Positions 1 to 64,000 of a DNA stretch of 64,000 nucleotides are shown in pieces. This DNA comes from Chloroflexota bacterium. GTDB lineage: Bacteria > Chloroflexota > JAJPGV01. The stretch spans positions 62,001-126,000 of the forward strand of contig JAJPGV010000015.1 in assembly GCA_021325635.1 (NCBI GenBank), written 5' to 3'. The position numbers were made by a program, and so were the translations under genes. Numbering within the stretch: the stretch's first letter is position 1; each line of letters starts with the position of its first letter. Under the pieces are notes generated by a model. The model saw only the letters and a program-made list of their open reading frames with translations, was not told the origin of the DNA and did no database searches.

Positions 1-276
1 CTGATCGACCTGAGCCTGCTGCCTGGCGTGCCCTCCTTCCTGCAGGTAGTCGACGCCGTGCGCGAGAGCTTGGTCTTCGAGTCAGTCGTGCTGGCCAGCG
101 AGACTCGAGACCAGGCCCTCTTCGGCGACCTATCACAGCGGCTCGGCGGGCACCAGCTCCATTTCGTGACGCACGAGGAGTTCAAGCAACGTTCAGCGCG
201 GGCGCTCGCTATCGTCAGAACCGGGGAGCAGACACCCTACGCCAACATCGGCTTCATTGCCTCAGTGCCGTTCTGA
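1..276 (+). CDS. rbsD: RbsD/FucU-family sugar mutarotase (D-ribose pyranase-like), 5' partial
   Basis: The reading frame is open from base 1, so the N-terminus lies outside the window. RbsD/FucU proteins interconvert the pyranose and furanose or anomeric forms of ribose or fucose so the sugar can enter catabolism. The visible 91 residues contain the family blocks: a GVPSF segment near the left edge, the THEEFKQ stretch, and the C-terminal RTGEQTPYANIG signature. The stop TGA overlaps the ATG of the following rbsA by one base, so the two are translationally coupled. RbsD versus FucU cannot be separated without the N-terminal half; the ribose assignment rests on the downstream transporter genes. 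Confidence 0.82.
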   Translation: MIDLSLLPGVPSFLQVVDAVRESLVFESVVLASETRDQALFGDLSQRLGGHQLHFVTHEEFKQRSARALAIVRTGEQTPYANIGFIASVPF

Positions 277-1766
277 TGAGCACCGCGACCGCGGAAGCCG
301 CCGTTCAACTCATCGGCATCGGGAAGGCCTTTGCGGGTGTCCAGGCACTCCGAGACGTCTCGCTCACAGCCAGCGCGGGAGCAGTGACGGGGCTGGTTGG
401 CGAAAACGGCGCCGGCAAAACCACGCTGCTCAAGATCCTGGCGGGCGTCTACAAACCGGATCGCGGCCGAATTGCGCTCGGCGGCGTACCGGCCTCATTC
501 AATGATCCGGCCGCCGCCCAAGCGGCCGGGATTGCCATTATCCACCAAGAAGTCAACGTCTTGCCCCACCTTTCGGTGGCGGAGAACATTTACCTCAGCC
601 ACTTGCCTCGCAGGGGGCCATTCGTCGACTGGCCACGGCTGCGTGATGACTGCGCGGCCGTGCTGGACAACCTGCGGGTCAAGCTCGATCCCGAAACGCC
701 GGTGGGAGAGCTCTCGCTGGCACGACAGCAGATGGTCGAAATCGCACGGGCAATCGCTCAACACGCCCGTATCCTGGCGATGGACGAGCCTACCGCCTCT
801 CTCAGCAGCGAAGAGGTCGCCATCTTATTCAGCACGATCCGGCAACTGACGGCTGAGGGCGTGACGGTCATCTTCGTTAGTCACCGCCTCGAGGAAGTGT
901 TCGAGATCGCCGATCCGATCGCCGTGCTTCGTGACGGGCAGATGGTGGGCACGATGCCCAGAGCACAGGCCACGACTGAGCGGGTTATCGAGCTCATGGT
1001 CGGCAGGCCCATCGATCGGCAGTTCCCCAAGGAAGTGGCCGAGGTGGGGCCCGTTGTTTTGGAGGTGGAGCACCTTTCGACGGAGCAGCTGCTTCGAGAC
1101 GTCTCGCTGACCGTGCACCGCGGCGAAGTCGTGGGCCTGGCCGGCCTGGTTGGTGCGGGCCGCACCGAGCTTGCCCGCGCGATCTTCGGGGTCGATCGCC
1201 TGAGCGCGGGAAGCATCCGCATCCAGGGCAGAGAGGTGCGGATTGGCAGCCCCGCCGATGCGATTCGATTGGGCATAGGCTTCGTTCCCGAAGACCGCAA
1301 ACGCAGCGGCCTGCTGCTCCGCTTCCCGCTGTACGCCAACCATACGCTGCCGTCGCTCAGACGCTTTGTGCGCTCGGGAAGAGTCGTTAAGCGGCTCGAG
1401 ACGAGCGCGTTTCAGCGCTGGACGAAAGAGCTGAGCATCCACGCCCGCGACGCTCTGGAAGAAGCCCGCGATCTGAGTGGCGGCAACCAGCAGAAGGTGG
1501 TGCTGGCGAAATGGCTGGAGCTCTCTCCCCAGCTGCTCATCTTGGACGAGCCAACCCGCGGCATCGACGTCGGGGCGAAAGTCGAGATCTACGACATCAT
1601 GAACCGCCTGGTGAAGTCCGGCACCGCGATCCTGATGATCTCCTCTGACTTGCCGGAAGTCCTCGGGATGAGCGATCGCATCGTGGTCATGCATGAGGGC
1701 CGGATCACCGGCGAATTCGCACGTGGCGCCGCCCGCGAGCAGGTCATGGAGGCGGCAATCGCATGA
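276..1766 (+). CDS. rbsA: Ribose/monosaccharide ABC transporter, double ATP-binding subunit
   Basis: This is a 496-residue tandem ATPase that powers sugar import at the inner face of the membrane. Residues 42-49 (GENGAGKT) form the first Walker A motif, and the first Walker B/D-loop is AMDEPTASL near 168-176. The second domain has the degenerate Walker A GLVGAGRTE near 290, an intact LSGGNQQK signature and LILDEPTRGID. The intact first and weak second P-loop is typical of the RbsA/MglA/XylG family (about 500 residues). Its ATG overlaps the rbsD stop and its end overlaps rbsC by 4 bases. Substrate specificity within the monosaccharide family is inferred from neighbours. Confidence 0.95.
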   Translation: MSTATAEAAVQLIGIGKAFAGVQALRDVSLTASAGAVTGLVGENGAGKTTLLKILAGVYKPDRGRIALGGVPASFNDPAAAQAAGIAIIHQEVNVLPHLSVAENIYLSHLPRRGPFVDWPRLRDDCAAVLDNLRVKLDPETPVGELSLARQQMVEIARAIAQHARILAMDEPTASLSSEEVAILFSTIRQLTAEGVTVIFVSHRLEEVFEIADPIAVLRDGQMVGTMPRAQATTERVIELMVGRPIDRQFPKEVAEVGPVVLEVEHLSTEQLLRDVSLTVHRGEVVGLAGLVGAGRTELARAIFGVDRLSAGSIRIQGREVRIGSPADAIRLGIGFVPEDRKRSGLLLRFPLYANHTLPSLRRFVRSGRVVKRLETSAFQRWTKELSIHARDALEEARDLSGGNQQKVVLAKWLELSPQLLILDEPTRGIDVGAKVEIYDIMNRLVKSGTAILMISSDLPEVLGMSDRIVVMHEGRITGEFARGAAREQVMEAAIA

Positions 1767-2779
1767 TCGGCAAGAGCAGTCTGATAAAGCCTCGCCTGCA
1801 GGTTGAAAGCGAGCTTGCGCCCTCGCGGACGGCCAGCGTGCTGGCCAAGGCGGTACGTGCCGCCCTAAGTTATGGGCTGCTGCTGGGCCTTGTCGCAATC
1901 GCGCTCATCTTGGCTAGTGTTTCGCCTACCTTCCTCACTCGCACGAACCTCCTGAACGTCGCCTTACAAGCGTCAGTCGTCGCGGTGATGGCCTTCGGCG
2001 AGACGTTTGTGATCCTCACGGCCGGCATTGACTTATCGGTCGGTTCGGTTCTCGGGCTGACCGGGGTCGTCATGGCCAGCACAACCAACCATTTCGGCAC
2101 GCCTTTGGGGATCCTGACGGGCCTGGCCCTGGGCGCCATGCTCGGCACAGTCAGCGGACTATTCATCACGCAGGCCAAAATGGCGCCCTTCATCGCTACC
2201 CTGGCGATGCTGGCTATTGGCCGCGGACTTACCTACGTGTTCACCAACGGCCAGCCCATTCTGGTCCACTCGCCAACGTTCAACTTCTTCGGACAAGGCT
2301 CGGTCGTGGACGTTCCGGTCCCGGTGATCCTGATGTTTGCCATTTTTGCCGTCTGTTGGGTCATCCTGACGCAAACACGCTTCGGTCGGTACGTCCTGGC
2401 TATTGGCGGCAACCCTGAAGTAACACGCCTCAGCGGTATTCCGATCAGGCGCTACGTCACCATGGTCTACGCCCTGACAGGGCTGCTCGCCGCCGTGGGC
2501 GGCCTCATCCTGACGGCTCGTCTGGGAACCGGGGATCCCAACGGTGGAATCGGCTACGAGTTGGACGTCATTGCCGCCGTCGTCATCGGCGGCACGAGCC
2601 TGGCCGGCGGCCGGGGCAGCGTATTCCGGACGCTCCTGGGCGCGCTCATCATGGCCGTCGTCGCAAACGGACTTGTGCTCCTGAACGTGAACCCATTTTG
2701 GAGTCAGGCCGTTCGTGGTTGCATCATCCTGGTCGCCGTGCTCGCCGATAGCGTCCAGCGGAAATCATGGTACGAGTAA
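1763..2779 (+). CDS. rbsC: Ribose/monosaccharide ABC transporter permease
   Basis: A 338-residue membrane subunit of the CUT2 family that pairs with the double ATPase encoded just upstream. It has about ten hydrophobic segments and the family block ETFVILTAGIDLSVGSVLG near residues 75-93, plus the GTSLAGGRGS motif near 278. The ATG lies 4 bases inside rbsA (ATGA overlap). No periplasmic sugar-binding protein (RbsB) or ribokinase follows; they may lie before base 1. After the stop there are 123 bases without a convincing gene before the next ORF. Confidence 0.94.
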   Translation: MIGKSSLIKPRLQVESELAPSRTASVLAKAVRAALSYGLLLGLVAIALILASVSPTFLTRTNLLNVALQASVVAVMAFGETFVILTAGIDLSVGSVLGLTGVVMASTTNHFGTPLGILTGLALGAMLGTVSGLFITQAKMAPFIATLAMLAIGRGLTYVFTNGQPILVHSPTFNFFGQGSVVDVPVPVILMFAIFAVCWVILTQTRFGRYVLAIGGNPEVTRLSGIPIRRYVTMVYALTGLLAAVGGLILTARLGTGDPNGGIGYELDVIAAVVIGGTSLAGGRGSVFRTLLGALIMAVVANGLVLLNVNPFWSQAVRGCIILVAVLADSVQRKSWYE

Positions 2780-2902
2780 CCCGAAGCAATGACGCCTGGC
2801 TGCATTGGCTCAAAAACCGGAGCGTCAGGGAACGACACAGCGGCGGCATGACCGTCTGGGAGCAAGCCCATTTGCCCACTACCACTAGCGGAGTGAACTG
2901 AC

Positions 2903-3298
2903 ATGGAACAGACTGCCTACGGCTTCGGTAAACACGTGAACCTGCCCTACGAGGAAGCCCTCGATCGCACCAAAGACGCGCTGAAGACGCAGGGTTTCGG
3001 GATCCTCACCGAGATCGACGTCAAGAAGACGATGAAAGAGAAGCTGGATGCGGATTTCCAACCGTACGCCATCCTCGGCGCCTGCAACCCGCCGCTGGCC
3101 CACAGGGCCCTGACCACCGAACCAGGGATCGGGCTGTTGCTGCCCTGCAACGTGGTGGTTCACCAGGAGGGCAATGGTTCGCGGGTGATGGTCATGGACC
3201 CCGAGGCAGCGCTCGGCATCGTGCATAATCCGGCGCTCGAAGTCGTCGCTCGCGAAGCCAAGTCGCGCCTGCGCAAGGCGCTGGACGAGCTGGCCTGA
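2903..3298 (+). CDS. DUF302 family protein
   Basis: A 131-residue soluble protein matching the DUF302 family: an N-terminal half with the block LPYEEALDRTKDALKTQGFG and a central ACNPPLAHRAL motif, then LLLPCNVVVHQ. DUF302 proteins are compact alpha/beta proteins of unknown biochemical role, often found near redox or metal-handling genes. A GGAG lies 9 bases before the ATG. The stop overlaps a possible ATG (3298) of the next reading frame. Two cysteines (in ACNPP and LPCN) are conserved positions in this family as I know it; no ligand can be assigned. Confidence 0.85.
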   Translation: MEQTAYGFGKHVNLPYEEALDRTKDALKTQGFGILTEIDVKKTMKEKLDADFQPYAILGACNPPLAHRALTTEPGIGLLLPCNVVVHQEGNGSRVMVMDPEAALGIVHNPALEVVAREAKSRLRKALDELA

Positions 3299-3432
3299 TG
3301 CGCTGTGTCCCGCACTCGATGTCCGGACGCTCTCTCCAATCGCCCGCACGCTTCTTACGACTAGGGCTAAAGCAGCGTGACGTTCGGGCGCCATTCTTGC
3401 CGGCACTAGGTGTGCGGAGGAGCGAGACGAGC

Positions 3433-3738
3433 ATGAACGTGGGCGATCTCCTGTCCGACCTCCACAGCGACGACGACCATGTCCGCTGGAGAGCCACTGG
3501 CGAGCTTGGGAAGAGCGGGCCGAGCATCGTGGACGCTGTGCTGGAAGACCTCTGCCACAGCGTTCTCGATGAGCGGCTGTGCCAGGCCTATCTGTTCATC
3601 TTCGAGCAGCAGCATTCGCTGGCGACGGTCGAGCGGTTGAGGCGGGTGATAGAGGCCCTTCGCACACGGGAGTTTCGAGTCGCGGCTCCGGTAGAGGCAG
3701 CGCGAGCGCTGGAGCGCCGCCAGGCACGGCGCCGCTGA
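3433..3738 (+). CDS. Small HEAT-repeat-like protein
   Basis: A 101-residue acidic, helical protein. The first 35 residues resemble one HEAT repeat (LLSDLHSDDDHVRWRATGEL followed by a GPSIVDAV turn), and the rest is helical and ends in a basic tail. The ATG at 3433 is preceded by a GGAGGAG-like Shine-Dalgarno at 3416-3422. The frame stays open back to an ATG at 3298 that overlaps the DUF302 stop, so a 146-residue form is possible, but the extra 45 residues look non-native. No function can be given; single HEAT units usually mediate protein contacts. Confidence 0.6.
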   Translation: MNVGDLLSDLHSDDDHVRWRATGELGKSGPSIVDAVLEDLCHSVLDERLCQAYLFIFEQQHSLATVERLRRVIEALRTREFRVAAPVEAARALERRQARRR

Positions 3739-3789
3739 CGCCGGATGGGGAGATGGCGAATGGGTCCTCGTGGTTACGCCAAAAGGCGC

Positions 3790-3811
3790 GCCGGCACTGC
3801 ATTTTGCCGGC
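3790..3811. terminator. Bidirectional terminator hairpin between convergent genes
   Basis: Seven-base arms GCCGGCA and TGCCGGC flank an 8-base loop. The hairpin sits between the convergent ends of the HEAT-like gene (3738) and the permease gene (3820). There is no clear U-run on either side, so it is a terminator by position and stem strength only. Confidence 0.5.
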
Positions 3812-3819
3812 CAAGATAG

Positions 3820-4614
3820 CTAGCTCGATCGCTCTGGTCGCCAGGATTGGTAGTGGTCTTCGATCTTCTTGAAGAGCGCGGTCAGGACCATGCCGGCGCC
3901 GGCGATGATGACGATGCCCACGAACACCTTGTCGGTCTGAAACGTATTGCCGGCAACGGCGATCAGATAGCCCACGCCGGCCGTGGCGGCGTACAGCTCG
4001 CCCACGACGATGCCGACGAGCGCGTGCCCCAGTCCCAGCCGGATCCCGCCCAAGATGAAGGGCACCGAGCTCGGCAGGGCAATCGTCTTGAATACCTGCA
4101 CGTCCGTAGCCCCGAATGACCGCGCCATCTTGAGCTGGCTGGCGTCCAGGGTCTTCATCCCGGTAATGGTGCTGATGAGAATCGCGAAGATAGCGCCAAG
4201 GTAGACGATGGCGATCTTGGAATTGATGCCGATCCCCAGCCAGATGATCATCAGGGGCAGCAGCGCCACGCGGGGAGTTGCGTAGAAAAAGTTGACGAAT
4301 GGATCCAGCACCGCCTCCAGCGGCTTGTACCAGCCCATGAGGATGCCAAACGGAATCCCGATCACGATAGCCAAGGCGAACCCGTATAGGAACTCCACGC
4401 CGCTGACGGCACAGTCATGTCCCAGCTCACCGTTGGCGATCAGCACACGAAAGGCATGCAGGATGCGGCTCGGTGAGCTGCTGAACAATGGGTTCACCGC
4501 TCCGCTGCTGCCCGCCCATTCCCACAACGCCAGGAAGGCGATAACCGCCGTTCCGCCCAGGATGGCGCTGCTGTGTGCCTTATAGGTTCGAGCCAGCCAA
4601 CCCGCCTGCGGCAC
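3820..4614 (-). CDS. ABC transporter permease, NitT/TauT/SsuC type
   Basis: A 264-residue inner-membrane permease of the nitrate/sulfonate/taurine/aromatic-acid import family, with about six hydrophobic segments. The loop that contacts the ATPase reads ARSFGATDVQVFKTIALPSS, a textbook EAA-type loop with the usual ALPS ending. The frame runs open to 4971, but I place the start at the GTG at 4614. It gives the family length, has an AGGCGGAG site 6 bases upstream, and avoids overlapping the divergent MFS gene. No ATPase or solute-binding protein is adjacent, so it may borrow partners, for example the related ATPase near 49.4 kb. The substrate is unknown. Confidence 0.9.
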   Translation of the reverse strand: MPQAGWLARTYKAHSSAILGGTAVIAFLALWEWAGSSGAVNPLFSSSPSRILHAFRVLIANGELGHDCAVSGVEFLYGFALAIVIGIPFGILMGWYKPLEAVLDPFVNFFYATPRVALLPLMIIWLGIGINSKIAIVYLGAIFAILISTITGMKTLDASQLKMARSFGATDVQVFKTIALPSSVPFILGGIRLGLGHALVGIVVGELYAATAGVGYLIAVAGNTFQTDKVFVGIVIIAGAGMVLTALFKKIEDHYQSWRPERSS

Positions 4615-4687
4615 CTCGAGCTCCGCCTGTTCAGCTGAGATGTAAACCTGCTCTTTGAACAGGTGCCTACTGGCTGCCACATCCACA

Positions 4688-4708
4688 TAATATCGTAGTA
4701 CGATATTA
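4688..4708. promoter_or_regulatory. Perfect 21-bp palindrome in divergent promoter region (operator candidate)
   Basis: Ten-base arms TAATATCGTA and TACGATATTA surround one central G. This AT-rich island in a high-GC region lies 28 bases upstream of the MFS start (4736) and 74 bases upstream of the divergent permease start (4614). Arms of the type ATATCGTA/TACGATAT are typical of dimeric repressor operators, for instance of some PadR-like regulators. That family assignment is a guess, and no regulator gene is adjacent. Confidence 0.6.
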
Positions 4709-4735
4709 ATAGCTTCGACTCCTGACTTATCATAG

Positions 4736-6034
4736 GTGCATGGCGCCGTTTCGATTCCGTTCGCGGCAGCCTCTCCGATAGCCCTTTCGCCTCCAGCCGC
4801 GCAGCCAGCTGCTGGGCAGCGGGCCGGCCGGTTTGGCGCCTTTGCTTCACCATCCTTCCGCCATTGCTGGAGCGCATCGCTGGCCAACAACGTCGGCACC
4901 TGGATGCAGATCACCGCCACCGGCTGGTTGGTGCTCGAGATCAGCAACTCGCCCCGCAGCCTGGGCATCACCGTCGCCCTGCAAGGGCTGCCGGTCCTGG
5001 TCTTCGCCCTGGTGGGCGGCGTGTTCGCCGACCGGCTGGACCGCTACCGGCTGGTGGTCGGCGCGCAGGCCAGCCTGGTCGTGCCCGACGTGCTCCTGGC
5101 CATCTTGGTCGCTACCCACCAGGTACGTGTCGAGCACCTCTATGTGTACTCACTGGTCACCGGTTTCCTAAGCAGCGTGTCCAACCCCGCCCGTCGATCC
5201 CTGCTGCCGCACCTGGTGCGGCGGGACCAGCTCCTGTCGGCCATGGCCCTGGACAGCACCCTGTGGAACGGAGCAGCCATCGTCGGGCCGTCTCTGGCCG
5301 GCCTACTGATTGCCAGCTGGGGATTGGAATGGCCCTTTTATGTAAATGTGGCGAGCGACGTTCTGGCCCTCGCGTTCCTCCTATTGATTCGGGATCGCGC
5401 GCCCAAAATCGTGCAGACGACGTCCGCATGGAAGAACGTCGGCGAGGGGCTGCAGTACGCCTGGAACACAGCCTCGGTGCGCTGGTTGCTGCTGGTTACT
5501 GCCGCGGTCGCCTTTCTCGGCAGATCCTATTTTCCCCTGGCGCCCGTGTTTGCGCGCGACGTGTTCCACGCGGGGGCGGAAGGCCTAGGCCTCATCAGCA
5601 CCGTGCCAGCGGTCGGGACCGTGGCCGGATCGGTGGCGCTGGCCTTCTTTGCCACCTCCGTCAACCGCAACTGGCTGCTGTTCGCCGCCACGGTCACGGC
5701 GTTCGTCCTGGCGGGTTACGCCCTCTCGCCGGTGCTGCTCATGGCACTGCCGTTCCTGTTCGTCGTCGGCGCCAGCGGCTTCGCGGCCCAGACCATGGCC
5801 AGCACGCTGCTGCAGCAGACGGTGGCGGAAAGCATGCGCGTCCGCGTGATGAGCCTGTTCGCCGCCTGCACCCTGGCCGCATGGCGCCTGGCGGCGCTGC
5901 CCTACGGGCTGATGGCCCAGCAGTGGGGCGCGCCTGTGGCCGCCACGAGCGGCGCCGTGCTGCTATTCCTGGTGCTGGTGCCATCGATGCGCAGCGTGGG
6001 CTTCCGCCAGCGTCCCGCCATTGCCAGCGCATGA
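4736..6034 (+). CDS. MFS transporter, EntS/MFS_3 type exporter
   Basis: A 432-residue major facilitator protein with twelve predicted membrane segments. The N-terminal core SFRHCWSASLANNVGTWMQ and the loop GGVFADRLDRYRL are the first-helix and motif-A regions typical of the MFS_3 (EntS-like) export family, which exports siderophores, drugs or metabolites. The start is the GTG at 4736, just after the 21-bp palindrome, so a repressor at that site would control it. The first 25 residues are alanine- and proline-rich and could be leader sequence. It converges on the P-type ATPase gene with a 39-base gap. The substrate cannot be read from sequence. Confidence 0.87.
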   Translation: MHGAVSIPFAAASPIALSPPAAQPAAGQRAGRFGAFASPSFRHCWSASLANNVGTWMQITATGWLVLEISNSPRSLGITVALQGLPVLVFALVGGVFADRLDRYRLVVGAQASLVVPDVLLAILVATHQVRVEHLYVYSLVTGFLSSVSNPARRSLLPHLVRRDQLLSAMALDSTLWNGAAIVGPSLAGLLIASWGLEWPFYVNVASDVLALAFLLLIRDRAPKIVQTTSAWKNVGEGLQYAWNTASVRWLLLVTAAVAFLGRSYFPLAPVFARDVFHAGAEGLGLISTVPAVGTVAGSVALAFFATSVNRNWLLFAATVTAFVLAGYALSPVLLMALPFLFVVGASGFAAQTMASTLLQQTVAESMRVRVMSLFAACTLAAWRLAALPYGLMAQQWGAPVAATSGAVLLFLVLVPSMRSVGFRQRPAIASA

Positions 6035-6073
6035 TCCGCTGCGCTGGCTGCAGCCGCCCCTCGTCAAGCTGTC

Positions 6074-8956
6074 CTAAGCCTCCGCGCGAGGCTCGGCCGG
6101 CAACGAGTGCGGCCAGCCCTGGTGCACAACGCGTCTGCGCACCAGCCACTTGCGAAGCTCCTCCAGTAGGAAGACAGGCAGGGCCAGCAGCGCCAGCACT
6201 GCCCACCAACCGGCACCCACCGCCGTGGTGTTGAAGAGCTCCTGAAACCAGGGCACATAGATCACGATCGCGGTGAGGATGAGCTCGAAGATGATGCCCG
6301 ACAGCAGAAACCAGTTAGACAGGAGACCCAACCGGAACACGGACGTCCGCTCAGCGCGGCAGGCGAAGGCGTTGCCTACCTGCATCAGCACGATGCCCAG
6401 GAAGACCACGGTGGTCGCGCCACTCCCAATCACACCACCAACCGGGCCTGCCTCCCATCTCCAGCCATGCATCAGCAGGAACGAGAAGAATGCCCCGAGC
6501 ACCACAGCGGTCGTCATCAGCCCCAGGAAGCCGTAGCCTCGCGCCAGCGCGCCCAGGCTGAGCAGCCGCTCGTCCCGCTTGCGAGGTCCGCGGGTCATCA
6601 CGTCCGGTTCAGAGCGCTCTACGCCCAGCGCCAGCGCCGGGAGGGTCTCAGTCCCGAGGTCTATCGCCAGTATCTGCATGACCGTGAGCGGCAGGGGCGT
6701 ATGGAACAGGGCAAAAAAGACGTACGGGATAGCCTCGGGTGAGAGATGAGCAAAGATGTACACGATGAACTTGCGCATGTTGTCGAAGATGGTGCGTCCT
6801 TCTTCCACGGCGGCGACGATGGTGGCGAAGTTGTCGTCGGCCAGCACCATCTCGGCCGCCTCCCTCGCTACGTCCGTTCCGGACTGGCCCATGGCTACGC
6901 CGATGTCGGCCTTCTTCAGCGCCGGGGCATCGTTGACGCCGTCCCCGGTCACCGCCACAACCTCGCCCAGCTCTTGCAGCGCCGCGACGATGCGCAGCTT
7001 GTGCTCGGGCGTCGCCCGAGCGAATACGGGCTCATCGTGCACCAGGACAAGGCGCAGGTCAACGTCTGATATCGCGTCGATCTGCGCGCCTTCGATCACG
7101 CGGCAGTCTCGCTCGGTCACGATGCCCACCTGACGGGCAATGGACTCCGCGGTGAGCCCATAGTCGCCAGTGATCATCACCACCCGGATGCCGGCCGACC
7201 GGCACCTGGCCACCGCTCCGGGGACCTCTTGGCGTGGCGGGTCTTGCATGCCCGTAAGCCCCACGAAGACGAGGTCCTGCTCCACCTGGCCCGGTACCAG
7301 CTCGGGCAGGAGGGCTTCGTCTTCAGGCGGAAGGTTGCGATACGCCATAGCCAGGACCCGCAAGCCCTTTCGAGCCATCGTGTCGTTCACGCTCACCGCT
7401 TCACGCCTCAAGTCGGCCGTCAGAGGAACCTCGCGGTCTCCGACGAGCGCCGCGGAGCAATGGGCGATCAATTCCAGCGGCGCCCCTTTCACGTGCACCA
7501 CCAGGTGCCCCGTCGTCGGATCGGCGCGGTGAATGGTCGACATCCGCTTGCGGCGCGGCTCAAAGGCGAGCTGACGAACCAAAGGGAAACGAGCCAGATC
7601 TTCTTCGTGTTTCAAGCCGGCCTTGGATGCAGCCACGAGCAGCGCGGCCTCGGTTGGATCGCCGATCGCCTGCCAGCGGCCGGCGTGATCCGCCGCCGGG
7701 CGAAGGCGGGCCGCGTTGCACAGATACCCGGCTCGCAGCATCGGGATAAAGTACCGCCGCTCTTCGGGCGTCAGAGGGCCATGCTCGCCGAGTAACTCAC
7801 CCTGCAGCTCATAGCCCGCGCCAGTCACCTCCGCCGTGCAGCCATTCGGCACCCACAACGCCCGCACGGTCATCTCGTTCTCGGTCAGCGTTCCTGTCTT
7901 GTCGGTGCACACCACCGTGCAGGCGCCAAGGGTTTCCACGGCCGAAAGGCGCTTGACGATGGCCTGCCGCCCAGCCATTCGCTGCACACCCATAGCCAGA
8001 GCCAAGGTCATCGTCGGCAGGAGACCCTCCGGCACGTTCCCGATGACGATGCCCACGGCGAACAGGGCGCCGGCCTGGAGTGACAGCCCGGCGAACCAAT
8101 GCCCCACGGCGAAGAACACGCCGCCCATGGCGACGGATAGGATCGTGACCTGCCGGGCAACCCGCGCTACTTCTAGCTCCAATGGACTTGGTCCCTGCCG
8201 CATGGCCTGCGTCAGGTGCGCGATGCGGCCGAATTCCCGCGCCATGCCCGTGGCAGCCACCACCGCCCGTCCATTGCCACTGGATACCGACGTGCCGGCG
8301 AAGATCATGTTGTGCGCCTGCACGACAGGCACAGTCGCACTGGTCTCTGGGAGATGCGTCTTGTGCACCGGGTGCGACTCGCCGGTCAGGCTCGACTCGT
8401 CGACGCGCAGGTCTGCCGCTTCAACCAGACGAGCGTCGGCCGAAATGCGATCTCCTTCCGCAATCAACAGCACGTCGCCGGGAACGAGAGCGTCTGCGGA
8501 GACGCGCGCCTCCAGCCCTGACCTGACTACCGTCGCCACGTCGGGCAGCAGCTTCTTCAGGGCCGCGACCGCCCGCTCGGCGCGATGCTCCTGCCAGAAG
8601 CCGAACAACCCGTTGAGCACAATGACCGCAACGATGGCCACGGCCAGATTCGGCAAGCCAATCAACATCGACAGCGTGCTCGCCGCCCACAGCAGGAGGG
8701 CAAACAGGTGGATGAATTGGCCAAAGAACTGCCGCAGCGCGCGCCGGCCCGGCACCTCCTCGATTCGGTTGGGCCCGAATCGCTGCGCCCTGTCGTTGAC
8801 TTCGCGCTCGTCGAGCCCGGCCGAGCCTACCGCCAGCGCCGCGTATACCTCATTGACGGGGAGCGGTGGGAGGACAGATGGCGATCCCAGCGCATAGCCA
8901 TCGGGCCTTTCGGCGACACCCGCCGTCGGTCTCGAGCCCGCTAGCTCCGCCTGCAT
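6074..8956 (-). CDS. P-type cation ATPase, Na,K/H,K-ATPase-like (P2) catalytic subunit
   Basis: A 960-residue P-type ATPase with an N-terminal cation-ATPase domain, the actuator loop (DESSLTGES), the phosphorylation motif CTDKTGTLTENEMTV, the nucleotide-domain KGAP, the hinge TGDGVNDAPALKKADIG and about ten membrane segments. Transmembrane 4 reads GNVPEGLLPT, and segments 5-6 read LSPEAIPY and IDLGTETLP. These follow the animal Na,K-ATPase pattern more closely than the calcium-pump one. The glutamate of segment 5 and the first aspartate of segment 6 are kept. No beta subunit is nearby. The ion (Na, K, H or Ca) is not decidable here. An ATG with GAGGGG 7 bases upstream supports the start. The 223 bases beyond it show no gene. 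Confidence 0.93.
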   Translation of the reverse strand: MQAELAGSRPTAGVAERPDGYALGSPSVLPPLPVNEVYAALAVGSAGLDEREVNDRAQRFGPNRIEEVPGRRALRQFFGQFIHLFALLLWAASTLSMLIGLPNLAVAIVAVIVLNGLFGFWQEHRAERAVAALKKLLPDVATVVRSGLEARVSADALVPGDVLLIAEGDRISADARLVEAADLRVDESSLTGESHPVHKTHLPETSATVPVVQAHNMIFAGTSVSSGNGRAVVAATGMAREFGRIAHLTQAMRQGPSPLELEVARVARQVTILSVAMGGVFFAVGHWFAGLSLQAGALFAVGIVIGNVPEGLLPTMTLALAMGVQRMAGRQAIVKRLSAVETLGACTVVCTDKTGTLTENEMTVRALWVPNGCTAEVTGAGYELQGELLGEHGPLTPEERRYFIPMLRAGYLCNAARLRPAADHAGRWQAIGDPTEAALLVAASKAGLKHEEDLARFPLVRQLAFEPRRKRMSTIHRADPTTGHLVVHVKGAPLELIAHCSAALVGDREVPLTADLRREAVSVNDTMARKGLRVLAMAYRNLPPEDEALLPELVPGQVEQDLVFVGLTGMQDPPRQEVPGAVARCRSAGIRVVMITGDYGLTAESIARQVGIVTERDCRVIEGAQIDAISDVDLRLVLVHDEPVFARATPEHKLRIVAALQELGEVVAVTGDGVNDAPALKKADIGVAMGQSGTDVAREAAEMVLADDNFATIVAAVEEGRTIFDNMRKFIVYIFAHLSPEAIPYVFFALFHTPLPLTVMQILAIDLGTETLPALALGVERSEPDVMTRGPRKRDERLLSLGALARGYGFLGLMTTAVVLGAFFSFLLMHGWRWEAGPVGGVIGSGATTVVFLGIVLMQVGNAFACRAERTSVFRLGLLSNWFLLSGIIFELILTAIVIYVPWFQELFNTTAVGAGWWAVLALLALPVFLLEELRKWLVRRRVVHQGWPHSLPAEPRAEA

Positions 8957-9179
8957 GCCACACGCCCCTCAGTCGAACGGCCGCCGCAGGCTGGGCCCCG
9001 CGCAGCCGGCAGCAGCACCAGCACTCATTGCCAACGCTCATTGCCAGCTTCGGACCTGGTTCATGAAACGCCCATCAACATGAGGCGAACGCCTCGGAAA
9101 CGAAGCCAACAGGCTGTGTCTGGGTAGTCACGCTGTCGCGTTGCACGATACTGGTGTTTGGACCGAGGCTTGTGCGGTG

Positions 9180-11840
9180 CTAGGACGGAGCCGCATCAGG
9201 CGGCTGGATATCCAGAGGCTCATCAAACCCTGAGTAACGATCGGCCATGAAGTGCTGGGCCGCCTGCATCTGAGCCTGAAGCACGAGTCCATCCGGCCTC
9301 ACGGAGAGGCGAAACCAGCTGGGTGTTAGACCATCCAGCTCGACAAACGACAGCGCCTGAGTCCCGGTTCCATCCACCACGTCCCGGCCAGTGAGATAGA
9401 CGGATTGAGCCGGCAGGGCGTCCCACATGAACGAGGGCATTTTCAACGCCTCAGTGGCCGCGTCCGTTACCCACGGCTGGTCAGGCGAAGGCCGGTTGAA
9501 GCGCATCAGGCCGATAGACATGAGCTGCTCGCCGCTGGCGGTTTGGGCGCTGAGGCGGTCAGGCGCTTGCTCGAGGTAGCTGGTCTTCAGCCCAGGATTG
9601 CCCGGCCCGACCATCTCATCGATACGAACACTCTTCAGCTGACCCATCCGCGCCTGAACCCGCCCGAGCAGTTGCGTGCCATCGACCGCTGGGAGGACCG
9701 GAACCTGGAATTCGGCTGCAGCGTCGGGGTCTTCGCCGACCTGCACCCGGACCTGCTCGCCGCCAGCCAGCTGCGCGTCGCCAAGCCGGCATGTTGGAGC
9801 ACACTGCCGGAGCGGGACTGTTCGACCATCGATCGAGAGCGCTACCGAGGCGGCGCCAGCAGCCTTCTGGCCGTCCTTGGGCAAGATGTAGACCAGGAGA
9901 CGATTGTTCCCTGGCTGCCCCGGCCGCAGGGTTAGCCCAACCAAGGTATCCGCGGCGACACCAGCCAATGACAGATCGCCTGCCTGAGGCACGGCTGAGG
10001 TGACGGCCACGGCCTGACCCGTATCATCAGGAACAGCTGCCAAGCCGTTCGCTCCTGCCCTGACGGCCAGCGCGAAATCAGTCCGACGGTCGAACTCACC
10101 CGGTGTGCGAATCAAGAGCTGTGCTCCCCAGGCACCGGCAATGCTCAGGGCATCGCTCAGTGTGGCGTAAACACCAGGCCCGGCTGAGCTGAGGTCGACC
10201 ACCGCCGGGCCGGTGCCGGTGTTTGCAGGCTGGAGCTGCAGCTCGACCTTCTCGGCATCAGTGACGGGCTGACCATTTCGGGTGAGGGTGACCTGGAGCT
10301 CGTTCGGCCCCGCGACCAGGGGCTGGACCTGGACTGCTACGTGGATGCCGCTGACATCCCGTGAAACGGTCTGTGTTCCGGCTGCGCGCCCGCCGGGCGG
10401 AGGCAGATTCGCCAGCAGGCTGGCAGCGGCAAGAATACCGATACCGAGGAACGCTTCAGCCGGCAGGCTGCGAGAGAACCACCTGCGTCCGCTGGCCGCC
10501 GCCGCCAATTCCGGGCTCTTCAGCAGGGGCAGAAGGACGAACCGATGCTCTGCCGCCAAGGCCAGGGCCGCGATGAAGATTGCCGTCTTGGCCACCAACG
10601 CCCAGCCGTAGCCCGTCGACAGGAGGTTGCTCAGGCTCTCGAGCTGCACGCTGGCCATGATCAATCCGCTCAGACCGAGTCCACCGGCGGCGATGAGCGC
10701 CACCCGCGCGAACCGGCTCACCACCGAATGCACCGCCCCATCGGGCCCGCCGAGTGTGGATTCGACGGTCGATCGGACGTTCGTAGGCAACACGGCCAGT
10801 GCGAGCATGGCCAGCCCACCAACCCACACGCTACCCAGCGCGAGATGGAGCCAATCCACCATCACGAAGAGCGCAGGGAACGAGGTGACCGCCAGCGCGT
10901 GGCTGGTGAGGGTCAGCAGCAGCAGTTGCACCGAAGCGGCAGCCGGAAGCAGCCCGCCCCGGCCCACTACGACGAGGGCGTGCCGCTGCATGGCGATGGC
11001 CGCGGCGGCTCCGAGGGACCGATGCGTCCAATTGGGTTCGACGCCGGCAGCTGCACACAGAAGGACGACGGCGACGAAGCACCGGGCCAGCAGCAAGAGG
11101 CCCAGAGGGGTCGTTAAGGTGATCTCCACGTCGGCGATGCTTGCCACCTGGGTAGAACGCCACACCTGGTCGACGACCGCGGCGCAGGAGGCCAGAACCC
11201 CGAGCGCGGCCAGGCTTCGTGACAAGCGCCGGCCGCGGAGGGCAACTGCCTCGATCCACTCGCCGGTTCGGCTGCCGGTATCCCGTTGCCACACGAAGGC
11301 TCGCCGCAGCACCACCGGTTCGAAGAAGATGACGCCGAAGAGCAGCACGAACGCAACGTCGTTGAGCCAGCGGGTAAGCGCCGCCGACCAGCTCACCGTG
11401 GCCTGCTTGGCGCTCGTCGGCGCCGCGATCTGTGCCGTGTCTGCGGCAGGGCCCACGCCAAAGCCGAAGCTCCCGCCTGTCACGTGGCCGTCCACCGCCG
11501 ATGTGGTCTGCCAGCTCACCGTGTAGGTGCCATTCGGCAATCCGGGCTGCACGGCCTCGACCAAGGTCTGCGGGTTGTCGATGGGCGCATTCGGATTGCC
11601 CGTATCCACCCGCTGCCCGTGCTCATTCAGTATCTGGATCGTGCTAAGCCGCGGCTCAGGCCGTTCACTGAACCACAGCTGGACTTGCGTTGGGGCGACG
11701 GGAGAGCTGCTATCGGCAGCGGGCTGGGCAGATACCAGGTTGGCGTGAGCTTCGGCGCTGAGCGGCGCCAGCCACAGCGCTCCGGCCGTGATGACCGCAG
11801 CAGCGGCCGCTCGCCGCAGCGCCTTGACCCATTCGACCAT
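9180..11840 (-). CDS. CopC-CopD fusion copper import/resistance protein with C-terminal extension
   Basis: An 886-residue envelope protein. Residues 1-31 are a signal peptide whose predicted cleavage leaves His32 as the mature N-terminus, as required for the Cu(II) site of CopC. The CopC domain runs to about 130 and carries the DGH motif. A CopD-type membrane domain (about eight helices, residues about 155-480) follows. The last roughly 400 residues are extracellular beta-rich sequence ending in a stretch resembling lipoprotein-carrier folds. CopC/CopD pairs move copper across the membrane. The gene has its own operator and promoter just upstream (11861-11926). Fusions of CopC and CopD are common in Gram-positives (YcnJ), but the long tail is unusual. 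Confidence 0.9.
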   Translation of the reverse strand: MVEWVKALRRAAAAAVITAGALWLAPLSAEAHANLVSAQPAADSSSPVAPTQVQLWFSERPEPRLSTIQILNEHGQRVDTGNPNAPIDNPQTLVEAVQPGLPNGTYTVSWQTTSAVDGHVTGGSFGFGVGPAADTAQIAAPTSAKQATVSWSAALTRWLNDVAFVLLFGVIFFEPVVLRRAFVWQRDTGSRTGEWIEAVALRGRRLSRSLAALGVLASCAAVVDQVWRSTQVASIADVEITLTTPLGLLLLARCFVAVVLLCAAAGVEPNWTHRSLGAAAAIAMQRHALVVVGRGGLLPAAASVQLLLLTLTSHALAVTSFPALFVMVDWLHLALGSVWVGGLAMLALAVLPTNVRSTVESTLGGPDGAVHSVVSRFARVALIAAGGLGLSGLIMASVQLESLSNLLSTGYGWALVAKTAIFIAALALAAEHRFVLLPLLKSPELAAAASGRRWFSRSLPAEAFLGIGILAAASLLANLPPPGGRAAGTQTVSRDVSGIHVAVQVQPLVAGPNELQVTLTRNGQPVTDAEKVELQLQPANTGTGPAVVDLSSAGPGVYATLSDALSIAGAWGAQLLIRTPGEFDRRTDFALAVRAGANGLAAVPDDTGQAVAVTSAVPQAGDLSLAGVAADTLVGLTLRPGQPGNNRLLVYILPKDGQKAAGAASVALSIDGRTVPLRQCAPTCRLGDAQLAGGEQVRVQVGEDPDAAAEFQVPVLPAVDGTQLLGRVQARMGQLKSVRIDEMVGPGNPGLKTSYLEQAPDRLSAQTASGEQLMSIGLMRFNRPSPDQPWVTDAATEALKMPSFMWDALPAQSVYLTGRDVVDGTGTQALSFVELDGLTPSWFRLSVRPDGLVLQAQMQAAQHFMADRYSGFDEPLDIQPPDAAPS

Positions 11841-11860
11841 TGCAAGATCCTCTTGCCTTC

Positions 11861-11926
11861 AGCCTATGGCGACGATCTGGCAGTCCGCTGGCGCCGGCAA
11901 TCTGCAAACTGGCAGTTGTCTGGCAC
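11861..11926 (-). promoter_or_regulatory. Four-repeat operator plus -10 element upstream of the CopC-CopD gene
   Basis: Read on the minus strand toward the gene, four 7-mers occur in order: GTGCCAG, 4 nt, CTGCCAG, 14 nt, GCGCCAG, 4 nt, CTGCCAG (11926 down to 11877). Ten bases further is TAGGCT (11866-11861), a -10-like hexamer typical of high-GC bacteria. AGAGGA then lies 7 bases before the ATG at 11840. The 11-base repeat period matches PhoB/OmpR-family boxes. The same layout recurs at 13017-13082. Confidence 0.72.
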
Positions 11927-11942
11927 GAATTCCACCAATGCA

Positions 11943-11972
11943 AAGGGCAGCTGCCCTTACGCAGCTGCCCTT
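11943..11972. terminator. Strong hairpin terminator after the cupredoxin gene
   Basis: A perfect 12-base-pair stem (AAGGGCAGCTGC with GCAGCTGCCCTT) encloses a 6-base loop, 38 bases beyond the cupredoxin stop and before the CopC-CopD operator. It separates the two transcription units. No long U-run follows, so efficiency is uncertain. Confidence 0.65.
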
Positions 11973-12009
11973 CTCGAGGTCGAGCCGGACAAGCCCGGCC
12001 AGCACCCGC

Positions 12010-12516
12010 TTATGAGCTCGCGGCAGCGTCCCCATTGTCGGCGGTCAGGCCCTGGCTGCCGGAGGCGCCATCGGTGACGACGAACGTACCTTTCATCCCG
12101 GCATCAGCGTGGCCAGGCTGGTCGCACTGGAAACTGTAGGTGCCCGCTGTCGTAGGCACAAACGTCACCGTGGACGTGTCGCCCTTATCGAAGTCGACGT
12201 CCAGCACGCCCTGTGCGGCGTTATCAACCTGCTCCTGAGGGTCGTTATCGGCCTGAACATAGGTCAGCTGGCTGATGGGAATGTCAGACTTGACGTCGTG
12301 ATCGAGCTGACCAAGGTTCGTGATGGTGAGCTGGACAGGCTGTCCGACGACCATCTGAATGCTGTTCGGCGTGAACGATAGGTCAGCTGCAGTGAGCGCA
12401 ATCTGCTGCGGCCCATCAGCCAGCGCGATAGGACTCAAGCTGAGCAGCCCGGCCAGAGCCGTCCCGGAGGCGATTCCCACGACAGCCAGCAGCCGCGACA
12501 TCTTGTAGGTAGTCAA
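12010..12516 (-). CDS. Secreted cupredoxin-domain protein (type 1 copper site)
   Basis: A 168-residue protein with an N-terminal signal peptide ending near ALA33, followed by one cupredoxin fold. All four type-1 copper ligands can be placed: His73 (LDHDV), Cys131, His136 and Met141 (CDQPGHADAGM). This is a plastocyanin/azurin-like electron carrier or copper-binding protein outside the membrane. It lies between the CopC-CopD gene and the receiver/two-component genes, which points to copper handling or copper-dependent respiration. An AAGGAGAA-type ribosome site lies just before the ATG. It does not carry the four-repeat operator found at its neighbours. Confidence 0.88.
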   Translation of the reverse strand: MTTYKMSRLLAVVGIASGTALAGLLSLSPIALADGPQQIALTAADLSFTPNSIQMVVGQPVQLTITNLGQLDHDVKSDIPISQLTYVQADNDPQEQVDNAAQGVLDVDFDKGDTSTVTFVPTTAGTYSFQCDQPGHADAGMKGTFVVTDGASGSQGLTADNGDAAASS

Positions 12517-12622
12517 CGTTCTTCTCCTTCACATTTCCGTTGGTTTGCAAGCTTCTTTTTCGGGCTATTCGAGCCTTCTGAGGATGGGGTGCTCACGGCC
12601 GAGCGCAGAGCGATCGGGTCAT

Positions 12623-12994
12623 TCACACCTCCATCAACGGACATTCAGGGGTGCCGCTCCCAACGATCGAGCAGATCCGTGCCAGCAGCCCTTCGGCATC
12701 GAAGGGATATGGCAAGCAGCCGTCCACGGGAAAGCGCCGCACGTCGGCCTCAGTGGCTCCGAGCAGCAGGGTTGGGATGCGCTTTGCCCGGCTTGCCAGC
12801 AGGGCGGGCACCTCGCGGCCATTGCAGTAGACGTCCGCCACCGAGAGCAGCACGACGTCCGGTTGATGCCGGGCGGCCAGAGCGGCGGCTTCCCACGGGC
12901 TGCCCGCCTCGACCAGCCCTATTCCGCCCGCCGCAAGCATGGGACGGATCGCCGCCCGCATCGCTTCGTCCTCATCCTGTAAGAGCACTTTCAC
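12623..12994 (-). CDS. Degenerate (phospho-acceptor-less) receiver-domain protein
   Basis: A 123-residue receiver-like domain. The acidic cluster QDEDE (residues 6-10) and the beta-3 strand PDVVLL are present. The position of the phosphorylated aspartate is Ser51 (LLSVADV), so it probably cannot be phosphorylated in the usual way. I take the GTG at 12994 as start because GAAGGAG lies 8 bases upstream; the frame extends to 13096 without domain sequence. The gene lies directly downstream of the OmpR-type regulator and carries the same four-repeat operator as the CopC-CopD gene. It is likely a phosphorylation-independent partner of the nearby two-component system. That role is inference. Confidence 0.7.
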   Translation of the reverse strand: MKVLLQDEDEAMRAAIRPMLAAGGIGLVEAGSPWEAAALAARHQPDVVLLSVADVYCNGREVPALLASRAKRIPTLLLGATEADVRRFPVDGCLPYPFDAEGLLARICSIVGSGTPECPLMEV

Positions 12995-13016
12995 GTCATT
13001 TACTCCTTCTGCCTTG

Positions 13017-13082
13017 ACCTTACGCGCGCCCGCTGGCAGCACGCTGGCAGCGAGGGAGTCAAATCTGGCAGCTGTCTGGCGG
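13017..13082 (-). promoter_or_regulatory. Four-repeat operator plus -10 element upstream of the degenerate receiver gene
   Basis: On the minus strand: CCGCCAG, 4 nt, CTGCCAG, 14 nt, CTGCCAG, 4 nt, CTGCCAG (13082 down to 13033). Ten bases on is TAAGGT (13022-13017) as a -10, then GAAGGAG and the GTG at 12994. Spacing between all repeats and to the -10 is identical to the element at 11861-11926. Confidence 0.72.
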
Positions 13083-13111
13083 CGGAGAGCGCCCATCGGG
13101 AGGCAGGTGGG

Positions 13112-13804
13112 CTACTGCTTGGCGAACGAGTAGCCGACGCCGCGCTTCGTCAGGATGTATCGCGGCGAGGAGGGATTGTCCTCGAGCTTGTCGCGCAAGC
13201 GCCGGACGGCAGTGTGCAACAGCTCAGGCTCGCCGCTGTATTCAGCCCCCCACACGCGATGCAGCAGCTCATCATGCACTAAGACCCGGCCAGCGTTGGT
13301 CGCGAGCTCGGTCAGGAGACGGTATTCGAGCGCGCCCAGATCCAGCTCACGCCCGCCGACGGTGACCCGGTGCTGCTCGAAGTCGATGGTCAGGACTCCG
13401 GACCGAAAGAACGACCCCGTAGCCGCAGCCCTGCCAGCCCGCGTCCGCCGGAGAACAGCTTCGACACGCGCCAGCAGCTCATCCGGGCTGAACGGCTTGG
13501 TCACATAGTCGTCCGCGCCCATCTGCAGCCCTTGAATCTTGTGGCTCGCTTCGGCTTTCGCTGTCAGCATGATGATGGGCACGGGAGAGTACTCACGCAC
13601 GCGGCGGCAGAATTCGTAGCCATCCATGCGGGGCATCATGAGGTCCAGGATGATCAGATCCGGCTGCTCGGATTCCAAGAGGTTGAGCGCGCTCAGACCG
13701 TCAGCTGCCTGCAGTACCCGATAGCCTCGGTGGGTGAGGTTGAGCTCGACCAGCTCGCGATAGCGGCGCTCATCATCGACCATGAGCACTGTCGCCTTGG
13801 TCAT
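13112..13804 (-). CDS. OmpR/PhoB-family response regulator
   Basis: A 230-residue two-domain regulator: receiver with the acidic pair Asp10-Asp11, phospho-acceptor Asp54 (IILDLMMP) and Lys in the TKPF motif, then a winged-helix DNA-binding domain ending in TKRGVGYSF. Its ATG overlaps the TGA of the sensor kinase gene by 4 bases, so the pair is co-translated. The PhoB-like direct repeats found immediately downstream (13033-13082) and before the CopC-CopD gene are the obvious candidate targets, because this family binds 7-mers at 11-base spacing. The signal is unknown; copper or redox stress is suggested by the neighbours. Confidence 0.93.
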   Translation of the reverse strand: MTKATVLMVDDERRYRELVELNLTHRGYRVLQAADGLSALNLLESEQPDLIILDLMMPRMDGYEFCRRVREYSPVPIIMLTAKAEASHKIQGLQMGADDYVTKPFSPDELLARVEAVLRRTRAGRAAATGSFFRSGVLTIDFEQHRVTVGGRELDLGALEYRLLTELATNAGRVLVHDELLHRVWGAEYSGEPELLHTAVRRLRDKLEDNPSSPRYILTKRGVGYSFAKQ

Positions 13805-16089
13805 GCTTGCTTCCTGGATAGCCCAACCGTGTGCTTGCGCAGCAAACCCGCGGAGCCCCGACGGGCTGGCGCAACCGGCAGCGTGAACCTAATGGCCATG
13901 CCTGGCGCCTCCGCCGACTGCCCGCCTGCTGCGGGACTTTCCGCCCAGATCCGGCCGCCGTGGGCTTCCACAATGCCCCTGCAGATAGCCAGCCCCAGGC
14001 CGCTCCCACCTATCCCGCGTTCGCGAGCAGCCTGCCCACGATAGAAGCGCTGAAACAATGCGGGGAGCTCGCCGGCCGAAACGCCCAGCCCTTCATCGAT
14101 AACACTCACGGTAACCTCGTCGCTCGTCTGGTGAGCCTTAACGGCAATGTGTCCGCCGTTGGGCGAGTACTTGATGGCGTTGTCGAGCAGGTTGTAAAGC
14201 ACCTGTTCGACGCGGCGAGCATCGGCCCAGACGGCTGGAAGTGAGGCCGGCACAAGCATCAGGAAATGATGGCGGCCCTCACTGCGCAGACGGCTGCGCT
14301 CGATGGCGGCATGCACCAGCGGTCGCAGTCTCGTTTGCGTAGGTGACACGCTCAGTGTGCCCGCGCCGATTTTGGTCATGTCGAGAAGGTTGCCCACGAG
14401 CTCCTCCAGCTCGTCGCTGGCCGCGGCGATGACCTCCAGGCAGTGCCTGGTTGTTTGCGGGTCATTCGGTGCATCGGGCAGGAGCGGCGTCAGCGCATAT
14501 CCCTTGATGAAGCCAAGCGGTGTCCGCAGCTCGTGCGAGACCGTGGAGAGGAACTCGTCTTTGAGCCGGCTCAGCTCTTCCTCGGCGGAGATGTCGCGCA
14601 ATACATGCACGACGCCTGCAATATGGCCGTCGTGATCGCGGATGGCAGAGCGTGTGACCGCAACGTGCACTTCGCGCCCCTCGCGGGTACGGATCACCTC
14701 TTTGCTGACGCCGAGCTGCGGTGGATTGGCGAGTAGGGGACAAGCAGCCCGGCACTCGGAGGGCGGTCCTTTGGCCGCGCAGATCAACTCACAGGCCGCG
14801 CGGCCCACGACCTCGTCCTTGCTCCAGCCCGTCAGCACCGAAGCGGCCGGATTGAACGCCGTGATGTGCAACGCCATGTCGGTCGTGACCACTGCGTCAG
14901 CCATGGAGCCCACGATGCCTTCGTAACGACTCTTCTCGATCGCTAGATCGGTCAGCGCCGTCTGCAGATCGGTCCGCATGTCATCAAACGCCTCCGCCAG
15001 AACGCGCACCTCGCCCTCGCCTTCGTGAGGGATGGGAGTGGAGAGGTCGCCACTCGCAATTCGTCGGCTGGCCGATGTCAGGGCCTCAATAGGCAGGGCC
15101 ACCCCACGGGTCGTCAGCCACACCAGCCCCAGCGCAAGCAGCAGTGTGATGCCGCCAAACAGCAAGATCTGGTGCTGCCACTGATTGGCATCGGCGGACA
15201 GTTCCGCTTCAGAGCCGCCAAGAGCCAGCCCCCAGGGAACGTTGTCCAGCGGCACGAAAGCCATCACGTGCAGCTGCCCCGTATCGCCTTGATCGCTCAT
15301 GGCCATCGCCCGGGTTGCGCCGATGCCGCTCTGATGCTTGGCAAGCAGTGGACCGTAGAAGTCCGGATGCTCGCCCGGACCGAGGGCATGATCAGGCTCC
15401 GATGAAGCCACCACCCGACCGTATTGATCGACCAGCTCGGCGTGGCCGGTCTTGGCCAGCCCCCGGGCGCTGGCCACCAGATCGCTCATAAGACCCTGCG
15501 CGGGAGAGATGACTTCCCCAATGACGCCGACCGGCTGTTCGTCCACGTCCATGAGCGGCACGCTCAGGATGGCGGCTGGCTGGCCTGCTAGGGCATGAAC
15601 GCCTGACGCATAGCGCTGGCCGGTGCGGGCCGGCGTCAGCACATCAGGGTATGCATGGACGTAGGCTTGGAGCGGACCGCCATCGAGCGCATTCGACCAC
15701 AACAGGTTGCCGGCCGGATCGAGCATGAACGCGGTGCTCACGAACGACTCCGGCTGACCGAGCGCATCGAACAGGATCCGGCGCTGCTCGGTGACGTCAC
15801 CGTTCGCTTGCGAAACGAGCGCACCGGCTCGTTCGAGCCGCTCGAACTGCTCGTCGACTTCAGAATCGAGAAAGCCGGCTGTTGATTTGGTGATGCTCAG
15901 CCACTGGTTGACGGTCCTCTGCTTGCCGTCCTGCGCGATAGCCGCACCGAGCAGGCCGAACAACGTGAAGATGATCACGAGCCCGACCAGGACCAAGCCA
16001 CCAATCTGCCACCGTAAAGGCAGTCCTGAGAACCGCCTCAGCAGTCGTCCGGCGCGCTGAGCGACCGCCATCGTGCTCGTCATGGTCAT
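13801..16089 (-). CDS. Membrane sensor histidine kinase (Cache-HAMP-PAS-HisKA-HATPase)
   Basis: A 762-residue kinase. An N-terminal membrane helix (LVLVGLVIIFTLFGLLGAAI) is followed by a roughly 260-residue extracytoplasmic Cache-type sensor, a second membrane helix, HAMP, a PAS domain, the H-box [17 protein letters not shown] and ATP-lid motifs (GLGVSAGE, GIGGSGLGLAICRGI). The PAS domain carries a cysteine cluster (CELICAAKGPPSECRAACPL), which may bind a metal, a cluster or sense redox state. The frame is open to 16191. I prefer the ATG at 16089 because a GGGG-containing site lies 8 bases upstream. It is coupled to the OmpR-type regulator. The 245 bases beyond the start show no gene. Confidence 0.92.
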   Translation of the reverse strand: MTMTSTMAVAQRAGRLLRRFSGLPLRWQIGGLVLVGLVIIFTLFGLLGAAIAQDGKQRTVNQWLSITKSTAGFLDSEVDEQFERLERAGALVSQANGDVTEQRRILFDALGQPESFVSTAFMLDPAGNLLWSNALDGGPLQAYVHAYPDVLTPARTGQRYASGVHALAGQPAAILSVPLMDVDEQPVGVIGEVISPAQGLMSDLVASARGLAKTGHAELVDQYGRVVASSEPDHALGPGEHPDFYGPLLAKHQSGIGATRAMAMSDQGDTGQLHVMAFVPLDNVPWGLALGGSEAELSADANQWQHQILLFGGITLLLALGLVWLTTRGVALPIEALTSASRRIASGDLSTPIPHEGEGEVRVLAEAFDDMRTDLQTALTDLAIEKSRYEGIVGSMADAVVTTDMALHITAFNPAASVLTGWSKDEVVGRAACELICAAKGPPSECRAACPLLANPPQLGVSKEVIRTREGREVHVAVTRSAIRDHDGHIAGVVHVLRDISAEEELSRLKDEFLSTVSHELRTPLGFIKGYALTPLLPDAPNDPQTTRHCLEVIAAASDELEELVGNLLDMTKIGAGTLSVSPTQTRLRPLVHAAIERSRLRSEGRHHFLMLVPASLPAVWADARRVEQVLYNLLDNAIKYSPNGGHIAVKAHQTSDEVTVSVIDEGLGVSAGELPALFQRFYRGQAARERGIGGSGLGLAICRGIVEAHGGRIWAESPAAGGQSAEAPGMAIRFTLPVAPARRGSAGLLRKHTVGLSRKQA

Positions 16090-16334
16090 GCGGTCGACCC
16101 CACACCGTCCCCACGCAAACGTGTTTGGTCCACGATGCCTAAGTCTGAGCTGAACGCCGGCAGGCGGACCCGAACGCGGCATGAACATCACGTAAACAAC
16201 GCGTCCAGGGAGTCACAACAGCTGCGTGGCACCGCCGGCAGCATCACCTGTCACCGAGCCACGACCTGCCGAGAGCCCGGCGGGACCCAGCCAGCAGAAG
16301 CCGGTGCCGCACTCCGGCAGCGCTAGGGAATCGG

Positions 16335-17213
16335 TCAGCCTCGAGGAGAGGGATTCGAGTTAGAAGCCGGCGCCGGTTGCGACTGGCCGGGCGCGGTCCT
16401 CTGACGCTGGCTGGAGAAGGTGGCCATGTACGCTTCCAGGTCGCTCAGATCCGCGTTGGAGATCTGGTCGGGGCCATAAGCCGGCATTCCCGACCTGCCC
16501 CGGCGAATAGCGCCCGTTTCCCCGGCACCCCTGAGCGCCAGATTGGCCGGCGCGTTGCCAACCGCGCCGTGGCAGTCCGCACAGCCTTGCGCGAAATAGA
16601 CGGCGGCGCCTCGCTGCACGGCGTTGCCCGCCGGATCGGCCTGCTCGAGCTGGGCTTTGGTCGTCTGCGGAATCTGAACGGCCTGCGTCTGCCCGTTCTG
16701 CAGAGCGCGCAAGTAGCTGACCAGCGACCAGACGTCCTGGTCGCTGTACTGACTGCCGAAGCCAGGCATGCCGGTGAAGCTCAACCCATGCTTGGTAATC
16801 CAGAACAGCTCCGCATCACTCTTCTCGCGCGCGTTCTCAGTCGTGAGATCCGTAGCAGGCGGATAGGTGGCCCTACCCAGCACGCCATTGCCTTTGCCAT
16901 CGGCCCCGTGGCATGAGGCACATGAGCCGGTGTACGCGTCACGTCCTGCCAGAACGGCGCGCTGGTTGTTGCCCAGCGGGTTGGTCGCATTCCCCGACTG
17001 GAAGCGTCCCGCGAGGGACACTACGGCGCTGCCGTAGGCAGACTCCAGCGGCAGGTCCTGACGGTGCAGCAGTACCAGAGGCGCGCCGACGATCAACACC
17101 GCGCCCAGCGTCACGACCGCACCGAGCACAGCCGCCAGAACGACCGGCCGGCGGCCAGGACGGGGCTTTGACACGGCCGCTCGGGCTCCGCCAGCGTTCA
17201 AGCTGCCTTCCAT
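16335..17213 (-). CDS. Membrane-anchored diheme cytochrome c
   Basis: A 292-residue protein with one N-terminal membrane anchor (about 23-48) and two cytochrome c domains. Heme-binding motifs are CASCH (98-102) and CADCH (211-215). Likely distal methionines are Met149 (TGMPGFG) and Met243 (SGMPAYG). The tail is rich in Pro, Ser and Gln. Such proteins shuttle electrons between a quinol-oxidising complex and a terminal oxidase or another acceptor on the outer membrane face. I use the ATG at 17213 with a GGGGG stretch 7 bases upstream; an in-frame GTG at 17255 would add 14 residues. It is divergent from a two-component pair that may regulate it. Confidence 0.92.
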   Translation of the reverse strand: MEGSLNAGGARAAVSKPRPGRRPVVLAAVLGAVVTLGAVLIVGAPLVLLHRQDLPLESAYGSAVVSLAGRFQSGNATNPLGNNQRAVLAGRDAYTGSCASCHGADGKGNGVLGRATYPPATDLTTENAREKSDAELFWITKHGLSFTGMPGFGSQYSDQDVWSLVSYLRALQNGQTQAVQIPQTTKAQLEQADPAGNAVQRGAAVYFAQGCADCHGAVGNAPANLALRGAGETGAIRRGRSGMPAYGPDQISNADLSDLEAYMATFSSQRQRTAPGQSQPAPASNSNPSPRG

Positions 17214-17262
17214 TCCACAACCCCCAGACCGACCTGCACCAGACAAGCCTCGCACCAGAACA

Positions 17263-17289
17263 TTGGAAGAACATAAGAGTCGCTATAGT
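17263..17289 (+). promoter_or_regulatory. Putative promoter for the second two-component operon
   Basis: TTGGAA (17263-17268) and TATAGT (17284-17289) are spaced by 15 bases, slightly short. The ATG at 17303 is 13 bases past the -10 and has no Shine-Dalgarno, so the transcript would be leaderless or nearly so. Confidence 0.45.
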
Positions 17290-17302
17290 CCGCCCGAACG
17301 CT

Positions 17303-17995
17303 ATGGCCGACGTTCGCACCCAAACCATCCTGGTGGTCGAAGATGACCCGCGGGTCGCCCGGCTGGTGCAGCGAGCGCTGCTGGAGGACGGCTACCAGGT
17401 GGAGCTCGCCTACGACGGTCTGCAAGGAGAGCAGACGGCCAAGCAGCAAGCCCTCTCGGCCATCGTGCTGGACGTCATGCTGCCCGGCCAAGACGGCATG
17501 ACGATGTGTCGGCATCTACGGCATACCGGCATCCGGACGCCGGTGCTCATGCTGACGGCGCGAGACGGAGTACCGGATCGCGTCCGCGGGCTCGACGCGG
17601 GCGCCGACGACTACCTGGTCAAGCCGTTCGCCCTGGACGAGCTGCTGGCTCGCGTCCGCGCACTGCTGCGGAGGCCCGCCGCAACGGGCGAACGGGCGGA
17701 GTATCTCCAGGTTGGCGACCTAAGGCTGGATCTCGACAGCCACGACGCCTGCCGGGCCGATCGGCCAATCGAGCTCACGACCAAGGAGTTCAGGCTCCTC
17801 GCCTACCTCATGCGGCACGCCGGGCGCGTTCTCACCCGCAGCCAGATCGTGGATCAGGTCTGGGGCTATGACGCGTCGGCCACCTCGAACGTGGTCGAGA
17901 CCTACATCTGCTACCTGCGGGACAAGATAGACCGCGACTTTGCCAGCCCGCTCATCCGCACGGTACGTGGGGCCGGCTACATGATCAAGCCGTGA
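17303..17995 (+). CDS. OmpR-family response regulator
   Basis: A 230-residue regulator with receiver acidic residues in VVEDD, phospho-acceptor Asp57 (IVLDVMLP), the VKPF lysine and a C-terminal winged helix ([10 protein letters not shown]). The frame extends upstream to 16913, but the domain begins at the ATG at 17303, next to a plausible promoter. Its stop overlaps the GTG start of the following kinase by 4 bases. Being divergent from the diheme cytochrome c gene with only 89 bases between starts, it may control that gene as well as itself. Confidence 0.93.
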
Positions 17996-19290
17996 AGTCC
18001 ATCTTTGCGCAGACACGCTGGCGGCTGGCGGGTTGGAATCTGGCGGTCTTGGTCCTCACCATGGTGCTCCTGTGCGCCGCCATGTATGGGGCCTTCTATC
18101 GCAGCCTGCTCTCACAGGTGGACCGTAATCTCCAAGGCAACGCGCAAGAGACCATCCGCGAAGCCGGGGAGGACCAGGCCCATTTCGGTCGTGAAGGTTA
18201 CGAGGGTGGGTTCTTCGCACTGGTCGTGGACGGCACGGGGCAGGTGGTTGAAAATCCCCAACAGGTCCAACTGACGAGCCTCGCGCTGGCAAAAGGCGGC
18301 CAGTCAATGCATTTCGAGACGGTGCCGATCGCCGGCAAGACCAGCCGGCTCTACATACGGCCGCTATCCGCCGGCCCCTGGGCAGGCAGCAGCCTGGTGG
18401 TGGGCCAGAGCTTGGCCCCGGAACAGAACGCCCTGCACGGACTGCTGCTGGTGGTGCTGGCGGTTGGCGGCACGGGCCTGCTCGCCGCGCTATTCGCCGC
18501 CTGGTTTCTATCGGGCAAGGCGCTCAGCCCTATCCAGCGTGCCTTTCAGCAGCAGCGGGAGTTTACAGCCGATGCGTCCCACGAGCTTCGCACGCCGCTC
18601 ACGGTGATGCGCACCGCGATCGACCTGCTTGCGCGCCACCGCGACGAGCCGCTCAGCAACAATCAGGATCTGCTCAACGACCTCCGCACCGAGATGGAGC
18701 GGCTCGAGCACATCGCTTCGGACCTGCTGACGCTCGCCCGCTCAGACGCCGCCAAGCTGGAACTCGCAGTGGCCAACGTGGACCTAGGTGGCCTGGCAGC
18801 CGAATGCGTCCGGCGGCTCATCCCACTTGCCGGCGCCCATGGGGTCGCACTCCAGCTGGAGCGCGTCGAGCCGCTTCGCGTCGAGGCTGATCCCGATCGC
18901 ATCGAGCAGGCGCTCACCATCCTGCTGGACAATGCCCTGAAACACACACCGCCGCAGGGACAGGTGGCGGTGACCGTTCGCAAACACGGCGGAGAGGCGC
19001 TCATCGAGGTGCACGACAGCGGGCCGGGCATCCCGGCGGAGCATCTCGACCGCATATTCGATCGCTTCTACAGGGCGGATCGAGCCCGCTCGCGCGATGG
19101 CGGCACGGGACTGGGCCTGGCTATTGCCAAGGCGCTCGTGGACGCCCACGGCGGCCGGCTGGTGCTGGAGAGCAGGATAGGTCAGGGGACGACCGCGACC
19201 ATCGCGCTCAGGTTGGTGGCTGCGTCTTCACTCGCTTCACGAGTCGCTCACCTGGCGGGACGGCGCATGCATCAGCCGGCGCGGGACTAA
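17992..19290 (+). CDS. Two-component sensor histidine kinase
   Basis: A 432-residue kinase with two membrane helices (about 12-35 and 145-170) bracketing a roughly 110-residue outer domain. A short linker then leads to HisKA with [17 protein letters not shown], and to the ATPase domain with [15 protein letters not shown] and GTGLGLAI motifs. The start is GTG overlapping the regulator stop (GTGA), typical of paired genes. It resembles the small-loop CusS/BaeS-type sensors in length. The signal is unknown. It converges on the ferredoxin gene only 12 bases away. Confidence 0.92.
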
Positions 19291-19297
19291 GCCGGCT
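19274..19297. terminator. Bidirectional hairpin at convergent kinase/ferredoxin ends
   Basis: Arms AGCCGGC and GCCGGCT enclose a 10-base loop that includes the kinase stop codon. It sits between two convergent operons only 12 bases apart. Confidence 0.5.
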
Positions 19298-19302
19298 CGA
19301 CC

Positions 19303-19512
19303 TCAACTTTGCTCTTGCAGGATGAGCGCCAGCCGCGGGCATTCAGCCACGGCTTGGCGTGCATGCTCGATGAGCGCTTCCGGGATCTCGCCCTGCTCGA
19401 TAATCGGATAACCCCAGTCGTCGAGCTGGATCCGCTCCGGAAAGAGCTCGGCGCAGATGCCCTCCGCTGCGCATTTGATGGGGTTCACGCGCAGCACCGC
19501 CTTCATCTCCAA
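19303..19512 (-). CDS. Small 3Fe-4S-type ferredoxin
   Basis: A 69-residue ferredoxin with cysteines at 14, 20 and 58 (CAAEGIC and ECP). The second position of the usual four-cysteine pattern is missing, as in single 3Fe-4S ferredoxins of the P450-partner type. The LFPE and CP motifs support the family. It is the last gene of a five-gene minus-strand operon and overlaps the NuoF-like gene by 10 bases. It most likely passes electrons between the flavoprotein and the heme membrane protein encoded upstream. That route is inferred from gene order. Confidence 0.88.
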   Translation of the reverse strand: MEMKAVLRVNPIKCAAEGICAELFPERIQLDDWGYPIIEQGEIPEALIEHARQAVAECPRLALILQEQS

Positions 19513-20798
19513 CCACCCTCCTGATCCGGGATGGGCGCGACGGCGGCCGCCCGCAGCGCGGCCGGACAGGCCCCATGCCGCGCGTGCGCTTCGAGCTCAT
19601 CCGCGAACGTGTCCAGGCAGCTCTTCACCATGCCAACCGCGCCATCGGGATGCCGGCAGGCTCCGCGCCCAGCCACCTGCCCTGCCCAGCGACGCAGCTG
19701 GCCGGCATCGTTCCCCTTGGGGCGACCGAACGCCACCCGCCACATGACGTCGGCCATGGCATGCAAGCCGTGAACGCACGGGCCACACTGTCCGGCCGTT
19801 TCATCTGCCAAATAGCGCAGAATACGCGCCCCCTCGGCCAGGCCACAGCAGTCTCTCGGAAGCGCCAGCACTACCCCGCAACCCAGCCCGGCGCCCGCCG
19901 CACGCAAAGCGTCGTATTCCAATGGGAGATCTGCCGCCCGTCGCCACGGCAGCCACGCGCCAAAGTATCCGCCCACAAGCACCGCTTGCGGCGCTTCCGC
20001 GCGCTCCAGCCCGGCGAGGACCTGGCCGATGGTGGTCCCGAACTCCACTTCGCGCACGCGCACCTCATCTGCCGACCTGACAGTGAGCAAACAGGTCCCT
20101 GGGGACGTGGCGGTCCCTGCGGCGCGAAACCAGGTTTCGCCGAGGCGGGCGATGAGCGCGGCATGCGCCAGGCTTTCCACGTTCTGGACGAGCGTCGGCG
20201 CGCCATGAATACCCCGCTGGAACGGTCGGGGCGGCACGACCGTCGGCTTGGCATCGCTGCCATTTATGCGATGCACCGCGGCGGACTCTTCTCCGGCCAC
20301 ATACCGGTCGGGCGCGTCCACTATGCGGATGCGCGGCTCTTTGAGACGGGCCGAGCGGCGCTCGCGGATGGCCGCCTCAATGGCGTGTCGCGCACGCGTC
20401 ATCTCCCGACCGATGTACAGCACTATCTCAGAGGCCCCAACCGCCCGCGCACTGAGCACCGCGCCATCGAGCACGAGGTGAGGCCGAAGCGCCAGCAGCG
20501 TGCGATCCTTGGCGCTGGCTGGTTCGCCTTCGGCGGCATTGGCCAGCACTACGCCACCGCCGGCGGCTTGGGCCTGAACGGCAACCGTCCGCCATTTCGT
20601 GCCCACGGGAAAGCCCGCCCCACCTCGGCCGCGCAGGCCACTGGCCTCCAGCGTGGAGATGAGCTGCCAGCGATCCGCGTCCACTCGGAGCTCGGGCAGG
20701 GCTCCCAGGCGCCCAACGTGATCCGCCAGGGATTCGGGCCCATCTGTCCCGATGAGCAAGCGTGGCAGCGTACGCGCCGCTATGTCCGCGATCACCAT
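19503..20798 (-). CDS. NuoF-like NADH-binding flavoprotein (51-kDa subunit family)
   Basis: A 431-residue protein of the complex I 51-kDa family. The FMN/NADH glycine-rich motif GRGGAGFPVGTKW is at 57-69, followed by an SLBB-like region. The iron-sulfur region has Cys338, Cys341 and Cys381 (GQCGPC and GRGACRHPDG). The first cysteine of the usual C-x2-C-x2-C is Ala335, so one N3 ligand is absent, which I recall as common in the actinobacterial form of this operon. No other complex I genes are present. It probably oxidises NAD(P)H and feeds the ferredoxin and the membrane heme protein. Its ATG lies 3 bases after the upstream stop. Confidence 0.88.
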   Translation of the reverse strand: MVIADIAARTLPRLLIGTDGPESLADHVGRLGALPELRVDADRWQLISTLEASGLRGRGGAGFPVGTKWRTVAVQAQAAGGGVVLANAAEGEPASAKDRTLLALRPHLVLDGAVLSARAVGASEIVLYIGREMTRARHAIEAAIRERRSARLKEPRIRIVDAPDRYVAGEESAAVHRINGSDAKPTVVPPRPFQRGIHGAPTLVQNVESLAHAALIARLGETWFRAAGTATSPGTCLLTVRSADEVRVREVEFGTTIGQVLAGLERAEAPQAVLVGGYFGAWLPWRRAADLPLEYDALRAAGAGLGCGVVLALPRDCCGLAEGARILRYLADETAGQCGPCVHGLHAMADVMWRVAFGRPKGNDAGQLRRWAGQVAGRGACRHPDGAVGMVKSCLDTFADELEAHARHGACPAALRAAAVAPIPDQEGGWR

Positions 20799-20801
20799 GG
20801 C

Positions 20802-21791
20802 TCAGGCCGCCTCCGTGATCAGCTCACCGATCACCTGGTTGGAGGTCTGGCTGGTGCTCCGGAGCGTAATCGTCAGCTGCGTCTGGCCGCATTGGGCGGT
20901 AACAGCGTTTCCGATGCTTGCCGGCACCTGACAGATCTGTGTGCCATTGTGGGTGGCGGTAAGGTTGGCCTGACCCGCGCCGCTGCCAGTGACGTCGAGC
21001 GTCAGCTGCAGCGCCGGATTCTGCGTATCGGATAAGCTCACTTCCACCGTTCCGTCATTCGCCCGGATCAAGCTGCCCCGCAGCTGGTCATCGACCCCCG
21101 GGGCGAGGGTGTCGTTCGAAGCACTGTTCGCGGCCAGCACCGTGCTCGGCGTGCCAGCCATGCGCGCCCAGCCGGATTGCATTGGGCCGCCGGCCGTCCA
21201 GACCACCAGGCCGAGCGTGCTCAAGGCGCACACGCTTTGGCTGAGGAAGCGCAGGTTGGGGTGCTCTTCGAGGCCCAACCCGAGGCGCCAGAAGATCGCG
21301 GCCATGACGGCGGCGGCGCAACCGGCTGCGACGAACAAGAACCAGGCCGCATGGGGATCCGTTCCCGTTCCGAGGCTGTGCAGCATGGCCAGCGGCCAGC
21401 TCGCATAGGTGAGCCAGTGAATAATGCGCCAGGCGAGGTAGCCAAGGCGGTCACGCAACAGGCTGGTGAGCACGATGGCCAAGATGAGGTCGCCGGAGAT
21501 CACCCCCAGGCTCAGCCACAGAGGTCGGTAATCGGAGGCGAACGGGATGAGCGCCTTCAGTCCCAGAAATACCGCCGGATCGAACAGGGCCGTGACGATG
21601 TGAAGCAGCCCGAAGGCAACCAGGAAAAGAGAGAAATTCCGGTGCAGCGCCGCGATGAGAAAGCGCGGCCAGTCTTCCGACTTCCAGCGCGTGCTGGTGA
21701 CGATGCCCAGCACCACCACGCCGGTCAGCAAGATCAACGTGACGGTGCCAGCGCCACGGGTCGTGTACCACAGCGGACTCGGCTCAGACAT
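20802..21791 (-). CDS. Ferric-reductase-like heme b membrane protein with outer C-terminal domain
   Basis: A 329-residue protein. The first about 200 residues form six to seven membrane helices with two histidine pairs, each 13 residues apart (LHRNFSLFLVAFGLLH and IHWLTYASWPLAMLH), the bis-heme arrangement of ferric reductase/NOX/MsrQ proteins. A soluble beta-rich domain of about 110 residues follows; it has no FMN-binding motif that I recognise. It would carry electrons across the membrane from cytoplasmic NAD(P)H to an outside acceptor. It lies between ApbE and the NuoF-like gene with gaps of 9 and 3 bases. Confidence 0.87.
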   Translation of the reverse strand: MSEPSPLWYTTRGAGTVTLILLTGVVVLGIVTSTRWKSEDWPRFLIAALHRNFSLFLVAFGLLHIVTALFDPAVFLGLKALIPFASDYRPLWLSLGVISGDLILAIVLTSLLRDRLGYLAWRIIHWLTYASWPLAMLHSLGTGTDPHAAWFLFVAAGCAAAVMAAIFWRLGLGLEEHPNLRFLSQSVCALSTLGLVVWTAGGPMQSGWARMAGTPSTVLAANSASNDTLAPGVDDQLRGSLIRANDGTVEVSLSDTQNPALQLTLDVTGSGAGQANLTATHNGTQICQVPASIGNAVTAQCGQTQLTITLRSTSQTSNQVIGELITEAA

Positions 21792-21800
21792 CTCTCAACC

Positions 21801-22742
21801 TCACGCTGCCGCCCGCTGCTCTTCAAGCGGCTCGGAAGGCCACCCGCACACGGTTCTCGCAGCTCCATCCATGGCGACCAGCCGCGCCGGAAGGCCAATT
21901 GCCTCCAGCCAGCGCGGCGCATCGAGCCCCAGCACCACGGCCGCGGTGGCGGCCGTATTGGCATCGACACACGTTCCGGCAGCCGTGCTGACGGTCCGCC
22001 AGCACGGCTGTGCCGGCAAACCTGTACGCGGATCGATGATGTGATGCAGGCTAGCTCCCCCTCTGCACCAGTGACGCACCGTCGTGCTGGACGTTGCCAG
22101 TCCACCCGAGACAATGCCGACCCGCTGGCCGGCCCCGTCAATGCTCGCGTGGCTGTCGTCGGTCACCAGCACGGTCCAACCTTCGGCAGGGGCTTTGCCT
22201 GCTACCGCGATGTCACCGCCTAAGCTGACCAGCACGCCGCAGCCCGCGGCCGAAGCGGCGGCTTCAGCCGAGCGGTCGCAGGCCAGCGCCTTAGCGGTCG
22301 CACCCAGATCCAGGATTACCCCTGAATGCAGCCTGACGGTCCGCGCTACTCTGTCCAGCTGCACCAGCTGCCAGCCCGGCGTGGGCCGAATCTCGAGGCT
22401 CACCGGCGCCGTCTGACCGTGAGCGATCTCGAAATCACGGTCGTAGCCGAGGCGAATCAGGGCATCGCCGACGGTCGGGTCGACGACGCCGTCGGTCAGC
22501 CGCGAGGCGCGCAGCGCAGCCTCGATCGCGGCAGCGAACAGCGGACTTACCCCCAGTGTCGCTCCGCCGGCGGCATTCAACCGGCTCAGCTCCGAATCCG
22601 GCCGAAAGCGGCTGCAGGCCAGGTCGATCGCCTCGAGCTCGGTCCGAACAGCCTGAACGGCGGCGTCGAGGCGGCCATTATCGGTGGTTACGACTCGGGC
22701 GATAGTGCCCAGCGCTGTGAACTCGGTTGTTGCCAGATCCAT
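21801..22742 (-). CDS. apbE: ApbE-type FAD:protein FMN transferase
   Basis: A 313-residue flavin transferase that attaches FMN covalently to Thr or Ser of target proteins, using FAD and Mg2+. Family motifs seen: an early TALGTIARV, the CSRFRPDSELSRLN block, GATAKALACDRSAE, and the nucleotide/metal loop VSLGGDIAVAG. No signal peptide or lipobox is evident, so it may act in the cytoplasm or rely on an unrecognised signal. In this operon the likely substrate is a membrane component of the electron-transfer module. No classical FMN-binding domain with an SGAT motif is present; the small neighbour ending in SGGS is the best candidate. Confidence 0.9.
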   Translation of the reverse strand: MDLATTEFTALGTIARVVTTDNGRLDAAVQAVRTELEAIDLACSRFRPDSELSRLNAAGGATLGVSPLFAAAIEAALRASRLTDGVVDPTVGDALIRLGYDRDFEIAHGQTAPVSLEIRPTPGWQLVQLDRVARTVRLHSGVILDLGATAKALACDRSAEAAASAAGCGVLVSLGGDIAVAGKAPAEGWTVLVTDDSHASIDGAGQRVGIVSGGLATSSTTVRHWCRGGASLHHIIDPRTGLPAQPCWRTVSTAAGTCVDANTAATAAVVLGLDAPRWLEAIGLPARLVAMDGAARTVCGWPSEPLEEQRAAA

Positions 22743-22757
22743 GTCGCGGCCCTCGGG

Positions 22758-23042
22758 TTACGAGCCTCCTGAGACCGCCGCGGCACGTGAGCGGCGCCGC
22801 GCGAATGGCGCAGCGGCAGGCTGTTGGAAACTGGATTGGCCAATGCCTCGACTCTGAACCGTCGATCCGTTGGCGCTGTTCGTTGCGCCCAGTGCATGTC
22901 CGGGCTGATTGCTGGCGGCCATGACTGACACTGCTCCGAAGAGCCCGACTCCCACCACGCCGGCGGCAGCGGTCAACTTTTGCAGCCGGCGCAGGTCCTC
23001 ATCGCGGCGCGCTATCCGCGTTCGTCGTTGATCGTCGCTCAT
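22758..23042 (-). CDS. Small membrane protein with C-terminal SGGS, electron-transfer operon
   Basis: A 94-residue protein with a basic cytoplasmic N-terminus, one membrane helix (about 27-44) and an outside tail rich in Gln, Ser and Ala. It ends in AAVSGGS. It is the first gene of the ferredoxin/NuoF-like/heme/ApbE operon. I do not recognise a Pfam domain. The Ser-Gly-Gly-Ser tail resembles the Ser/Thr-Gly-Ala context flavinylated by ApbE, so a covalently flavinylated electron carrier is a reasonable hypothesis. The tail could equally be a structural linker. Confidence 0.65.
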   Translation of the reverse strand: MSDDQRRTRIARRDEDLRRLQKLTAAAGVVGVGLFGAVSVMAASNQPGHALGATNSANGSTVQSRGIGQSSFQQPAAAPFARRRSRAAAVSGGS

Positions 23043-23145
23043 GCCTACACGCTAACGGGGGGAGATTGGAACGAGCTGAGAGGAAGTCAAGAAACTCCCA
23101 AGAGCGCACGGCCCATGCGCCAGGCGCCGGCCGTGCATGGTCTCC

Positions 23146-24534
23146 CTAGCGCCCGCCGGCCGGCAGCACCAGCGGCGGCCTGGGCATTTGGGTGAAGTCG
23201 AAATCCTGGGTCAGGTCGCCGAGCTGCGGTGCATTCTCACGAACGTCCGGACGCGGGTCCGGACGGCCATCGGTGTTCGGATCGAGACGCTGTCCGCCCA
23301 GGAAATCGTCCTCGATCAACTTCAGGTAGGCGTCAAAGCTGAGGGTCTGATGATCGATGAAGCCCTGCTTGGCATACGGGCTGATCACCAACCCCGGTAC
23401 CCGCAGGCCGTAGCCATTCTCGTCGACGCTCGGCGGAGCCACGTGGTCGTAGAAGCCGCCCCAATCGTCCCACGCCAGGAAGATGGCCGTGCTGTTCCAT
23501 TCCGGTCCTTGCATGGCCGCGTTGATGAGCGCGGTCACGTAGGCCTGCCCGCGGCCGATCAGCGCCGGCGGATGTTCGCTGTCCGGCTGGCTGGGCGTTA
23601 TCCACGCAACGGCCGGCAGCGTGCCCTCTTTCGCCGCACGGTAGTAATTCGACAGGTCGGTGACGTTGGCCTGCTCCTGGTCGTCCTTCACGGTGTCGAA
23701 GAACGGCAGCGGGTTCCAAATGCCAGGCGTCTTGGCATTCTGGCGGACCGGAGCGCAGGCCATGGCATCGTCCTCACAATCCGGCTCGCTCCCGCCTTCC
23801 ACGTAGTACGCCCAGCTCACCTGGTGCTGGTGCAGGAGGTACGTCAGGTCCGTCCACGCGTAGTCTGGCGCCGGCCCTCCTCCCCTGCGGAAGTCAGGCG
23901 GGTTGCCGGGGTTTTGCAGCGCATTGCTGCAGCTGCTGGGGTCATCCGGCCTGCTGCAATGAGCGGACCAGGCGGAAACCATGAAGAGATGCGCAGGCAG
24001 GCTCCACGAGGCGTTGGGCTCGAACATGTGGTCCTGCAGGACGAAATTCTGCGCATAGGCCCAGTAGTTCGGGATCTCTCGCGCATCGTGCCAGCCCATG
24101 ACGTCGGGCGTGCTGCCTCCGGGGGTGCATTGCGGATCCTGTGGGTTACGGCAGGCCTGCTGCCGGCCCACGAGGGCCTGACCAATGAACCCGTCCATCT
24201 TGCCGCCGTCGATATCGGCGGCGGCGCTCGCTTCGCCGTGCGGGCCGCCGTGATTCAAGTCGCTGCCGTCGTGGAATGGCGCCACGCATTGGCCGGTGGT
24301 CGGATCCGGCACGCACACCGTGGGGACGCCATTTGCCATCGGGATACCATCTGCTCCCGGGAAGGTACCGAAGTAGCTATCGAAGGAGCGGTTCTCCTGC
24401 ATGATCACGATGACGTGCTGGATCTTGTGGATCCCGACGGCTTGAGCGTTGGCATGAGGAACCGCTGCCGCTCCGGTGGTTGTCCCGGCGAACAGCAGCG
24501 CGGCAAATCCGCACAACGAGCGAACCCTGCTCAT
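23146..24534 (-). CDS. Secreted phosphoesterase (phospholipase C/acid phosphatase family)
   Basis: A 462-residue exported protein with a signal peptide ending near NAQA. The family core [20 protein letters not shown] places it in the alkaline-phosphatase-superfamily phosphoesterases (phospholipase C/AcpA). These cleave phosphate esters outside the cell with a metal-bound catalytic centre. Further blocks seen are [28 protein letters not shown] and [18 protein letters not shown], which hold typical metal and active-site residues. The length fits the short, Tat-independent members. It is monocistronic. It may scavenge phosphate from phospholipids or other organophosphates; the substrate cannot be stated. 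Confidence 0.88.
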
Positions 24535-24727
24535 GGCTCACCTCCATCAGGACGCCGCGGGCGCATTTCCGAGGAGGCGGTAGTCAACCGCCGCCTCTTC
24601 TCAACCCACTGTACGGCGCGCCGCTGAAGGATTGCCTCGAAACCCCTTAGCGTTTGCTGAAAAACAGCCTCGCGCCCCGGTGCGGTCGTGCATTCGGACA
24701 TACCGCCGCGCCGCCAACGCAATCGCG

Positions 24728-24752
24728 AGCCGGCCACCGAGAGTGGCCGGCT
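24728..24752 (-). terminator. Terminator hairpin after the 169-residue secreted protein gene
   Basis: Ten-base arms AGCCGGCCAC and GTGGCCGGCT enclose a 5-base loop, 10 bases beyond the stop at 24763. No marked U-run follows. Confidence 0.6.
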
Positions 24753-24762
24753 TGCGTCTCTC

Positions 24763-25272
24763 TCAGCCCTTGATCGCGATCTCCCCCGACGCGAGCGTCC
24801 CGCTGTAGTGCTCGCTGTACCCATCCTTGCCGGTGAACGTGACGTCCAACGCTCCGGCGCCTGGTCCGCCGGCGGTGACGGTCGCGGAAAAGCGAACGTG
24901 GTGCTTGGCGCCATTTTCATCGACCAGGCCGCCGCCGCCGGCGATGGTGGCGGTAGTCCCGGATACCGAGTAGGTGCGAATGGCGCCGTTGTAGTGCAAG
25001 CCGCTGGCCTCCTTGATCCGAAGATCGCCATGACGGCCATGCTTGCCGGCCTCGGGCCGCGCCACCACGCCAAAGTCGAGCGTGCCGTCCTCGCCTGACA
25101 GGCTGACGCTGCCGCGCCCACGGATCGAACCCTGCAGCCCGGCGACGGCGGATGGTTGGGGACTGGCTGAGGTGCTGGGCGCCGGGCTGTCCGCAAAGGC
25201 CGGCACAGCCACAGCCGGAGGCAGCAGCAGCGAGCCGGCGATGATGAGCGCACGCATCGATACGTTGACCAT
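24763..25272 (-). CDS. Secreted beta-rich protein (post-COAP-1-like)
   Basis: A 169-residue exported protein with a signal peptide (cleavage near AFA27), a short Pro/Ser linker and a single beta-rich domain. The domain has Gly-rich strands of the post-COAP-1 type (IRGRGSVSLSG, FSATVTAGGPGAGALDVTF, HYSGTLASGEIAI). Such domains occur in actinobacterial and chloroflexal surface proteins without known enzymatic role. The start at 25272 gives a good signal sequence; a second Met 5 codons on would also work. Function unknown. Confidence 0.7.
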   Translation of the reverse strand: MVNVSMRALIIAGSLLLPPAVAVPAFADSPAPSTSASPQPSAVAGLQGSIRGRGSVSLSGEDGTLDFGVVARPEAGKHGRHGDLRIKEASGLHYNGAIRTYSVSGTTATIAGGGGLVDENGAKHHVRFSATVTAGGPGAGALDVTFTGKDGYSEHYSGTLASGEIAIKG

Positions 25273-25467
25273 GTTTTATGACCTCACTTTCCTGATTGAG
25301 GTCACACTAGAGCGCCAGCCTTAGGTTGCTCTGAGGCGCTGCTGAAAGCGAGCTGAGAACGCAGTGCCCGCCAGCCATGGCGTTCCCGCCAGCAACGCAT
25401 CGGCCGGATCCTGCCAGGACGCTACGAGCTGGCGCGAATGCGGGGAGGCACCGAGCGGCAGCTGTTC

Positions 25468-26967
25468 CTACTGCCCCGCGAACAGCAGCACCCGACCCTT
25501 GCGGTCCGCCATCACCAGCGATCCGTCGGGCCGCAGCGAGGGGTCCGACCACACTTCCTGGCCGGCGTCGTAGTCGAATACCGGCTGCCCCGAAACGCTG
25601 TCCACGGCGAAGACGTGGCCCACACTGCTGCCCGTGTAAAGCACGCCGTCGGCGTCGAGCGCGGGCGAGTTGTACACCGAGCCGTAGATGTTGAAGCGCC
25701 AGCGCTCCTTCCCGGTAGCGGTGTCCAGCGCGTAGATCCCGCCCCTGTTCGCGCCGAAGTAGACGGTCAGCCCATCAGCGCCGAGCGCCGCGCTCGACCA
25801 GATGCCAGCCACCTCCCGCTCCGCCTCGAACAGCCAGCGCAGCTGGCCATCAGGCGTGATTGCGTAGAAGTTGCTGTTGTTGGCGCTCACATAGAGCGTG
25901 CCGTCCGGCCCGATCGTCGGGGAGGCCGAGCTCCCCACACCAGCCTGCCCACCTGCCCCACTTCGGGCGGATTCGCTGGGGAACGCCGTTGGCCCCAGAT
26001 GCTGGCCAAAATCGAATGTCCATCGCACCGAACCTTGCTCCCCCGTCGAGGGAGGGGCGACGGCGTACAGCTTGCCGTCGTAGCTCGGAACGTAGACGGT
26101 CCCGTCGCTCGCAAGGGCCGGGCTGATGCGCAGGATAGGCCCAGTCTGGGCGGTCCATTTCACGGCGCCCTCGCGACTGACGGCAAAGAGCCTCCCGGCG
26201 CCACTCACCACATAGATTGAGCCATCGGGCCCCACGGTTGGGGATGAGGTCCCCTGGCCAGGGCCGAGATCCACCTTCCAGGCTTCCGAAGCGGTTGTGC
26301 CGGTCGACGGGGCACGAATGGCATATAACGCACCGCCCGTGTCCGGCTGGCCGAAGCCCGCCGCGAACGTCTGCAGCACGCTGCCGTCGTGGGCAACGGC
26401 CGGCGTAGCGTGCAGGGCGGCCATGCCGGGCGCGTCGAAACGCCACTTCAGCGTCAGGCTATTCCCGCGCCCCGGGTCGGTCAGCGCGAACATGGAGCTG
26501 GAGAAGTTATGGATGTAGATCGTGCCGTCCGGGCCAATGGCCGACGAATGCTGCACGTCCGCCCGTCCGGGCCGGCCGTTGGAGCCCGGTTCGGCCGGCA
26601 TCTGGAAGGTCCGAAGCAGCGTAGCCTGTCGAGGACCACGGTATGGGCTGCGTCCGCTGTGCTGGGGGTCCATCTGGTACATCGGCTTGCCCAGGATGGG
26701 GCTTGGCGAGACCGCGGCTGACGTGCTGGCCCGGCCGGAGGCCGCCGCGCTCCCGGCAGGCGCTGCTGAGGCCGGAGCAGGAGATCCACTGGCAGGTGAT
26801 GGCCGTGCAGCTGATGAGAGCTCGGCGCTCGACGGAGAGGAGCCCTGGACCTGGCTTGGACCAGCCTGACCACACGCGGCCAATACCGCCCCAACACCAA
26901 AGAGCGCCGGTATCCCTCGAACAAAATCCCGGCGCGTCACGAGCGGCCCTACCCGACTGCTTGGCAT
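25468..26967 (-). CDS. Tat-exported PQQ-like beta-propeller lipoprotein
   Basis: A 499-residue protein with a twin-arginine signal (TRRDFVRG) running into a lipobox (VLAAC, Cys32). A low-complexity Ser/Ala/Pro linker follows, then about seven PQQ-enzyme-like repeats such as GPDGTIYIHNF, GPDGSIYVVSG, GPDGTLYVSANN and DGVLYTGSSVGHVFAVD. It resembles BamB/PQQ-dehydrogenase propellers but I see no catalytic residues of quinoprotein alcohol dehydrogenases. It probably acts as an anchored scaffold or binding protein on the outer membrane face. About 195 bases upstream of the next gene and 220 on its other side hold no gene. Confidence 0.85.
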   Translation of the reverse strand: MPSSRVGPLVTRRDFVRGIPALFGVGAVLAACGQAGPSQVQGSSPSSAELSSAARPSPASGSPAPASAAPAGSAAASGRASTSAAVSPSPILGKPMYQMDPQHSGRSPYRGPRQATLLRTFQMPAEPGSNGRPGRADVQHSSAIGPDGTIYIHNFSSSMFALTDPGRGNSLTLKWRFDAPGMAALHATPAVAHDGSVLQTFAAGFGQPDTGGALYAIRAPSTGTTASEAWKVDLGPGQGTSSPTVGPDGSIYVVSGAGRLFAVSREGAVKWTAQTGPILRISPALASDGTVYVPSYDGKLYAVAPPSTGEQGSVRWTFDFGQHLGPTAFPSESARSGAGGQAGVGSSASPTIGPDGTLYVSANNSNFYAITPDGQLRWLFEAEREVAGIWSSAALGADGLTVYFGANRGGIYALDTATGKERWRFNIYGSVYNSPALDADGVLYTGSSVGHVFAVDSVSGQPVFDYDAGQEVWSDPSLRPDGSLVMADRKGRVLLFAGQ

Positions 26968-27187
26968 ACACCTGCTCCTATCAAGAGGTTCTCTGCCTCC
27001 CTGGGAAAGCTACGGATGCGAAACAGAGAGCGGTTGTACTCGTCAGGTAAACAGGACGGGCCGGCCTTCGCGGCACCTTCGCATTTGGCGATTGCAAGAC
27101 CATGCTGGAGCTAGAGACGCAGTGACTTTCGGAACACCCCTGTGCAGCCCGAGAGGCGGGTCATCCTGGGTCACCTGCAACGGCGCC

Positions 27188-27688
27188 CTAGTTGCCGGCC
27201 ATGTGCTCGCTCTTGAACGTACCGATGATTCGCTCGAGCTCGTGGGAATCGGCCGCAACCGGCGATTCCCAGTGGTCCGTCCGTCCGGACACGCTCCGGA
27301 TGGCCAGCTCACAGAAGACCAGACTTTCGAGCGGGTATGGCGTCAGCCCCGACTCGAATATCGGCTCCAGCGCCTGCCGCTCCGCACCAATGTTCTCCAT
27401 CTCTGGCGGGTTTCGATCCATACGGACGATGTCGCCAACCACGACGACCGTGGTCCACTGGTCCTCGTCCCGCACCTCCTCCACCTCCAGGCACACGCCG
27501 GTGGGATGAGCTGCCAGAAAGCTCAGCTTCTGGCCGGGAATGAGCGCCAGGCTGATGGTTCCGGGTTCAAACGCGTAGGCAACCGGGACCACATAGGACT
27601 GGTCGCTGGCGGGCGAGTAGCAGCCCAGCCGGGCAACGCCATTGCGCGCCAGAACTTCTTCGCACTCCGGCAGGCTCAGGTCGGCCAT
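27188..27688 (-). CDS. Pyridoxamine 5'-phosphate oxidase-like flavin-binding protein
   Basis: A 166-residue protein of the PNPOx-like split-barrel family. The N-terminal block CEEVLARNGVARLGCYSP, the central VVPVAYAF strand and the EVEEVRDEDQWTTVVVVGD segment match the Pyridox_ox_2 type, which binds FMN, F420 or heme. It is too short and divergent to be PdxH itself. It begins 15 bases after the stop of the PEP synthase gene and may be cotranscribed with it. Substrate unknown. Confidence 0.85.
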   Translation of the reverse strand: MADLSLPECEEVLARNGVARLGCYSPASDQSYVVPVAYAFEPGTISLALIPGQKLSFLAAHPTGVCLEVEEVRDEDQWTTVVVVGDIVRMDRNPPEMENIGAERQALEPIFESGLTPYPLESLVFCELAIRSVSGRTDHWESPVAADSHELERIIGTFKSEHMAGN

Positions 27689-27703
27689 TTGGCATAGCCC
27701 TCC

Positions 27704-30157
27704 TTATTTGTGCGCTCTATGCTCCATCGTCACGGGGCCGCGGACCTGCTCTCGCGCCACCGGCGCAGCGCTGGCCATGCGTCGCTCGAGCTCCAGCACG
27801 CTGCGCGTGGTCTTGATCACGGTGTCGGGGTTGAGGCTCATGGAGTCGATACCTATTTCGACCAGGTACTCGGCCATGTCCGGATAGTCCGACGGGGCTT
27901 GTCCGCACAGTCCCGAATGAACCCGGTTGCGACGGCAGCCCTCCACGGCCAGGCGAATCATCTCCTTCACGCCTTCGTCCCGCTCGTCGTAGTCGAAGGC
28001 CACGATTTCGCTGTCGCGATCGACCCCCAGCGTCAGCTGAGTGAGGTCGTTGGAGCCTATCGAGAAGCCGTCGAACAGCTCGGCGAAGCGATCGATCAGG
28101 ATGACGTTGTTGGGGATCTCGCACATCGCATAGATCTGGAGCCCGTTCTCCCCCCGTTTCAGGCCGAGCGCGGCCATCGCTTCGAGCACCTGCCGGGCCT
28201 CAGCCACACGGCGCACGAAGGGCAGCATCAGAATGACGTTGCTGAGACCCATGTCGTCGCGGACGCGCTTCATGGCCCTGCACTCCAGCGCGAAGCCCTC
28301 GACGTAGGCGGGATGAGCATAACGGGAAGCACCGCGAAAGCCGATCATCGGATTGTCCTCGTGCGGCTCGAACCCGGCTCCGCCGACCAGGCTCGCGTAC
28401 TCATTGGTCTTGAAGTCGGACATCCTCACTACCACCGGCTTTGGCCAGAAGGCAGCGGCGATGGTGCCAATTCCTTCGGACAGACGTTCGACGAAGAAGC
28501 TCGATCCGTCGGGATAGCCACGAAGCAGGCGCTGAATGGTCTCCTGCGCTCGCGGGTCCGAAACCAGGTCGGGATGCAGCAGCGCCAGCGGGTGCACCTT
28601 GATGTACTCGCTGATGATGAATTCCATCCGCGTCAGCCCAACCCCATCGTTAGGCAGGAAGGACGTCTTGAAAGCAAGGTCCGGATTACCCAGATTGATC
28701 ATGATCTTGGTTGCCGGGCGTGGAATGTCTCCGGCCTCGATGCGCTCCACGTGGAACGGCACCTCACCTCGATAGACTCGCCCAACGTCCCCTTCGCCGC
28801 AGGACACCGTCAGGGTCTCACCTGTTCGCAGCCTTGTCGTGGCATCGGCTGTGCCCACGACCGCCGGTACGCCCAGCTCGCGAGCGACGATGGCCGCGTG
28901 GCAGGTGCGGCCGCCGCGGTTGGTGACGATAGCCGCCGCCGTCTTCATCACCGGCTCCCAATCCGGGGTGGTGGTGTCGGCCACGAGCACTTCACCCGGC
29001 ATGAAGTCGGCCAGCTGGGTGAGGTTCTCAATGAGATGCGCCACGCCGGCGGCAATCTTCTCGCCGACCGAACGTCCTTCGACGGCGATCTCCCCGTGGC
29101 CTTCCAGAACGTAGCTTTCGAGCGTCGTCAGCTTCCGCTGGGAAGCGACGGTCTCGGGCCGCGCCTGAACGATGTACAGGTTGCCGTCGACCCCGTCCTT
29201 CGCCCACTCAATGTCCATCGGCTGGCGATAGTGGCGCTCGATGGCGAGAGCGCTCTGGGCCAAATCGACCACATCCTCATCGCTGAGGCAGTAGCGGTCG
29301 CGGTCGGCCCTAGGGGTTGGAATGTTGCGGGTTGTGTGCTTTGTCTCTCCTTCAACGAAAACCATCTTCACGGCCTTGTCGCCCAGAATGCGGCGCAGCA
29401 CCGCGCGGTGGCCAGCTTCGAATGTTGGCTTGTGCACGTAGAACTCATCGGGATCGACCGCGCCCTGCACCACGTTCTCGCCCAGGCCGTAGGCGCCGGT
29501 GATCAGCACCACGTCGCGGAACCCGGATTCGGTGTCGAGCGTGAACACGACGCCAGAGGCGGCCAAATCGGAGCGCACCATCTTCATAACGCCAATCGAC
29601 AGCGCCACCTTGAAATGGTCGAAGCCCTGGTCGATGCGGTAGTGAATACCGCGATCGGTGAACAGGCTGGCAAAACAGCGCCGGCAAGCGTCGAGCAGGC
29701 TTTCCTCGCCCTTGATATTCAGGAACGTCTCCTGCTGGCCGGCAAAGCTGGCCGTCGGCAGGTCCTCGGCGGTCGCCGAGCTTCGCACTGCCAGGCTGAT
29801 TTCCTCGCCGTACTCGTCCTGCAGACGCCGATAGCCCTCCAGGATCTCGTCGCTCAGATCCCGGGGGAGGCCTGCACCGTACACGATCTCCCTGGCCCGC
29901 TTGGCGCACCGAGCGAGATCAACCACATTGGCCGGGTCGAGCTCGTCGAGGGCCTCGCGCAGCGGGTCCAAGGCGTTCGCTTCCCGCAGCATGTGCCAAT
30001 AGGCCGGCGCGGTGATCGCGAACCCGTTAGGTACCCGCACACCCTGCGCGGAGAGCTTGCGGAACATCTCGCCCAGGGATGCGTTCTTGCCGCCGACCAG
30101 CGGAACGTCGTCAATCCCAAACTCTTCGAAAAATCGGATGTAGGTCAACGAGCTCAT
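27704..30157 (-). CDS. ppsA: Phosphoenolpyruvate synthase (pyruvate, water dikinase)
   Basis: An enzyme of about 817 residues converting pyruvate and ATP to PEP, AMP and phosphate for gluconeogenesis. The N-terminal ATP-grasp block begins VPLVGGKNASLGEM. The swivelling phosphohistidine domain has GGRTCHAAIVARELGVPAVV with the catalytic His. The C-terminal PEP-binding TIM barrel has the SIGSNDLTQLTLGVDRDS block and the catalytic Cys in HSGLCGQAPSDYPD. Length matches PpsA (about 800). The frame extends to an ATG at 30184; I prefer 30157 because homology begins right there (SSLTYIRFFEE). Neither start has a good Shine-Dalgarno. Confidence 0.95.
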   Translation of the reverse strand: MSSLTYIRFFEEFGIDDVPLVGGKNASLGEMFRKLSAQGVRVPNGFAITAPAYWHMLREANALDPLREALDELDPANVVDLARCAKRAREIVYGAGLPRDLSDEILEGYRRLQDEYGEEISLAVRSSATAEDLPTASFAGQQETFLNIKGEESLLDACRRCFASLFTDRGIHYRIDQGFDHFKVALSIGVMKMVRSDLAASGVVFTLDTESGFRDVVLITGAYGLGENVVQGAVDPDEFYVHKPTFEAGHRAVLRRILGDKAVKMVFVEGETKHTTRNIPTPRADRDRYCLSDEDVVDLAQSALAIERHYRQPMDIEWAKDGVDGNLYIVQARPETVASQRKLTTLESYVLEGHGEIAVEGRSVGEKIAAGVAHLIENLTQLADFMPGEVLVADTTTPDWEPVMKTAAAIVTNRGGRTCHAAIVARELGVPAVVGTADATTRLRTGETLTVSCGEGDVGRVYRGEVPFHVERIEAGDIPRPATKIMINLGNPDLAFKTSFLPNDGVGLTRMEFIISEYIKVHPLALLHPDLVSDPRAQETIQRLLRGYPDGSSFFVERLSEGIGTIAAAFWPKPVVVRMSDFKTNEYASLVGGAGFEPHEDNPMIGFRGASRYAHPAYVEGFALECRAMKRVRDDMGLSNVILMLPFVRRVAEARQVLEAMAALGLKRGENGLQIYAMCEIPNNVILIDRFAELFDGFSIGSNDLTQLTLGVDRDSEIVAFDYDERDEGVKEMIRLAVEGCRRNRVHSGLCGQAPSDYPDMAEYLVEIGIDSMSLNPDTVIKTTRSVLELERRMASAAPVAREQVRGPVTMEHRAHK

Positions 30158-30271
30158 GGCAGCTGGCACTCGAGCCGCCACCATGACAGCTTGCCACTGT
30201 TGCGTGTGGATGCGGACATTGAACGCTCCCCTTCCTCTCCCGGCTGGAACCCAAGCTCGGCCACGGCAGAT

Positions 30272-31666
30272 TCACCCCCACTGTGAGGCTCGAGGCGTCA
30301 AACCAACAGGAACGGGAAATAGATGATGTCGAAATCCGGAAGAACGTTCACGGGGAATGCTCTCCGCGGCTGCGGCGGACCTTATTGAGGCACAAGCGCC
30401 AGATCGTGCTGCCGCCTTCGGCCGATGAGCCCCAGGTGACCCGAAGGCCAACCGCGCCTTCGAGATCGAGCCAAGAAACATGACGACAGCCCATACGAGC
30501 AGCACTGTCGCCAGCTGAATAACCGTGGTGAGCAGCACCGGCTCGCCAGAATAGCTGAGCCCAGGCAGCTCGCGCACGACCAAGCCAACGATGAACAGAT
30601 GCACCGTGTAGGCCGTCAATGCATGCTGACCGAGCGGTAATAGCAGCCAGCCGAGCGCATGCTTGATGGGCTGCCACTGAAGACTCAGCAGCGTAAACGC
30701 GAACGTGCAAAGGATAAGGAATACGAACAGCCGGCCCACCCGGAGATCGCTTTTGGAGAAGAGCTGCGCATCCAGCGCCGTTGGGTCGCGCAGCGGGAAC
30801 AGCCTGCCGAACAGCTCGAATTCGTGGCGATAAAACCACAGCGTTCCGGTCCCGAGCCCAGCCGAGGATGTAAGCAGAAGCAGCGCGGGAACTCTGCTGA
30901 GCCATCTTCCCAACGCCTCTCGATGGCAGCCCACGACTATCCCGGTGACGAATAACGCCTGCCAGGCAGGGAAATGAAAGACGAGGTTGTCCTGGACGGC
31001 CCACGGCACCTGGACCTGCTCGGGCCATCGCTGCCAGGCGGCCCACAGCGCCCATGAGGCCAGCAGGACGATGAGCGTCTGCCGCTTGGCCACAAGCGCC
31101 AACACTGCTGGCGCAGCGAGCACGAGCAATGTGTACATCAGGAGAACGTCGGTCAGAAAGTAAGTGCGATGCAGCGTCAGCACGCCGACGACGAACGTCT
31201 CCAGGTCTTGGGGATCGACGGTGTCCGCCCAGGGCAGCCCGAGCCTGTAGGAAAACGCCGAATACAGGAGCGTCAGCAGGACCGTCAGCCAGTACAGCTT
31301 CCAGGCCCGTTTGAGTGCCATCCGCACGCCGGCGCCGATGCCGTCTCGCCAGACGGCCTTGCTGTACACGACACCCATCACCATGCCGGAGATGAAGACG
31401 AACGCTTCAGCCGCTGAGACGAAGAACACGTTGCCTCCGGTAACGCTGTAGAGGTAGGAATGATCGCCTCCGACGTGGTCGGCAACCATGGCGAAAACGG
31501 CGAATCCGCGCAGCAGGTCCAGCCGCAGGTCGCGGCTCCCGCCGCGGTAACGAGCGCGATCCAGCACCGAGCTCGTCCAGCTTCTGATGACCGGCACAAA
31601 GCGCCTGGCCGGCATGATGCGGCCAGTGGACATTGCCATAAGGACTCGTGCTCCCAACTCAACCAT
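30272..31666 (-). CDS. OpgC-like membrane acyltransferase
   Basis: A 464-residue protein with about ten membrane helices. The DLRLDLLRGFAVFAMVADHV block with the helix-1 His/Asp pattern, and FFVSAAEAFVFISGMVMG, match the OpgC/acyltransferase-3-like group that adds acyl (often succinyl) groups to extracytoplasmic glycans. The last about 60 residues look unlike membrane-protein sequence and are low-complexity. An alternative reading frame over 30348-30480 gives more native-looking sequence, so a 3' frameshift is possible. The first 45 residues are probably untranslated or a cytoplasmic extension; a later start is plausible. Substrate unknown. Confidence 0.8.
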   Translation of the reverse strand: MVELGARVLMAMSTGRIMPARRFVPVIRSWTSSVLDRARYRGGSRDLRLDLLRGFAVFAMVADHVGGDHSYLYSVTGGNVFFVSAAEAFVFISGMVMGVVYSKAVWRDGIGAGVRMALKRAWKLYWLTVLLTLLYSAFSYRLGLPWADTVDPQDLETFVVGVLTLHRTYFLTDVLLMYTLLVLAAPAVLALVAKRQTLIVLLASWALWAAWQRWPEQVQVPWAVQDNLVFHFPAWQALFVTGIVVGCHREALGRWLSRVPALLLLTSSAGLGTGTLWFYRHEFELFGRLFPLRDPTALDAQLFSKSDLRVGRLFVFLILCTFAFTLLSLQWQPIKHALGWLLLPLGQHALTAYTVHLFIVGLVVRELPGLSYSGEPVLLTTVIQLATVLLVWAVVMFLGSISKARLAFGSPGAHRPKAAARSGACASIRSAAAAESIPRERSSGFRHHLFPVPVGLTPRASQWG

Positions 31667-31834
31667 CTCGCGCCGGCCGGTAACGGTGGGTTAAGCCCGA
31701 ATGAACTGCTCGTCAATAGATCCTGGCCACACGTGTTCGGGCCTCATTTATCCGGCGTTCCCCGAAGATTCATGCCCTGATAGCTATGTTGGAGCCAGAT
31801 CAGAACGCCGCAGCTGCTTTGGGAGGTGCCCAAA

Positions 31835-32218
31835 ATGACACAGACAGGACGTACACTGGCCATCGTCGTGGCCGTCCTGGCCGTCCTGGTATTCGTGGGT
31901 CCGCTGATTATGGACGGCATCATGGCACCGGGCATGATGGGAGGCTATGGCGGGCCGCATGGCTGGGTATGGTGGCCCGGGTTCTATCGGGGAACGTTTC
32001 CGAGCGGCTGGGCGTTCGGCCTGGCACTGGGACTTCGCGGCCTGGTGATGCTGGTCTTCTGGGGTCTCGCGATCGCCGGCGTAGTGCTCCTTGTACGCTG
32101 GCTGGCCGGGCAGGGCAGCCATGCGGAGACCGCGCTCGACGTCCTCAAGCGCCGCTACGCCGCGGGTGAGGTCACGAGGGAGCAGTACGAGCAGCTGCGC
32201 CGCGAACTCGAGCGCTAG
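31835..32218 (+). CDS. Small membrane protein with C-terminal SHOCT domain
   Basis: A 127-residue protein with two membrane helices, a Gly/Met-rich loop (GMMGGYGGPHGW) between them and a C-terminal SHOCT domain (LDVLKRRYAAGEVTREQYEQ), a short oligomerisation module. The ATG at 31835 has GGGAGG 8 bases upstream, better than the GTG at 31826. Met- and His-rich loops of this sort are seen in copper-related small membrane proteins, but no direct evidence ties it to copper here. The exact role is unknown. Confidence 0.82.
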   Translation: MTQTGRTLAIVVAVLAVLVFVGPLIMDGIMAPGMMGGYGGPHGWVWWPGFYRGTFPSGWAFGLALGLRGLVMLVFWGLAIAGVVLLVRWLAGQGSHAETALDVLKRRYAAGEVTREQYEQLRRELER

Positions 32219-32518
32219 GACGCAGACGGCACGGCCAGTACGAGAGGCCTGCCTAATCGAGATTGCCGAAGTAAGGAAGGCGCGGCGCCCTTCCAGCGAG
32301 TTCGTGACCGGCGCAAGCTGGCTCGGCTAAAGCTGCTCCCCATGGGCGTGGTGAGCCCAGTTCGGGACATCGAGCTCGGCGCGGGCCGGTGCACCTTGAC
32401 CGGCGAGGGCTTATAACCATTCCGTGTGTGTGCGATCACCGTACCGTCTAAAGAGGCATGGCTTCTACGGCACAGCGCGACCATGAACAGCGCCCTCGAT
32501 GAGGGCTGAGGCTCGCCC
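32219..32518. other. 300-base intergenic region, no gene seen
   Basis: No frame here carries a plausible gene. A TATAAC at about 32412 and a TTGACC about 10 bases before it are too close together to be a standard promoter. It presumably holds the promoter of the downstream exporter gene. Confidence 0.4.
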
Positions 32519-34003
32519 GTGCCACTCCTGAAGGACCTGTTCGAGCGCTTCGAATACAAGTACCTCGTAGCGAGCGCCTTCGTGTTCGGGCTGTTCATGA
32601 CCCTGCTCGACACCACCATCGTCAACGTGGCGCTGCCGCGCCTCGGCACTGAATTCCATGCTGGCACGGACAGGCTGGAGTGGGTGGTCACAGGCTACCT
32701 GGTCAGCCTGGCCGTCTGGATTCTCGCCTCCGGCTGGCTCGGGGACCGCTTCGGCACCAAGAAAACCTTCCTGTTCGCGACGGCGATGTTCACCCTCGGC
32801 TCCGCGCTGTGCGGACGGGCCTGGAGCATCGAGTCGCTGGCCTTCTTTCGCGTGCTGCAAGGCATCGGCGGCGGCATGATGAGTCCTGTCGGGACGGCGA
32901 TGCTGTTTCGGGTCTTCTCGGTTCACGAGCGCGCCCGCGCCTCGTCCATCCTTGGCATCCCGACCCAGCTCGCCCCGATGCTGGGCCCTTTGCTGGGCGG
33001 GTTCCTGGTAGATCGCGTCAGCTGGCGCTGGATTTTCGACGTCAACGTGCCCGTCGGCGCGCTCTCATTCCTGTTTGCGGCCAAGGCGCTGCGCGAGCAT
33101 CGCGAAGAGCGCGCCGGAGGTTTCGATCCGTCGGGATTCGTTCTCTCAGGCGTCGGACTGGCCGCGGTGCTCTACGCGCTGTCGCGCGGCCCGGACGATG
33201 GCTGGACGGCCGCGAACGTGCTCGTCACCGGATTGCTCGGCCTCAGCTGTCTGGTGGGACTGGTGCTGGTGGAGAAAAGGCTGTCGGCGCCAATGCTGGA
33301 CCTCGCGCTCTTTGGCGGCAGGATATTTCGCACGGCCAATCTTGCCGCCTTCTGCACCTTCAGCGCACAGAACGGCGTGCTGTTCCTGCTGCCTCTGTTT
33401 CTGCAAGGGCCGCGCGGGCTGTCGGCCTTCGATTCCGGGCTCATCACCTCTGCTCAGCCTCTGGGGACCATCGCCATGGTGCAGGTGACCAGCCGGCTGT
33501 ACGCCCGCATTGGACCTCGCCCCAACCTGATTGTCAGCACCTGCGGCATCATCGTGACTGCGTTCCTGCTGACGCGCGTCGGCCTGGAGACGAACCTGTG
33601 GTGGATCCGGGGCATCATGCTGCTGCGGGGCGTATTCATCGCCTTCAACATGGTGAGCATGCAGACGATAGCCTTCGCCACCATCTCCCATGAAAAGATG
33701 GGCCGAGCCTCCTCACTCTTCAGCACCCAGCGCCAGGTCGCGTCGGCGTTCGGCGTCGCGGCGCTGGGCACGGTCCTCATCAGCAGCAGCGCCGCCGCCC
33801 CCGGTGCAAGCGTCAGAAGCGCGGCGGCCCAGCTGGTCACCGTTCAGTCGTTCCACATTGCGTTTGCGGCGTCCGGCCTGCTGGGCATCATGGCGCTGCT
33901 CTTCGCTCTTCAGATTCGAAAGCAGGACGTCATCGCTCCGCAGAGCATGCGCAGCACACAGAAGGGACTCGGTGAATCGAGCCCCGCGCTACCGCTGCAC
34001 TAA
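32519..34003 (+). CDS. DHA2-family MFS drug exporter (EmrB/QacA type)
   Basis: A 494-residue transporter with fourteen predicted membrane segments. Motif D1 in helix 1 is FMTLLDTTIVNVALP, motif A is WLGDRFGTKK, and motif C is the Gly/Pro-rich helix GTPL-like region GIPTQLAPMLGPLLGG. These define the proton-driven EmrB/QacA exporters of lipophilic drugs, dyes and toxic metabolites. The start is GTG; no strong Shine-Dalgarno is visible. It converges on a response regulator 25 bases away. No adjacent EmrA or regulator is seen, so the physiological substrate is unknown. Confidence 0.9.
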   Translation: MPLLKDLFERFEYKYLVASAFVFGLFMTLLDTTIVNVALPRLGTEFHAGTDRLEWVVTGYLVSLAVWILASGWLGDRFGTKKTFLFATAMFTLGSALCGRAWSIESLAFFRVLQGIGGGMMSPVGTAMLFRVFSVHERARASSILGIPTQLAPMLGPLLGGFLVDRVSWRWIFDVNVPVGALSFLFAAKALREHREERAGGFDPSGFVLSGVGLAAVLYALSRGPDDGWTAANVLVTGLLGLSCLVGLVLVEKRLSAPMLDLALFGGRIFRTANLAAFCTFSAQNGVLFLLPLFLQGPRGLSAFDSGLITSAQPLGTIAMVQVTSRLYARIGPRPNLIVSTCGIIVTAFLLTRVGLETNLWWIRGIMLLRGVFIAFNMVSMQTIAFATISHEKMGRASSLFSTQRQVASAFGVAALGTVLISSSAAAPGASVRSAAAQLVTVQSFHIAFAASGLLGIMALLFALQIRKQDVIAPQSMRSTQKGLGESSPALPLH

Positions 34004-34028
34004 CGCGTCGTTGTGCAGAGGCCCATGG

Positions 34029-34388
34029 CTAATCCGCGCGGCCGAGCAGCGACTCGATCTTTTGGCTCAGCACGTCGAGCTCGAAAGGCTTCGAGAGGTA
34101 GTCGTCGCAGCCCGCCGCAAAGGCTTCGCTGCGGTAGTCGCTGGCGGCCAGGACGATCACGCGCAAGCTGCTGCAGCGATTCTTGGCGGCACGCGTGAGC
34201 TCCAAGCCGTTCATGCGCGGCATCCGAACATCGGTGACGATGAGCTCGGGGCAGCCTGTCCGGTCGATGCGCTCCAACGCGTCCGCTCCATTGGACGCCA
34301 TTTCAACCACGGCCCCGGGTAGTTCCTGTGCTACCCCCCCGACGATGAATCGAATGCCATCGTCGTCATCCACTACCAGAACGCGCAT
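34029..34388 (-). CDS. Stand-alone receiver-domain response regulator
   Basis: A 119-residue single receiver domain in CheY/Spo0F style. Acidic residues Asp7-Asp8, phospho-acceptor Asp53 (IVTDVRMP), the Ala in place of the usual Thr (VLAAS) and Lys of SKPF are visible. It carries no output domain, so it probably acts by protein contact or as a phosphate relay. No kinase is adjacent; candidate partners in the window include the orphan kinase at 40.8 kb. The 158 bases beyond its start contain no gene. Confidence 0.88.
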   Translation of the reverse strand: MRVLVVDDDDGIRFIVGGVAQELPGAVVEMASNGADALERIDRTGCPELIVTDVRMPRMNGLELTRAAKNRCSSLRVIVLAASDYRSEAFAAGCDDYLSKPFELDVLSQKIESLLGRAD

Positions 34389-34546
34389 CGAATCCGACTT
34401 AGCTTACCTGAATTTGCACTCTATCCCACACCGAGCGATTCGGCGTAGAACGTGGCACGAGTGTGCAGAAACCATGCCAGACGGATCTTGCCGCCGCTGC
34501 GTCCCGCAGCTCGAGCTGAGCGACGTCCTGCCCGCCGCCGTGTACG

Positions 34547-35557
34547 TTATGTCCACTCGGACTTGGGCTCGCGCTGCATCAGATCCAACACCGCTTGCCG
34601 CGGGTCCTTCCCTTCGAACAGCAACGCGTGCATTTGCCGGAAGATTGGCATCTCCACCCCGGCCTGATCGGCCAGCTCCACAGCCGCGCGAGTCGTTGGC
34701 ACCCCTTCCGCCAGCTGCCCGACCGTGCGCTGGGCCTGATCCAGGCTCTTACCGCCTGCCAGCTGCTCACCCAGCCGCCTGTTGCGGCTGAAGGGGCTGG
34801 CGCAGGTCGCAACGAGGTCGCCCAGTCCGGCCAGCCCCGCGAAGGTGCGCGCGTCGGCACCCAGCGCCTGGCCCAAACGGCTCATCTCGGCCAGGCCGCG
34901 AGTAATCAGCGCTGCCTTGGCATTGTCACCCACATGCATGCCATCGGCGACTCCAGCGGCCAGCGCGACGACGTTCTTGAGCGCTCCCCCAAGCTCTACG
35001 CCCACTACATCGGTGGACGTGTAAACCCGAAACGTGGGACCCGCGAACAGCCGCTGCACGGCGGCAGCCGCGCCAGCGTCGGACGACGCGACGACGGTCG
35101 TCGCGGGCAAGCCGCCTGCCACCTCCTTAGCCAGGTTAGGACCCGAAAGCGCGCATAGCTGGCCGGACACGTAGCGCGCGATGATCTCCGTCATCCGGCG
35201 CGGTCGGGGATGGCCCTCTCCCGCGGGATCCGGGACGTCGGCAAGGCCCTTGCTGCCGCTGACCACGACCGTCTTCGGCGTGAGCCTCGGAGCGAGCCAG
35301 CCAATGGCCCGATTCATCGATTCCGACGGTACGGCCAGCATGAGAACGTCCGTTCGCTGCAGCACTTCCGGATCGCCGGATACCTCCAGCCCCGCGGGAA
35401 ACGCTACGCCAGGCAGGAATCGCGGGTTCTCAGCGGCTGCGCGAAGCGCGGACGCCTCTTCTTCGCTGCGCGTCAACAGGATCGTTTGCTGGCCGTTGCG
35501 CGCCAGCAGGACGGCCAGCGTGGTGCCCCAGGAGCCGGTACCAAAGACGGTGATCAT
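34547..35557 (-). CDS. gpsA: Glycerol-3-phosphate dehydrogenase [NAD(P)+]
   Basis: A 336-residue soluble enzyme reducing dihydroxyacetone phosphate to sn-glycerol 3-phosphate, the backbone for phospholipids. The Rossmann motif VFGTGSWGTTLAVLL is at the N-terminus. SGPNLAKEVAGGLPATTVVAS and the catalytic-Lys region GALKNVVALAAGVADG with KAALITRGLAEM are intact. Length is normal. It is the last gene of a seven-gene chain and starts 13 bases after plsY, the acyltransferase that consumes its product. Confidence 0.96.
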   Translation of the reverse strand: MITVFGTGSWGTTLAVLLARNGQQTILLTRSEEEASALRAAAENPRFLPGVAFPAGLEVSGDPEVLQRTDVLMLAVPSESMNRAIGWLAPRLTPKTVVVSGSKGLADVPDPAGEGHPRPRRMTEIIARYVSGQLCALSGPNLAKEVAGGLPATTVVASSDAGAAAAVQRLFAGPTFRVYTSTDVVGVELGGALKNVVALAAGVADGMHVGDNAKAALITRGLAEMSRLGQALGADARTFAGLAGLGDLVATCASPFSRNRRLGEQLAGGKSLDQAQRTVGQLAEGVPTTRAAVELADQAGVEMPIFRQMHALLFEGKDPRQAVLDLMQREPKSEWT

Positions 35558-35570
35558 GCGCCGCCGAGCG

Positions 35571-36188
35571 TTACAGCTGAATCTTGCGTTCGGTTCCAGC
35601 CAGGAGACGCTGGATGTTGTCGCGGTGGGTGAAGACCAGGATCATGGCCGCGAGCAGGCAGTAGATGACCGGTAGCAGCGGCTGCAGGCGGGTGAAGAAC
35701 AGCGCCGCGATGAACAGCAACGCCAGCGCCGCGCCTACCAGCGAGCCGAGCGACGCGATTCGCGAGCGGGCGATGATAAGTGCCCCGGCCGCTAATCCGA
35801 CCAGGCCCACGATCGGCGAGATGGCCAGCATGGCACCCAAAGCGGTGGCAACGCCGCGCCCCCCTCGAAAGCCGATGAACACCGGGAAGACGTGGCCAAC
35901 GATGGCCGCCACGCCAGCTACCACGTCGGCGGCCAGCACGTCCGAGAAGAGCCAGCGAGCGATGAGCACTGCCACCGCGCCTTTGGCCATGTCCGATACC
36001 AGGACGGCTGCCGACGCCTTCCGGCCCAGCGTTCGCAGGACGTTGGTGGCGCCCGTCTTCCCGCTGCCGCGTGCTCTGGGGTCCACGCCCTGGCTGCGGC
36101 AGATCAGGTAGCCGGTCGGAATGGACCCAACCAAGTAGCCCGCCACGGCCACCAACAGCAGCGGAAGTGGCGCTATCTCAATCGGCAC
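35571..36188 (-). CDS. plsY: Acyl-phosphate:glycerol-3-phosphate acyltransferase PlsY
   Basis: A 205-residue membrane protein with about five helices. Family motifs seen: GSIPTGYLI, GSGKTGATNVLRTLG and FIGFRGGRGVATALG, the latter two being the conserved loops that bind glycerol-3-phosphate and acyl-phosphate. It makes lysophosphatidic acid with gpsA product. Its start overlaps the end of der by 11 bases. The plsX partner is not in the window. Length is typical (about 200). Confidence 0.95.
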   Translation of the reverse strand: MPIEIAPLPLLLVAVAGYLVGSIPTGYLICRSQGVDPRARGSGKTGATNVLRTLGRKASAAVLVSDMAKGAVAVLIARWLFSDVLAADVVAGVAAIVGHVFPVFIGFRGGRGVATALGAMLAISPIVGLVGLAAGALIIARSRIASLGSLVGAALALLFIAALFFTRLQPLLPVIYCLLAAMILVFTHRDNIQRLLAGTERKIQL

Positions 36189-37488
36189 GGGCTTTCATGA
36201 CCAGCTTGATGGGAGTGCCCTCATAGCCTAACCGTTCGCGGATCTGGTTCTCCAGGAAGCGCTTGTAGGAGAAGTGCGACAGTTTCGGATCGTTGACGAA
36301 GAAGATGAACGTCGGCGGATTCACCCCGGCCTGGGTAGCGTAGAAGATCTTCAAGAGCCGGCCATGGGCGCCCGGCGGACTGTGCTTGCGCACGGATTCG
36401 GCCACGAGCTGGTTGAGCTCGCCGGTGCCAATTCGCTTTTCACGCTGTTCCTTTATTCGAAGAACGGCGTCGAGCACTCGATCGACACGCTGACCTGTCT
36501 TGGCCGAGACGAACAGCGGCTGCACGTAGTCCATGAAGTTGAGCTCCCGACGAATCTCGCCCTGGTAATCGTTCATCGTCGTCTCGGTCTTGGGCACCAG
36601 ATCCCACTTGTTGACGACCAGGAGCAGCCCCTTCACCGCGTCCTGAACGAAGCCGGCGATGTGCACGTCTTGCCCGGTGAGCATCTCGCTGGCATCGACG
36701 ACCAGAACGGCGACATCCGAGCGGTCGATCGCCCGCAGCGCCCTGATCACGCTGTACTGCTCGACGCCACGATCGACCCGGCCTCGGCGCCGGATACCGG
36801 CTGTGTCGATGAGCACGATGCGCTGGCCCTGATATTCGATGACCGTATCGATGGCATCGCGCGTGGTGCCGGGAATCTCGCTCACGATGGCGCGCTGCTC
36901 GCCCAGAATGGCGTTGAGCAACGACGACTTGCCAACGTTCGGCCGGCCAATGATGGCCACCTTGAGCGCCGCCTCGTCCTCGCCGGCCGTCTCGACTGGA
37001 AGCCGTCGAACGACCTCATCCAGCAGGTCTCCGGTACCCAGCCCGTGCAGCGCCGACAGACCCAGCGGCTCTCCCAGGCCGAACTCATAGAACTCGACGG
37101 CGCCGAGAAGCTGGTCTTGATTGTCAGCCTTGTTGGCTACGAGGATCACGGGTTTGGTGGAGCGCCGCAGCCGTTCGGCCACGTCTGCGTCGGCCTGGCT
37201 CACGCCGGTGCGCGCATCGACCATGAAAATGATGACGTCGGCCTCATCCATGGCCTGCTGGGCCTGCTCTTCGATCATGGCCGTAAAGTCGTCGGCGTCG
37301 TCGGTAGCGATACCGCCCGTATCGACGACCGTGAACGATCGCCCCGTCCATTCGGTCTCACCGTAGATGCGATCGCGCGTGGTACCGGGCACATCCTCGA
37401 CGATGGCCTGACGCTGGCCGACCAAGCGGTTGAACAGCGTCGACTTGCCGACGTTCGGCCTGCCGACGATGGCTACGACAGGCTTCAT
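36178..37488 (-). CDS. der: Ribosome-assembly GTPase Der (EngA)
   Basis: A 436-residue protein with two tandem GTPase domains and a C-terminal KH-like domain, essential for 50S subunit maturation. Domain 1 has GRPNVGKSTLFN, DTGG and NKAD. Domain 2 has GRPNVGKSSLLN, DTAGIRRRGRV and NKWD. The KH-like end reads KIFYATQAGVNPPTF. All motifs are intact and the length is canonical. It overlaps plsC by 4 bases and plsY by 11, within the seven-gene operon. Confidence 0.97.
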   Translation of the reverse strand: MKPVVAIVGRPNVGKSTLFNRLVGQRQAIVEDVPGTTRDRIYGETEWTGRSFTVVDTGGIATDDADDFTAMIEEQAQQAMDEADVIIFMVDARTGVSQADADVAERLRRSTKPVILVANKADNQDQLLGAVEFYEFGLGEPLGLSALHGLGTGDLLDEVVRRLPVETAGEDEAALKVAIIGRPNVGKSSLLNAILGEQRAIVSEIPGTTRDAIDTVIEYQGQRIVLIDTAGIRRRGRVDRGVEQYSVIRALRAIDRSDVAVLVVDASEMLTGQDVHIAGFVQDAVKGLLLVVNKWDLVPKTETTMNDYQGEIRRELNFMDYVQPLFVSAKTGQRVDRVLDAVLRIKEQREKRIGTGELNQLVAESVRKHSPPGAHGRLLKIFYATQAGVNPPTFIFFVNDPKLSHFSYKRFLENQIRERLGYEGTPIKLVMKARAD

Positions 37489-38192
37489 CGGTCCACGCCC
37501 GACGGAAGCGCCGAGTGTGCCGTGCTGAGTGTCGAGTCGTTGGGCTCTCCGGCACCATTCGCCGCGTGCCCTCGCGCCTGGCGGCCGGCTCCAGCGTACA
37601 CGCCACGAAGCTCATCGGGCAGAAGCGTGGCAATGGCGGTCATCACGACCTCAGTCGCCTCCGAAAGATTGCAGCCGCGCGGAACGTGCAGGGGTTCGCC
37701 CACACGGACCGATACCCGCCAGCGGGAACGCCCAACGAACACCCGCTCGGTCCCGGCGATGCCGACGGGGAGCACCAGCGCCCCACTGCGTCGGGCCAGT
37801 AACGCCACGCCGTTGTGTCCCGGCAGCAGGCCCTTGCCATGGCTTCGATGCCCCTCAGGAAACATGCCGACCGCCCCACCCAGCGCCAGGATGCGCTCGG
37901 CCTGCCGAATGGCTCGGCGGTCCAGCTGCTCGCGGTCGACCGGGAATGCCCCGTAGGCGGTGCCAAACAGACAGCCAACAGGCGATTCGAACAGCTCCCG
38001 CTTGGCCATGAAACGGATGAAGCGTGGCAGTGTTGCGCCCAGCAGCGGCGGATCGGCCAAGTGCAGGTGATTGCTGGCAACAATCAGCGCGCCGCTCCTG
38101 GGGACAAGCTCGACGCCCTCGATGTGAAAGTCGGTGAGAAGCCACAGGAGGAAGCGCATGGTGGGACGCGAAAAGCGGTAGAACGGAGTCAC
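37485..38192 (-). CDS. plsC: 1-acyl-sn-glycerol-3-phosphate acyltransferase
   Basis: A 235-residue membrane-associated enzyme converting lysophosphatidic acid to phosphatidic acid. The catalytic HX4D is in SNHLHLADPPLLG, and the glycerol-phosphate-binding motif is FPEGHRSHGKGL. The C-terminal 25 residues are poorly conserved. Its ATG overlaps the end of the NMP-kinase-like gene by 4 bases. The gene neighbours the other two phospholipid-synthesis steps (plsY, gpsA), so the operon covers the path from glycerol phosphate to phosphatidic acid except plsX. Confidence 0.93.
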   Translation of the reverse strand: MTPFYRFSRPTMRFLLWLLTDFHIEGVELVPRSGALIVASNHLHLADPPLLGATLPRFIRFMAKRELFESPVGCLFGTAYGAFPVDREQLDRRAIRQAERILALGGAVGMFPEGHRSHGKGLLPGHNGVALLARRSGALVLPVGIAGTERVFVGRSRWRVSVRVGEPLHVPRGCNLSEATEVVMTAIATLLPDELRGVYAGAGRQARGHAANGAGEPNDSTLSTAHSALPSGVDR

Positions 38193-38806
38193 AGATTGGG
38201 CACGACCTGGTCTTCGACGAACGCCCGAACCGCCTCACCCAGGTCGTCGAGCGATCCCGAATTCTCGAAGCGCACGTTGGCCATGGCGATGCAGTCCGCG
38301 ATGTTGTGGCCGTGCTCAGGCTCATTGAGCCCCATCTCAGCTTCGAGAACGCTGCGAGCCAGGGCATCGTCGTTCAGTACGTCTCCTTGCCGAGCGCGAG
38401 CCCGGATCCGCTCCACGATGATGTCGACCGGCGCCTCGATGGCTACCAGCACGAACTCGTCGCCCAGCGACTCGCGCAGAGCGTGAACCTCCGCCGGATT
38501 GCGAATGGCGTCGATGACGACCACCGAATGGCGCATGCCCTGGCGCAGGTCGAGGGCAATGTGCTCCAGAACGCGCCGCGAAAGAATGTCGCTCCCATGC
38601 TTCAGCCTGAGCTGGTGTCCCATCTCCCGCAGGACGTCGCGATCGACAGGCAGGCCGCGAAAGCGCACCTCCGCCCGCAGCTCATCCGACAGGCTCAGAT
38701 AGGTATGGGAGATACCTCGGGCATCCAGCTCCTGCAGCAGCAGATCCTTGAAGGTCCCTTTGCCGGCGGCGGGGAGGCCGGTCAACCCAACGTAGCGGCT
38801 CTTAAT
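38189..38806 (-). CDS. P-loop NMP-kinase-like protein (UPF0200/AAA-type), possible ATT start
   Basis: About 205 residues. The P-loop is TGLPAAGKGTF, followed by an NMP-binding-like helix region (LSDELRAEVRFRGLP), VVVIDAIRNPAEVHALR and a lid-like basic segment IRARARQGDV. It resembles UPF0200 and other nucleoside-monophosphate or dephospho-CoA kinase-like proteins. The only standard start is a TTG at 38785, which removes the strand before the P-loop. The frame upstream encodes IKSRYVGLTG, so I extend to an ATT at 38806 that has GAGG 7 bases upstream. It occupies the place of cytidylate kinase (cmk) between rluB-type and plsC genes, and may replace it. That replacement is a hypothesis. Confidence 0.72.
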   Translation of the reverse strand: MKSRYVGLTGLPAAGKGTFKDLLLQELDARGISHTYLSLSDELRAEVRFRGLPVDRDVLREMGHQLRLKHGSDILSRRVLEHIALDLRQGMRHSVVVIDAIRNPAEVHALRESLGDEFVLVAIEAPVDIIVERIRARARQGDVLNDDALARSVLEAEMGLNEPEHGHNIADCIAMANVRFENSGSLDDLGEAVRAFVEDQVVPNL

Positions 38807-39501
38807 TGCTCGACCTCGGCTTTCGAGAGCCGTCTGTACTGGCCAGACGGCAGGTCGCCGAGGAGCAGCGGTCCCAGGCGAACCCGCTGCAGTCGTGTAA
38901 CGTGCCGGCCGACTGCCTCGAACATCCGACGAACCTCATGCTTCTTTCCCTCGGCCAGGATGATCACCGCGCGGTTGCTGCGCCCGCTTCCCTCCAACCG
39001 CGCTTCACGCGGCCGGAGCCGCTCACCGCGCGACTCGACGCCCCGGCGAATTCTATCCAGCTCAGCTTCCTCAACAGGCTGGGACAGCTCCACCACGTAC
39101 TCCTTTTCGAGGCCGAAACGCGGATGGGTCAGCCGCTGCGCCAGGTCGCCGTCATTGGTCAACAGGATCAACCCTTCGGACGCGGCATCCAGCCGCCCAA
39201 CGGGATAGACGCGCGCTGTGACTCCACGCAGCAAACCAACGACCGTCGGCCGGTGCTGGGGGTCCCGCGCGGTACTGACTACGCCCGGCGGCTTGTTCAA
39301 GAGGTAGTGCTCGAACCCCTCACGGCTGGCCACGCGCAGGCCGTCCACCTCCACGACGTCGTCCTCCAACGAGGCCAGCGTGCCTGGCTGCGCGACCACT
39401 TCCCCGTTCACACGCACTCGCCCGAGGCCAATCAGCCGTTCGGCCTCGCGGCGAGAAGCGACGCCGGCGTGCGCCAGCAGCTTGTGCAAGCGCTCTCTCA
39501 C
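38782..39501 (-). CDS. rluB: Ribosomal/tRNA-type pseudouridine synthase, RsuA/RluB family
   Basis: A 239-residue RNA-modifying enzyme. An N-terminal S4 RNA-binding domain (LHKLLAHAGVASRREAERLI) precedes the catalytic domain. The catalytic Asp lies in YPVGRLDAASEGLILLTND, and the C-terminal KKHEVRRMFEAVGRHVTRL block is characteristic of RluB/RsuA. It isomerises uridine in 23S or 16S rRNA. RluB is preferred because of the gene order, but RsuA/RluE/RluF types cannot be excluded. Its start overlaps dacA by 4 bases; its end overlaps the kinase-like gene. Confidence 0.9.
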   Translation of the reverse strand: MRERLHKLLAHAGVASRREAERLIGLGRVRVNGEVVAQPGTLASLEDDVVEVDGLRVASREGFEHYLLNKPPGVVSTARDPQHRPTVVGLLRGVTARVYPVGRLDAASEGLILLTNDGDLAQRLTHPRFGLEKEYVVELSQPVEEAELDRIRRGVESRGERLRPREARLEGSGRSNRAVIILAEGKKHEVRRMFEAVGRHVTRLQRVRLGPLLLGDLPSGQYRRLSKAEVEQLRAATLG

Positions 39502-40634
39502 GGGGTCGTGGCGGCCAGCCGCATCGGCACCGACGCGAGCGGCTGGCCGAAGAGGGTGAATGTGGCCGTGAGCGCGTCAGGATCGGCGAACGTACGTACC
39601 TGTGACGTCTGCCAGGCAAACAGCGGCGCGGGCGCTGTGGGAGTCAACGAGACGAGCTGCGCTTGGTAACCGAGAGCTGGCTGCCACCACGCGTAGCTGC
39701 TGAAGCCGTGGTCGAGCAGGGCCATCGCATCCGAGTAGCGGTCGTCACTTCCCAAGACCACTGCCAGCAGCCGGTGGCCATCGCGCGTTGCGCTCGCCAC
39801 CAGGTTCTGGCCCGCGGCCGGGGTCGTTCCGGTTTTCACACCATCAGCTCCGAGGTACGTTCCCAACAGCTGATTGAGGTTCGTGAGATCAAAAGCGGGA
39901 TGGCCAGCCTCAGCCGGAATAACCTGGTGAGACGTCTTGACGATCGCGGCGAACAGCGGCTGCGAGCTCAGCGCGTAATGGGCCAGCCGCGCCAGGTCGC
40001 TGGCGCTCGTGACCTGCTGGTCGTCGTCCAAGCCGTCAGGATTCACGAAGTGCGTGTCCGCCAGCCCCAGCTGCTGCGCCCGCTCGTTCATCCGCCCAAC
40101 GAAAGCAGCCGACGGGCCATCTCGCTCGGCCAGGGCTATGGCCGCGTCGTTGCCGGAGGGCAGCAGCAGACCGTACAGCAGCTGCCGAACGTTGAGCACC
40201 TCTCCCGCATCCAGCCCCATGCGGGTGCCCTCCTCGGCCGCCGCCACCGGCGAAACCGTGACCAGAGCATCCAGGCCGCCGGACTCGAGCGTCAGCAGCG
40301 CGGTCATGATCTTGGCGGTGCTGGCGGGCGGCCAGCGCAGGTGGCTCTGCTTATCGAGCAGCACCTGCCGGCTGGCGTCGTCGATCAGCACGTCCGCCAC
40401 GGCTCGCACAGGCGGCGCGCTCGCCGCGTCGATGGCCTTCAGCTGATTGCTCTGCAGGCGGAAGTCGGGCAGCTGGGCCGTATCGGCCAGGGCGGGCGAG
40501 CCGAACCCGCATAGCAACAGGCTCCAGCCGCCGGCCAGCAGCGCAAACACCCGAACCACAACCTGTTTCGTAGAGAAATGCAGCGGTGCGGGCCTGCTAA
40601 GCCGGCTGGGCCGCGGGACCGCCAGCAAGCTCAT
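39498..40634 (-). CDS. dacA: D-alanyl-D-alanine carboxypeptidase (DacA/PBP5 family)
   Basis: A 378-residue exported serine peptidase that trims the last D-Ala of peptidoglycan stem peptides. A long N-terminus holds a basic region and a signal helix (about 27-50). The active-site SxxK is PASTAKIMTA, the SxN is LPSGNDAA, and the KTG is GVKTGTTPAAG. The C-terminal domain is short and ends near the stop without a clear membrane anchor. It heads the seven-gene operon, and its ATG is 137 bases from the divergent histidine kinase gene. Confidence 0.93.
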   Translation of the reverse strand: MSLLAVPRPSRLSRPAPLHFSTKQVVVRVFALLAGGWSLLLCGFGSPALADTAQLPDFRLQSNQLKAIDAASAPPVRAVADVLIDDASRQVLLDKQSHLRWPPASTAKIMTALLTLESGGLDALVTVSPVAAAEEGTRMGLDAGEVLNVRQLLYGLLLPSGNDAAIALAERDGPSAAFVGRMNERAQQLGLADTHFVNPDGLDDDQQVTSASDLARLAHYALSSQPLFAAIVKTSHQVIPAEAGHPAFDLTNLNQLLGTYLGADGVKTGTTPAAGQNLVASATRDGHRLLAVVLGSDDRYSDAMALLDHGFSSYAWWQPALGYQAQLVSLTPTAPAPLFAWQTSQVRTFADPDALTATFTLFGQPLASVPMRLAATTP

Positions 40635-40771
40635 GTGCTGAGCGTATCCGGGAGCTGAAAGCCCAACAACAGAGCGGTGCCGAGACTACCTAAGAGAGCT
40701 GACGTTAAGCTACCTAGCCTGAAACGTGGATAGCCGCGTGCCAGCGGCCGGGCAACGGTAGAGTAGCGCGC

Positions 40772-41839
40772 ATGAAGGGGCTGCAGCGTCGATGGTCGAG
40801 AGCCGTCATTCCCATCGCTGCTATCGCGGCCGCCTTCGCGCTCTCCTGGATGCTGGACTTTGCCATCGGCTACAGCCATTTCGCGGTTTTCCTGGTGGCG
40901 GTGGCCGTCAGCGCATGGCTTGGCGGCATGTGGTGGGGCGTGGCAGCCACGCTGATCAGCTCGATAGGCATTGATTATTTGCTGCCTCCCGTGAAAGGCC
41001 TGGTGTTCGATAGGGAGACTTCCATCGATCTCGCTATCTTCGTGCTGGCCGGCGCGGCCTTGACGGTGCTCACCGCCCGACTTCGGCGATCGCTGGACGT
41101 TGCCCAGGCAGTGGGGGAGGCCTTACGGCGCGAACAGGCGGCGCGCGAACAGCTGTGGGCGGCGGTCGCCCACGACCTCAGGAACCCCCTGGCCGCCCTC
41201 GGCCTGCGCGCCGAGCTGCTGCGCCGGGAGCTCGGACGGCTCGAGGACAGCGCCGATCTCATCCGGCACGTCGATGAAATCAAGCTAACCACTAAACGCA
41301 TGTCATCCATGGTCAGTGAGACGCTCGACAGCGCCCGGCTGGCGATGGGCGCCGGACTGCTATTGGACCTGAACGAAGTCGAGGTGTGTGGACTGGTTCA
41401 AAGCGCTGTGGCGGAGATGCAGCTGGAGGCGCCGGAGCGGCGGATCGCAACTCGCTTCCAGCACGAAAACATCCCCGCGGTGTGGGACGCAGATCGTATT
41501 CGCCGCGTACTGATCAACCTGCTCTCAAACGCCCTGAAGTACAGCGAGCAGACCACGGAAGTGGCGGTTCAGGTAGTGGAGCTCGAGGGACAGGTGCAGC
41601 TGACCGTCGAAGACCATGGAATCGGTATCCCGGCAGCCGAATTGCCAAACATCTTCAGCTACTTCTACCGCGCCTCGAACGTCCGGGATACCCATCGCGG
41701 CATTGGCCTGGGGCTGGCCGGCTCACACGAGATCGTGGACCAGCACGGCGGGAGCATGAGCATCGAGAGCGAGCAGGGCGTGGGCACTCGCGTGCACGTT
41801 CGCCTGCCGAAGCGGGTCATCACCAGCCACGCCGCCTGA
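40772..41839 (+). CDS. Orphan sensor histidine kinase with KdpD-like DUF4118 membrane domain
   Basis: A 355-residue kinase. Four membrane helices in the first about 100 residues form a DUF4118-like domain (VAVSAWLGGMWWGVAATLIS and DYLLPPVKGLVFD). A short coiled linker follows, then HisKA (AAVAHDLRNPLAALGLRAEL) and an HATPase domain (NLLSNALKYSE, DHGIGIPAAEL, GIGLGLAGSHEIV). DUF4118 is best known from KdpD, but the KdpD N-terminal domain and a paired regulator are absent. It may signal to the stand-alone receiver at 34 kb or elsewhere. It converges on a radical SAM gene. Confidence 0.9.
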   Translation: MKGLQRRWSRAVIPIAAIAAAFALSWMLDFAIGYSHFAVFLVAVAVSAWLGGMWWGVAATLISSIGIDYLLPPVKGLVFDRETSIDLAIFVLAGAALTVLTARLRRSLDVAQAVGEALRREQAAREQLWAAVAHDLRNPLAALGLRAELLRRELGRLEDSADLIRHVDEIKLTTKRMSSMVSETLDSARLAMGAGLLLDLNEVEVCGLVQSAVAEMQLEAPERRIATRFQHENIPAVWDADRIRRVLINLLSNALKYSEQTTEVAVQVVELEGQVQLTVEDHGIGIPAAELPNIFSYFYRASNVRDTHRGIGLGLAGSHEIVDQHGGSMSIESEQGVGTRVHVRLPKRVITSHAA

Positions 41840-41874
41840 GCCACCGAAGCAGGCCCCTCACCACCGCCCAGGTC

Positions 41875-42828
41875 CTATGCCGGCCGTCGTGGAGGAGGGC
41901 CAACCACGGGCGACTCCTGGTAGCAAGGGCCGCCATCGCCAAACAGCCACGGCTGCAGATCGACCGGCTCGGCGCGGGCGGGGATCGATCGGCCGATCTG
42001 ATAGATGACTCTGGCCGCCTCCACGCGCGCGCCCACGACCTCGGCGTAGGCCTTGGGCGCGCCGGCGCCGCGACTGTAGAGCCGCAGGTAGCCATCGTGC
42101 AGATGCGGGTACTCGCGGCGGATGAAATCCAGGTACCACTCCCGCGTGCCGGGGGCCAGGCGGAGCACGTTATGGGACACGAAGCGCGCCTCATGGCGAG
42201 CGGCAGCCTCGACCACCCGCTCGAGCACGCCCGGCTCGGTGGTGATCCCCGGGATGGTGGGCGCCATCAGCACCCCGGCATTCACTCCTGCCCGTACCAG
42301 CTCACGCATGACCTCCAGGCGCTTCTGGGGCCGGGGCGTGCCTGGCTCGAGCTGCTTCCACAGCCCCTCGTCCACGGTCGTAACACTGTGCAGGACGGTG
42401 CAGTCGGCCCGGCGAGCCAGATCGGCCAGCACGTCGAGATCACGCAAGATCATCGTCCCCTTGGTAATCAGGTGGGTGGGGTTGTAATGGTCCCGCAGCG
42501 TCTCCAGGACGCGCCGCGTGAGCTTGTAGTGTCCCTCGACCGGCTGATAACAGTCCGTCGCGGTGCCCACCACCACCAGCTCGCGCTTCCAGGAGGGCCG
42601 CCGCAAGTCCTCACGCAGGGCGTCGGAGATGTTGGTCTTGATGAAGATCTTGTTCTCGAAGTCCAGACCCGCGTCGAGCTCGTGCCAAGCCTGGTACTGC
42701 CGCGCGAAGCAGTACACGCAGCGATGCCGGCAGCCCCGGTACGGATTGATGCTCCACCTGAAGGCCATCCCCTTGACCGAATTGATGGCCGACTTGCAGG
42801 GACTCTCGATGTAGGAGACCCGCTCCAT
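41875..42828 (-). CDS. Radical SAM protein, SPL/Rv2578c-type
   Basis: A 317-residue radical SAM enzyme. The cluster motif is CRHRCVYC (C-x3-C-x2-C) within the NPYRGCRHRCVYCFARQYQ block. Further family blocks are ENKIFIKTNISDALREDL, GTATDCYQPVEGHYKLTR and MAPTIPGITTEPG. These match the Rv2578c/spore-photoproduct-lyase-related group, whose substrate is unknown. It generates a 5'-deoxyadenosyl radical. The gene ends 36 bases from the kinase stop and begins 109 bases before tRNA-Cys. No peptide or DNA-repair partner is adjacent. Confidence 0.9.
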   Translation of the reverse strand: MERVSYIESPCKSAINSVKGMAFRWSINPYRGCRHRCVYCFARQYQAWHELDAGLDFENKIFIKTNISDALREDLRRPSWKRELVVVGTATDCYQPVEGHYKLTRRVLETLRDHYNPTHLITKGTMILRDLDVLADLARRADCTVLHSVTTVDEGLWKQLEPGTPRPQKRLEVMRELVRAGVNAGVLMAPTIPGITTEPGVLERVVEAAARHEARFVSHNVLRLAPGTREWYLDFIRREYPHLHDGYLRLYSRGAGAPKAYAEVVGARVEAARVIYQIGRSIPARAEPVDLQPWLFGDGGPCYQESPVVGPPPRRPA

Positions 42829-42876
42829 GCCGGAGACCCTAGCACAATTCCTGCCCGCATGTGCAGTGCATCACCC

Positions 42877-42904
42877 TCGAACCCCGTACCGACCCCGCTA
42901 CAAT
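42877..42904 (+). promoter_or_regulatory. Putative tRNA-Cys promoter
   Basis: TACAAT (42899-42904) is a good -10 and TCGAAC (42877-42882) a weak -35, separated by 16 bases. The tRNA starts 33 bases past the -10. Confidence 0.45.
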
Positions 42905-42937
42905 TCGCGTTGCTGCGCCCCCTTTCGGGGCGTGTCC

Positions 42938-43009
42938 GGCGACGTGGCCAAGTGGTAAGGCGGGGGTCTGCAAAACCCCTATGCAGCGGTTCGAATCCGC
43001 TCGTCGCCT
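42938..43009 (+). tRNA. tRNA-Cys (anticodon GCA)
   Basis: A complete cloverleaf can be folded: acceptor GGCGACG with CGTCGCC, D-stem GCC/GGC, anticodon stem GGGGT/ACCCC, loop CTGCAAA with anticodon GCA at 42970-42972, and T-arm AGCGG TTCGAAT CCGCT. The discriminator base is T43009, as required for cysteine tRNA. CCA is not encoded. The 3' part of this gene (from 42976) is repeated perfectly at 43957-43994, marking an integration site. Confidence 0.97.
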
Positions 43010-43013
43010 CGAA
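42976..43013 (+). repeat. 38-bp direct repeat, copy 1 (tRNA-Cys 3' end; att-like)
   Basis: Bases 42976-43013 span the end of the anticodon stem, the T-arm, the 3' acceptor and four bases beyond the discriminator. They are identical over all 38 bases to 43957-43994, which lies 981 bp downstream. Repeats of tRNA 3' ends are the usual mark of tyrosine-recombinase integration. Confidence 0.9.
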
Positions 43014-43266
43014 TCTACGCTTGAATTGTCCCGAATGAGGGCCGCCAACTCAGCCATGCCGGCTGCTGAGAGAGCAACGTTGAGGAGAACCCGGACAATT
43101 TCTTGCCATACTCAACACACCATGGCGGGCAAACGCGCCAACGGCGAACACCCGTAGCCACGTGATCCCCGATCTCCAGCGCGAAGCGGCGGACAAGATG
43201 GACGCTATCTTAGCCCGCAGAGCGCCCAAGCAATCAGCTGATATGCTCCGAGTCGCGGACTAAGCG

Positions 43267-43575
43267 ATGCTAGTGAAACTCAGCGGGCGGGGCACCGTCA
43301 CGATTCCCAAAGAGCTACGTAAGGATCTACCTGAGGGCACCGTCATGGAAGCCATCAAGCGCGACGATGGTGTCCTGGAACTCCGGCCGCAGGAGCGCGA
43401 CCCCGATCAAGCGTGGTTTTGGACTGAACGCTGGCAGCAGATGGAGCGGGAGGCTGATGAGGATTACGCGGCCGGGCGCTACAAGACGTTCGACAACGTG
43501 GAGGCCTTCATCGCAGACCTTGATACGTACGTCGAAGCGAGGAAGCGCAAGGGTGCAGCTCGCCGGCGTGCGTGA
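43267..43575 (+). CDS. AbrB/MazE-fold antitoxin
   Basis: A 102-residue protein. Residues 1-45 form the swapped-hairpin DNA-binding domain (LVKLSGRGTVTIPKELRKDL), followed by an acidic middle with WFWTERWQQMEREADED and a toxin-contacting tail (FDNVEAFIADLD) typical of antitoxins paired with RelE-like toxins. Such antitoxins neutralise their partner and repress the operon. The stop overlaps the toxin GTG by 4 bases. It lies inside the tRNA-Cys-bounded element. Confidence 0.87.
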   Translation: MLVKLSGRGTVTIPKELRKDLPEGTVMEAIKRDDGVLELRPQERDPDQAWFWTERWQQMEREADEDYAAGRYKTFDNVEAFIADLDTYVEARKRKGAARRRA

Positions 43576-43877
43576 AGTATCAACTCGGCGATTCCTTCCT
43601 AGCTGACTATTTCCGCCTCACCGAGCGCGAACGCCAGCTCTTCAAAGAAGCCATCCACAAGCTGAATGAAGCCTTCGCCAACCGCACCGGCTGGCCACCC
43701 GTTTGGCCCAGCAGCCTCCGCGTTAAGGCTCTTGCCGGCCATCCGAACCTCTGGGAACTGACGTGGTCGTTCGCTGGTCCTGACGGCCGAGCCACCTTCG
43801 AATTCATCGACGTAGACGGCGAGCCGGGCATCAAATGGCGACGCGTTGGCCGCCACGACATCTTCCGCCAGCCTTAG
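43572..43877 (+). CDS. RelE/ParE-superfamily toxin
   Basis: A 101-residue protein starting at the GTG overlapping the antitoxin stop. The LRVKALAGHPNLWELTW strand pair, the GRATFEF strand and the end WRRVGRHDIF match the RelE-like ribosome-dependent mRNA-interferase fold. Basic residues late in the protein are consistent with RNA binding. In such modules the labile antitoxin is degraded under stress or when the element is lost, freeing the toxin. Activity is inferred from fold and gene pairing. Confidence 0.83.
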   Translation: MKYQLGDSFLADYFRLTERERQLFKEAIHKLNEAFANRTGWPPVWPSSLRVKALAGHPNLWELTWSFAGPDGRATFEFIDVDGEPGIKWRRVGRHDIFRQP

Positions 43878-43956
43878 CCCCACGGTTGGGCACAAGCGCT
43901 GGCACAATCAGAGGAACCATGGGCGGACATAGCCCCAACAGCCCCAAATCGAACTG

Positions 43957-43994
43957 CCCCTATGCAGCGGTTCGAATCCGCTCGTCGCCTCGAA
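43957..43994 (+). repeat. 38-bp direct repeat, copy 2 (tRNA-Cys 3' fragment)
   Basis: An exact copy of 42976-43013 that lacks the 5' half of the tRNA, so it is not a functional tRNA. Downstream of both copies a GGGCCGC occurs at the same offset (26-32 bases beyond the repeat), suggesting the flanks are also distantly related. Confidence 0.88.
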
Positions 43995-44044
43995 GAATGT
44001 GCCGAACCGTTCCCGCTTGGGGCCGCTCTGGTTCAGGGACATTC

Positions 44045-45868
44045 CTACGCACTGGCCGGCGGTGGCGAGCCTCGGGGCGTCAGCGTTACGAACCACATGC
44101 CCCTGACCTGGCTGGAGCTCCGTTCCACGAAGTAGGGCTGCAGCGCGGGCGGCAGGCTGCAGCGGTCGAAACAGCCGCTCACCCACGCCAAATCTCCCGG
44201 CCCTGCCTTCACCTGCCGGTACAGGTATTCCGCAAGCTGAGGCTGATCCGGGCCCTGCGGCAGCAGGACAAAGCGATGCCGCGGGTATGCCGGCGTGTTG
44301 GTCGAGGCCAGCCACCAGACGTCCGTGGCCACGACCGACGGCGACAGCTGCTGCAGCGCCGTGGTCCACGGCGCCGATATCGCTACGTCGACCCGCATCT
44401 GGAACACGCCGCGCAGCTGAGTGAACACCGACAACACGACCAGAGCGCCAACTGCGACTCGGCGGATCGTGCTCTGCCGGTCAAGGGGCCAATTGACCGC
44501 CAGAAGCACCGCGGCCAGGGGGTAGATCAGCAGAATTCCCCGCGCTCCCCACTCTCTGCCACCGGCCGTCCCACGATCCCAAAAGGCCACCTCCGCCAGC
44601 ACGAAGACCAGCATCGTCGCCACCATTAACATCCCGGCCGGTCGTTTTGGTCCCAACAATGCCACCGCAGCCAGGATGAACGGCGCGGAAAGAACCACGC
44701 CATGAGTCGAAGACATCGGCCCCGGATAGAAGGCGTTGACCGCGGCCGGGGCCGCCATGGCGGCCGAGGCGAGCACAAGCAATCGCCATTTCCAGCGTCC
44801 GCGGCTCAGGCCAGCAGCGAGCGCTGCCAGCGCCGCCAGAAGCGCCGGATAGGCCAGCAAGGGGACGACGACGGCGTCGGCGTCCACGATGTTGTAGAAC
44901 ACGTCTCGCAGCCGATGGCCGAGGTCGGTGAGGATCGACGCCCGTTGAGCCGGATCGAAAAGGTGGCCGAGCACCCGGAGCTGAACGTCCTCCTTGGCCC
45001 CAATCAGGTCTCCGGACTGGCTTGTCGTGGTGATGACCAAGACCACCATGCCGAAACCCGCCGCGGCGACCACTGCCAGTGCCGCGCGGCCCGCCAGTCC
45101 TTCATGTTGAAAGATGCGTACGGCACACCATGCTGCGCAGCAGCCCTCGAACAGCAGCATCTCGCTTCGAAATGCCGCCGCCAGAGCTATCAGCGCCAAG
45201 GCAGCCAGATACCTCCCCAGTCGCGCGAGCCGCTGGCCCGCGGTTACCTTCGACTCAGGCTCAATCTCGCGCGCGGTGGTCGTCTCGCGGACGAGCAGGT
45301 ACAGCCCCGCCAGCGCCAGCGCGACTGCCGGCGTATGCTCCCAGAAGATCTGCGAGTAGAAAAATATCGGCGTGGCGAATGCTGCCAGCAGGAGGGCGAT
45401 CCAGCCGCGGCCCGGCCGCAAGCGCTCAGCGATGAGCCCGCTCAGCAGGGCGCTGCTGGCTCCGGCAGCGGCCGGCAGCAAAAGCAGCCCTCGCAGGCCA
45501 AAGAGCAGGTACGGCACGCGCGATACGAGTGCAAAGACCAGCGGGAAGTACGTGTGAAACTGCCCGTCCGGGTACAGACGGAACGAAAAGGGCATATCGA
45601 CGAGGCGGAGGTCGGGATCCACGTCCCTAGCCAGATAGGGAACAGCAGCACTGAACCCCGCACCAGTCCGGTGAAGGTACAGCAGCTGCATGAACTTGGC
45701 CCCCCCGTCGGGCGTCCAGAAGCTGCCAATTGGCTGGAGCAAGATGCACAGGACGAAAACAGCCGTCGTATAACAGGCCGCCCAACCCAGGCGAGTGCGT
45801 GGCAGCCAGCGCCGCCAGGCGTGGACCCCAGCTATGGTCGCGCTGCCTGTCTCCTCGTAACCGATCAA
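44045..45868 (-). CDS. Polytopic membrane protein, glycosyltransferase-like
   Basis: A 607-residue protein with about twelve membrane helices, a first outer loop containing an acidic region (ARDVDPDLRLVDMP) and a C-terminal extracytoplasmic part of about 130 residues. The architecture is that of GT-C lipid-linked glycosyltransferases (PMT/GT39/GT87-like), though the classical DD or DE motif is not obvious. It overlaps the DUF2723 gene by 4 bases and lies with a GT2 glycosyltransferase, so it probably helps build a surface glycan. Specific function unknown. Confidence 0.75.
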   Translation of the reverse strand: MIGYEETGSATIAGVHAWRRWLPRTRLGWAACYTTAVFVLCILLQPIGSFWTPDGGAKFMQLLYLHRTGAGFSAAVPYLARDVDPDLRLVDMPFSFRLYPDGQFHTYFPLVFALVSRVPYLLFGLRGLLLLPAAAGASSALLSGLIAERLRPGRGWIALLLAAFATPIFFYSQIFWEHTPAVALALAGLYLLVRETTTAREIEPESKVTAGQRLARLGRYLAALALIALAAAFRSEMLLFEGCCAAWCAVRIFQHEGLAGRAALAVVAAAGFGMVVLVITTTSQSGDLIGAKEDVQLRVLGHLFDPAQRASILTDLGHRLRDVFYNIVDADAVVVPLLAYPALLAALAALAAGLSRGRWKWRLLVLASAAMAAPAAVNAFYPGPMSSTHGVVLSAPFILAAVALLGPKRPAGMLMVATMLVFVLAEVAFWDRGTAGGREWGARGILLIYPLAAVLLAVNWPLDRQSTIRRVAVGALVVLSVFTQLRGVFQMRVDVAISAPWTTALQQLSPSVVATDVWWLASTNTPAYPRHRFVLLPQGPDQPQLAEYLYRQVKAGPGDLAWVSGCFDRCSLPPALQPYFVERSSSQVRGMWFVTLTPRGSPPPASA

Positions 45869-47580
45869 TGTTGGCCAGTCGAAGCCGCTGGTCCGGCTGC
45901 GCCGCCGACCGAGCCAAGCTCACAGCGAACCAGTAGGTAGCCGGAAAATGGCAGCCTATCCTGTTCGGTAACCGGGCCCATTCCCAGGTCGACGCTGGCG
46001 CCGGGCAGCGGCGACGCGCAAATGCCGGTCAGGCCATCCGCGGACTGCAAGACGTTGACCTCGTCCGCCACCACCGGCCGGCCGCTCGCGTGCGTTTGCA
46101 CCAGGCGCGCCATGTCGGCCTGGGAGATCAGGAAGCGATCGATGACCTGCACGTCCGGACGCATCCCGCCAATCAATTGCTCGTATCGGAGCGGACCCGA
46201 GAAGGCCCATCGCGTAAGCACAATGGAGCCTGGGGGGACTCGGCTGAGAAAATTCGTCGCCCATTCCTCGGGACGCTTGTCCCGGCTCAGATTGAGCAGC
46301 GGATAGTTGACGCTGGCCACAACCAGCACCGCCACAGCCTGCAGACCGTAGCCCATCTTTCCGACGGCGCCCATTCCGAGCAGCTTGGCCACTGCCTCAA
46401 TGCCCGTCGCCAGGGGCAAGGTCCACAGCATGTACAACGGCACGAACATGCTGTCGCGATCCGCGGCTGCATACGTGACGAAGAACACGACGTGCAATCC
46501 GGCGAGCGCCACAACCAACCGGAACAGTGAGCGATTGCGAGCGCGAAGGGTCGGTAGGCCCAGCACACCCAGCACGACCCCGATGCCCAAAAAGTTGCCC
46601 CAAAGCCATCGCACCAGATCCCACACCTGTGCCGGCAGGTGGGAGAGCTCCGTTCCAAACATGAGGCCGGCGAATTGCCGCCCAGTCACCATCCACAACA
46701 GACCGTTCGCGCTGGCCAGATCCACTGGCTGAAAGGCGCCATTGGCATCGTAGTGTCCGGCGATATTGAATGCCGGGTGAGACAGGTAGGCAAGCGGCAG
46801 GTACAGGTAAGGCAGCAGCGACACCGCGGCGCAGCCACCGAGGGCAAGCAGCTGCGTGCGTGTCAATGTCAGCCGGCCGCAAGCCTCGCCGGGGCCCAGG
46901 GCCAAACCAACAGGCACGCCCTCCGCACCCGCGCGGAGCCGCCACAAGACGAATCCCAGAAAAGCCGGACCGTAGAGCGCAGCCGACATGTGATTCGTGA
47001 GGCTGAGCCCGTAGACCAGGCAGCTCAGAAGCAGCCACTCGAAGCGCGACGAGCGCTGCCATTTCAGCAGCAGCAACAGCACCATGGCCGTCAGCCAGTC
47101 GTGCAAGCTGTGCTCCTTGGTGACTACCGCCGAGCTCCATTGATAGAACGACACCGCGAACATCGACACGGCGAGCACGCTGGGAATGACAGGTACCCGG
47201 AGCTCGATCAGCACCAGAAAGATGGTGACTGGGGTAAGCGCGGCGAAAAGCGCCGTGAGCACCTCGATGCGGAATGCAGCATCGCCGAAGGGCAGTACCG
47301 TCATTGCGAGACGGCCCAGCAGCACGAAGAGCGGGTAACCGGTGGCGTGCGGGATACCCCAGGTTGCCGACGCAAGCGCAAATTCGGCCGCGTCAAAGCT
47401 GTATACGCTTGGCGCGGCCGTCACCAGGTACAGCGTTAAGGCAGCCGTGAAAAGACCCAGCGGCAGGCCAAGCTTCAGCAGCAACGACTCGAACGATGAG
47501 CGACGCCCGGATGAAGGCTCGTCAGCGTAGACGGCTGCAGGAACGAGCACCTCGCTCGTCAATGGCTTGCCCTGAGCCAT
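45865..47580 (-). CDS. DUF2723/PMT-like membrane glycosyltransferase
   Basis: About 571 residues and eleven to twelve membrane helices. The first loop has SVYSFDAAEFALASATWGIPHATGYP-like sequence with the Asp/Glu pair typical of DUF2723, a GT-C family distantly related to protein O-mannosyltransferases. The frame opens at 47616 (GTG), but the ATG at 47580 precedes native-looking sequence. The C-terminal outer domain ends near the stop with a tail of Ala and Gly. The gene overlaps the next glycosyltransferase by 4 bases. It may transfer a sugar from polyprenyl phosphate to an external acceptor. Confidence 0.85.
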   Translation of the reverse strand: MAQGKPLTSEVLVPAAVYADEPSSGRRSSFESLLLKLGLPLGLFTAALTLYLVTAAPSVYSFDAAEFALASATWGIPHATGYPLFVLLGRLAMTVLPFGDAAFRIEVLTALFAALTPVTIFLVLIELRVPVIPSVLAVSMFAVSFYQWSSAVVTKEHSLHDWLTAMVLLLLLKWQRSSRFEWLLLSCLVYGLSLTNHMSAALYGPAFLGFVLWRLRAGAEGVPVGLALGPGEACGRLTLTRTQLLALGGCAAVSLLPYLYLPLAYLSHPAFNIAGHYDANGAFQPVDLASANGLLWMVTGRQFAGLMFGTELSHLPAQVWDLVRWLWGNFLGIGVVLGVLGLPTLRARNRSLFRLVVALAGLHVVFFVTYAAADRDSMFVPLYMLWTLPLATGIEAVAKLLGMGAVGKMGYGLQAVAVLVVASVNYPLLNLSRDKRPEEWATNFLSRVPPGSIVLTRWAFSGPLRYEQLIGGMRPDVQVIDRFLISQADMARLVQTHASGRPVVADEVNVLQSADGLTGICASPLPGASVDLGMGPVTEQDRLPFSGYLLVRCELGSVGGAAGPAASTGQH

Positions 47581-47625
47581 GCAGCCCGAATCATAATGGA
47601 CGCCCTTCCCGCGCACAGCCGCCGG

Positions 47626-48504
47626 TCATGCTGCCCGCGCGGGGCGCCGCTGACCGAGCGCAAAGCCAGCCACCTTGAGGGTCTCGTAGGCGACCATGTA
47701 CGGGAGCCAGCCCAGCGCTCCCACGCGACAGAGGTAGAGCGCTTCGCGCACTACGTACGAAAGTCCCTGGCGAGCGATACCCCCGCGTGAATCGGCGATC
47801 AGCCCACGAAGGCTTGCTCCGCTGAGGACATTGCGCCTGAAGACGCCCCCCAGCGAATACCCGTGGGAATGCACGACACAGGCAGAAGGCTCGTACGCCA
47901 GCTCCCACCCCCCACGCAGCGCAGCCGCCGCCCAATGCTGGTCCTCGCTCATGACCACGTCCTCGCGGAAGGGAACGCGTTCCCATACCTCACGGCGTAT
48001 GGCCGAGCCCACGTTACTGAAGAAGATGTCGCTCAAGTGGGGTCTCGCCAGGCCTGGCTGGTCGTCGTTCGACGCCGGAATCGCGTTCGGTCGCCGCCGT
48101 GCAGGTCGATCCGGGTATGTCTCCCTGAGAAAGAAGCGTATGAGAGGGTCGGCGTCGGGTCGAGGGATCTGCCGGCTGTAGACGCCCGCAACCCCCTCTT
48201 CTCTGAGCGGCGACAGCAGCCTGGCCAACCATGCGTCACTAGCCGGCCGGGCATCTTGCGTGAGATACACCAGGACCTGGCCTCGAGCTTCACGCGCCAG
48301 TTGATTACGGGTGCGTCCGTGGCCGAACTGGCCCGGACCGATGCGAATGAGGCGGATCGGGAATCCGCGCATCAGCTCAATATCAGCTTCGGAAGAGCCG
48401 GAGTCGACCACGATTACCTCGGCCGGCGGAGACGGCTGCTGGCCGAAAACCGCGGACAACGTCTGGCCAATTTCAGGCCCGGGATTGAGCGTCGGTATGA
48501 GCAC
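47626..48504 (-). CDS. Family 2 glycosyltransferase (rhamnosyltransferase-like)
   Basis: A 292-residue GT2 enzyme. The fold begins at LIPTLNPGPEIGQTL, with the nucleotide-binding DSGSSEADIE, the metal-binding region TQDARP, and the acceptor/catalytic SEDQHWA block. The end VAYETLKVAGFALGQRR resembles rhamnosyltransferases. The only standard start is the GTG at 48504; a CTG a few codons upstream is possible. It leads the glycan gene set 47626-44045 and probably adds a sugar to a lipid-linked glycan on the cytoplasmic face. Confidence 0.88.
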   Translation of the reverse strand: MLIPTLNPGPEIGQTLSAVFGQQPSPPAEVIVVDSGSSEADIELMRGFPIRLIRIGPGQFGHGRTRNQLAREARGQVLVYLTQDARPASDAWLARLLSPLREEGVAGVYSRQIPRPDADPLIRFFLRETYPDRPARRRPNAIPASNDDQPGLARPHLSDIFFSNVGSAIRREVWERVPFREDVVMSEDQHWAAAALRGGWELAYEPSACVVHSHGYSLGGVFRRNVLSGASLRGLIADSRGGIARQGLSYVVREALYLCRVGALGWLPYMVAYETLKVAGFALGQRRPARAA

Positions 48505-48747
48505 CGAGGCTCGGCTTGCGTCCGTCAGACCTTACACTCGGCGCCAGTGTCAGCTGACACGCCGCTCATCGACAGCGCCCTGAATATCCCGCTCATCTCT
48601 TCGAAGATATCCATTTTGGGGGATGGCAAGCGGAGAGCGAGGGCCGAAACTTCCGACATGCAAGCGTTCGGTGAAGCGGGAACGGCATCCCCGGGGCGGG
48701 ATGTGGGGGATCGAGGCGGAAGGGGCGTGGCCGCGTGGCCGGAGGAC

Positions 48748-49025
48748 ATGGTCGACACGCGGGACGTGTTCGAAGCGCTGGCCGAGATCGTCGGCGTGTC
48801 CGATTATGAGCTCTCGCACCTGCGATCGTCGTTCGATTGCATCTTCGAGTTCGAGAAGAAGCTCGAGGACTACCGCCTCGCCGGCCGCATTACGCGGTAC
48901 GTGGGACGCGTCCCAAAGACCGGTGAGGTGTTTGGGTACGCCTACAAGCGCCAGGACCTCGTTCGCTACGTGCGCTCCCAGCCGGCCTATAAGCTGCGCT
49001 CGTACGCCAGCGCGAGGAAGAAGGG

Positions 49026-49029
<4 letters not shown>
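48748..49029 (+). CDS. Small conserved-looking protein of unknown function
   Basis: A 93-residue protein with a helical first half (VFEALAEIVGVSDYELSHLR) and a basic C-terminal tail (RSYASARKKG). The frame extends upstream through low-complexity Gly-rich sequence that I consider non-coding. Start choice is uncertain: the ATG at 48748 has GGAGG only 2 bases away, and a GTG at 48727 has GAGG 10 bases away, giving a 100-residue form. It lies alone between the glycan genes and the ABC ATPase, convergent with the latter. No function can be assigned. Confidence 0.55.
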
Positions 49030-49823
<794 letters not shown>

Positions 49824-49828
49824 GAAGG

Positions 49829-50686
49829 TCAGCGCGGCTCGGGCTTCCACGGAAGGATGACGCGGCGCAGGGCGTCGAGACCCAGCTGAGCCAGAAAACC
49901 CAGGAAAGCCGTCGTTACCAGCCCCACGTACAGCGTCTCGATCGAGAACGTCTGCCACGACTTCCATATGAGATAGCCGATCCCGGTCTTCGCCCCGACG
50001 AACTCGACCGTGACGATAATAAGCAGGCAGACGTTCACGGAAATGTGAAAGCCGGTGAAGATCGAGGGCATGGCGCCCGGGATGGCGATGGTGCGGAAGA
50101 ACTGCCAGCGATTGGCGCCGAAGTTCTTGCCCACGTCCAGATAGATCTGCTCGATGTTGATGACGCCGGCCATGGTGTTGATGAGCACGAGGAACACGAC
50201 GCCAATGGCCACGCTCACGTACTTGGACATCTCCCCGAGGCCGAAGATGAGCATGATCAGCGGCAGGATGGCCGTCTTGGGGATGGGAAACAGGGCGGCG
50301 ACCATGGGTTTGAAGAAGGCGCGCACCGGAGCGGATAGGCCCATCGCCGCGCCCAGCAGCAGGCCCGGCACAGTGCCCATGACCAGGCCCACGAGCACCC
50401 GCACCAGCGTGTCCTTCACATCGATCAGCAGCTCCTTGCTGACGAGCAGGTCCTTGAAGGTATCGACAATCGACGACGGCGCGGGAAAGAAGCGCCTATC
50501 AAGCAGGTGCACGTCGACGATGATTTCCCACAGCACCAGCAGCAGGATGGGCGAGAACAGAGACAGCGCCTGTTCGAGGCGCTGTCCCTTGGTCTTGCCG
50601 CTGAGACGCAGCTCCGTCCTGACAGCAGCCCGCTGATCCTGGACCGGCGCATCCGTGACGGCCGAGGCGGCAGGACCGCTCATCAA
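49829..50686 (-). CDS. ABC transporter permease, NitT/TauT/SsuC type
   Basis: A 285-residue inner-membrane permease with six predicted helices. The ATPase-contact loop reads GKNFGANRWQFFRTIAIPGA, and the helix region LLVLWEIIVDVHLLDRRFFPAPS marks the start of the transport domain. The first 35 residues are a cytoplasmic extension. It lies 5 bases before the ATPase gene, and two closely spaced Met codons could start it. Family members import nitrate, sulfonates, taurine, aromatic acids or HMP; the substrate is not shown. Confidence 0.92.
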   Translation of the reverse strand: MMSGPAASAVTDAPVQDQRAAVRTELRLSGKTKGQRLEQALSLFSPILLLVLWEIIVDVHLLDRRFFPAPSSIVDTFKDLLVSKELLIDVKDTLVRVLVGLVMGTVPGLLLGAAMGLSAPVRAFFKPMVAALFPIPKTAILPLIMLIFGLGEMSKYVSVAIGVVFLVLINTMAGVINIEQIYLDVGKNFGANRWQFFRTIAIPGAMPSIFTGFHISVNVCLLIIVTVEFVGAKTGIGYLIWKSWQTFSIETLYVGLVTTAFLGFLAQLGLDALRRVILPWKPEPR

Positions 50687-50801
50687 CGCCCTCCGTTTCC
50701 CTCCACGGGGTTCACGGGCAGCGCCGTCCCCCGCGGGGCCACGATAGCGGCGGCACGCTCGAGCGTAGGGGCATAGTGGCCAATACTATACGCCACCTGG
50801 C

Positions 50802-50820
50802 GCTGGCCGAGACGGCCAGC
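50802..50820 (-). terminator. Hairpin terminator beyond the ParB-like gene
   Basis: Arms GCTGGCC and GGCCAGC enclose a 5-base loop, 11 bases beyond the stop at 50831. A near copy (GCTGGCC, 6 nt, GGCCAGC) forms within the final codons of the gene. Confidence 0.5.
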
Positions 50821-50830
50821 TTGTGGTCGC

Positions 50831-51940
50831 CTAGCGCTGGCCGAGGTTGGCCAGCACGCGGTTCATGCGCATGCTCATGAATTCCGCCAGAGCGCTGCCC
50901 GGGCGCAGGTCGCCGGGGCGATCGACCAGCTGCCGGACGGCATTGAGCGCAGCCATTACCGTCTCGCTGGCGGTCTCGGCCTCATCCACTGCCTGCACGA
51001 CCAGGTTCACCGCGTCGCCAGCCGCGTAACCGCCCATGAACATGGCTTCCTGGGCCAGCTGCTTCTCGATCATCGAGGCTTCCCTGGCCCATTCGGCAGT
51101 CTGCAGCGGCCGCAAGCGGTGCGGATCGTCTGCCTCAATCACCACTGGCAGCAGCTCCCAGCGGGACATCACACGGCCGTGGCGGCGCTGCCCTTCGGCC
51201 CCAACCCGGCGTCCGTTGGCGCCGCCATCTTCGACGTAACCAGCCGCGGCCTGGGCAAAGCGCTCACTGACCTGGCGGTTGATCCATTCCGCCGGAACCA
51301 GCGCAGATTCGTCCGGACCAGTGCTGCCCAACAGCCGCCGCAGCTCGGCCAGGGTAATGCCCTCGCTGATGATCCGCTCCGCCCAGGCGCGCTGGTCCTC
51401 ATGCGCCAAGCCACGCAGCTGGTAGGCCACTTCGGCGCCGATCTTGCCCTGGTTGATGAGCCGCTGGACGTCACGATCCAGATCAGCCAGCGCCAGGTGC
51501 ATGGCCACCCAGGACTTCGTGCGATCCAGCCCGGCAGCCTTCAACGCCCCAACCAACTGGCTGAGCGAGCGCTGCTTGCCATCGGCGTCGCGCAGCCGCT
51601 TCAGCGCGACGCCGATGTCGGCCGGGCGCAGGCTGCCCTGGAGCAGGTTCTCGCCCATCTGAGAGAGCAGCTTGGTGCTTTCGCTCGGTGGCGGATCGAC
51701 CACCCTTACGCGCATCGAATCGAGCACGCCTTGGGCAGCCAGAACTCTGGTGCTGCCGTGCTTCACGCGGTAACGCCCCTTGTCGATCGGGTAGACCAGC
51801 GGCGCATTGATAAAACTGCCGTCAACCCGAAGCGCGTTGCGCAAGCCAGCCACGATCTCCGGGTCGTATTCGCTGCGGACGTTGTCTGGGTCTACTTCGA
51901 TCTGAGCGAGCGGCAGCTCGAGCTCCTGAGTTTCAGGCAC
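50831..51940 (-). CDS. ParB/Srx-domain protein
   Basis: A 369-residue protein. Residues about 8-100 form a ParB nuclease/CTPase-like domain (LPLAQIEVDPDNVR, then VKHGSTRVLAAQ with the GxR box-like region). A ParB-type helical DNA-binding domain follows (SLSQLVGALKAAGLDRTKSW), then a long helical C-terminus. The GTG start at 51940 has GGGAGAG just upstream, better than the open frame to 52036. No ParA or parS-like site is near. It is therefore more likely a ParB-like regulator or a stray of mobile origin than the chromosomal ParB. Confidence 0.8.
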   Translation of the reverse strand: MPETQELELPLAQIEVDPDNVRSEYDPEIVAGLRNALRVDGSFINAPLVYPIDKGRYRVKHGSTRVLAAQGVLDSMRVRVVDPPPSESTKLLSQMGENLLQGSLRPADIGVALKRLRDADGKQRSLSQLVGALKAAGLDRTKSWVAMHLALADLDRDVQRLINQGKIGAEVAYQLRGLAHEDQRAWAERIISEGITLAELRRLLGSTGPDESALVPAEWINRQVSERFAQAAAGYVEDGGANGRRVGAEGQRRHGRVMSRWELLPVVIEADDPHRLRPLQTAEWAREASMIEKQLAQEAMFMGGYAAGDAVNLVVQAVDEAETASETVMAALNAVRQLVDRPGDLRPGSALAEFMSMRMNRVLANLGQR

Positions 51941-52060
51941 TGACTCTCCCTTCCACGTACGAATGGTCGTAACAGGATCGATTGTACGAGGCAGCCGACG
52001 GAAAATCAGTCGGGTTCCAGCCGGGGATCGACCCACCGCCGGCCGGCGCCGGCCAAAGGC

Positions 52061-53650
52061 TCAGGTGGTCGAGCCGGAAGTGACGGACGGAGCGCCTTCG
52101 GCCACGTTGCTGCTCGGGACGCCGGCCTCCTGTTCGAAGACCGTCACCATGACCCGGGAAGCCTTGGGCAAAACGCGTGGATCGCGCTCGTAGACACGCA
52201 CGTCGACCGGCTCGAACCCATCGGGCAACGTCGCGCCCTCGGCGTCGAGGACGATCACGTGGCGATACTGGCCGGAGCTGAGCTGGCGTTGCAGCTCGTC
52301 GTCGTCGATGAAGTCCCAGGCCAGGGCGGTGTAATCGGGCACCTCGTAATACAGGTGGTTGAGGGATGATCCGGCGAGGATCAACGTGTCCTCCGGCGAG
52401 AAGCGAGAAGCGACGCTGGCTACCGCCTGCTCCGGCGGCGTGAGGCTGGTGTCCAGCACGCGAATGAGCGGCGCGGCCCGAGAAGCGAGGAACCCGGTGA
52501 GCGCCAAGCCGATGACCGGGCCTGTAACTGACAGCAGTGGCCGCGCCCTCAGGGCGGCGGCGCCCAGCAGCAGGAACATCGGCGGCACCGCCGGCAGGAT
52601 CTTTCGGGGATCGCCCGGCTGCATCACCAGCAGCATGACCACCCAATACGGGATGAGCCAGGACAGCGCCAGGGCAGTCGCCCGGCTGCGGCCGGCAATG
52701 AGCGCCAGCACCACCAAGGCTGCCGCCAGCAGCCAGAAGGCGGTGAGCCCGGCGTCGTACGGACCGCCGAAATAGCGGCCGAAGATGGAGCCGAAATCCG
52801 CCAGGCGCTGGGCCACGAGCTCGCGCGTCAGCGGCTCCCCAAACAGGCTGTCCGAGGCCCTTACGTACGCCAGCTGCTCGCGAATCGGCTCGATCCCCTG
52901 CGCTCCGCCGAAGCTCCGAACGAAGGGCACCGCCCAGGTCAGCAAGGCCGCTATCAGCCCTACGCCGCCAAGCATGAGATCGGCCGGCAAGCTCGCGTCC
53001 CGCCTCCGGATAAGGCGTGGCAAGGTGAACATGGCCAGCACACTGAACGGCACGACGGCGTCCTGCGGGCGGACGCCCGCGCCAACGCCGGTCAGCACGC
53101 AGCCAGCCAGCAGCGTGAAGCGACGCGATTGCCACCAGGCCGCGGGCACGGCTCGCGTCCGGCTGGCGCGGCAGAGCAGGCACACCGCCGTTACCGGGAA
53201 CAGCAGCCCCGGAATGTCGGATAGGGCCATCTCGCTGTTGAGCCAGAAGAGCGGCATGGCTGCCAGCGGGAGCGCGGCCCAGCCAAAGCCGAAATCGGAG
53301 CACAGGGCGTAGAAGGCCACCACGCACAGGGCGCCGCACAGCGCGCTGAGGAGCGTGAGCGAGGTGAGGTAGTTGTTCGTCAACAGGTTCAACAGGCGTG
53401 CGATGAACACGTAGGCCGGATAGCCCGGCGGATGCGGCTGCTGCAGCCGGATGTCGAAATGCTCGATGGCCCGGGCAAAGTTGACCGAGTCCCAGTCATC
53501 CAGCGAGATCGATCTGGTCGAGGCGTATACCGCCAGCGTCACGGCAAAGATGGCCACGCCGGCCGCGAAGCGCAACGAGATGCCCCATGGCTCCGCTCCG
53601 GCCACGATGGCGGCAGGACGCGGCTGCGTGACCTTCACGTTCGTCGCCAA
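52061..53650 (-). CDS. GT-C type membrane glycosyltransferase
   Basis: About 529 residues with roughly ten membrane helices. The first outer loop reads STRSISLDDWDSVNFARAI with an Asp-Asp pair typical of GT39/PMT-like enzymes. A later HPPGYPAYVFIARL block supports the family. The C-terminal about 130 residues are outside the membrane. The open frame extends to 53746; I use the TTG at 53650, which follows AAAGGGAGGG by 11 bases, but the start is uncertain. It stands between the ParB-like gene and a divergent sugar-dehydrogenase-like gene. Substrate unknown. Confidence 0.77.
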   Translation of the reverse strand: MATNVKVTQPRPAAIVAGAEPWGISLRFAAGVAIFAVTLAVYASTRSISLDDWDSVNFARAIEHFDIRLQQPHPPGYPAYVFIARLLNLLTNNYLTSLTLLSALCGALCVVAFYALCSDFGFGWAALPLAAMPLFWLNSEMALSDIPGLLFPVTAVCLLCRASRTRAVPAAWWQSRRFTLLAGCVLTGVGAGVRPQDAVVPFSVLAMFTLPRLIRRRDASLPADLMLGGVGLIAALLTWAVPFVRSFGGAQGIEPIREQLAYVRASDSLFGEPLTRELVAQRLADFGSIFGRYFGGPYDAGLTAFWLLAAALVVLALIAGRSRATALALSWLIPYWVVMLLVMQPGDPRKILPAVPPMFLLLGAAALRARPLLSVTGPVIGLALTGFLASRAAPLIRVLDTSLTPPEQAVASVASRFSPEDTLILAGSSLNHLYYEVPDYTALAWDFIDDDELQRQLSSGQYRHVIVLDAEGATLPDGFEPVDVRVYERDPRVLPKASRVMVTVFEQEAGVPSSNVAEGAPSVTSGSTT

Positions 53651-53764
53651 ACGGTCAGGATCCCTCCCTTTGGACTCACTCAGACGTACGCATGAGAAAG
53701 GGCACCCGGTTTTCCCGAGCGAGCGGACGGCTAAGCAATCTTTCAAAAAGGTAACAGCTACGCT

Positions 53765-55150
53765 ATGTATGTGCGCCGCGCGTACTCGCCGTTAGGCTCA
53801 CTGCTGGCCGTCAGCCTCTGGCTCTCGGCCTGCGGAACCAGCGCGCCGACCACAACGCCAGCCCCTCCGCCTCCGAGCCAGAGCCCATCCGCCAGCGCTC
53901 CCACCGCCCCAGCCCCAGCCAAGCCAACCGCGTCCGCCGCAAGCGCCTCCGCCAGCGCGGCAGCCAGCGCCGGCGGCTCGCCTTCCGCGTCGGCTGCCGC
54001 ATCTCGCAGCCCGGCTAGCCCCACACCCGTCGCGTCGCCGCTGGTGGTTCCCGAAGCCCAGATGGCAAACGCCGGCCTGAAGCCGGCAGCCGTGGCAGGC
54101 CACAGCGTCAGCCTGCCGCCGGGCTTCGCCATAGCGGTCGTTGCCAGCGGTTTGAGCGCGCCTCGCTTCATGGCCTTCGACAGCGCCGGAAATCTGGCCG
54201 TAGCCGAAGATGGAGCGAACCGCGTCGTCATCATCCCGTCCCAGGGTGGCCACCCCTCGGGCAGCCCGCAGCCGTTGATCACCGGCCTCAGCGACCCAAC
54301 CAGCGTGGCCTTCTTTCAGGATTACCTCTACGTGGCGGAGGACCGCCAGATCAGTCGCTACCGCTACCAGGCCGGCAGCGCCAGCCAGCGACAGGTCGTG
54401 ATTCCGAACCTGCCCGCGCCAACCGACCATCACACCCGAACCATCCTGTTTGGCCCCGACGGGACCCTCTACCTGGCGATTGGATCACCCTGCAACGTGT
54501 GCAACATCTCCGATGCCCGCTACGCGACCATCGGCCGCTACAACCCCGACGGCAGCGGGTACGCGCTGGTGGCGAAGGGCCTTCGAAATGCCGTTGGCCT
54601 GGCAATCCAACCCGGCACAAACCAGCTGTGGGCCACGGTGAACGGGCGAGACAGCCTCGGCGACGAGATACCCTGGGACCTCCTTACCGCCATCCGCCAG
54701 GGCGCCGACTACGGCTGGCCACGCTGCTACGATGACCGCCGTCCCGATCCCCAGTTCGGCCAGCCCGGCTGCGCCGACGTCGCCCTGCCCGACGCCGGAA
54801 TCCAGGCACATTCCGCGCCACTGGGATTGAGCTTCTACGGTGGCAGCCAGTTCGCGGCCGAGTACCGCGGCGACATGTTCGTCGCACTGCACGGGTCCTG
54901 GAACCGCTCCAAGCCAACTGGCTACAAAGTCGTCCGTGGACACTTCGACGGTGGCCGGCTGGCGGCGGTGACTGACTTCGCCACTGGCTGGGCCCCGACA
55001 AGCGACGGACAGGTCATCTCCACGCCCCGCGGCCTGGGCACCTCCGGCGCCTGGGGCAGGCCCGTTCAACCTCTGGCCGGGCCTGATGGCGCACTGTACC
55101 TATCCGACGACTACCTCGGAGCCATCTACCGGATCAGCTACGGCGGGTAG
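53765..55150 (+). CDS. Lipoprotein sugar/sorbosone dehydrogenase-like beta-propeller
   Basis: A 461-residue lipoprotein. The lipobox is LSAC (Cys23), followed by a roughly 70-residue Pro/Ala/Ser linker to the propeller. Domain blocks GLSAPRFMAFDSAGNLAVAE, HTRTILFGPDGTLYLAIGSP, GLRNAVGLAI, DYGWPRCYD and DMFVALHGSWNRS fit the GSDH/PQQ-dependent glucose/sorbosone dehydrogenase superfamily. Residues for PQQ and calcium binding may be present (ADYGWP, HGSWNR). It would oxidise aldoses at the outer membrane face; without biochemical data it could also be a non-catalytic NHL-like propeller. It is divergent from the glycosyltransferase gene. Confidence 0.88.
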   Translation: MYVRRAYSPLGSLLAVSLWLSACGTSAPTTTPAPPPPSQSPSASAPTAPAPAKPTASAASASASAAASAGGSPSASAAASRSPASPTPVASPLVVPEAQMANAGLKPAAVAGHSVSLPPGFAIAVVASGLSAPRFMAFDSAGNLAVAEDGANRVVIIPSQGGHPSGSPQPLITGLSDPTSVAFFQDYLYVAEDRQISRYRYQAGSASQRQVVIPNLPAPTDHHTRTILFGPDGTLYLAIGSPCNVCNISDARYATIGRYNPDGSGYALVAKGLRNAVGLAIQPGTNQLWATVNGRDSLGDEIPWDLLTAIRQGADYGWPRCYDDRRPDPQFGQPGCADVALPDAGIQAHSAPLGLSFYGGSQFAAEYRGDMFVALHGSWNRSKPTGYKVVRGHFDGGRLAAVTDFATGWAPTSDGQVISTPRGLGTSGAWGRPVQPLAGPDGALYLSDDYLGAIYRISYGG

Positions 55151-55160
55151 CCGGCCGCTG

Positions 55161-56111
55161 TCAGCCGGAAAACGACGCGCGCAGCTCAGCCAGAGCCCGA
55201 AGGTCCTCCCGACTCGGCTGCCACTCGCCGGCTCGGGCGTTCGCCCGCACCTGGTCGGGCGTGGTCGCACCGGCGATCACCGAGCCGACGGCCGGCTGCG
55301 CCGCCAACCCGCCGATGGCTGCCTCCAGGAGGCTTAGGCCACGCTCCTTGGCGTAGCCTTCGAGTGACTCGACCCTGGCAAAGATCTCATCCGCCGGGGG
55401 CTTGGGCCGGCCCGCCAGACGTGTGCCCGTAGGAGCCGGCTCGCCGCGGCGATACTTGCCGGTCAACAGCCCATTGGCGAGCGGCCGGAATGGGATGAGG
55501 CCCACGCCAAAGCGCTGACAGGCAGGTAGGAGCTCCTGCTCGGCGTCGGCCTCGATGAGGTTGTAGGCGTTTTGGGCGGAGATGAAGCGCGAAGAGCGAG
55601 TCGACCGCGCGAGGAACTCGGCCTCGACCACCTGCCAGGCGCTGAAATTGCTGCAGCCGACATAGCGAACCTTGCCCTCGAGGACGAGCTCCTGCAGCGC
55701 GGCGAGGGTCTCCTCGATGGGCGTGCGCTCCTCGGGGTAGTGCATCTGGTAGAGGTCGATGTAGTCGGTGCCGAGGCGCCGTAAACTGACCTCCACCGCC
55801 TTACGGATGCCCCGACGCGAGCTCAGCGTTTCCTCCGGCTGCGCCCGACGCGCATTGCCGAACTTCGTCGCGATGACCACTCGGTCGCGGATGCCCTCCA
55901 GCGCCGCTCCCAGGAACTCCTCGGAATAGCCGTCGCCGTAGCTGTCCGCGGTATCGAAGAAGGTGATGCCCGAATCCACCGCCGCGAGCACCACCGCCCG
56001 CGTCTGATCGCGGTCGCAGATCCGGCCGAAATTGTTGCATCCGAGGCCAACGGCTGAGATGGTGAGCCCGGAGCTGCCGAGCTGTCTGTAGTGCACCCCC
56101 CAAAGTACCAT
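55161..56111 (-). CDS. Aldo/keto reductase
   Basis: A 316-residue TIM-barrel oxidoreductase using NAD(P)H. The start block LGSSGLTISAVGLGCNNFG, catalytic-tetrad Asp/Tyr in TADSYGDG, Lys in VIATKFGN and His in YQMHYPEE are all visible. The C-terminal half has the NADP loop GVGLIPFRPLANGLLTGKY and SVIAGATTPDQVRANA. It belongs to the AKR group with broad aldehyde/ketone substrates. An ATG with GGAAGGG 5 bases upstream supports the start. It converges on the sugar-dehydrogenase-like gene (10-base gap). Confidence 0.93.
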   Translation of the reverse strand: MVLWGVHYRQLGSSGLTISAVGLGCNNFGRICDRDQTRAVVLAAVDSGITFFDTADSYGDGYSEEFLGAALEGIRDRVVIATKFGNARRAQPEETLSSRRGIRKAVEVSLRRLGTDYIDLYQMHYPEERTPIEETLAALQELVLEGKVRYVGCSNFSAWQVVEAEFLARSTRSSRFISAQNAYNLIEADAEQELLPACQRFGVGLIPFRPLANGLLTGKYRRGEPAPTGTRLAGRPKPPADEIFARVESLEGYAKERGLSLLEAAIGGLAAQPAVGSVIAGATTPDQVRANARAGEWQPSREDLRALAELRASFSG

Positions 56112-56228
56112 GTGGGCCCTTCCAACGTTCCTGAACCATCAAGAAACTGCGCCCCCTGCCGAACCCTAAAGTAGGTGACACGACCAGCAGGGACGTGCGC
56201 AGCCGGAGTCCCTCGGAGGAGGTTGCGA

Positions 56229-58286
56229 GTGTACGGCACGGAAGCCGTCATCAGGAACGCCAGGCGGACGATCTCACGAGCGTGCGCTGCGGCGAGCTTG
56301 GCCATGGGCGCAGTGCTCATGCTAGCCACCGGCGCGCTGGCGCAGACGGCCACACCCACCCCCACGGCGACCGCTACCGCCACGCCGACGCCGCTGCCGA
56401 TTCAGCCGTCGACACTGCCGAGCGGGCAGATCAATACCGCCTACTCGCAGATCCTGTCCGTCGCCTCCGGGGGCGGAACGTACACCTGGAGCGTCTCGGC
56501 GGGGAGCCTCCCGGGCGGCATCACCCTGAGCTCCGATGGGAGCAACCAGGCCACCTTGAGCGGCACCGCCTCGAGCGCCAGCACGTCTACCTTCACCCTG
56601 CAGGTGACGGACACCGCCGGCGATCCGCTGATTCGCCAGCAGTTCGACTTAACGATCACCACACTGACACCGAACATCACCTGGTCCAACCCGGCCGACA
56701 TCACCTACGGCACCGCGCTCAGCGCTACCCAGCTCAATGCCACGGCCGACGTGCCCGGCACCTTCTCCTACAACCCTCCGGCAGGCACGATCCTGCACGG
56801 CGGAACCGCCGTTTCGCTCAAGGCCACCTTCACGCCGACCGACACGAGCACCTACGGCACCGCGACGGCCAGCGTAGCCATTAACGTCCTCAAGGCCGAC
56901 GCGTCGATGGTGGTCACGGATGCTTCGGCCAACTACAACCAGGCGAGCGTGAGTCTGAAGGCCGCGGTGAGCTCCACGACTGCGGTGAACTCCGGCTCAG
57001 TGAGCTTCAAGGTGACTGACGGCGGGGGGAAGCAGCTTGGCGCTATCGCCACGGCTACCAGCATCAGCAACGGAAGCGCTAGTGCGACCTTCAGCCCTCG
57101 AAGCATCGCCGTCGGCACCTACACGGTAACCGCGACCTTCCAGGGCAGCACGGACTTCAACACCACCAGCGCCAGCGGCAATCTGGTCGTCAACCAGGCT
57201 ACCCCATCCATCACCTGGCCGGCGCCCAAGAGCATCCCCTACGGGACAGCGCTCAGCAAGGCTCAGCTCAATGCCGCCAGCCCCGCAGCCGGCACCTTCA
57301 CCTACACGCCCGCCGCCGGCACGATCCTCGACGTCGGCACGCAGACGCTGTCGGTGTCGTTCACACCCAGCGACACCACCAATTACCTGTCGAACAGCGC
57401 CACGGTAACGATCGAGGTCACCAAGGCCAAGCCGGTGCTCGACATGGCCACCACCACCAATCCCAATGCACGTGTTACCTGGCTGGCGACCTACGGCGAT
57501 GCTTCGGTGACGTTCTCCGTGCACCTCGCCTCGAGCGCCGCCGTGAACGACGGCTCGGTCACCTTCACGGTCAAGCGGGGGCAGGACACACTGGGCTCCG
57601 TCAGCGCGACGGTCAGCGCGAGTGACGCCGAGGCGAGCTTCCCTCTTACCGGTCTGAACGCGGGCACCTACGCGGTCGCGGCAACCTATTCGGGCGGCAG
57701 CAGCTTCACCGCCGCCTCTAATACGGCCGCCCTTCGCATCGCCAAAGCGAACCCGACCGTCACCTGGCCCTCGCCGGCCGACATCGTTTACGGTACGGCC
57801 CTGTCCGAGACCCAGCTGAACAGCCAGGTCACAGCCGGCTCGAATCCTCTGTCAGGAACGCTCTCCTACGGCCCCGCGGCAGGGCGGGTGCTCCTCCCCG
57901 GCAACGGCCAGAAGCTGACGATGACCTTTCGGCCCGCCGATCCAACCAACTTCAACACGGTCAGATCCACGGTGCTCATCAACGTCAGCCGCGCGCCCAC
58001 CAGTTTGTTCGCCTCGGACGTGACGGCCACGGCCAAGCAGCGCAGCGCCTCGCTGGTGGCGCACGTGGCCTCAACAGCCACGGTCAGCGCCGGGACGGTG
58101 AACTTCACCGTGACGAGCTCATCCGTTACTGTCGCTTCGGTTTCCGCGCGTGTGAGCGGCGGGGTTGCCCGCGGCGCGTTGTCGCTGTCCGGACTGCCTC
58201 CCGGCTCGTATCAGGTCAGCGCGACCTATGCCGGAAGCAATCGCTTCAAGGGCTCCACGGGGTCGGCAACATTGACAATTTCCTGA
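56229..58286 (+). CDS. Secreted multi-Ig-domain protein
   Basis: A 685-residue exported protein. The start is a GTG with GGAGGAGG 6 bases upstream, and a signal peptide ends near ALAQ. A Thr/Pro linker and one He_PIG-like Ig domain (LPGGITLSSDG) precede three units of about 180 residues. Each unit is an MBG-like domain (starts like NITWSNPADITYGTALS) and a Big_3-like domain ending in GTYTVTATFQGSTDF. The units begin near 56669, 57206 and 57753. No LPXTG, lipobox or membrane anchor is seen. It is probably an extracellular adhesion or matrix protein. Confidence 0.85.
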   Translation: MYGTEAVIRNARRTISRACAAASLAMGAVLMLATGALAQTATPTPTATATATPTPLPIQPSTLPSGQINTAYSQILSVASGGGTYTWSVSAGSLPGGITLSSDGSNQATLSGTASSASTSTFTLQVTDTAGDPLIRQQFDLTITTLTPNITWSNPADITYGTALSATQLNATADVPGTFSYNPPAGTILHGGTAVSLKATFTPTDTSTYGTATASVAINVLKADASMVVTDASANYNQASVSLKAAVSSTTAVNSGSVSFKVTDGGGKQLGAIATATSISNGSASATFSPRSIAVGTYTVTATFQGSTDFNTTSASGNLVVNQATPSITWPAPKSIPYGTALSKAQLNAASPAAGTFTYTPAAGTILDVGTQTLSVSFTPSDTTNYLSNSATVTIEVTKAKPVLDMATTTNPNARVTWLATYGDASVTFSVHLASSAAVNDGSVTFTVKRGQDTLGSVSATVSASDAEASFPLTGLNAGTYAVAATYSGGSSFTAASNTAALRIAKANPTVTWPSPADIVYGTALSETQLNSQVTAGSNPLSGTLSYGPAAGRVLLPGNGQKLTMTFRPADPTNFNTVRSTVLINVSRAPTSLFASDVTATAKQRSASLVAHVASTATVSAGTVNFTVTSSSVTVASVSARVSGGVARGALSLSGLPPGSYQVSATYAGSNRFKGSTGSATLTIS

Positions 58287-58305
58287 CCGCCTTATCATCG
58301 CCAGC

Positions 58306-58575
58306 ATGGCAGACAAGGCGGCTGAAGTCATAGCCGAAGGCAAGAAGGCGTTTGCGCTCTACAGCCAGCAGCAAGCCGGGAAGCGAACGCTGACGTCCGG
58401 CGACGAGCCAACGTTCTTGGCCGGCTTCATGGCTGGCTATCTCATGGGTTTCGCCGAGGGGCTCGAAGACGACGTCTTCGGTGCGGTCGTCAGCAAGATG
58501 CTCAAAGGCAACGTCAACGCTATCGTGGTCCCTTTCCAGGCGCACAAGTATGCGCTGAAGCTGGAGCGCGCGTAA
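58306..58575 (+). CDS. Small helical protein of unknown function
   Basis: An 89-residue mostly helical protein with a Gly/Ala-rich amphipathic middle (FLAGFMAGYLMGFAEGLEDD). It begins 19 bases after the Ig-protein stop and could be co-transcribed. The start is ATG, no clear Shine-Dalgarno is visible, and no domain is recognised. The frame is clean and GC-typical, so it is more likely real than not. Confidence 0.6.
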   Translation: MADKAAEVIAEGKKAFALYSQQQAGKRTLTSGDEPTFLAGFMAGYLMGFAEGLEDDVFGAVVSKMLKGNVNAIVVPFQAHKYALKLERA

Positions 58576-58621
58576 ATGCGCCCGCGGCAACTATGCGCGA
58601 CCCGGCGCTGTCGATAAGATA

Positions 58622-58840
58622 ATGGCGAGACGTCCAGTGGCCCGCTCGAGCTCGATCCTCCTCCTCAGGCAGCGGCTGCAGGTCCGGCTGGACCACATCA
58701 ACGCTGCGCTCAGGCAGGATCGCGTCGTTCCGAGCGAACCAACTCGCTGCTCGCTGCTGGCGCTGCACGATCGCACAGAGGAAGAAATCCACCGTCTAGA
58801 AGACGCCTGGCGGGCGACGAGCCCCTGGGGCTTGAACTAA
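58622..58840 (+). CDS. Small hypothetical protein
   Basis: A 72-residue basic helical protein (RLQVRLDHINAALRQDR). There is no Shine-Dalgarno and no recognised domain. A shadow ORF runs on the opposite strand, so its reality is uncertain; its order between two similar small genes on the same strand mildly favours it. Confidence 0.4.
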   Translation: MARRPVARSSSILLLRQRLQVRLDHINAALRQDRVVPSEPTRCSLLALHDRTEEEIHRLEDAWRATSPWGLN

Positions 58841-58846
58841 CAGGCA

Positions 58847-59071
58847 ATGGCCGATCCTTCGCCTCCGCCACTGGCCTGGGTCAAGGACGCACGCGGCGCG
58901 CCGCGCGGCTTTCACGCGACTTGTGCCAAGTGGCTCAAGCTGGAGGCGGCCGATTTCAGTCGGGAGCCATATCACACCGAGATCTGCCTTTGCTGTGGCC
59001 GTTTCCTGACCAACGCGCCCAGCGATCTCCACGGCCCACCCAACATCGATCCGAAGATCCTGCTGAGCTAG
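58847..59071 (+). CDS. Small CxxC-containing hypothetical protein
   Basis: A 74-residue protein with three cysteines, including a CLCC pair and a HATC motif, which might bind zinc. Much of it is Pro-rich. The ATG is 7 bases after the preceding stop, and the gene converges on rnhB. No family is recognised. Confidence 0.5.
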   Translation: MADPSPPPLAWVKDARGAPRGFHATCAKWLKLEAADFSREPYHTEICLCCGRFLTNAPSDLHGPPNIDPKILLS

Positions 59072-59072
59072 C

Positions 59073-59852
59073 CTAGCCAAGCTCCACATCGGAGTCGAGG
59101 GCGTCGGAGAGCGTTGCCATCTCCTCGTCGAGCAGGCGTACCATCTTGCGGTATGTGGCCAGCGATGCTTCGTCCCGACGCACCATGTAGCGCATGGGGA
59201 TGAAGCTGCGGCGGTGGAGGTGCAGCAGACCATGGTTCCGCAGCGCTCGGAAGTGAGCCATAGTTCCATAGCCCTTGTTGCTGGCAAACCGGTACTCGGG
59301 AAAGCTCAGACCGTATCCGGCCATCAGCCGGTCGCGGTGCACCTTAGCGACGATCGAGGCCGCGGCGATCGACAGACACAGAGCATCGCCATGGATGATG
59401 GGCTTCTGCGGCAGCGATACGTCCGTCAACCGCACGGCATCGATCAGCAGGTATTCAGCCGGCAGCGGCAGGGCAGCCACGGCCATGGCCATGGCCACCT
59501 TGGTGGCGTTGAGGATGTTGATCTCGTCGATAACGTGATGCGCAACACTGCCGATGCCGATTGCGGCTGCGTGCCGCCGGATCGTCACGTCGAGCGTCTC
59601 GCGCTGCTGCGGCGTCAGAAGCTTCGAATCGGCCACGCCGCGCAGCTTCCGCACCAGCCCCGGAGAGGGCTCGCCCAGGATAACCGCCGCGGCCACCACG
59701 GGGCCGGCCCATGCGCCGCGGCCAACCTCGTCGACGCCGGCAATCAGCTCATAGCCCTGAGTGCGGAGCGTGCGCTCCTCGCGAAATGTGGCGGCGGGAC
59801 GGGCCCGCGCTAAGCGCGGCTTGGCCTGGGAGGAGGGATTTCGTGGCGGCAT
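59073..59852 (-). CDS. rnhB: Ribonuclease HII
   Basis: A 259-residue endonuclease that cleaves RNA in RNA-DNA hybrids and single ribonucleotides in DNA. The active-site motif GVDEVGRGAWAGPVVAAAV holds the first two catalytic acidic residues. A further acidic residue lies in LIDAVR, and the SIAAASIVAKVHRDRLM block is diagnostic. The N-terminal about 37 residues are a basic extension. It lies 42 bases after rplS, a common order (rplS-rnhB). Confidence 0.95.
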   Translation of the reverse strand: MPPRNPSSQAKPRLARARPAATFREERTLRTQGYELIAGVDEVGRGAWAGPVVAAAVILGEPSPGLVRKLRGVADSKLLTPQQRETLDVTIRRHAAAIGIGSVAHHVIDEINILNATKVAMAMAVAALPLPAEYLLIDAVRLTDVSLPQKPIIHGDALCLSIAAASIVAKVHRDRLMAGYGLSFPEYRFASNKGYGTMAHFRALRNHGLLHLHRRSFIPMRYMVRRDEASLATYRKMVRLLDEEMATLSDALDSDVELG

Positions 59853-59894
59853 CGTCGCGACCCCAGCTGAGGCTCAGGACTCTGCGCGTCGCAC

Positions 59895-60245
59895 TTAGGC
59901 TAGCCGGCGCTCCTTGATCTTGGCGCTCTTGCCGACTCGTCCCCGGAGGTAGTAGAGCTGGGCACGCCGAACGCGCCCGTGGCGGATAACCTCGATCTTG
60001 TCCAGGCGAGGCGAGTGCAGCAGGAACGTCCGTTCGACGCCGATGCCGTGGGCAATGCGGCGCACGGTGAAGTTGGTGGCGCTCCCACCGCCTCGAAGGC
60101 GCATAACCGTGCCCTCGAAGACCTGGATGCGCTCGCGACTTCCCTCGACGACCTTGGCGTGGACCTTGACGGTATCGCCGGGAGCCAGCTGAGGCACATC
60201 CGCCTTGAGCTGGCGTTCGGCAATGGACTGCAGAATTGCGTTCAT
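59895..60245 (-). CDS. rplS: Ribosomal protein L19
   Basis: A 116-residue 50S protein at the 30S interface. Family blocks [38 protein letters not shown] and [20 protein letters not shown] are intact and the length is normal. A TACAAT (-10-like on the minus strand) lies about 13 bases before the ATG, inside a palindrome shared with the divergent FapA-PilZ gene. No trmD or rimM precedes it; instead the divergent gene does. Confidence 0.96.
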
Positions 60246-60253
60246 GGCAACCG

Positions 60254-60268
60254 GATGATTGTATCATC
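60254..60268. promoter_or_regulatory. Short palindrome in divergent rplS / FapA-PilZ promoter region
   Basis: GATGAT, 3 nt, ATCATC is a perfect inverted repeat. On the minus strand it contains TACAAT, a -10 for rplS, and on the plus strand TATCAT, a -10-like hexamer 8 bases before the FapA-PilZ ATG. It may be two overlapping promoters by chance or an operator. Confidence 0.35.
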
Positions 60269-60275
60269 ACGGCTA

Positions 60276-61679
60276 ATGGCTGAAGCAACAGGCCTGCGTT
60301 ACGCGATACGTGTCGCCGACGGCGGGCTGGCATTAGGCGTCACGATGTCGCTGATTCCGCGCATGGCGTCGACCGAGACGCTGGTGGAGATGCTGATCAA
60401 AGAGCTCAACGAACGCAAGATCGTGTTCGGCCTGGATCACGTCGCCATCCTGCAGCTGATGCGCGAGCGCACCCTGAACGCGGAGGTCATGGTAGCCCAC
60501 GGCATCCCTATGCGGCGAGGCACGAACGCCGAGATCGAGCTGCTGCGGGTGCCGCCATCGTTCATGTCCATGGCCGGCGCCGACGGCCGAGTGGACTACA
60601 AGAACGTCGAGAACGTGAGTCCCGTAAAGGCCGGAGACGTCATTTCGCGAAAAACACCGGCCGATCCGGGTGAGCCGGGAATGAACGTTTTCGGCAAGCA
60701 GATTCCAGCTCCTCCGGTGAGTGACGCGCAGCACCCAGGCGGGAAGAATACCGTCATCTCGCCCGACGGCCTGGAGATGTCGGCCGCCATCGACGGTTTT
60801 CTGCGCTGGAATGGCGATCGCATCGACGTCGTGGAGCTGTACGTCGTGATCGGCGACGTTGACCTGCACACCGGCAACGTCCGCTACCATGGCGACGTCG
60901 AGATCTACGGCAACGTGCAGCCCGGCTTCGAGGTCCTGGCCGGCGGAAACGTCGAAGTGTATGGATCGGTCGACGGCGGCAGGGTTGTGAGCGAGCGGGG
61001 AACCGTGCTGGTTACCCAGGGCGTCATGGGCAGCAGCGAAGGCATGGGCTCCGTCGAGGCCGAGGGCGACGTCACCATTGGCCGCGCTCGCTTCGCCAGG
61101 CTGCAGAGCAGGAACGGATCGATCACGGCCGCGTACGCGGTCGAGCATTCGGAAATCCGCGCGGCCGGCGACCTCGTGCTGCAATCGGGCCCAGCCATGA
61201 GCTGCGTGGTCGAAGTTGCGGGCAAGGTCGACGTTATGGACGTGACCACCACTCGCAACGGCAGCGCAGCGCCCATCCCCTGGACCCCGGCCCAGGGCAA
61301 CAGGCGCCGGCACCTGCGGGTCCTAATGTCGCCGCCGGCCGCGGCGCAAATCAACGTCGGCGCCGATCTGCCCGCGTTCGACGCTAAGGTCATGGACCTT
61401 TCCGCCGGCGGAGCGCGGATCAGGCTGGCGCAGCGTCTGCAGGAAGACGCTCGCTTTCAGATGCAGTTCAAGATCGATGGCGTTGAAGGCACGATGTGGA
61501 TGGAAGCCGAAGTCGTCCGCACCTGCCTGCCCGCCTCGGGCAAGGCGGACCTGGCGAACTCCTACGGCGTGCAATTCGTCCAAATAGAGCCGGCCGTGCA
61601 CGAAGCTATCGCCAAGTTCTGCCTCGCCGAGGATCTGAAGCAGCACCGCTTGACCGGACGCGCAGCAGACGGAGATTAG
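60276..61679 (+). CDS. DUF342 (FapA-like) and PilZ domain fusion protein
   Basis: A 467-residue cytoplasmic protein. Residues about 1-330 match DUF342/FapA, with the KAGDVISRKTPADPG strand and the beta-helix of repeated Gly-Asn/Asp-Val turns (GNVRYHGDVEIYGNVQPGFE, then GNVEVYGSVDGGRV). Residues about 345-460 form a PilZ domain with RRRHLR and DLSAGGARI, the two c-di-GMP-binding motifs. FapA-type proteins polymerise or link to polar or cell-division structures; PilZ would make this c-di-GMP-responsive. The start is the ATG at 60276; the frame runs open upstream without domain sequence. Confidence 0.88.
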   Translation: MAEATGLRYAIRVADGGLALGVTMSLIPRMASTETLVEMLIKELNERKIVFGLDHVAILQLMRERTLNAEVMVAHGIPMRRGTNAEIELLRVPPSFMSMAGADGRVDYKNVENVSPVKAGDVISRKTPADPGEPGMNVFGKQIPAPPVSDAQHPGGKNTVISPDGLEMSAAIDGFLRWNGDRIDVVELYVVIGDVDLHTGNVRYHGDVEIYGNVQPGFEVLAGGNVEVYGSVDGGRVVSERGTVLVTQGVMGSSEGMGSVEAEGDVTIGRARFARLQSRNGSITAAYAVEHSEIRAAGDLVLQSGPAMSCVVEVAGKVDVMDVTTTRNGSAAPIPWTPAQGNRRRHLRVLMSPPAAAQINVGADLPAFDAKVMDLSAGGARIRLAQRLQEDARFQMQFKIDGVEGTMWMEAEVVRTCLPASGKADLANSYGVQFVQIEPAVHEAIAKFCLAEDLKQHRLTGRAADGD

Positions 61680-61806
61680 CCGGCCGCGGTCCGGGCGGCG
61701 CAGCACGAAATTGGCTTTGGCTATGCTGAGGCGCAGAGCATCAGGTGGCCGGCACGCTCACGGCAGTGACGCGGCAACTGCGACCCACCGACAACTGGAG
61801 GATGTC

Positions 61807-62259
61807 ATGGAGATTCGGTTCGAGCCGTTCTACGGCGACCTCGAGCGCGAGATCGACCGCTACATCGATCACTTCCAGCGGCAAAAGCGCCCCATGGTGC
61901 AGTTCGGACCACGGAAATGGCATCCGCTGGTAGACGTCTTCGAAACCCACGACATGGTGGTCGCCTGTGTGGAGCTGGCCGGCATCGACCGAGAGCAGCT
62001 CGACGTGGTAGTTGAGCCCAAGACGCTGACCGTGAGAGGCGCCCGCGGTGAGGTGTCCGGTCTTCAGCCTACCTCGTACCACCTCCTCGAAATCCACCAC
62101 GGGCCTTTCGAACGGGTGATCGGTCTCCCCGCGACCGTCGCGCCCGAGGATGCCAGCGCGGAGACACGCAATGGGATGCTGGTGATCCGTATGCCCAAGC
62201 AGGCAACACAGCAGATAAACATCAGCGTGAGCGCAGGGGACGCTGCCCATGGCAGCTAA
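61807..62259 (+). CDS. Small heat-shock protein (Hsp20/alpha-crystallin)
   Basis: A 150-residue chaperone. The alpha-crystallin domain (about 43-140) has PLVDVFETHDMVVACVELAG and FERVIGLPATV, ending in the RNGMLVIRMPK strand. It binds unfolding proteins without ATP. GGAGG lies 5 bases before the ATG at 61807; the open frame to 61711 adds no domain sequence. It overlaps lon by 11 bases, so the holdase and the protease are coupled in one operon. Confidence 0.93.
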   Translation: MEIRFEPFYGDLEREIDRYIDHFQRQKRPMVQFGPRKWHPLVDVFETHDMVVACVELAGIDREQLDVVVEPKTLTVRGARGEVSGLQPTSYHLLEIHHGPFERVIGLPATVAPEDASAETRNGMLVIRMPKQATQQINISVSAGDAAHGS

Positions 62260-64000
62260 TCCGGAGGAAGCGCCTCACATCCCTCCCATCCTGCCGGTGC
62301 TGCCAAGCGGTGGAGAGGTGGTGTTCCCATTCATGGTCTTTCCGCTGGCGCTGCGCGGCGAGAAATGGGGCAAGCTGATCGATGAGGTTGCCACCGGCCA
62401 CAAGATGCTGTGCCTGGTGGCGCAGCGAAACCCAGAGCAGGATCAAGAAAACGTAGACCGGCTCGCTCTGTACGACGTGGGCACCGTCGTCCTGCTGGCG
62501 CGAATGATCAGGCTGCCCGACGGCAACATCCAGGCGCTGCTCCAGGGTGTGTCTCGAGCGCAGATCGGCGACATGGCTCAAGTCGATCCGTTCCTCAAGG
62601 CATTCGTCACACCCCTGGCGGATGAGGTTGAGGATGGGGTCGAAACGGAGGGCCTGCTGCGCAACGTTCAGGCTCTGTTTCAGAAAGTCCTGCAGCTGGC
62701 GCCCAACCTGCAGCAGGAAGTGGCCGTTGCCTTCGCCAACATCACCGAACCTGGCCGCGTGGCCGACTTCGTGGCCGCCAACCTGAACCTCAGCACTGCG
62801 GAGCGCCAAGAGCTGCTGGAGACCGTCAACGTCAACGCTCGCCTGCGCAAAGTGACGACGTTCCTGAACCGCGAAGTCGAGATCCTCGAAGTAGGCTCGC
62901 GCATTCAGGAGCAGATCAAGGGCGAGATGGACAAGACACAGCGGGAATACTTCCTGCGCCAGCAGATGGAAGCTATCCGCAAGGAGCTGGGCGAGACGGA
63001 CGAGCGGACTGCCGAGATCAACGAGCTCAAGCAGCGGATCGAACAGGCCGGACTCCCCGAGGAAGCGCGCAAGGAGGCCGACCGCGAGCTGGACCGGCTG
63101 TCCAAGATGCCTCCCCAGGCGGCCGAGTACACCGTGTCGCGCACCTACCTCGACTGGCTGCTATCGCTCCCCTGGAAGGAAACGACGCCGGACACGCTCG
63201 ACATCAGGCAAGCCAAGGACATCCTCGACACCGACCACTACGACCTGGAAAAGGTCAAAGACCGCATCCTCGACTACCTGGCGGTGCGTCACATTAAGCA
63301 GGACATGCGCGGCCCCATCCTGTGCTTGGTCGGCCCTCCGGGCGTCGGCAAGACCTCGCTGGGCATGTCGATAGCCAAGGCTACCGGCCGTAAGTTCTAC
63401 CGGCTATCCCTTGGCGGCATGCGCGACGAGGCGGAGATTCGCGGCCACCGCCGAACGTACATCGGATCGATGCCGGGACGGATCATCCAGGCACTCAAGC
63501 AGGCCGGCACGAACAATCCGGTCATGATGCTGGACGAGATCGACAAGCTGGGCTCGGACTTCCGCGGCGATCCCGCCTCGGCCCTGCTGGAGGTGCTGGA
63601 CCCGGAGCAGAACTCGACCTTCACCGACCACTACCTGGACGTGCCCTTCGACCTGTCGCGGGTCATGTTCATCACCACCGCCAATCTGCTCGACACCGTC
63701 CCCGGGCCCCTGCGGGACCGTATGGAAGTGATCGCGCTGCCCGGCTACTCCTCCTACGACAAGCTGCAAATCGCCCAGCGCTACCTGGTGCCGAAAGAGC
63801 TCGGGGAGAACGGCCTCACTCCGGAAGACCTCGAGCTGCCCGAGGAGACGCTGCGAGGCATTATCGACCGCTACACGCGGGAGGCGGGAGTGCGCGGCCT
63901 GGAGCGAAATATCGGGACGATCTGCCGCAAGGTCGCCAGAAAGAAGATCGAAGGCTCGGTGGCAGGCAAGCTAACCATCATGCCCAACGAGCTGGAGGAG
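62249..64000 (+). CDS. lon: ATP-dependent Lon protease, 3' partial
   Basis: The first 584 codons of Lon are visible; the frame stays open to the window edge. The N-terminal LON substrate-binding domain (LPVLPSGGEVVFPFMVFPL) is followed by a coiled segment, the AAA+ core with Walker A GPPGVGKT (362-369), Walker B MMLDEID (about 426-432) and the RTYIGSMPGRIIQALK block. The proteolytic Ser-Lys dyad lies beyond base 64000. The start ATG lies 11 bases inside hsp20 with AGGGG 9 bases upstream. Lon degrades misfolded and regulatory proteins. Confidence 0.95.
   Translation, partial: MAANPEEAPHIPPILPVLPSGGEVVFPFMVFPLALRGEKWGKLIDEVATGHKMLCLVAQRNPEQDQENVDRLALYDVGTVVLLARMIRLPDGNIQALLQGVSRAQIGDMAQVDPFLKAFVTPLADEVEDGVETEGLLRNVQALFQKVLQLAPNLQQEVAVAFANITEPGRVADFVAANLNLSTAERQELLETVNVNARLRKVTTFLNREVEILEVGSRIQEQIKGEMDKTQREYFLRQQMEAIRKELGETDERTAEINELKQRIEQAGLPEEARKEADRELDRLSKMPPQAAEYTVSRTYLDWLLSLPWKETTPDTLDIRQAKDILDTDHYDLEKVKDRILDYLAVRHIKQDMRGPILCLVGPPGVGKTSLGMSIAKATGRKFYRLSLGGMRDEAEIRGHRRTYIGSMPGRIIQALKQAGTNNPVMMLDEIDKLGSDFRGDPASALLEVLDPEQNSTFTDHYLDVPFDLSRVMFITTANLLDTVPGPLRDRMEVIALPGYSSYDKLQIAQRYLVPKELGENGLTPEDLELPEETLRGIIDRYTREAGVRGLERNIGTICRKVARKKIEGSVAGKLTIMPNELEE

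Follow-up and report, generated by a model that had tools for sequence, protein, structure and literature searches.

A probable decayed integrative element with an intact toxin–antitoxin pair at a tRNA-Cys gene of a Chloroflexota bacterium

Introduction

Decayed ICEs or IMEs that have lost their integration and transfer genes and kept attL and attR are known as CIMEs (PMC5704250). The locus described here lies in a window of 64 kb (the whole stretch of Chloroflexota DNA that was analysed) and resembles a CIME, as both att repeats are retained (38/38 bp, one copy being the 3' end of a tRNA-Cys gene), the integrase gene is gutted, with about 9 codons left at its start and about 40 at its end and without the catalytic Tyr, and no transfer gene is present, a toxin–antitoxin (TA) pair being all that is coded in the 943 bp between the repeats. 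It differs in its small size of less than 1 kb between the repeats and in its content of a TA pair only. A second point of comparison is given by the pSAM2-type integrative elements (AICEs) with RepSA, which likewise use a tRNA-targeting tyrosine integrase; AICE-like RepSA elements have been described mainly from actinomycetes. The nearest full-length counterpart at tRNA-Cys, in another member of the phylum (G048, contig L085), has RepSA, while the window element differs from this type in having no replication or transfer gene.

That a TA pair can stabilise a genomic island is exemplified by HipAB in CGI48, an island of 48 kb in a tRNA-Trp of Shewanella (PMC8978831). As in the island described there, the TA pair of the window is found within a tRNA-integrated element, but instead of 48 kb this element retains just the TA pair between its repeats. 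With regard to the pair itself, a comparable described system is PrlF-YhaV, which consists of an AbrB-fold antitoxin and a toxin of the RelE superfamily. The window pair shows the same combination and is likened to it by class, not by sequence, and it differs in that its toxin family fits no Pfam or NCBIfam model.

Results and Discussion

The tRNA-Cys(GCA) gene is the sole tRNA that ARAGORN calls within the window (Table 1), and a single match to the tRNA together with the adjoining interval as well as one full tRNA-Cys copy were found in the genome. The repeated part of the tRNA begins on the 3' side of the anticodon stem and runs to the tRNA end; the repeat is perfect over 38 bp, as the initial annotation had reported. 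Since no other exact direct repeat of at least 18 bp occurs in the 64-kb window (at k=18 all 21 repeated words derive from this pair), a chance origin is negligible, and a direct repeat of the 3' part of a tRNA at both borders is what tyrosine-recombinase insertion into a tRNA gene leaves. The interval has a GC content of 60.6% compared to a mean of 65.1%, which places it among the lowest 0.6% of 943-bp windows.

Table 1: Features of the tRNA-Cys locus (positions within the 64-kb window).
Feature	Position	Strand	Description and evidence
tRNA-Cys (GCA)	42938..43010	+	attachment site; ARAGORN
attL, tRNA-side att repeat	42976..43013	+	last 35 nt of tRNA-Cys + GAA; 38/38 identity to 43957-43994
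dead integrase gene, 5' end	43122..43148	+	ATG + codons for MAGKRANGE; N-terminus typical of integrases
dead integrase gene, 3' end	43141..43263	+	C-terminal tail TANTRSHVIPDLQREAADKMDAILARRAPKQSADMLRVAD, stop TAA; integrase-tail matches
antitoxin	43267..43575	+	AbrB/MazE N-terminal domain and conserved C-terminal QAWFWTxRWQxMERE; Pfam MazE_antitoxin
toxin	43572..43877	+	101 aa, GTG start overlaps antitoxin stop; RelE/ParE fold
attR, distal att repeat	43957..43994	+	exact copy of 42976-43013

According to the initial annotation no integrase is present between the repeats. This stands in so far as there is no intact one, but both ends of an integrase gene persist at 43122-43263, where an integrase start (MAGKRANGE) is joined to a C-terminal tail (SHVIPDLQREAADKMDAIL). 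Reading the 253 bp from the tRNA-side repeat to the antitoxin in three frames gave MAGKRANGE at 43122 and NTRSHVIPDLQREAADKMDAILARRAPKQSADMLRVAD in a different frame, with the TAA stop of this tail at 43261-43263 and the deletion junction between about 43141 and 43155. Related integrase tails read NTYSHV..., and the remnant either has CGT instead of the codon for the catalytic Tyr or has lost this position at the junction. Judging from the length of full-length relatives, about 1 kb (~340 codons), the catalytic Tyr included, would be gone from the gene. The tail, whose assignment as integrase-derived is based on about 25 residues, matches a PF00589 integrase fragment elsewhere in the same genome with E=3.9e-4 (57% over 28 aa). 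At E<=0.01 it also matches 58 further genomes of the phylum (best 9e-7), and many of these matches belong to frames of ~390-450 aa that encode full-length integrases. The N-terminal part is just 9 residues long and can be compared with MAKRANNEGS, MGKRAAGEGS and MGKRGHNEGS from the same integrases; an N-terminus of the type (K/R)R-x(2,3)-(G/N)E-G-(S/T) occurs in 12 of 29 retrieved integrases, and a relaxed version of this motif fits 2 of the 1680 ATGs in the window, one being 43122. When the relic peptide alone was compared with Pfam and with PDB sequences, all matches were weak and unrelated. Inside the tRNA-side repeat the two remnants have the order and orientation that would be expected, the start being located 112 bp from this repeat and pointing away from it. 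The integrase gene that accompanies the att site in such insertions is represented here by this remnant. A separate observation was made on contig C56 of the same genome (L029 1042-2500, near 319500-321000), where a DUF4160/DUF2442 gene pair in a TA-like arrangement adjoins two pieces of integrase, a 104-aa C-terminal fragment and another tail remnant (THVIQEAQRDAAGKIDAVLAG); it is a second place in this genome with small paired genes among integrase remains.

The position and orientation of the remnant agree with those of the full-length integrase in G048, where the genes after tRNA-Cys encode an integrase of 431 aa (PF00589) and a RepSA initiator (Pfam E=2e-136). On another contig of G048 a 43-nt copy of the tRNA-Cys 3' end adjoins a PhdYefM antitoxin and a YoeB-like toxin, and a common 57-bp att region (98%) suggests that a single element has its two ends on these contigs. 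The insertion by a tyrosine recombinase that had been proposed from the repeat is further supported by the gutted integrase, which lies close to the tRNA-side repeat within the interval, and by the full-length integrase of the counterpart at tRNA-Cys in another member of the phylum. The kinship between the window element and the G048 element consists in the same tRNA and a general integrase tail only. The G048 integrase and RepSA at tRNA-Cys would be compatible with descent from an ICE or IME, and a prophage could also have been the parent. A GAACTG likeness upstream of the distal repeat, seen in the window and in G048, was too short to count. Taken by itself, the G048 locus (L085 6206-9582 and L080 174-1097) is a RepSA-bearing AICE-like element at tRNA-Cys in a Chloroflexota genome.

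The initial annotation had named conservation of the interval in all relatives as an observation that would speak against its reading. Among 60 further phylum members searched, none has the interval beside tRNA-Cys. The flanking genes at 19 tRNA-Cys loci include no neighbours in common with the window, and no relative came up when contigs were scanned with the flanking radical-SAM protein. Two further loci were noted on the way: in G039 (L101 1344-3078) tRNA-Cys is followed by a convergent integrase with its 3' end facing the tRNA, which is a different arrangement at the same target, and in G053 (L081 7381-7417) the 5' half of tRNA-Cys recurs as a stray copy of 37 nt at a place where no tRNA is called.

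Both reading frames of the TA pair are intact. The antitoxin matches PF04014 (MazE_antitoxin; E=1.8e-6, 28.2 bits, cut-off 24.7), which agrees with its description as AbrB-type. The toxin is without a family match in Pfam, NCBIfam, PADLOC and PHROGs, a PDB sequence search with it gave no credible match, and sequence profiles did not place it in the RelE/ParE superfamily. The three best PDB folds for its AlphaFold2 model (pLDDT 91, 50-sequence alignment) are RelE 3bpq (E=8e-4), YoeB/ParE 6n90 and RelE1 9g12 with TM values of 0.52-0.67, and by this predicted fold the toxin would belong to the RelE/ParE superfamily, so that the designation as RelE-like is right by fold. Relatives of the toxin were found in 35 of 400 genomes of the phylum, in 142 confirmed contig stretches (best 80 of 142 retained) and in many Actinomycetota, and a homologous antitoxin adjoins toxin relatives in other genomes. 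Two viral contigs have both a toxin relative and an integrase gene, so that elements with an integrase do act as carriers of the pair. A further viral contig (L086) has an integrase-like tail pattern but no tRNA and was set aside. Compared with its G168 homologue the toxin has a dN/dS of 0.24/1.5; this low value against a distant homologue shows constraint on the toxin family and not on the window copy since the death of the integrase.

The same TA family occurs in Nocardioides sp. GY 10127 (L163 5389-7294) in a 1.83-kb islet without integrase, which is delimited by a perfect repeat of 50 bp from the 3' end of tRNA-Glu. Since congeners have near-empty sites, with as little as about 80-100 bp from tRNA-Glu to tRNA-Asp (G446, G403), an insertion at the Nocardioides tRNA-Glu is shown. 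This TA family was in none of the tRNA-Glu to tRNA-Asp intervals examined in other Nocardioides; most of the longer ones have no tRNA-Glu repeat, and L213 and L215 have an extra partial tRNA-Glu copy. Near the distal repeat of the islet a doubled GGGGCAACAC motif was observed that resembles integrase arm sites. In an actinomycetotal MAG (L180 5432-6459) the family lies between 100-bp repeats that are ~90-91% identical and appear to be the 3' end of a protein gene. In a survey at >=50 bits covering 77 TA entries, of which L171 and L182 were edge artefacts, flanking direct repeats were found around 3 of ~75 TA loci compared to 4 of 294 control positions, an enrichment that is not significant and suggestive at most. 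We regard it as decidedly unlikely that modules of this unnamed AbrB/RelE-fold family recurrently outlast all other genes between tRNA att scars in two or more phyla (Chloroflexota tRNA-Cys and Actinomycetota tRNA-Glu), be it by holding the scar via addiction or as minimal att-bounded units moved by integrases in trans.

Taken together, we interpret the locus, with a probability of about 0.86, as the CIME-like remnant of an integrative element that decayed in tRNA-Cys and retains an intact TA pair, and not as a mystery cassette. Following the way in which such integrases work, a tyrosine integrase would have recombined attP with the 3' half of tRNA-Cys, keeping the tRNA whole and duplicating 38 bp from its 3' end at the distal border. 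A later internal deletion of about 1 kb would then have removed nearly all of the integrase gene and fused its remaining ends, after which the element could no longer excise itself, while the TA operon directly behind the integrase would have remained intact. From the action of type II pairs, loss of the interval is probably costly to the cell, and through this addiction the piece may have outlived the rest of the element; its persistence may thus be due to the TA pair. With both att sites intact, an integrase of the same specificity could presumably still excise the interval in trans. Of the two readings offered in the initial annotation, the relic held by addiction fits best in view of the partly deleted integrase, while for the non-autonomous cassette both att repeats are indeed intact but no sign of mobilisation was seen.

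A possible but unlikely course of events is that the ancestral element was already minimal, with a tRNA-Cys att site, one integrase and the TA pair in about 2 kb, and that later damage affected the integrase only. The tight spacing would suit such an ancestor, as the antitoxin starts 3 nt past the integrase stop, only 79 bp separate the toxin from the distal repeat and remnants of other genes are not visible. Genes can, however, also be brought together by deletions, the G048 counterpart is far larger than the window element, and at none of the full-length integrase loci examined (by ORF lengths and starts only) is a small TA operon of two genes obvious right after the integrase.

We consider it very unlikely that the TA pair between its att sites is a non-autonomous mobile cassette moved in trans by the integrases of other elements, with its small size reflecting lifestyle and not decay. 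Both att repeats are perfect, which speaks for such a cassette, and the same toxin family does occur in the independent integrase-free tRNA-Glu islet and, less clearly, between the L180 repeats. The genome also has several full-length integrases, but none was found beside a tRNA-Cys. Moreover, a second copy of the unit was not found in this genome, the partly deleted integrase within the interval indicates decay, and the survey of flanking repeats is of no help to this explanation. It is hardly credible that the 3' end of tRNA-Cys was duplicated in tandem around unrelated genes without site-specific recombination, a possibility the initial annotation had raised against its own reading. Such a duplication is compatible with the repeat and the TA pair alone, but is contradicted by a repeat that starts inside the tRNA and ends just past its 3' end like integrase att sites, and by the integrase remnant between the copies, which such a scar would not hold.

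Conclusion

In summary, the decayed integrative element at tRNA-Cys presents a clean and readable end state of element decay, in which scar, gutted integrase and scar are preserved and only the addiction-type genes are intact. To our knowledge such remnants are little described in this phylum. The locus is a genome fossil of a known kind and by itself changes no model of mobile elements, and together with the Nocardioides islet it raises a question that can be answered by counting, namely whether TA pairs are over-represented among the last genes between tRNA att scars.
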